Below are positions 1-27,671 of a DNA stretch of 27,671 nucleotides, one piece after another; the stretch's first letter is position 1, and every line of letters begins with the position of its first letter. This stretch comes from Leucosporidium creatinivorum (lineage: Eukaryota; Basidiomycota; Microbotryomycetes; Leucosporidiales; Leucosporidiaceae). The notes beneath the pieces are model-generated. The model saw only the letters and a program-made list of their open reading frames with translations. It had not been told where the DNA came from and searched no databases. A program made the position numbers and the translations under genes. The DNA lies in assembly GCA_001600635.1 (NCBI GenBank), contig BCKL01000053.1, forward strand, positions 1 to 27,671, given 5' to 3'.

Positions 1-424
1 CCTCGAGGTTCAGGCGGTGATGCTGGGGAACTTGGCGCGGCGAGGAGGGCGAGAGTCGGAGGAGGAGAGTCTCGTTGAAGGCGAGACGAGCTCTTCAGGG
101 GGGCTGCGGGTCCTCAAGCAGTCTCTAGACATCTCTCTAGTAGCCTCCTGCTGCTCTACAGCCTTACACCGAGGTTGCAGGACGTGGGAACCAGCAGCAT
201 CTTGGCCGTCTCTCATTGGGAAAGGGCGCTGGAGGGGATCGTGTGGCATTGCAGGGGCTCGGTGGTCGAGCAAGGGCTGCGAGGATGGTCGGCGATGTAC
301 CATGATACACCTGCGCCGTCTGCACGACCTCAGCAGCAGCTCCGGCGCTAGCTCGGAGGACCAATGTTATCCTCGACGCAGGACCTCTCGGGATCGCAAG
401 CTAACGCAGTCTACCACTCACCAG
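1..424 (+). other. Probable 3' part of a long intron of the complex I 51-kDa gene
   Basis: No stretch here translates to the N-terminal part expected of NDUFV1-type proteins (presequence and the GGLKDxDRIF..NLYGR region). The block ends in a good 3' splice site: a GCTAAC branch-like motif near 400 and CACCAG ending at 424, directly followed by the conserved KRGDW coding segment. The simplest reading is a long intron whose donor and upstream exon(s) lie left of the window. One frame is open from 17 across this block, but it resembles no known protein and starts without recognisable sequence, so I treat it as chance. A rearranged or truncated 5' end is the alternative. Confidence 0.5.
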
Positions 425-2117
425 AAACGCGGCGACTGGCACCGTACCAAGGACATTATTAACAAGGGCGACTCGTGGATCATTCAGCAGATCAAGGACT
501 CGGGTCTTCGTGGCCGAGGAGGAGCTGGATTCCCCTCTGGCCTCAAGTGGTCCTTCATGAACAAGCCCAACTGGCAAGCCGACGGACGACCACGATACCT
601 CGTCGTCAACGCCGATGAGGGAGAGCCTGGTACCTGGTGCGTTTCTTGCTCTTTTATAGCTAGTAACGGCCGACGTTTTGCGTCGAGCCGATTGGTAGCG
701 ACGGAGCGTCTTTACTAGAGCTGACCTTGACCTCGCAATCTACAGCAAGGATCGCGAGATTCTTCGTGGAGACCCTCACAAGCTCATCGAGGGATGCTTG
801 GTCGCCGGCCGCGCCATGAACGCCAACGCCGGTTCGTTTCCCTGCTTCTCCCCTTCGCCGATGATGGAGAGCTAACTCTCTCTGATCACAGCCTACATCT
901 ACATCCGCGGCGAGTTCTTCATGGAGTCGGACCACGTCCAACAAGCCATCGACGAGGCCTACAAAGCGGGCTTCATCGGCAAGAACGCCTGCGGCTCGGG
1001 CTACGATTTCGACGTCTACCTCCACCGCGGCGCCGGAGCCTACATCTGCGGCGAGGAGACCGCGTTGATCGAGTCCATCGAGGGCAAGCAGGGCAAGCCG
1101 AGGCTCAAGCCTCCTTTCCCCGCCGACGTTGGATTGTTCGGATGCCCCACCACTGTCGCCAACGTTGAGACCGTCGCCGTCGCGCCTACCATCATTCGGA
1201 GGGGAGCCGCCTGGTTCGCTGGGTTCGGGAGGGAGAGGAACCAGGGGACCAAGCTCTTCTGCATCTCGGGGCACGTCAACAAGCCCTGTGTCGTCGAGGA
1301 GGAGATGAGCATTCCCCTCCAGGAGTTGATTGAGAAGCACTGTGGTGGAGTTAGGGGCGGATGGGATAACCTCTTGGGTATCATTCCCGGAGGAAGTTCC
1401 GTCCCCGTCTTGCCGAAGAACCTTTGCGAGGAGGCCCTGTGAGTTTTGTGAAGCTGAGGTCGAGGAGGAGGAGGAGAAGAGTGCCGAGCTGACCGAGTGC
1501 GATTGAACAGCATGGACTTCGACTCGCTAAGGGATCTTCAGTCGGGACTCGGAACGGGAGCCGTCATCGTCATGAACAAGGAGACCGACATTATCCGCGC
1601 CATCGCTCGTTTCGCCAAGGTTTGTCTTCTCTCTCCCCTCTGCCCTTCCCTCACCCGCTAACTCTCCCTCTGCACCACAGTTCTACAAGCACGAGTCCTG
1701 CGGGCAATGCACCCCCTGCCGCGAGGGCACGACCTGGCTCGAGAAGATGATGGACCGCCTCGTCGTTGGAAGGGCGCACGAGAGGGAGATTGAGATGCTC
1801 CAGGAGTTGACCAAGGAGATTGAGGGACACACGATTTGTGCCCTGGGAGATGCGGCGGCGTGGCCTGTGCAAGGATTGTTGAGGCACTTCCGTGAGTTTC
1901 GGCGATGGTCTTCTCTCTCTTCCTCCTTTCGTTTCGGCGCTAACGCGTGCCCTTCTACCCACCTACAGGCCCCGAGGTCGAGCAGCGCATCGCCCAATAC
2001 GCGGCGCAGAACGGCCAGGTCCTGTTTGGAGGTCACCACCGAGCAGACGTCAACCCCGAGATTGCCGTGCCCGACAACATTGGCATCAGCCTCCCTTTCC
2101 CTAGCACTACCAACTAG
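425..2117 (+). CDS. NDUFV1: NADH:ubiquinone oxidoreductase 51-kDa flavoprotein subunit (complex I), 5'-partial
   Basis: This subunit of mitochondrial complex I oxidises NADH at FMN and passes electrons to a 4Fe-4S cluster in the matrix arm. Exons by frame continuity: 425-636, 746-831, 892-1438, 1511-1619, 1681-1891, 1969-2117, giving 437 residues. Seen in the translation: the nucleotide-binding [13 protein letters not shown] segment, [16 protein letters not shown], the FMN-site run [19 protein letters not shown], and a C-terminal cluster motif [12 protein letters not shown] fourth ligand cysteine lies in HTICALGD (Cys 325, 328, 331 and 371 of the partial protein). These match the family closely. 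The tail after the conserved PE..QR helix ([19 protein letters not shown]...) looks lineage-specific. Roughly 50-60 N-terminal residues, including the mitochondrial presequence, are not in the window. All five introns are 57-109 nt with canonical ends. Confidence 0.96.
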
Positions 2118-2497
2118 ACCCCCCTTTCTGCTTTGATCTGAGGAAGAATGGCGATAGCTTTGTAATGAGTTCTGATGGTTTCGATACAGCTTTCGAGGCG
2201 ACAGAGGGAACCGGCGCCGAGCAGCGAAAGAAGTGCACTGAAGACGCTTCGAACCCCCTGCAGAAGCACAAAAGCTGCTTAGTACCATCTACAGAGCTTC
2301 TCGGCCTCTGCTGCACCTCGTCAGCTCCCGAACTTCTCTTCATCGACGCGACTTGCTCTCGACGCGACCTCGCTCTCGCTTCTCTCGCTCCTTTCTCCCT
2401 CATCGAATCACCTCGTCTCTCCTCGTGCGCTACCGTCCCACAGGCTGGGGACACGCCTCTTCCTCTCTGCCCCAAGCCCAGCCTGCTCTCCTACACG
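2118..2497 (+). other. Intergenic: complex I gene 3' end and RecQ promoter/leader
   Basis: This 380-bp stretch separates two genes on the same strand. The right part is pyrimidine-rich (CTCTCTC/CTTCTC runs around 2330-2430), as is common in fungal promoters and leaders. An open frame from 2165 runs into the RecQ start, but its residues are low-complexity and unfamiliar, so I place the start at the ATG at 2498. No other element could be recognised. Confidence 0.5.
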
Positions 2498-5400
2498 ATG
2501 CAGAAGCCGTTCAAACGACCGCGTCCAGCAGCTCCTCTCGACTTCACCTCCAATCCCGTCGACGCCCCTCCTCCACCTCGTCCTCGGGCAGCAGCTCCCA
2601 GCAGTAAGAGTGGATCTACTACAGCTTCTACCACAGACACTTGGTCCTCCATCCGCGCTCCTTCGAGCGAGGGACTCAATCAGCGATTGTTGGAGTTGCC
2701 GAAACTTACGCAGCCGAGGAAAGAGCCGGAGCTGTTCAAGCAGAGGAAGTTGAGTACCGATCAAGACGTAGGGTGGGTGTTCAGGAATGTGAGTACGAGC
2801 AAAGAGGCGTGGGCGGGGACAGAGGGAGCTCGGCGCCATGGCGATGAGCTGCGCGCTGCAGGCTTGCGGAGAGGTGTAGGTCGTCACAGTGCTGGCATAC
2901 ATGCTCTCCTATGCTTTGTCGGATCGTGCGCTGCCCACCGACTATCCCTCGTCGAGCTAAGCGGGCCGCGAGCAGGGGCGCGGAGCGATCGCGGGCAGTG
3001 CTGCTGCAGCATTGCATACGGGGCTGCGAATGAGCTCGCACAGTCTCTGTAGTGTAGAGACGCAGCGCTGCGTGCTGTCAGAGCATCTTGCAGGGCTCGC
3101 CGAGGCAGTTCGGCGATCGCGGTCTGAGGAGGAGGCGCCGAGCCAGCTCTGTAGACTGCTGGGCAGCGACCGTTGCTCGGCATTCTGTAGTCATAGTTGA
3201 TCTTCGGCGTCTCCTTCCTTCAATCACCGTGGACTCCGCTCCCGGCTTGAAGGCTCGAGACTGACCCTTCGCTCGGCGTTCGCAGGTCTTCAATAAAACC
3301 GATTACAAAGGCCGCCAAGAAGACATTATGGTCGCCTCGCTCAAATCCCTCGACGTGCTCGTCATCGCTCCCACCGGCATGGGCAAGAGCCTCTGCTTCC
3401 AAGTCCCCGCCGTTGCAGAGAGGCATGGACTTACCCTCGTCGTCAGCCCGCTGCTTTGTGAGTTAAGACTGAGCGTTGATGGGAGCAAGGGGGAGAGCTG
3501 ATGCGATAGGATAGCTTTGATGCAGGATCAGATTGCTGCGTTGAGGAAGTTGGACATTCCTTGTGCGATGCTGTCGAGCAAGACGTCCCTCGAGGAGCAG
3601 AAGGAGGTGGGTCGTCGTCTTCCTCTCATCTCGAGCTGACCGCTGACCACACGCCTCTCCACAGATCCTCAGCGACATGGAGTCTGGCCATCCCAAGAAC
3701 CGACTGCTCTACAGTAGGCTCTCAGCTAGATCTCGTCGTCTCGCCGAAGCTGACCGCTCTCATCTCCAGTCACCCCCGAACGCCTCTCCTCCGCTCCCTT
3801 CCGCAAAAAGCTGCGCATCCTCCACAAGCAGCAAGAGTTGATTCGGTTGGTCGTCGACGAAGCGCATTGCATCAGCGAGTGGGGTCACGATTTCCGGTGA
3901 GCTCGCTGCTCTTCTCCGGCGAGAGAAGCCGTTCGCTTACCCTCTTCTCGCTCGACCACAGTCCCGAGTACGCCAAGCTCGGTCACTTTCGCGCCGACTT
4001 CCCCAAGGTCCCCATCATGGCTCTTACGGCTTCTGCGACGCCCAAGGTGCAGGAGGACATGTGAGCTCGGCTCTTTTCTCCTCTTCTCTGGGGTGCGAGC
4101 TGATGATGTCGATCTATCGCAGCATCACCGAGCTCGACATGGACCCCGAACTCCTCTTCAAGGTCATCCACCCTTTCAATCGCCCGAACCTCTTCTACGA
4201 GGTCCGTCTTCTCCCTTCGCCTCGTCTCTTCCTCGCCCGCGCTAACTCTCCCGCCTCGCACACCACACAGATCCGCCACTTCTCGGAATCCAACGACGGC
4301 TCCCACTACCGCCAAGACGACATCCTCTCCTTCATCACCCGTCTCGTCGCGCGCGGCGGCAACCGACCGACCGCAGGCATCATCTACTGTCGCGCTAAGA
4401 AGACGTGTGATGAGCTTTCTGCTTGGCTGAGGGGGAAGGGTGTCATGGCCGCGCCGTATCATCGCGGATTGAAGGATTATGAGGCGGATGAGAATCAGAG
4501 GAGGTGGGTCGAGAATGATGAGTTGAAGAAAGAAGGGAAGGTTAGGGTCGATTGTATCGGTGAGTAGGGTGCGGATGGTACGGAGGAGAGCTGCACTGAC
4601 TCGTTACGAGGTGTTGCAGTCGCTACCATCGCGTTTGGGATGGGCATCGACAAGGTGAGCTTTCGGCGTTGCTCGCCGCGCCTTCGCTCGGACCGCTGAT
4701 CTCTTACTTGCTTTCCCTCCACACTCACCTACAGAGCAACTGTCGCTACGTCATCCACTACGACGTCCCCAAGTCGTTCGAAGGCTACTACCAAGGTCCG
4801 TCCTTCCTCACTCCTCGCCATCTCGGCGCTCAACTCACCTCTTTCTCCTCGCTCCAAAGAAACCGGCCGCGCCGGACGAGACGGCCACGTCGCCCGCTGC
4901 ATCATGTACTACTCTGCCGAGGACAAGCTCAGGATCAAGGAGCTCGTGCGCAAGAGCCATTCAGCCAGGCAGGGCAAGTTTGAGAGAGGGGATCAGTTGG
5001 GCGCGGTGCCGAGTCAGAGGGCGCCCGAGAGCATTGATGCGTTGACGCATTATGCCGAGGATGTCAAGACTTGTAGGCATATCCTCATCTGTACGTATCG
5101 CGCTCCATCCCTTGCTAGGCGATGATCGGGAGCTGACTCGACTCGACTCGGCTCATCACGCAGGCCGCTACTTTGGCGAGAAGGTCACCCACTCGGACGC
5201 CGCCTCCTACTGCAGTCGCCTCTGCGACATCTGTCGCGATCCCGCCAAGGTTCGCAAGCGCCGCGATGAGGGATTGGTCGAGCTCGATTTTGCGGCGACG
5301 CAGGCGGTCAACCATGATGTCGATGAGTATGATGTCGATCCGGACGACTTTTACGAGACGGGAGCGAGGGAGGAGAGGGAGGGGAGTGAGGAAGAGGAGG

Positions 5401-6713
5401 AGAGCGAGGAGGAGGGAGGGGAGGAGCAGCCGAAGAGGAAGTGTAGGGAGGGGTTCAGGAGCGCTGCGGTCGAGAGGGATAGGGCGGAGGAGAAGCTCAG
5501 TCGGATTAGCGAGGGGACGGGCAGCTACTCGTCCTCGCCGGATGCGATGGTCGAGTACGCCGTGCCCCTCAAAGGAGGATCGGACGACGAGCAGGAGCAG
5601 CCACAGCGGGAGATGAGCCCTCCGAGGAGTCTGCTGGAGCTCAGCGATACCGACCCTCGTCCTTCCTCCCCCGAGATCGAGTTCCCCTCCCCAGCTCAAC
5701 CCTCCCACTCCAACTCCGACACCGAGCGCTGCAAGTCCCCTCCGCCACCTCAGCCCGTCTTTGAGGAGGTCTCTCTTCCCAGCGACGAGGAGGAACAACA
5801 GGAGGAGCTTCTGCATTGGCGCGACCTCGGCAAGAAGGAGCCGACTAGGTCGGCGCCCAAGGAGAACCGCCCGCCGAGTGCGGCGCCGGCGCCGAAGGTC
5901 GTTCCCAAGTTCGTTCCCGTCGTTCAGGTGGCTCAGAAGCGTGAGTGGTGTACTCATATTCTCTCCGGTCTTTTGCTGATGCTCGTTGTGGCCTACAGTC
6001 CCCCTCCTCGGCGCGGTCGGTCAAGGTCAACTCGGCGCCTTCACCACTCCCTTCGCCGACCCGACTCGCAACCCCAAGTATAAGGCCAACCTCAGTCTCA
6101 AGAACCCGGGAGAAGCAGCTTGTCCGTCTCTCCCTCCCTTGTTCTCTTCGTCACCTCGCTCACCTCTCATCCTTTCGCAGCCTCGGTCGGCGACGAGCCT
6201 CCCGGCAAGTTCGACGTCAACCCCTCCAACTACGAGAAGAAGATCCCCATCGCCCTGCGGAACGAGGCGGTCGTCCATCTCGTCAAGTACCTCCAACGCG
6301 CCTTCCTCTCCAAGCATGGCTTCCGCTCGTCGGATAGCGAGGAGCAGGTGTGGAAGGACCTCGGCGCCAAGCAGGCGGATCATGAGATGAGGTGAGCCGG
6401 GTCTTGTCGTTCGACTCGAGGGCGAATGCTGACGCGTAGACACTACTACAGGCGCAAGATCCTCCTCGCCACGGCCGTCGAGCTCGAGTCCGACCTCTTT
6501 TGGACGTCCCTCACTCCCGTCGGCTTTCGTCAATTCCTCGCACCCCGCTCGGACGCCATCAAAAGCCTCATCGTCTACGACGGCAAGCTCCCTACTTCCA
6601 ACGCGGATCCTGGAGTCGAGGAGGTCGTCAAGGCGCTCAAGAGGGCTGTCGCGAGCACCCTGCCGAAGAAGAGGAGTAAGAGGAAGGTCGTCGAGGAGAG
6701 TGAGGAGGAGTGA
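2498..6713 (+). CDS. RecQ-family ATP-dependent DNA helicase, 15 exons
   Basis: A 3'-5' DNA helicase of the RecQ family, acting in the nucleus in recombination and replication repair. Exons: 2498-2788, 3286-3457, 3515-3606, 3665-3713, 3770-3896, 3962-4060, 4123-4201, 4271-4559, 4620-4654, 4735-4795, 4860-5090, 5164-5940, 5999-6121, 6181-6391, 6440-6713; 969 aa with every phase consistent. Seen: motif 0 YKGRQEDIM (~104), Walker A APTGMGKS (~125-131), VVSPLLSLMQDQI, DEAH box VVDEAHCISEWGHDFRPEY (~229-247), LTASATPKV, PFNRPNLFYE, IAFGMGIDK, motif VI ETGRAGRDG (~432-440). A RecQ-type zinc module follows (cysteines near 502, 508, 524, 528, 531). After it come an acidic/charged low-complexity stretch (~550-765) and a C-terminal helical domain (~810-950). 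No HRDC domain and only a short N-terminus are visible, so this is not a Sgs1/BLM-type enzyme. A RECQ5-like assignment is possible but unproven. Intron 1 is unusually long (497 nt). Confidence 0.94.
2789..3285 (+). other. Long (497-nt) intron 1 of the RecQ gene
   Basis: The donor GTGAGT follows the codons for GWVFRN, and the acceptor TTCGCAG precedes VFNKTDYKGRQ. Both sides are phase 0. The other 13 introns of the gene are 48-80 nt. The interior resembles the gene-poor intergenic DNA of this window, with recurrent CGCCGAG/CTCGGCG words. A CTGAC branch-like site lies near 3270. No exon, snoRNA box pair or transposon end was recognisable inside. Confidence 0.75.
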
Positions 6714-7372
6714 GGTTGTGGCTTGTGCTGTGCTGTGCTGTGTTGCGTGTATTTGCTTTGCAAGAGCTTGCTTTCGTTTGCCTCGAGCTTCATTCGGCTT
6801 TGGACAGCTCGGCGAAGGCTGGGAAGTCGAGATTCAAGCCGAACAGCCTTGTCACGATAACCCGATACAAAAAGTGACGATACAAGCCTTTTTGTATTGC
6901 CCTACAATCCCTTTCGAGGCTCGGTCACCGAAAGCTCTGGACGCTTCGCCTGGGCCATTCCTGCTCGGTCTCGACTCGCTCAAGCGCCCTCGGACTGGCT
7001 CGCTCCGGAGAGCGCTCTGCAAGGATGTGATTGTCGCTCCTTGGTTCTGCTTGTGTCTGTTCTTGCTTGTCTGCTTTCGCTGCTGCTCTCCCGCGTCCTG
7101 GAAGCCTACAACGACGACAAGAAGCTGAGGAAGGTGCGTCGAGTCCCGGGCTGAGAGGAGCAGCCCTTGCCTGGCGGCGCAGAGCTGACCAGCGACCTAT
7201 TGACTCCCAGATTCGTTCACCATTTCTCCTCTCTCGCGTTCGCCTCGCCCCTCGTACTCGGACTCTCAGAAACTGTGCTCGAAGCGACTGAAGACGAGGT
7301 AAGAGCTCCCCCCTTCGCAGGCTCCGAACCCTTGCCAGAGCTGATTCTAGGCGTATGACATCCTACAGCTCC
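6714..7372 (+). other. RecQ 3' end, then promoter and probable spliced 5' leader of the F-box gene
   Basis: A short TGTGC microsatellite-like run sits at about 6724-6745, just after the RecQ stop. Two canonical introns can be read before the F-box gene: 7134-7210 (donor GTGCGT, branch GCTGAC, acceptor CCCAG) and 7299-7368 (donor GTAAGA, branch GCTGAT, acceptor CTACAG). In the F-box frame the exon between them is open. Further upstream that frame meets a stop with no ATG in between, so I read these exons as untranslated leader. Open frames at 6700-7154 begin with GTG or TTG, not ATG, and are not called. Confidence 0.45.
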
Positions 7373-8461
7373 ATGTTCGCCTCTCCCAAAGGTCTATCGG
7401 ACCTCCCCAACGAACTCCTGCACCACATCTGCAGCGTCACGCCCTATCCCGACGTCCTCAACCTCGCCCGAGTTTCCCATCGCTTCCTCGATCCAGCCCG
7501 CCGTCATACACGCTGGAGGATCCATGGCATGCCCGAGGTATATGCTTTCCTTCGCATGCTCCTCAGGCAGCCGGAGATGCGCCGTCAGATCCGAGCTATC
7601 GACTTCTCGCCTCTCGAATCCGCTCCGACCTCGGCGACTGCTCTCCCTCCTCCTCCTCCATCTTCGGGTACACCTTCACCACTCGCAGCTGTACAAGTAG
7701 CTTCCTCTACACCACTCACCGCCACACCCAACGACTTCGTCTTCAAGCTCTTCACCCTCGTCCTCGAGCAATGCTCCTACCTCCGAACCCTCTCCGTCGC
7801 CGTCCTTCCCACAACCTTTGACGGACAGCACGAGCTCGTAGCAGCGATAGGAGCACTGGATCGGGTGCACTCGCTGTACCTCGGAGGAGATCCCATCAAG
7901 CGGAGAACGACGGCCGAGGGAGGAAAGCCAGCGGACGACATCTCGGCGCTGTCGATTGGGACGCTCAGAGCTCTGCTCTCGTCTTTTGCAGGGCTCAGGC
8001 GACTCGAGACGTCGGTGGAGACTTGGATTGGCGACGTCAATCAGCTTGGAGGAGACGGGGATGACGACCTCTCCCTCTGCGTTGTCGACCACCTCCGACT
8101 TCGACTCGACGACTTTAGGACCCTCCCTCATCTGCCACTAGAAGACGACTCGCTCTCGACCATTATCTCCATCCCTCGGTCACCTTTCATCGCTTCCAAG
8201 GAGGTTTTGAGGACCCTTTCGCTCGATGCGGGGGCGCCTTCGGTCGTCGCGGGGAGGGATGAGGAGTGGTTGGTGATGAATGGGACGGATGTGATGGGGT
8301 TGATCGAGGAGGTGGGGAGGGAGGAGGAGGAGTGGGAGGATGTGAGAGTGCAAGGTGGGAAGCGGATGGGGAGGATTCAGCGGGCGCAGGTCGCCGAGCA
8401 AGTCCGAAGACGAGGAGGCGGGATGGTGACTTGGCAGGGAGAGGTCAAGAGGCGCGAGTAG
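7373..8461 (+). CDS. F-box domain protein (SCF substrate adaptor), single coding exon
   Basis: The N-terminus carries an F-box at about residues 5-40: LSDLPNELLHHICSV, then DVLNLARVSHRFLDPARR, with the usual L-P-x-E-L-L core and a hydrophobic second half. By family knowledge such proteins dock on Skp1 in SCF ubiquitin ligases and choose substrates through the C-terminal part. The rest (to 362 aa) holds leucine-rich helical segments without a regular LRR periodicity that I can fix, a Pro/Ser-rich loop around 85-120, and a basic C-terminus. I chose the ATG at 7373 because an apparent leader intron ends at 7368. If that intron is retained, the in-frame ATG at 7355 adds six residues. The substrate is unknown. 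The gene converges on the zinc-finger gene on the minus strand. Confidence 0.75.
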   Translation: MFASPKGLSDLPNELLHHICSVTPYPDVLNLARVSHRFLDPARRHTRWRIHGMPEVYAFLRMLLRQPEMRRQIRAIDFSPLESAPTSATALPPPPPSSGTPSPLAAVQVASSTPLTATPNDFVFKLFTLVLEQCSYLRTLSVAVLPTTFDGQHELVAAIGALDRVHSLYLGGDPIKRRTTAEGGKPADDISALSIGTLRALLSSFAGLRRLETSVETWIGDVNQLGGDGDDDLSLCVVDHLRLRLDDFRTLPHLPLEDDSLSTIISIPRSPFIASKEVLRTLSLDAGAPSVVAGRDEEWLVMNGTDVMGLIEEVGREEEEWEDVRVQGGKRMGRIQRAQVAEQVRRRGGGMVTWQGEVKRRE

Positions 8462-8742
8462 AGCGTTGTTGTAGTTGGTAGAGTGTGCAGTGCTATTGTT
8501 GTCGGTCATCAAGCTGAGCAAGCGAGAGCAATGCGAGATTGAGCGCTGAGATATGCTAGCCTTCGCAAGAGCGAGCTTCGATGATGGAGAGAGGTTATTG
8601 CAAGAGATGTACTGAGGGCGGTAGGATGTCCTCGTGTCGTGTGTCGCGAGTGCTTGAGGGTCTGCGGGGGTGCAAGGTCAGCCGCTGCGCCGGAGCGCGA
8701 CCACCGAGCCGAACTCACCACTTGTCGGCTGCCCGAGGCCAA
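8462..8742. other. Convergent intergenic spacer
   Basis: This 281-bp stretch lies between the stop codons of the F-box (+) and CCCH (-) genes. It must hold both 3' UTRs and polyadenylation regions. No hairpin, repeat or gene was recognised. Confidence 0.5.
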
Positions 8743-9556
8743 TCAGTACTTGCGGTTTTCGATGGCAGCCATGGCGTCCTGTTCAAGGTCGAAATAGCGT
8801 TAGTAGAGGCCAGCAGCATTCGATTAGATCCCGAAGACTCGCCCAAGCGCCTTCATCTCCGGGCTTCAAGCCGTACATGGCCATATCATCCAGATACTCG
8901 TTGCCGAGGTCCGGGTCGGATGGACGAGGCCTAGTTTGAGGCGGTGGACGATGGGGAGGTCCTCCTCCCCTCGGTGGTGGAGCACCTCGACTCGGCGGAG
9001 GCGCAAACATGGCCTTCATCTCCTCCGACATGGGCTCGTCTCCCTCCCCGGGGTTGAGGGGTTGCTGGTTGTGCCATGCTTGTCCGTGAGGGTGTTTGAC
9101 GCTTCCTCCCTGTGGTCGTCGGCCGCCGAGCTCCTTCAACAGGACATCGCCGCCCTTCTCGCCTTTGGCAAAGTCGAGACAGCTCGGTCCTTCCCCTCGA
9201 GCGACCAGAAAGTCTCCTCGAAAGCCTGGCATCCTACGCTCGTCCTTGCGCATCCTGATGATCCTCTCCAAAACGTCCTTCATTGCCCAGGCGTCGTCGA
9301 CTGGGAACGCGGCGCCGTTCTCCAAGTCGTGCGAGTACCAGCAGCGGTGGCCCATGGTGCAGCCTCCGATCCTGACGAGATGAGCCTCGCAGATGTTGCC
9401 GCCGTCGAGCTTGAGGCGGAGCGAGTTGTCGTCGGGAGCGTGCGAGTAAGCGCAGGATGGTCCTGAGAGGCATTCTCCGTTGTAGTGGTTGAAGTAGCGG
9501 CAGGGCGTCCCATTGCCGACGTGTTGTAGTGACATCTGAGGGTCCTCAGTAGGCAT
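8743..9556 (-). CDS. CCCH-type zinc-finger protein (two fingers), probable RNA-binding
   Basis: The coding part is complement(8743-8778, 8843-9556), 249 aa. Two C3H1 fingers are visible: CRYFNHYNGECLSGPSCAYSH (C-x8-C-x5-C-x3-H, ~residues 19-39) and CEAHLVRIGGCTMGHRCWYSH (C-x9-C-x5-C-x3-H, ~57-77). Fingers of this kind usually bind single-stranded RNA, as in makorin-, CPSF30- and TTP-like proteins. A short conserved-looking helical segment follows (AWAMKDVLERIIRMRKDE), then a Gly/Pro/Arg-rich stretch (~170-215), and the C-terminus GDEGAW/DAMAAIENRKY. That ending requires removal of a 64-nt intron (8779-8842) with a CTACTAAC branch, a CAG acceptor and a GC donor (GCGAGT). Without splicing the frame would end in unrelated residues at 8783. 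The start at 9556 is the first ATG of the frame; an in-frame ATG at 9535 is an alternative. The protein resembles no specific characterised member that I can name. Confidence 0.82.
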
Positions 9557-9761
9557 GGCGAGTCGTAGTGAGAGCAGCGAGCAAGTGGTTGGTCGAAACG
9601 CAAGAAGTGAAATCGCTCGCGCAGGTTGACCTCTCTTGGCTCAGGGGCAGCCACCTCGGTGCTGAAATCAAAGTCAAGCTATGTACTGAAGCTACTGCTG
9701 CTCTATAGTCTTCGTACAAGCCTTTTCTCGCCGTCCCTTCACCCTTCGCGCGCCCTTTCCC

Positions 9762-10616
9762 TCAAGCTCGGTCCCAGCCTTCTCCGCTCCAGACGCTCCC
9801 GCGGTCATCGTCGTCGTCCCAGTGCTCTGTAGTATATCATGAGAGGTCAGCAGTGCTCCAAGGAGCGGCAAGAGTGGCCTTACGGCTCGCCGTAGGCTTT
9901 CGCTGGACTGCGAACGGATTCGAGCCTACAAGCGAGAGCGTTAGCTTGCCGGAGAGCAGAGAGAGGAGTCCGATCCTCTTACCAGTGCTTCTCCCCGAGC
10001 CCAGACTGCCGACCGAGCCAGCTTTGGCACTGGCAGCAGGTCGAGAGGCGGAGGACGACGCGATTCGGCGAGGGGGTCGAGGCGGGCTGCTCTGCTTGAG
10101 GGGGGTGGTCGCGCTCCTCGTTGGTATAGCTGTAGGTCATATGTCAGTTCCTGCTGCTCATTAGCCGCGCTCAAACCAAGATCCGAGCTTACCTCGAGCC
10201 TTGACGACCGCTCCTCCTGCTCCGAACCCGCTTCCAGCTCTGTAGGGCGTCACTTTCCCACCCCCATGACCTCCCATCCTATCCAGCCACCCCTCAAGTG
10301 TCTCCAAGCAGCGCTTCATCCAGCTAATCACTGCTCTCCACCAGCCTCCCAGCATCCCTTTCACATCCGGCCACTGGAACGGCTCGGCCTCGACGATGGG
10401 TGCTGAATCCCTCCAGATAGGGTCGACGTACTTGCTCCGCTCGAGTGCTACATGAGCGCGGTACATCCCCTCGCCGAGAAGCGGGAGGAACCACTGCAAG
10501 AACTGGACGAACAGCTCGCCGACCGAGGTGAGGAAGATGAGGGCCGTGAGAGCTGGGAGAGCGGCTTTGGAGCTGTAGTAGACGATTTGCCGGCCGTAGG
10601 GGATGCTGTCTGCCAT
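9762..10616 (-). CDS. Small membrane-anchored protein of unknown function, 4 exons
   Basis: Exons complement(9762-9826, 9884-9925, 9983-10129, 10193-10616) give 225 aa with all phases consistent. The introns are 57-63 nt, with GTAAGC/GTAAGA/GTAAGG donors and TAG/CAG acceptors. The N-terminus has a long hydrophobic segment (~residues 16-48: KAALPALTALIFLTSVGELF, then VQFLQWFLPLLG), likely one membrane helix or a re-entrant pair. An amphipathic, Trp-rich region follows (~80-115), then a Gly-rich basic stretch. The C-terminal half is Ser/Pro/Arg-rich and probably disordered, ending in an acidic run HWDDDDDRGSVWSGEGW. I do not recognise the family. The consistent splicing makes a real gene likely. 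It is transcribed in the same direction as the CCCH gene, with a ~205-bp spacer. Confidence 0.72.
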
Positions 10617-12100
10617 GTCGAGCTGTTGGCGGGATGTTGACTGAGGCAGAGGTGCGACTTGAGCAGTTGCGAGAAGCGGACGAGCTCAGGAGGCAAGAGA
10701 AGTGTGGGGAGTGGAGGGCATGCGTCCCCCAAAGTTGAGGTAGAGGCAGAGACAGATCAGAGCACATGATGTGAATCTGGATCAGGCGAGGCTCTCCGCA
10801 ACACCAGATGCCCCTCGCTTGAAGTTGGAGCGAGCAACAGTTCGGCGAAGGGAGGTCGTCAGGTCCCAAGCTCTGTCAAGCCATCTGAGAGGCTATGAGG
10901 CTGCGTTTGGTAGGCCTTGAGTGAGTCGCAGACCCTGTACACTCCTCACATAGTATCCGACTCGTTCGGGCGCCGACATGAGCAGAAAAGAGAGCTCGGC
11001 GCTCACTCGCGAGGTCTCGTCGTCCTCGAATGCACTCCCACGCACTCGCCGTGGCACGTAGAAACGCGAAAGATGATAACGATGCTCCGCTGTCATCATG
11101 CGACGCCTGCCTGCCGCTGAAGTTCACTTAGCGACGGATTCGGCGAGAAGACGAGAGGACGCCGAGCGCAGAGCAGTGGCTGAGCTGTCAGAGCAATGCT
11201 CTCCAGCCTAGAAGTGAGGATGGGAGAGCACTGCTCTTTTACAGCCTGCAGCGCGTTACCCGCGCAGAGCCAGCTCACACGAGTACCGAAGCAGAGGCTG
11301 GCGAGATCGCTCCGCCAAGGTTCAGAAATCGAACGGAGCAGGGCTGACGCTCAAGCTCAGCTAAGGCTCATCAGCAGCAGATTTCGTTGCCTCAAACCCT
11401 GATCTAGAGAGTGAGCAACCCCTGCCCCGGTCCCATGCAGGACCGTTGCCAAGCCGAGCTCGTCAACGGTCAAGGTTGCGAGAGGGAGACCGCGCTGCGC
11501 GCCGTAAGCCAGTCTTCTCTCCCTCTGGATAGGCCAGAATCTCGAATACACGGACTGCTACATGGTGAGAGCCACTGGCGCCACGCAGCAGCAGCAAACT
11601 CTCTGTGAAGGAGCCTCGCGCTTCGAAAGAGTGGATCACCGGGAGCAGGTAGCAGCCCGCTCACACTGTATCGACGTCGCCTTGCGTATGTATATTCAGA
11701 CCTCCTCAGATCTGACTCTACTCCCCAGCTGCCACAGCCTCGAAGCAAGCAGCAGCGCGAGAAGAAGAGAGCCTGGCGGGGTCGATGCCAGCGCGGACGG
11801 CGAGGCTTGAGTCGGGACACCTCGCGGTTCGGCGACAGCGCTCTCCGGTTCACTGTTCCGGGGTGGCCCGTCTTCAAGCATCACTCGGTGCAGCACGAGC
11901 CTAGCCGGCACTGCCTCTGAGCAAAGGAGGAAGCCTGATTGCCAAGCCGAACTTGACGTCTCATCTCGCAAGCCGAATTCAGAAGCCATGCCTACACGAC
12001 CTGCAGCGCTACAGCGGCTATGGGGCACTCGAGCCGGCTCCAGCAGCTCTACTATACCTCGCTCACCCAGAAAGGCGTAGCAGAGCAAAAAAGTACCTAC
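10617..12100. other. Gene-poor intergenic DNA, left of the inverted repeat
   Basis: This is the upstream region of the membrane-protein gene and the left part of a 3.5-kb gene-poor block. Open frames here begin with non-ATG codons, are short and resemble nothing. CGCCGAG/CTCGGCG words recur. The limit with the repeat arm is gradual, so its outer ~100 bp may belong to the arm. No RNA gene was found by eye. Confidence 0.5.
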
Positions 12101-13850
12101 ACAAGCGCCGAGAACAGGGCCGAGCGCTTTGGAGTGGCTGGTCTCGAATTCGTGTGGCTTCTCGACAGCATGGACTCCATTTGATGTGAGATCAAACAAC
12201 TCGGGCAAGCAGGGAGGGCCTCCTCCAGCCTCGAGCCTGGGAACGACCCGGTCAGCGCCGAGCTTGCTCGACCGTTCAGCGCACTTGCGGTCGGCGCTCG
12301 CAATCGACTGAAAGTTTGTAGCGCAGCATGTTACTCAGTCATGATCGCAAGCTAGAGCACCTGCACTGCAAGCGCCCGAGCGAAGCGGAAGGCGTGCGCC
12401 GAGCTGCTCACGCGGTCATCGGGAGACCCTGCGGGACTCACTGATGAGACAGTCCTTCCACGCGAGCTTGTGCAAAGCCTTCCTCTAGCCGGACAACTCC
12501 TCTCCTGCTTAGGAGCAAAGATGAAGAGCGAGCGGATCTCGACCGAGCCCCGGACAAGCTCGGCGCGATGCAGTGAGTTGTTTTGCTACAGCTTGAGCTC
12601 GTTTATCGCTAAGCAGACGCGTCCTGACCGGTGTGGCGAGCTCACATTCGCTGAAGCCGCTCCCGAGCTCCCCACTCGAGCGAAGAGCCCCGGTTGCGAA
12701 TCGCGCCGAGCTCGCTGTGGCTGACCGAGAAACAGCGTGAAGGCTGCGTGCGGGATGATCGAGTTGATCAACTACTCCTTTCGACACCTTCCATCACGCA
12801 AGACCACACATGCAGCGCAAGCGCGGGACTGGGCGAAGGAGCGTGAGACGGGAGCGCCGAGAGGGACGAGTGATGCTTGAACAGCGCCTTCGGGAATTGC
12901 AAGAAGTGTCAGGGAGCGTCAACAAGAGCACCTCCAGTTCCACAACCCCTCCACCTCGCGATGGGAGAGCTGCCGAGCGAGGGCCCTTTCGAGAGCGCCA
13001 AGCTCGCAAGCCGAGACGACCTTCAGATCAGGTGCTGCCATCTTCATCTCGCTCTCTTGAGTAGTTAGGGAGTACCTTCGAGCCTGGCAGGACATCTGGA
13101 CGTAGACAGACGTCCTCACAGGCCTCCCGCTTGCAAGGACATCCCTCGGCCGAAAGTCGAAGCCTCCTCCACATCGCCTAGCTCCCCCTGCACCCTACAC
13201 TACAGCTTCTACAGTGCATCTAAGGTCCAAGTCGATCCCTCAGCCAGCCGCTTGATGAGCTAGCACCGGTATCAGCGAAGGAGGGCCGTCTGAGCACCGA
13301 GTCGACACTCGCGGAGCTCTGATGTCCAGCTTGACCGCATGGCTGAGTACAGCTACAAGCGAACAGCTTTCAGCGAGCAGGGCGGGGATCGAATAGCTTT
13401 GACGCGTCGCCTCTCCGCGAGAGAACGAGCGATAGAGCAGACCGACTGTTCGCCGAGCGCCGATGGAGAGCGTAGGTACCTCGATCTGCTCTTTCAAGGA
13501 CGTTTATATGCTGCTGCTAGCTGACAGCGTCCGATAGCACTTCTAAGGAGACAAAGCCTTCCTCGAGCGCAGTGAGACCCCCCGTACGCGCTGAGCTTGC
13601 GGGAGATCCTCTCGGCGCCGAGACTGCCAGCTCTGAAGCGTTTGTCTCGCTGTGTGTAGCGGACCAACAAGTCCTATCGCATTCACTCAGCCAGCACACC
13701 TGCACTGCAGACGCGCGAGCGAGCGAAAGACGAGCGAGTTGAGCTGCTCGGCGAAGGCGAACGACCAAGCGCTACAGGTCTCGGGGTGGCCGCTCACCAG
13801 CTGCTGCGTGAGTGAAGCGATACAAGACCACTGAGCAGCTGCATGCTCTA
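12100..13850 (+). repeat. Left arm of a diverged ~1.8-kb inverted repeat flanking IMP4
   Basis: Read in reverse complement, this segment aligns in order with 17150-18970. Anchors (left / right, the right on the opposite strand): GAACGACCC at 12241 / 18830s; CACTGCAAGCGC at ~12365 / 18690; GACCGAGCC at 12540 / 18520; AGGCTGCGTGCGG at ~12740 / 18245; ATCGCGAGGTGGAGG at ~12950 / 18020; CAGACGGCCCTCC at ~13280 / 17697; a TATA-like site at 13501-13510 / 17481-17490; TCTCGGCGCCGAG at ~13610 / 17370. By eye identity is about 70-80%, with islands over 90% and many small gaps. No recognisable protein is encoded. The ends are not sharp and no target-site duplication was seen. Confidence 0.8.
13105..13181 (-). 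other. Conserved island in the left arm with an ATG-led Cys-rich short frame
   Basis: On the minus strand an ATG at 13174 opens a frame reading MWRRLRLSAEGCPCKREA, then CEDVC. The right arm has the matching MSRRLPLSAEGCPCKREA frame from 17808. Over this island the two arms differ at only a handful of positions, far fewer than around it. The left frame runs 40 codons. Whether it is translated is unknown. It could equally be a conserved non-coding segment or chance. Confidence 0.3.
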
Positions 13851-14090
13851 TCCCCTCGATGAGGAAATAAAGCGCACAGCAAGAGCGATCTCGAGGCGCT
13901 CCCTGCGAGCGAACAGCGAGCTGTAAGAAGTCAGGACAAGTCGGAGGGGGTCCAGCAGAGCAGTGGGAGCAGCTTCAAGCGAGCAGAAGAGCTGTAGGAC
14001 AGTACAACAGGAAGCAGCCCGAGACGTCGAAAGCCAACCTTCGCCGCTTCAGAAACCGCACTTTCTCCTTCTCACAACAACCTCGTCACC
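13851..14090 (+). promoter_or_regulatory. IMP4 upstream region
   Basis: This is the spacer between the left repeat arm and the IMP4 start. It becomes pyrimidine-rich next to the gene (CTTTCTCCTTCTC at about 14060-14072), followed by CACAACAACCTCGTCACC and the ATG, which has a good CACCATGG-like context. No TATA box was fixed. Confidence 0.45.
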
Positions 14091-16445
14091 ATGGTTTGTC
14101 CTCTGTAGCTCATTATCCCTACTCAGCTAACGAGTGCATCTACAACAGCTCCGCCGACAAACCCGCCTCCGCCGAGAATTCCTGTACCAAAAGTCGTTGG
14201 AGCAAAAAGAGCGGCAGATTTGGGAGAGGAAGCAGAGGGTTAAAGATCTGTTGGCCAAGGGCAAGGAAGTGCCCAGGGGACAGGGAGTAGGAGAGAGGGA
14301 GGGAAGGATGGACGCCGAGGGAGGAGGTGAGTACAGTGCAGGGCTGGTGCTGGAGAGCGGAGAGGAGCTGAGGGGCGGTGGGAGCTGTGGAGAGGGAGAG
14401 CTACAGGGGCAGAAGGGGACAGCTTGCAGAGCTGGAGGAGCTACTCCTGCACCGCTCTACCACGCTACAGCTGCTCTCAACTCGCCTCTACGCCCGGCCC
14501 GAGTGAGGGAGCTAAGCTCTTTCGCTCGGGCAGGCTAAGTCGGTGATAAGATGAGCCGATGGGCTGCAGCGACGTCTTGGTGATCTCATACAGAGCCTAT
14601 CGCATCCCTGCTGCGTTCGCCGAGCTACGCTGGCCTCGTACAGCTCGCAGAGCTCGGCGAGGCAGCGTTTGAGCTGCTGGCTGATGTGCAGGGAGGGTCT
14701 TGGGGGACAGGTTGTACACGAGCTCTCCATCTTCACGCTACGCACGTCTCGCGCTGCTCGCTGAGTGGAGCTCGTCCGGCGCGATGCTTCTGGAAGGAAG
14801 GAAGTTCGGCGCCGACCAGCGATCGCCTTCGAGGGGTCCGTTGAGTCGCAAGAGACTTCAGAAGGGCGCTTGCATGCCGCTCCCTAGCTCTCTCACCTCT
14901 AGCCTTCTTTACGCACCGAGCACTGACCCTTTGCTCCGCCTCCTACTACTCCCTCATCTCTCCCCCATCCCTCTCCACCTCCCCCTACCCTCGCTCTCCC
15001 CTTCACTTCGACTCACACAACAGCCCCCCTCACCCACATCGACGACGAGTACTCAAACGCCGGTATCGAGGACCCGCGAGTGCTCATTACCACCTCGCGA
15101 GACCCGAGTTCCAAGCTCGCTCAGTTCGCCAAGGTGGGTCTTGCGCTTCTCCCACCCTCATCACACCCTCCATCCTCCTTCCACCTCCCCCCATCCTCTC
15201 CCTCACCTCGACCCCGCCGCTCCCGCCCGCCTCTCCCCTCCCAACCGCTCGCTCGGCGCTAATTCCTCCCTCCCCCTCGCAGGAAATGCGCCTCTGCTTC
15301 CCCAACTCGACCCGCATCAACCGCGGAAACTATGTCATGAAAGACCTGGCCGCCGCCTGCCGCACCAACGGCATCACCGACCTCGTCGTCCTGCATGAGC
15401 ATCGTGGAGTCCCTGATGCGCTGATGCTCAGCCATTTTCCTCATGGACCGACCGTGCTATTTACGTTGACGGGGGTGGTGTTGAGGCATAGTTTGGAGGG
15501 AGTGCAGGGCGCGACGGTGTCGGAGCAGTACCCTCAGTGAGCTCGAGCGGGTTCGGCGAGCGAGGAGTTCGGCGCTGAACCATCTCGCTTCTATCAACGT
15601 TCTCACCTCCCGCTTACCTACTCGACTCGACCACCCTCACTCTTTTCAACTCCTCCCACTTCTTTCGCTGCCCAACCACTCTGCAACAGCCTCATCTTCG
15701 AAGGCTTCGGTTCCAAGCTCGGCAAGCGCGTACAGGATGCGCTCAAGTTCTGCTTCCCGGTACCCAAGTGAGCTCTTCCGCTCGGTTGCTTCCTCCTTCT
15801 CCTGTCTCCCTCCTACTCCACCTTCCTGATCCTTCGATTCTCGGCGACCGCCGCTGGACGAATCGAAAGCTGACCAACTCGCGCGTTCGCAGGGAGGACT
15901 CGAAGCGAACAATGACGTTCGTTAACGAGGGCGACTTTATCTCCTTCCGGTGCGTTACTCTCTTCCCGTCTCCCTCTCACCAGCTCGAGCTCAGTGCTGA
16001 CTTTCCCTTTCCCCTCTCCTTCTTCTGTATTCCTCCATCTTCGCGCCTCGCCTCGACTCTCTCCCTCTCCCCTTATACATACACGATAGCCACCACGTCT
16101 TTGTCAAGACCTCTCACAAGGAGGTGCAGCTTGCGGAGGTCGGACCGCGGTTCGAGATGAGGCGTGAGTTTGCAATCTCTCGGCGCGGTTCGTCGCTTTG
16201 CCCGACCGATTGCTGACTCTCTCCCTTTCCCGCTCCTCTCCCTTTCTTCCCCTCGCCTTCTCACCCCTCCTCTTCCCCTCCTTACCTCTCAACTCCCCCA
16301 CCCCCCTCCCCCTCGCCAACCCCCCTCGCTCACACCCTCAACAGCCTACGAAATCAAGCAAGGCACAATCGAGCAGGTCGAGGCGGACACGGAATGGGTC
16401 CTGCGGCCGTACCAGCGTACTGCGAGGAAGAGGAATCAGCTGTAG
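14091..16445 (+). CDS. IMP4: IMP4, U3 small nucleolar ribonucleoprotein (Brix domain)
   Basis: A nucleolar protein that works with IMP3 and MPP10 in the U3 snoRNP/SSU processome for early 18S rRNA processing. Exons: 14091-14093, 14149-14326, 15024-15133, 15283-15536, 15690-15767, 15893-15949, 16090-16163, 16345-16445; 284 aa, close to the ~290 aa of the family. Seen: N-terminal basic helix [20 protein letters not shown]; then the Brix domain with [139 protein letters not shown] and [17 protein letters not shown]. These match IMP4 orthologues nearly word for word. The segment after residue ~45 ([18 protein letters not shown]) is less typical. The first exon consists of the ATG alone, and intron 2 is 697 nt. 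The gene sits between inverted repeat arms. Confidence 0.95.
14327..15023 (+). other. Long (697-nt) intron 2 of IMP4
   Basis: Donor GTGAGT at 14327; acceptor CACAACAG ending at 15023; phase 1 on both sides (G + CC gives Ala before PLTHIDDEY). The first ~550 nt look like the gene-poor intergenic DNA here (CGCCGAG words, GCTACAGCTG-like runs). The last ~100 nt are strongly pyrimidine-rich. Since the spliced protein is already full length, no hidden exon is needed. Confidence 0.75.
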
Positions 16446-17149
16446 ATTTACTCTCGACGCCGAGCGGGGAGGCAGGAGGAGAGAGGAGAGAGGAGGGAGG
16501 ATGGGAGGGAGGGAGACTGTATTGTATTGTTACTTGTTTCGTCTTTTCTACCCTTCCACCGAGCGCTGAGAGAGGAAGGAGTGTCTGTCGACCGAGCGAG
16601 ACGAGAGGCCGAGTTTCGAGTCGACCTCTTTTGCTCTCCCGCTTCGACCTGCTCGTCTTGCTCTGCTCTGCTCCCTGCGTTTAGGGACTGCTAGGTCATT
16701 CGAGATGGGTAGCCGTATGCTGTACGGTGCGCGGAGAGGCGAGAGGGCGCTGTAGCTCACTCAACGAGGGCGGAAGGCCAGGAGGGAGGTTCATCTCGCG
16801 CTCGCGCTCCCAGGTTCGGCGAGCAGCAGGAGCTGCTGGGCGTTGGCTGGGTAGACGGTTCGCACCTGGACTCACTGTGCTTGCTGCCAGCCCCTCAACG
16901 ACCAGCAGGGCTTTCGAGTCAGCCGGTAGCTGTCGTCGCTCGCTCGTTCTCAGGTCTGTGCTGTTCGCTCGCTGGTCAAGGGACTGGTGAACGAGGGTGC
17001 TAAGTCCAACGTGAAGTGGCGGAGGAATACTGCGCTCCGATAGCGGGTTGTGTGCACGCTTGCCGAGCTCAAAGGGCTTCCGGAGTCGGACAAGTCGAGC
17101 CGAGCATGCCCGAGTCGGTCAAATCAGCATGCTGCAGGCCTTTGCTCTG
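16446..17149. other. IMP4 3' region and gene-poor spacer
   Basis: Purine-rich GGAGG runs lie just past the IMP4 stop (16468-16515). After that the sequence is the usual gene-poor type. Open frames start with non-ATG codons and have no recognisable content. The right repeat arm begins gradually around 17130-17200. Confidence 0.5.
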
Positions 17150-17480
17150 CCCTGAGTGGAGAGGTGGAATAGCTACTATCAATATAGGCGATCCTGTGCG
17201 ACGAGCAGGCTGGTCTGCCGCTGAAACTTTCCCCCATCGCCGAGCAGCTCGACTCGCCCTCCTTCCGCTCGCTTGGCCGTTTGCAGTGCAGATTCGCTCG
17301 CCGAGTAGTTGCTGTGAGGCTCGGCGCTCTGCTACACATGGCGACTTGAATGCTACAGGACCTGGAAGTCTCGGCGCCGAGGGGAACTGTGGCAAGCTCA
17401 GCACTTGCGGGGGATCTCTCTACGCTTGAGGAATGGCCTTGATCCTTACAAGTGCTGTTGGATGCTATCATCCAGCAACA

Positions 17481-17490
17481 ATATATAAAC
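17481..17490 (+). promoter_or_regulatory. TATA-like site conserved in both repeat arms
   Basis: ATATATAAAC followed by GTCTTTGACAGAGCAG. The left arm has CATATAAACG (13501-13510, minus strand) followed by TCCTTGAAAGAGCAG. In both arms the site lies ~325-330 bp before the ATG of the conserved island and points away from IMP4. Promoter function is inferred only from this arrangement. Confidence 0.3.
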
Positions 17491-17807
17491 GTCTTTGACA
17501 GAGCAGGTGGAGGTACGCTCTCCACCGGCGCTCGGCGAGCAGTCGAGTCTGCTCTTTCGCTCTTTCTCTCGCAGAGAGGACAAGCGTCAGAGCTATTTGA
17601 TCTCTGCGCTGTTCGCTGAAGGCTGCTCGCTTGTAGTCGTAGTCAGCTGTGCGCTTGAGCTGATCAATTGACTCGGCGACTCTCGACGCGGTGTGCAGAC
17701 GGCCCTCCTTCGCTCATACCGGTGCTAGCTGAGCAAGCGTTCGGCTGCGTGATGACTTTGGCGCGTGGACGCACGACAGAAGCTATAGTGCATGATCAAG
17801 CTAGGCG

Positions 17808-18059
17808 ATGTCGAGGAGGCTTCCACTCTCGGCCGAGGGATGTCCTTGTAAGCGGGAGGCCTGTGAGGACGTCTGTCTGGTCCATATGTCCTACCAGGCT
17901 CTAAGGTATTCCTTCACTACTCAAGAGATCGAGATAGAGAAGGCAGCACTTCATCTCGCCGCCATCTCGGCTTGCGAGTCGGCGCTCTCGCAGGAGAGCT
18001 CGCTCAGCAGCTCTTCCATCGCGAGGTGGAGGGGGTGTGGGGCTTCCGAGGTCTTCTAA
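17808..18059 (+). other. Possible small Cys-rich frame in the right arm (relic or short gene, unproven)
   Basis: An 83-codon ATG-started frame. Its first ~23 codons (MSRRLPLSAEGCPCKREA, CEDVC) are conserved in the left arm with an ATG at the same point. Two of the four visible differences in these codons are silent. Past that point a one-base length difference puts the two arms in different frames, so at most one arm could encode the longer product. I recognise no family. It may be an old broken gene copied in the inverted duplication, a conserved non-coding element, or coincidence. Confidence 0.25.
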
Positions 18060-18334
18060 CGCGTCCGAGCGCTTCATGAAACACCTGAACAGGCTATTCG
18101 AGCTCCGATCGCCCGCGCCCTTCGAAAGCTCGGCTCTGTCGCCTTGCGCTCTTTCGCTCATTCTTGCGCTTGCGCTGCAGGTGGGGGATTGCGTGATGCG
18201 CGTCTGCAGTGGGAGTAGCTGATCGATTCGACCGGGCCGCACGCAGCCTTCGCGCTGTTCTCGGGAACACGGCGAGCTCGGCACCCTTCGCAAGCGGGGC
18301 TCTTGAACTCTTCGCTTGGGCAGGCAGCTTGGGT

Positions 18335-18456
18335 GCGACTTTAGCTGGTGAAGGGAAGCCAGAGCGTTGCTGGGAAAGGTACTGCTAGTAAGAGGCGACT
18401 TTAGCTGGTGAAGGGAAGCCAGAGCGTTGCTGGGAAAGGTACTGCTAGTAAGAGGC
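18335..18456 (+). repeat. Perfect 60-bp tandem duplication
   Basis: Two identical 60-bp units at 18335-18394 and 18395-18454 (the match continues 2 bp further). Each begins GCGACTTTAGCTGGTGAAGG and ends CTGCTAGTAAGAG. No base differs between the copies, so the duplication is recent compared with the surrounding arm. Confidence 0.95.
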
Positions 18457-18970
18457 AAGCTCAGCCTGTGGCAGAACGCCTCATTGCCATTTTCTCACGT
18501 TGATGCGCGGCCACGGCTCGGTCAACACCCTCTCGCTTGTCATTGCTCCCTTAGGTAAGGGGAGGGACTATAAGTATACTAGTGATCTTGCGAAGCCCTG
18601 GGCTCATAGCGCACCAGTTCAGATAGCGGCGGAGGCTGTAAACTTCGCTTGAACCGTGCGAGCAGCTCGGCGCTCCCTCGTTCCGCTTCGCTCGAGCGCT
18701 TGCAGTGCCGGTGCTTGCGGTTGCAGTGAGGAAGAGCACACGTCTGGACCTGACTATAGGTGAGAACTGTGCTAGACGGTCATGAGTGCTGTGACTCTGA
18801 GGATGCGCGGGCTCAGCGCCGAGCGGGTCGTTCTCAGGCTCTCAGTCGGAGGACGCACTCTCCTCTTGCTCGATACGCTCTCATCTCAAAAGTGCTCAGC
18901 TTGTACTCTTGGCCGTGAGCCAGGCCAAGAATGCAGATATAGAGCTCTACGTTGCTCATTCTTGTGCTCG

Positions 18971-20085
18971 GCGCTCGCTCAAGTCGGCCACCGCTTGGCT
19001 CTCCCTTCCGTCGAGCAGACAAGGGGTAGTGGAGCTAGAATCGCCGAGTTGAGGTAGCGAGGCACTACATGTACTCGCCCGACAGGGATGGCACAGCTGA
19101 ACCAGGTTGCAGCTCGGCTCGAGGCTGACAGGTTCTCGGCAATTGCGCCTCCATTGATTGCCCAGAGGCAGTCTCAAGGAGACTGACATTGCGCTGAGCG
19201 ATACTTGGATTCCGTCATTCGCCGATTGGTGTGCCGATGCTTGAACAAGAATTTGCAAGACAGATCCACGGGAGCTCGACTTTGCCAATCCCGTCTCGGT
19301 CGACCGTTCTCTCTGCCCTATGCTGCTAGCTGGAGCTGGTGGCTGGTGAGGGGTAGGATCAGATCCTGTGGGTGCCTCAGACCTCAGGCCAGAGCTCGAC
19401 GCACTGCATCCGTGCTTGGGCTCGAGCCCAAGCGCTCTTCCGTTTCCCAACCTTTGCATTGGCTTCTCGCGCTTCAGGGAGCGTGAGGGTTGAAGCTGTA
19501 TCGAGGCGGAAACGTAGGGAGGCATATTTCTGGCGACTACCTGGGTGGTGAGCTGACGTGTGCCGGCCTGTGAGGAGAACAGCGAGAGCTTCCGAGTCGC
19601 CGAGAGCTTCGCCGAGAATTGGCGCCGAGAAGCAGCGGGAGCTCTGTTGTTGACTGCCACAGGCAGGAGTGCGGTTCAAGTAGCCTCAAGTACTCTATAT
19701 CCAACGCTGAACACTCTCGCGGTGCTGCTCTACCCGTTTAATGAGCTACAACGTACGGCGAGCTGGTGAAAAGCGATCGCCGAGAACAGGCGTCAAGTCG
19801 ACTCGGAGCACTCTAAACATACGCAAGAAGTCTTCTCGAATCAGAAAGCCATCTATCAAGTGCTACAGGCAGCTCTGCAGCCGAGGCCCCTTTTTCCACA
19901 CTCCCGCGTTTCGAGCTTCGACCCCCTCCTTCGCTCCCTCCTCAACTTCACCTCGTCCCTTCGACCGCCCTTCGATTCGCTCAAGAGGAGGACTACAAGC
20001 TTACACATTCGACGCTCCAGCGTATACCTCCTTCGCCTGCCGTCTGTAGTCGAGCAGACAGACGCGCCCAGCTCATCCAACACGC
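18971..20085. other. Gene-poor DNA, then promoter and leader of the RhoGEF gene
   Basis: The left part is ordinary gene-poor sequence with CGCCGAG words (a dense cluster at about 19595-19635). A 234-codon minus-strand open frame (18956-19660) starts with GTG and is Ser/Arg/Ala-rich without recognisable content; I do not call it. From ~19885 to 19985 the plus strand is pyrimidine-rich (CCCTTTTTCCACACTCCC, CCCTCCTTCGCTCCCTCC), typical of a fungal promoter before the ATG at 20086. Confidence 0.5.
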
Positions 20086-23000
20086 ATGGCTCAGGCGAGC
20101 CCCAAGTCCAAGAAGCGCGACGACACTTCATGGATCCGTAGCAGCAGCAACAACAGGCCTTCTACAGCCTCATCAGCTACAGCCCCGACCCGCCCACGCG
20201 ATGAGCTCGCTGTTCATTCTGGAGCCGACTTTGAGGCGCGCAGAAGGTCCTGGGCTAGCTCGCCTACAGCTTCGACTTTCCCTACAGAGGTGAAAGAGCC
20301 TAGTAGATTCGCAAGCTGGGGAAGGAAGTCCAACGGCGGTGAGTTATCGAGGTGCAGCGTTTTGCGGGCTGGAACTTTGGAGCGAGCGGACGGCGGCTGA
20401 GCGACGAGGTCAAGGCGTCGGATAACTCAGCAGACTACTAGGGGAAGTGTGGTAGAGGTCAAAGGATGAGAGCCTGCCCTCTGACTCGCTACAGCGGGTT
20501 GGGCAGCTGCTTTTGGCCGTTCGGCGCTCAGGTTCGCAGCTCTTGAGCCTGCGCGCACGGCCTTCGAGGTTCTCAGACTTGAAGGGTGTGAGGTGGCAGT
20601 ATCGCTGCAGCTGAGTGCTCGAGATGTCGAGTATGCTACTGCAGGGTCGTAGACTTCTGCACCGTCCCGTCTGAGTTCGCGGGAAGCGTCGCGTCGCTCG
20701 CGTGGGCGACTAGTGCGAAGGAGGGACGATCAACCTACGAACGGGGAATGTATGGTAGCAGCCCTCGAACGTAGCTGTCGCAGTGCAGTACCGAGTGTCC
20801 TCAACAGTGTCCATCCACCACGAGCACTCTAAAGCTGACTCTCGGCGCTCTCTTTCCAACAGCGCCGACAATCGCCGCCAATACCCCCTACCGCCTCTCT
20901 CCCCCACCCTCCTCGAAGCAAACACCCACATCCCGCTTTCGTGCTCTCTCGCATTCCGCCCCTCGACCCTCCTCCATCATCGCTCAATCAGGCGCCAACT
21001 CGGTTGCGCCCCTGCCAAAGGACTCGCCCGCCGAATGGGCCGCTCGACGGGACTCGATAGCAGTCGGGATCGTCACTCCCATTACTTCGCCGAGTGACGA
21101 GCTGCACCAGCCCGTGTTCTCCGAGGAGGAGGAGGAAGCAGACTCGCCTACCGCGCTCGAATACCGTCGCGCGTCGATCCCCCCAAAACCGAGTTCACCT
21201 CTTCCGCCTCTTCCGGCCGAGGCAGTGACCGATCCCTCCACTCCTGTCGCGCCCAAACCGAGTCCGCCCCTTCCCGCTCTGCCCATCGAAGCGGAGCAGG
21301 AGCCCGACTATTCGACGTCGCCTCCACTTCCAGCTCTTCCCACGCCAACACCGCCTGCACTCGACGATGCGCCGCTACTCCTCCCTCCTCTCGACGTCGC
21401 TCCCCTCCCTACTCGCCAACTTTCATCCGCTGCGATGGCAGCACTCGCCGATACGCCGCCGAGGGTTCGACCGGCTCTTCCTCCCAAATCCTCGGCGAGG
21501 ACGTCCATTGTCGCGCAGGGCGATCCTTTTGACCAAGATGGATCAGCGAGGAGTCGCTCAGCTTCGACAGCGTCGGTCGCTGCTTCCCTCAGCGGCAAGC
21601 GAAACAGCATACTCGGCGGCGGAGCTTCCACTTCGGCGCCTTCCCCTCCTCTTCCCCTCTCCTCGACTACACCAGTCCTCGGCCTCTCCCAGCCGCGCCC
21701 TCGCAACCCTCCCACTCGCACTCCTTCCCTTTCCAACACCGCCTCCGCCTCATCTCGCGCCTCATCCTCCGTCTTTACTCCCTCATCGTCGGCGGTTCGC
21801 GGATCCGCCTACTCGCGCGATGGGGATACCACCGATTGGGCTACTGGATCCGAGCGGGAGAATGGCAAGGAGGAGCTCGAGTTCGAGCATGCGGCGGAGG
21901 GGGCGCTGGAGAGCGCGGATGAGAGCGCGGCTGAGGGGTCGAGAATTGGAGGTCGTCGCTTTATGCGACATGGGAGTGGGAGTCCGAGGAGACAGCCTAT
22001 TGCCGCCATTCGAATCGACGAGCCTTCGGCGCAGCTCGGCTTCGGGCTTGGTGGATTAGGCATCGCGGGATGGGAGGGAGTGACTTCGCCAGATGGGAGC
22101 CCTCTCATCGGCTTTGGCGAGGGCGATGATTTGCAGAGGGATATGGAGGAGTTTTCGCGATTTGCGAGGTCCCTCCCTTCCCCCGTTCCGCCCCTCAGCG
22201 CTCGCTCGCAGATCAATGGAGGGTGGAGCTCAATCCCGCCCGAGCTGCAGGGCATCGCCGCGCCTCTGCCACTTTCCGCTCTCCCTTCTCCCGCCAACTC
22301 GCCTTTCATCCAGTCTTCACCTTCCTTCGACGCACAACCTTCCCGCCGCCGAGAGGCCTCGAACGGCTCGCGGTCCTCCTCCCAAAGTCGTTCGCCATCC
22401 ATCCCTCACCCTTCCTCTCGTCGACCCAGCTCAGCCAACTCTCCTCCTTCGCTGTTCCACGACACTTCTTCCTCCCTACACCCTCCTACCATGTCGACTC
22501 ATCGCTCCCCACTCGCCGGCGCAGAGGAGAGCGACGCCTACCTCTCCGAGTCGGGCGTCGACGACTTCCTTTCCGACGATGATGATGGCATGGGAGGAGA
22601 GAGCTATGCGAGGCATTACTTGCCTTTCGCGGCGGGGTTGGGGATCAGTGGGGTGCAGGGGGATAGCTTTTTGGGCTCGGCGCCGACGGGTGGAAGGAGA
22701 GATTGGGACGAGGAGGAGGTGCTGGATGCTACTAGTGGGAAGGCGGGGGTGGTGGATTGGTCGGAGTGTGCGATTGAGAGGATGGCGGTGCCGACTGGTG
22801 AGTGATATTCAGCTCGAAGGGGGGAACGAGCAGAATTGATCCTTCTCGTTCGAGCAGATACGACTCACATCATCCTCGCTCGCTCGACTACTCCTCGACA
22901 AGTTCCGCTGCTTCTGCGCAAGGTCATCCCCACGCTGTCGCACGGCTTGGTCGTCCTCGACATAGCGTGAGTCGACGTTTGCCGAATCGAGCCCGCGACT

Positions 23001-26000
23001 CGAGCTGACCTTTCTCTCACCGCCAACAGCAACTGCTCGCTCCTCGAGGTCCCTCTCGCCATCGCGTCGTGCTCTTCGCTCCAAGAACTCGACATCAAGG
23101 GCAACATCATGGCGACTCGGACCCTCCCCGCCTTCCTCGCCACCCTCCCCGCCCTCCGAGTTCTCATCGCCGACGCTTGCGGGCTCACCGAGCTTCCTTC
23201 CTCTCTCTCACAACTCACTCGCCTCCATACCCTCTCCATTCGCTTCAACGCCCTTCGCGCTTTGCCCTCGTGGATCTGCCGATTGGAGCAGCTCGAAACC
23301 CTCGCGGTCGACGGCAATCCCTTCCACTTCACTTGGAGCAAGGTCATCTCGCCTATCGTCGCGCGGTATCCGGAAGCTCAGCTCGAACGTCGAGAGACGC
23401 AGGCGACGCAGGCTCCGTCGTTTGTCACCTCGTCAGAGGGAGGAAGGACTCACGAGTCGGCGAGGTCGTCGTTCGCCTCCAGCGCTGGAGGACCACTCGC
23501 TCGGTCGATGGAGCTCCCGCCGGGCCTCTCCTCTCCGCCTCCCATCGTCCCCGACCTCAGGAGTGTCACGAGCAAGACTTCCCTCCGCTCAGTCTCAGCG
23601 CCCTTCGCCTCGGCGCCTCAGTCGTTCCTCAACATGTCCGAGTCGCTCCCCGCATCTCCCATCGCCGGTCAACACTCCTTCTCGACTCCCCCTCCCGCCT
23701 CGGCACCTCATGTCTCGCTCGTCGAGGCTCAAGATCGGATCCGTCACCAGTCGGAGCGTGTCGCCTCTCCCGCCTTCTCGCAATCGGTCCCTCCCACCCC
23801 TCCTTCCGCCACCGACTCGGCCTCCTCCTCGAGCAAGAAATGGTCCAGCAAGATCTTCAAGAAGGCAGGAGCGCGCTTGCGGTCGGGCTCGCTGTCCCGC
23901 CCAGGGATGGAGAGTCGAGGCTACTCGGAGCCCATCACCAGGACGGAGGAGTCGGAAGCTCAGCAGGCGACTCCCCCCCTTCCCAAGATTCGCCCGAGGG
24001 TCCTCAGTCGACCAGGCAAGCTCCCTGCTGCGTTGGCGCTCAAGGAGGAGGAGCGCAACATGGGCAAGAGAAGGTCGTTCCTCCAGCTCGATACTTCGCC
24101 CGTACTCGGCGGAGAGGTCATGTCGAGTACGCCTAGTCCGGATAGCCCTGTCGACGCAAAGGCGGGCTTGAGGAGCGTCATGGCCTACTTGCGCGATTTG
24201 GAGGATCTGACGTGGGTTGATTCGCTGCTCGGCGCTAAGCTCGAGCTGACCTTGACTTTCGAACAGCACCAACGTCGCTCTCCCTTCCATCTCACTCGAT
24301 GGAGCTTCACCCTCGCCCGTCCTTCGCCACTCCCCTTCGCTCGGCAGCATCTCGCCTTCTCCCTCTCCCACTCCTACCTTCGGCATTCGTCGCGCTCAAA
24401 GCTCTCGCCGACTCCCTTCTCGCATGGAACGCTCCCCCTCGGCTCGCTTCTCCCAGTTCCTGGACGACGAAGGAGCCATCGCCTCTGGTCGATCTACGCC
24501 TCTCGCCGGAGAGTCGTCCTCCTCTTCGACCGCCGCGACGACCTCCGGCGAGGAAGCAGTCGCCGCGATCAAGCTCAAAGACGACGCAGCCAAGCGCGAG
24601 AAGGTCGTCAAGGAGATCGTCGATACGGAGAAGAGCTACTTGAAGGGCTTGCAGGAGCTCTGCAACATCTACATCTCGGCCGGCTGTGTGCACGTCAGCT
24701 CCAACAGCGGGCGGAAAGATACGGTGCTGCCTGGTGCAGAGAGGAGGGCAGTCTTTGGAAACGTGGTGAGTAGTGTTGATGGTTCTTGGACAATCCTCGC
24801 TGAACTCTTCCCCCTCACGCCGAGCAGGAGGCTATTCGCGACTTTCACGAAAAGATCTTCCTTCCCGACCTCCTCGAAGCCGTTCAGTCGTCCCCTGCGC
24901 CTTCTCTTCCGTCGGACGACTCGTCCGTCGCGTGCGATGTAGCTCACGTCTTTGTTCGCCACGCGGCCTTTCTCAAGTGAGTCGCAACTCTTTCCCTCGC
25001 CGAGGCGGCTCGCTGACAGCTGCTCCGATCGCAGGATCTACTCCTCCTACGTCAATGGATTCGACGCGGCCCTCGCTCGCATCCAATCGTGGGCCTTGGA
25101 CTCGACTCGCCCGACGACTTCGAGCGGCGCCGCGCCTGCTCTCAGCGCCGGCGGTCCTCTCGCTTTCGATCCTTCGGCCGCCATCGTCACTCACCTCTCG
25201 ACCAACAAACGCAAGAGGATCAAGAGCTACCTCAAGGTCCGTTCTGTACAGCTTCTGAGCGAACTTGAGCGCCGCTAACTCGCTTTCTTCACTCGAATAG
25301 CGCTGTAAAGCCCATCCCGGTCACTCGCAGATCTCGCTCGAGTCGTACCTCCTCCTTCCCGTCCAGCGTGTACCTCGCTACCGCATGCTCCTCGAATCTC
25401 TCGTCGCCTGCACGCCGCTACCGCCCCGCTCCAACTCGATGGACCTCCTCACCCCTTCGCCTTCTATTCCCATCGCCCTCGAGCCGACCCCCATCATCCA
25501 AGAAGCTCTCGACTTGATCTCGGACGTGGCTACGGCGATGAACGAGAAGAAGCGCGAGACGGAAGGGAGGGCCCAGCTACTCTTCTGGCAAGGCCGAATC
25601 GGAAACAAATTCCGCTCGCCGCTGGTGCAGCCTCATCGGAGTCTGTTGCGCTCAGGCACTTGGGTCAGTTGCTCTCTCCTCGTCTCGCCTCGCGCTTGAG
25701 CTGACCCTTCCGCCTTCGCAGACCCTCGTTCGCACCGTCAAGCGCTCGTCGACCTACATCGATAGACCTCTCACCTCCTCCACCTCTTCCACCGGCGGCG
25801 AGACCGAGACGGTGCACACGCTCCAGAACGAGGCGGCCAACCAGAACCTGATCGCCCTCCTCTGCACCGACTTGCTCGTTCTCGCAAAGGAGCCCACCAA
25901 CTCGGCCGATCCGCTGGCGACCATCGACCTGTACACGGTTCTCCGTCTCTCACCTGGACAAGTGCCGAGGCCACCGCCGGCTAGCCTCTTTGGTAGCGAT

Positions 26001-26182
26001 CATAGCAGTGAGTATTTCGAGCTTTCGTTCGCCGAGCTCGCGTTGATCCTTCCCTCTCCGAATCGACAGTGCTCCGCATCACCTGCGACTCGCGCGCCAT
26101 CCTCTACATCCAATGCGCTCGCAAAGCCGAGGCGGTCAGCTGGATGAACGCCATCAACACTCAAGTCACGCTCAACACGTAG
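20086..26182 (+). CDS. Leucine-rich-repeat RhoGEF (LRR + DH + PH), 10 exons
   Basis: Predicted guanine-nucleotide exchange factor for a Rho-type GTPase. Exons: 20086-20338, 20863-22797, 22858-22966, 23030-24211, 24267-24765, 24828-24976, 25035-25236, 25301-25663, 25722-26007, 26070-26182; 1696 aa, all phases consistent. Residues 1 to ~720 are Ser/Pro-rich and disordered, with PPKPSSPLPPLP-type proline motifs that could bind SH3 domains. About four or five leucine-rich repeats lie near 745-850 (LSHGLVVLDIANCSLLEVPL, LQELDIKGN, LRVLIADACGLTELPSSLSQ, LHTLSIRFNALRALPSWI, LETLAVDGNPF). A second Ser-rich linker follows. The DH domain (~1268-1530) shows KREKVVKEIVDTEKSYLKGL, the CR3-like YLLLPVQRVPRYRMLLESL and a final helix. 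The PH domain (~1535-1690) ends KAEAVSWMNAINTQVTL. No CH, PB1 or CNH domain is visible, so it is neither Cdc24 nor Rom2. A polarity or cell-wall role is inference from the family. Confidence 0.9.
20339..20862 (+). other. Long (524-nt) intron 1 of the RhoGEF gene
   Basis: Donor GTGAGT after the codons for KSNG; branch-like GCTGAC near 20833; acceptor CCAACAG ending at 20862. Joining in phase 1 gives an open frame (APTIAANTPYRLSPPPSSKQ) that runs straight into the long exon 2, supporting the splice. The gene's other introns are 55-64 nt. The interior resembles gene-poor intergenic DNA. Confidence 0.7.
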
Positions 26183-26668
26183 AGCCCTCGGCCTCGCTCG
26201 AAGTTTCGGCCGGATCGACTTCGCCCTCTTACACCGGACTCTTATACACCCTTACATCAACCCACGGCTTTACTCATACCTCAGTGCACTATACCCACTA
26301 CCCACCCTCGTTGAGCATCCCCTTCGATTTTCGGCTTACCCTTAGCACGCTCGTTTCTTCTCCGCCGTCGGACTCGCACCCTCTACAAATTAGTGAATCA
26401 GTGTTGTATAGAAATCGGAATCGTACAGACATGGACCCCATAACTTTGTTTGGGAGTGAGAGCGACTTCCGAAAGCGCTCAGCGAACTTCAAAGAGCCAA
26501 GTCCGAGCTCGCCAATGTCTCGCCTCACCCACTACCTCGCTCTTCTCGTCTCAGCACTACAACGTCCCGCGCATCTCCAGGTATCGCCTGCAGCATCTTT
26601 TAGTACCCTACTACACCACACCGTCGCCGTACAGCTCCCCGACTCGACACGCACCTCTCCAGCTCAAA
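26183..26668 (+). other. Intergenic: RhoGEF 3' end and promoter of the last gene
   Basis: This 486-bp stretch lies between two genes on the same strand. It is less GC-rich than its surroundings (ACTCTTATACACCC, CACTATACCCACTACCCACC, TTAGTGAATCAGTG). CT-rich leader sequence precedes the ATG at 26669. No separate gene was recognised. Confidence 0.5.
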
Positions 26669-27465
26669 ATGAGCTCGTCCTCCACGCCCTTCAGCTTCTC
26701 CGCGCCAGCAACACCTTCCCTCTCCACCACTTCAGCTTCTTCCTCCTCCTCGCCCTTCTCGCCCCTCCTCACCTCTTCACTGCCAGACGCTCAGGCGCTT
26801 CCAGCTCTCCGGGCTCTCTCGGACGCTCTCTACGCCGCTCGAGTAGAGATGGAGGTCAAGAAGGAGATGGCTACACTGTCGGGCAGCTTGCGGGACGAAT
26901 GGAAGGTTCGCGTGGGAGCCGTGAAAGCGGATTGGATGTCGCGTTGGATCGGCCGGATCGCAGATGATGAGGAGGGCGAGGAAGACGATGCAGCAACCAC
27001 CAAACCCACCTCTCTTCTACCGCCCACAATCATCTCCGACGCCGATGGGACCGCCGCGATGAGCGCAAGGGTGGATGAAGCGGTGGAGAAGGAGTTCGGA
27101 GTGAGGATTCTCGAGGCGGAGGGAAGGGTCAGGAGTGCAGTGAGCAGCAAGGAGAGAATGGAGATGGAGCTGTTGATAGGGTGTGCAGTGCGTGTTCCCG
27201 CTTTCAGAAGCTGTCGACCTCTCGGCTTCGGCGCTCGCTCGGTGTTCGCGCTCGCTGACCTGCTCTCTCAATATAGATCCTCGAAGCTCAGCAGGAGTAC
27301 GATTCGCCAAACGATGTCGCTCTAGAGGTCCTCGCCGTTTTGATCAATGCTTGCCAGGAGGTCGGCGTCGAGGCGAGGGAGGTGTTGGCGGATCGGCCAT
27401 TGGTGCAGGAGGATGGGGCGGTTGAGGCAGCTAGAACAGAGCTGGAGCAGAGTAGCTTGGAGTAG
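26669..27465 (+). CDS. Ser-rich protein of unknown function, last gene before the telomere
   Basis: Exons 26669-27187 and 27277-27465 (235 aa), joined in phase 0 across an 89-nt intron with donor GTGCGT and acceptor ATATAG. The N-terminus is a Ser/Thr/Pro/Ala low-complexity segment (~1-40). A charged, probably helical segment follows (ARVEMEVKKEMATLSGSL, EWKVRVGAVKADWMSRWIG), then an acidic patch (DDEEGEEDDA). Next comes a second helical block (ARVDEAVEKEFGVRILEAEG) running over the splice into ILEAQQEYDSPNDVALEVLA. The heptad-like pattern suggests a coiled coil. I do not recognise the family. Frame continuity across the intron and codon use like its neighbours support a real gene. Its stop lies ~118 bp from the telomeric repeats, so its 3' UTR and terminator must be very short or run into the repeats. 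Confidence 0.68.
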
Positions 27466-27582
27466 AGAGGATGTGGAAGAGCTGGTCTCTGTTGTCAGAG
27501 CTTGGCGAGGGCTTGACGAGAAGCGCCGAGCTTGAGAGTGATGTGAGGCCGGTATGCTGTGAGCTCTGGCCATAGAGGTGTA

Positions 27583-27671
27583 CCAAACCCAACCCTAGGG
27601 TTAGGGTTGGATTGGAGTAGGGTTGGGTAGGGTTGGGTTAGGGTTAGGGTTGGGTTAGGGTTGGGTTAGGG
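27583..27671 (+). repeat. Telomeric repeat tract (TTAGGG/TTGGG type), chromosome end
   Basis: From 27598 to the last base the plus strand is G-rich and made of TTAGGG and TTGGG units, often alternating (TTAGGGTTGGG, 11 bp). A few degenerate units occur in the inner part (GGATTGGAGTAGGG, GGGTAGGG). The G-strand reads 5'->3' outward, as at a true right end. Just inside, 27583-27597 is the opposite, C-rich orientation (CCAAACCCAACCCTA), forming a 12-bp palindrome AACCCTAGGGTT at 27591-27602. Repeats this irregular suggest a telomerase template read with variable starts or a skipped base (inference). Confidence 0.95.

Follow-up and report, generated by a model that had tools for sequence, protein, structure and literature searches.

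Foldback and other DNA elements carry long terminal inverted repeats, and the repeats of inverted-repeat centromeres typically enclose a core that is free of genes. Inverted-repeat centromeres occur in several yeasts, as set out in the available part of one report (PMC12711049). In Drosophila subobscura, inversion O8 has inverted duplications that derive from one breakpoint and are ascribed, in the available part of PMC5080602, to staggered breaks. The locus described here consists of two non-coding arms in inverted orientation on either side of IMP4, a gene for ribosome assembly. With a probability of roughly 55%, a non-coding block of about 1.6 kb (possibly about 2.1 kb) was duplicated long ago in inverted orientation, is seen at this locus alone, and flanks with its two copies a 3.5-kb IMP4 segment; a staggered-break inversion would be the simplest origin. 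Four other readings are each less likely: a transposon, a segment that flips, a pair of RNA genes and a centromere of the inverted-repeat type. Literature searches found nothing on this locus, nor on IMP4 with an inverted repeat in fungi.

The window, meaning the whole stretch of DNA that was analysed, is one complete contig of 27671 bp; the assembly has 63 contigs, with 27,713,604 bases in all. Telomere repeats occupy 27641-27671, up to the contig's last base (pattern search allowing at most one mismatch; 19 contigs of the whole assembly match this pattern), and the inverted-repeat locus lies 9 kb from this telomere. Exon-sized frames above the Pfam cut-offs identify the complex I 51-kDa subunit, through its SLBB and FMN-binding domains, as well as an F-box-like domain and a Brix domain; LRR, RhoGEF and CCCH zinc-finger matches were below their own cut-offs. 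Reading by eye suggested in addition a candidate RecQ-type helicase at about 2.5-6.7 kb, where two scanned frames gave no Pfam match. An old telomere fusion was considered and rejected, TTAGGG being present just as single hexamers at 13065 and 16681 and in no array.

The Brix domain (Pfam E 5.2e-07) supports the identification of the gene between the arms as IMP4. In a search of solved structures with the exon at 15283-15531, the four top chains were all Imp4 or U3 snoRNP chains (7.7e-28 to 1.6e-21), versus 8.9e-10 for Rpf1 and equal or weaker values for other Brix proteins. This exon has a single match in the genome. The long first intron of the gene showed no likeness to the left arm when both strands were compared, and a genome search found no second copy of it.

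Coordinates of the inverted-repeat locus and its features in the window
Feature	Position	Strand	Basis or remark
Left outer island, probably left over from a longer arm	11709..11754	+	Collinear alignment, score 20
Left arm, non-coding	12187..13757	+	Self-blastn, gapped local alignment; 1571 bp
60-bp element, outer copy, left arm	12350..12416	+	Self-blastn, alignment
Most conserved 100 bp, left arm	13077..13176	+	0.92 without gap columns
TATAAA, outward-facing, conserved in both arms	13503..13508	-	Motif count; function putative
Left arm, inner copy of 60-bp element, ending at inner edge	13689..13757	+	Self-blastn, alignment
Segment between arms, contains IMP4	13758..17233	.	3476 bp
IMP4 gene	14091..16445	+	Start and stop by eye; exon 15283-15531 tested
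Right arm, reverse complement of left arm	17234..18888	-	Self-blastn, gapped local alignment; 1655 bp
Right arm, inner copy of 60-bp element, starting at inner edge	17234..17301	-	Self-blastn, alignment
TATAAA, outward-facing, partner of 13503-13508	17484..17489	+	Motif count; function putative
Most conserved stretch, right arm; partner of 13077-13176	17806..17904	-	Arm alignment
60-bp element, outer copy, right arm	18653..18721	-	Self-blastn, alignment
Outer island, right; partner of 11709-11754	19321..19365	-	Collinear alignment

Self-blastn aligned a core, 12650-13757 against 18345-17234 on the minus strand, over 1137 columns with 75.7% identity (E = 0, 756 bits). Two outer pieces were also recovered, 12356-12416/18715-18653 with 85.7% and 12201-12263/18873-18811 with 76.2% identity. 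The gapped local alignment of 12187-13757/18888-17234 scored 549, compared with 16 for the same-strand comparison and a maximum of 22 in 30 dinucleotide-preserving shuffles. Thus the idea that the arms align no better than shuffled sequence is dismissed. The sequence-only reading, which had seen collinear reverse-complement copies on the two sides of IMP4 and had named the gene, was right on both points. It had put the arms at about 1.8 kb and their inner limits at 13800/17200; the aligned arms measure 1571 bp on the left and 1655 bp on the right, and the limits are corrected to 13757/17234.

Identity varies along the arms. With gap columns excluded it is 309/436 (0.71) in 12187-12649, 263/341 in 12650-13000, 166/192 (about 0.87) in 13001-13200, 238/294 in 13201-13500 and 194/256 in 13501-13757. 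Counted per 100 columns in the same manner, the lowest value (0.65) falls at 12282-12378 and the highest (0.92) at 13077-13176; identity is about 0.74 at the inner arm end and 0.65 to 0.69 across the outer 400 bp. Shuffled sequence aligned likewise gave a mean of 0.619 and a maximum of 0.679 in 60 trials.

The inner arm edges are abrupt. The banded score beyond the edge was 12, where shuffles reached up to 14 and 15, and the global score of the 300 bp inward of it equalled the shuffle mean; by these banded and global alignments no arm homology was found inward of either edge. Inside the segment there is a weak off-diagonal match, 13942-13991/16679-16626, whose score one shuffle in 60 reached. 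On the outer side homology fades from 12187/18888 outward, and no sharp end was found. An island of similarity is placed 433 bp outside both arm ends, its score of 20 comparing with maxima of 19 in 60 unbanded shuffles and 14 in 24 banded shuffles. Since this island is collinear with the arms, the arms probably once reached 11709/19365, which makes a block of about 2.1 kb. Against such a reach, the intervening stretch, 11755-12186, has 248/388 identical positions (0.639), inside the null range given above. Its alignment score beats 300 of 300 shuffles, but the best of 40 control pairs from the same window has a z of 6.67, higher than the 5.7 of this stretch.

Each arm contains two copies of a 60-bp element, the outer one close to the arm's outer end and the inner one bordering its inner edge. 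The element was doubled within the block earlier than the arms were duplicated: nine of its columns pair the outer copy with the outer and the inner with the inner, and 0 columns favour the other two-by-two groupings. Thus the block already had both elements when it was duplicated, and it was copied whole. A pattern for the element, with up to two mismatches, has 17 matches in the genome. The four perfect ones are all in the window; the 13 elsewhere carry one or two mismatches, as against 9 matches for a reversed control pattern, so there is no clear copy of the element outside the window. An LTR-like element bounded by direct 60-bp repeats was rejected, as homology runs on to 12187/18888, past the outer copies, and the searches found no further copies.

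The whole-genome search with the arms that the sequence-only reading had proposed returned window positions only. Queries of 1.85 kb, 3.6 kb and 3.4 kb around the arms, and one of the best 151 bp, found no further arm copy in the 27.7-Mb assembly, in a search that may miss weak or common matches. The arms had also been said to lack any recognisable transposase or viral gene, and Pfam scans agree: in the gene-poor blocks 13 frames were scanned (10 and 3 further) and nothing exceeded the cut-off, two matches below it (E 0.069 and 0.43) both falling on one frame of the 10. These results bear on the proposal that an old DNA element of the foldback type captured IMP4, with the arms as its long terminal inverted repeats. 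Long inverted repeats do surround a gene here, and the arms themselves contain none. However, an element of this class is expected in more than one genome copy and, in autonomous members only, with a transposase; the genome searches found no second copy, the 13 frames gave no transposase match, and no sharp outer end of the arms was found. The tested IMP4 exon is without any other match in the genome, so the loop is no spare copy. A captured-gene element is thus decidedly improbable.

An inverted segmental duplication is the best supported of the readings that had been offered from the sequence, on the strength of collinear arms, a single locus and abrupt inner edges; the element that captured IMP4 and flipping at the present day, offered beside it, are both disfavoured. 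In the duplication reading, the IMP4 segment would have been inverted by a small inversion with staggered breaks. Filling and rejoining of the ends would leave the DNA that lay between the staggered nicks at one of the breakpoints on both flanks of the inverted piece, in opposite orientations, and the two copies would later have diverged through substitutions and small indels. We infer an inversion as the maker because it explains opposite-orientation copies on both sides of the gene with no element at the ends; a plain inverted duplication would look identical in one genome. The same sequence is present in inverted form on both sides of one segment, and the presumed breakpoints carry neither a mobile element nor a repeat family by a genome search that may miss weak copies.

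Uniform neutral decay of the two copies does not fit well, since the mismatches are clustered (permutation p 0.019, 0.010, 0.029 and 0.058 for windows of 20, 30, 50 and 100 columns) and identity ranges from 0.87 in 13001-13200 to 0.71 in 12187-12649. The clustering calls for conversion or constraint besides decay. We infer that likeness in the middle of the arms may have been kept by occasional gene conversion between them, or by selection on elements within. Substitutions between the arms comprise 195 transitions and 175 transversions, and the observed/expected ratio of CpG is 1.02 and 0.95 in the arms and 0.98 in the window. Thus there is no sign of repeat-induced point mutation.

In another reading the arms would still recombine, gene conversion keeping their middle alike and crossing over flipping the IMP4 segment between two orientations. 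An identity peak of 0.92 in mid-arm, with lower values at both ends, is what conversion would produce if it depended on homology to either side. However, the best 1.1 kb of the arms shows 20.5% divergence and 23 indels, and its longest identical run is 29 columns (permutation p 0.23). Such short runs and frequent indels leave little substrate for recombination, and the one assembly shows one orientation. Arms that recombine now, with the flipping that the sequence-only reading had entertained, therefore have a distinctly low probability.

In a further reading the arms would be a functional pair, in which two paralogous, outward-facing, TATA-driven transcription units would make non-coding RNAs or short peptides; the conserved island would lie within the transcript, and the control site would be the inner 60-bp element, which stands some 200 bp upstream of the TATA box. 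Over both strands the whole window has three TATAAA motifs, two of which form the conserved outward-facing pair, although a rough estimate from base frequencies puts at a few per cent the share of such arms that would have a TATAAA in common by chance. The island at 13077-13176, with 0.92 identity, and the clustering of mismatches are in line with constraint, but the folds of the conserved islands are ordinary (z -0.26 to -1.46). At 17805-18056 (+) there is an 84-codon frame whose codon score, 0.149, exceeds the 95% point of shuffle maxima (0.107). Its partner in the left arm keeps the start and the first 24 residues (92%) but then shifts frame, and the 84-codon frame has no Pfam match. Among 53 ungapped arm-to-arm segments the best p for an excess of silent changes was 0.049, uncorrected. 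The two Rfam matches obtained are at chance level, lie outside the arms and fall far below the gathering score, and ARAGORN in its bacterial setting found no tRNA. Taken as a pair of functional units, the arms make an unlikely case.

Coding arms and RNA genes were each considered and rejected. For coding arms, open frames, codon scores and silent-change tests between the arms gave one raised codon score in a short frame and no convincing constraint; for RNA genes in the arms there are no tRNA by ARAGORN, no Rfam match near a gathering score and no unusual island fold. In its fullest form the functional reading would have a mirror pair around IMP4, in which each outward-facing unit has a TATA box and a locus-specific 60-bp control element and the two are kept alike by conversion and selection. 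The result would be a hitherto undescribed pair of genes, for RNA or for short peptides, next to a U3-snoRNP gene close to the end of a chromosome. Drawn from the TATA pair, the conserved island and one codon score in the sequence, it is rather unlikely. Should the arms prove constrained in relatives, they would be two paired regulatory blocks, or non-coding genes, that have not been described before.

A centromere of the inverted-repeat type is highly improbable, for all that kilobase inverted repeats specific to this locus lie around a core of a few kilobases. Komagataella phaffii has inverted-repeat centromeres without homogenisation between chromosomes, according to the available part of PMC12711049. 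Against a centromere, IMP4, with its single genome match, lies in the core, and the arms are 20 to 35% diverged. The sequence-only reading had held a centromere less likely on account of this gene and of the telomere 9 kb away, and ordinary base composition (0.585 to 0.601 in the arms versus 0.582 to 0.608 in other stretches) now adds to these grounds.

Fourteen other stretches served for comparison, 137,302 bp at hand-picked, non-random positions: 12 lie within large contigs and measure 10 kb each, and the other 2 (8.4-8.9 kb) come from small contigs that bear telomere repeats. Centromeres of the inverted-repeat type should number one per chromosome; none of the 14 stretches has an inverted pair at E <= 1e-6, in a sample (137 kb of 27.7 Mb) that is too small a share for counting such structures per chromosome. 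Looser cut-offs gave weak inverted matches, the best with 41.0 bits in stretch L040 and one with 33.7 bits in L039. A direct repeat (294 columns, 81.6% identity) is present in L040 too.

If the locus is the scar of an inversion, it records a small rearrangement at a single-copy housekeeping gene near a telomere. It would then be a clean case for the decay and conversion of inverted non-coding duplicates in a GC-rich fungal genome.

Compared with known systems, the locus shares long inverted arms and a loop with DNA elements of the foldback type and differs from them in that no second copy, transposase match or sharp outer end was found. With the centromeres of Komagataella phaffii, as the available part of PMC12711049 presents them, it shares kilobase inverted repeats that are not found at other places in the genome; unlike them, it has IMP4 in the core, a telomere 9 kb away and diverged arms. 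For inversions O4 and O8 of Drosophila subobscura the uninverted arrangement was sequenced, whereas here there is one genome alone, with a segment of just 3.5 kb, one gene and much-diverged copies. In the available part of PMC5080602, O4 and O8 resemble this locus in having sequence inverted around a segment with no need of a mobile element, and O8 resembles it also in the one-breakpoint form of its duplications.

Within the right arm of the diverged inverted repeat that flanks IMP4, a 60-bp segment has been duplicated in tandem and its two copies are perfect. The duplication is found in the right arm only. Since the left arm has a gap at the opposite position, the tandem duplication is younger than the duplication of the arms themselves.

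Folding of the most conserved island of the arms showed an imperfect palindrome in each copy. In the left one, 5 + 10 positions pair and there is a single mismatch; the fold energies are ordinary. A perfect 20-bp palindrome, which came up where the sequence matched itself on the opposite strand, lies outside the right arm.

IMP4 has, by eye, a short intron after its start codon, and an intron-like gap of about 700 bp, long compared with the other introns in the window, is counted as the second; it is the "long first intron" if the short one is left out. A search of the genome found no other copy of this gap.

A direct repeat, 81.6% identical over 294 columns, is present in L040, a control stretch of the same genome. 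The telomere repeats of the window are 11-bp units in which TTAGGG is mixed with TTGGG, and a pattern search allowing up to one mismatch found this mixed unit on 19 contigs.

Coordinates of the features
Feature	Location	Coordinates
Tandem duplication	right arm	18335-18456
Imperfect palindrome	left island	13082-13123
Imperfect palindrome	right island	about 17859-17899
Perfect palindrome		19414-19433
Intron-like gap	IMP4	14329-15024
Telomere repeats		27596-27671
Direct repeat	L040 (contig C2)	544-835 / 1635-1916
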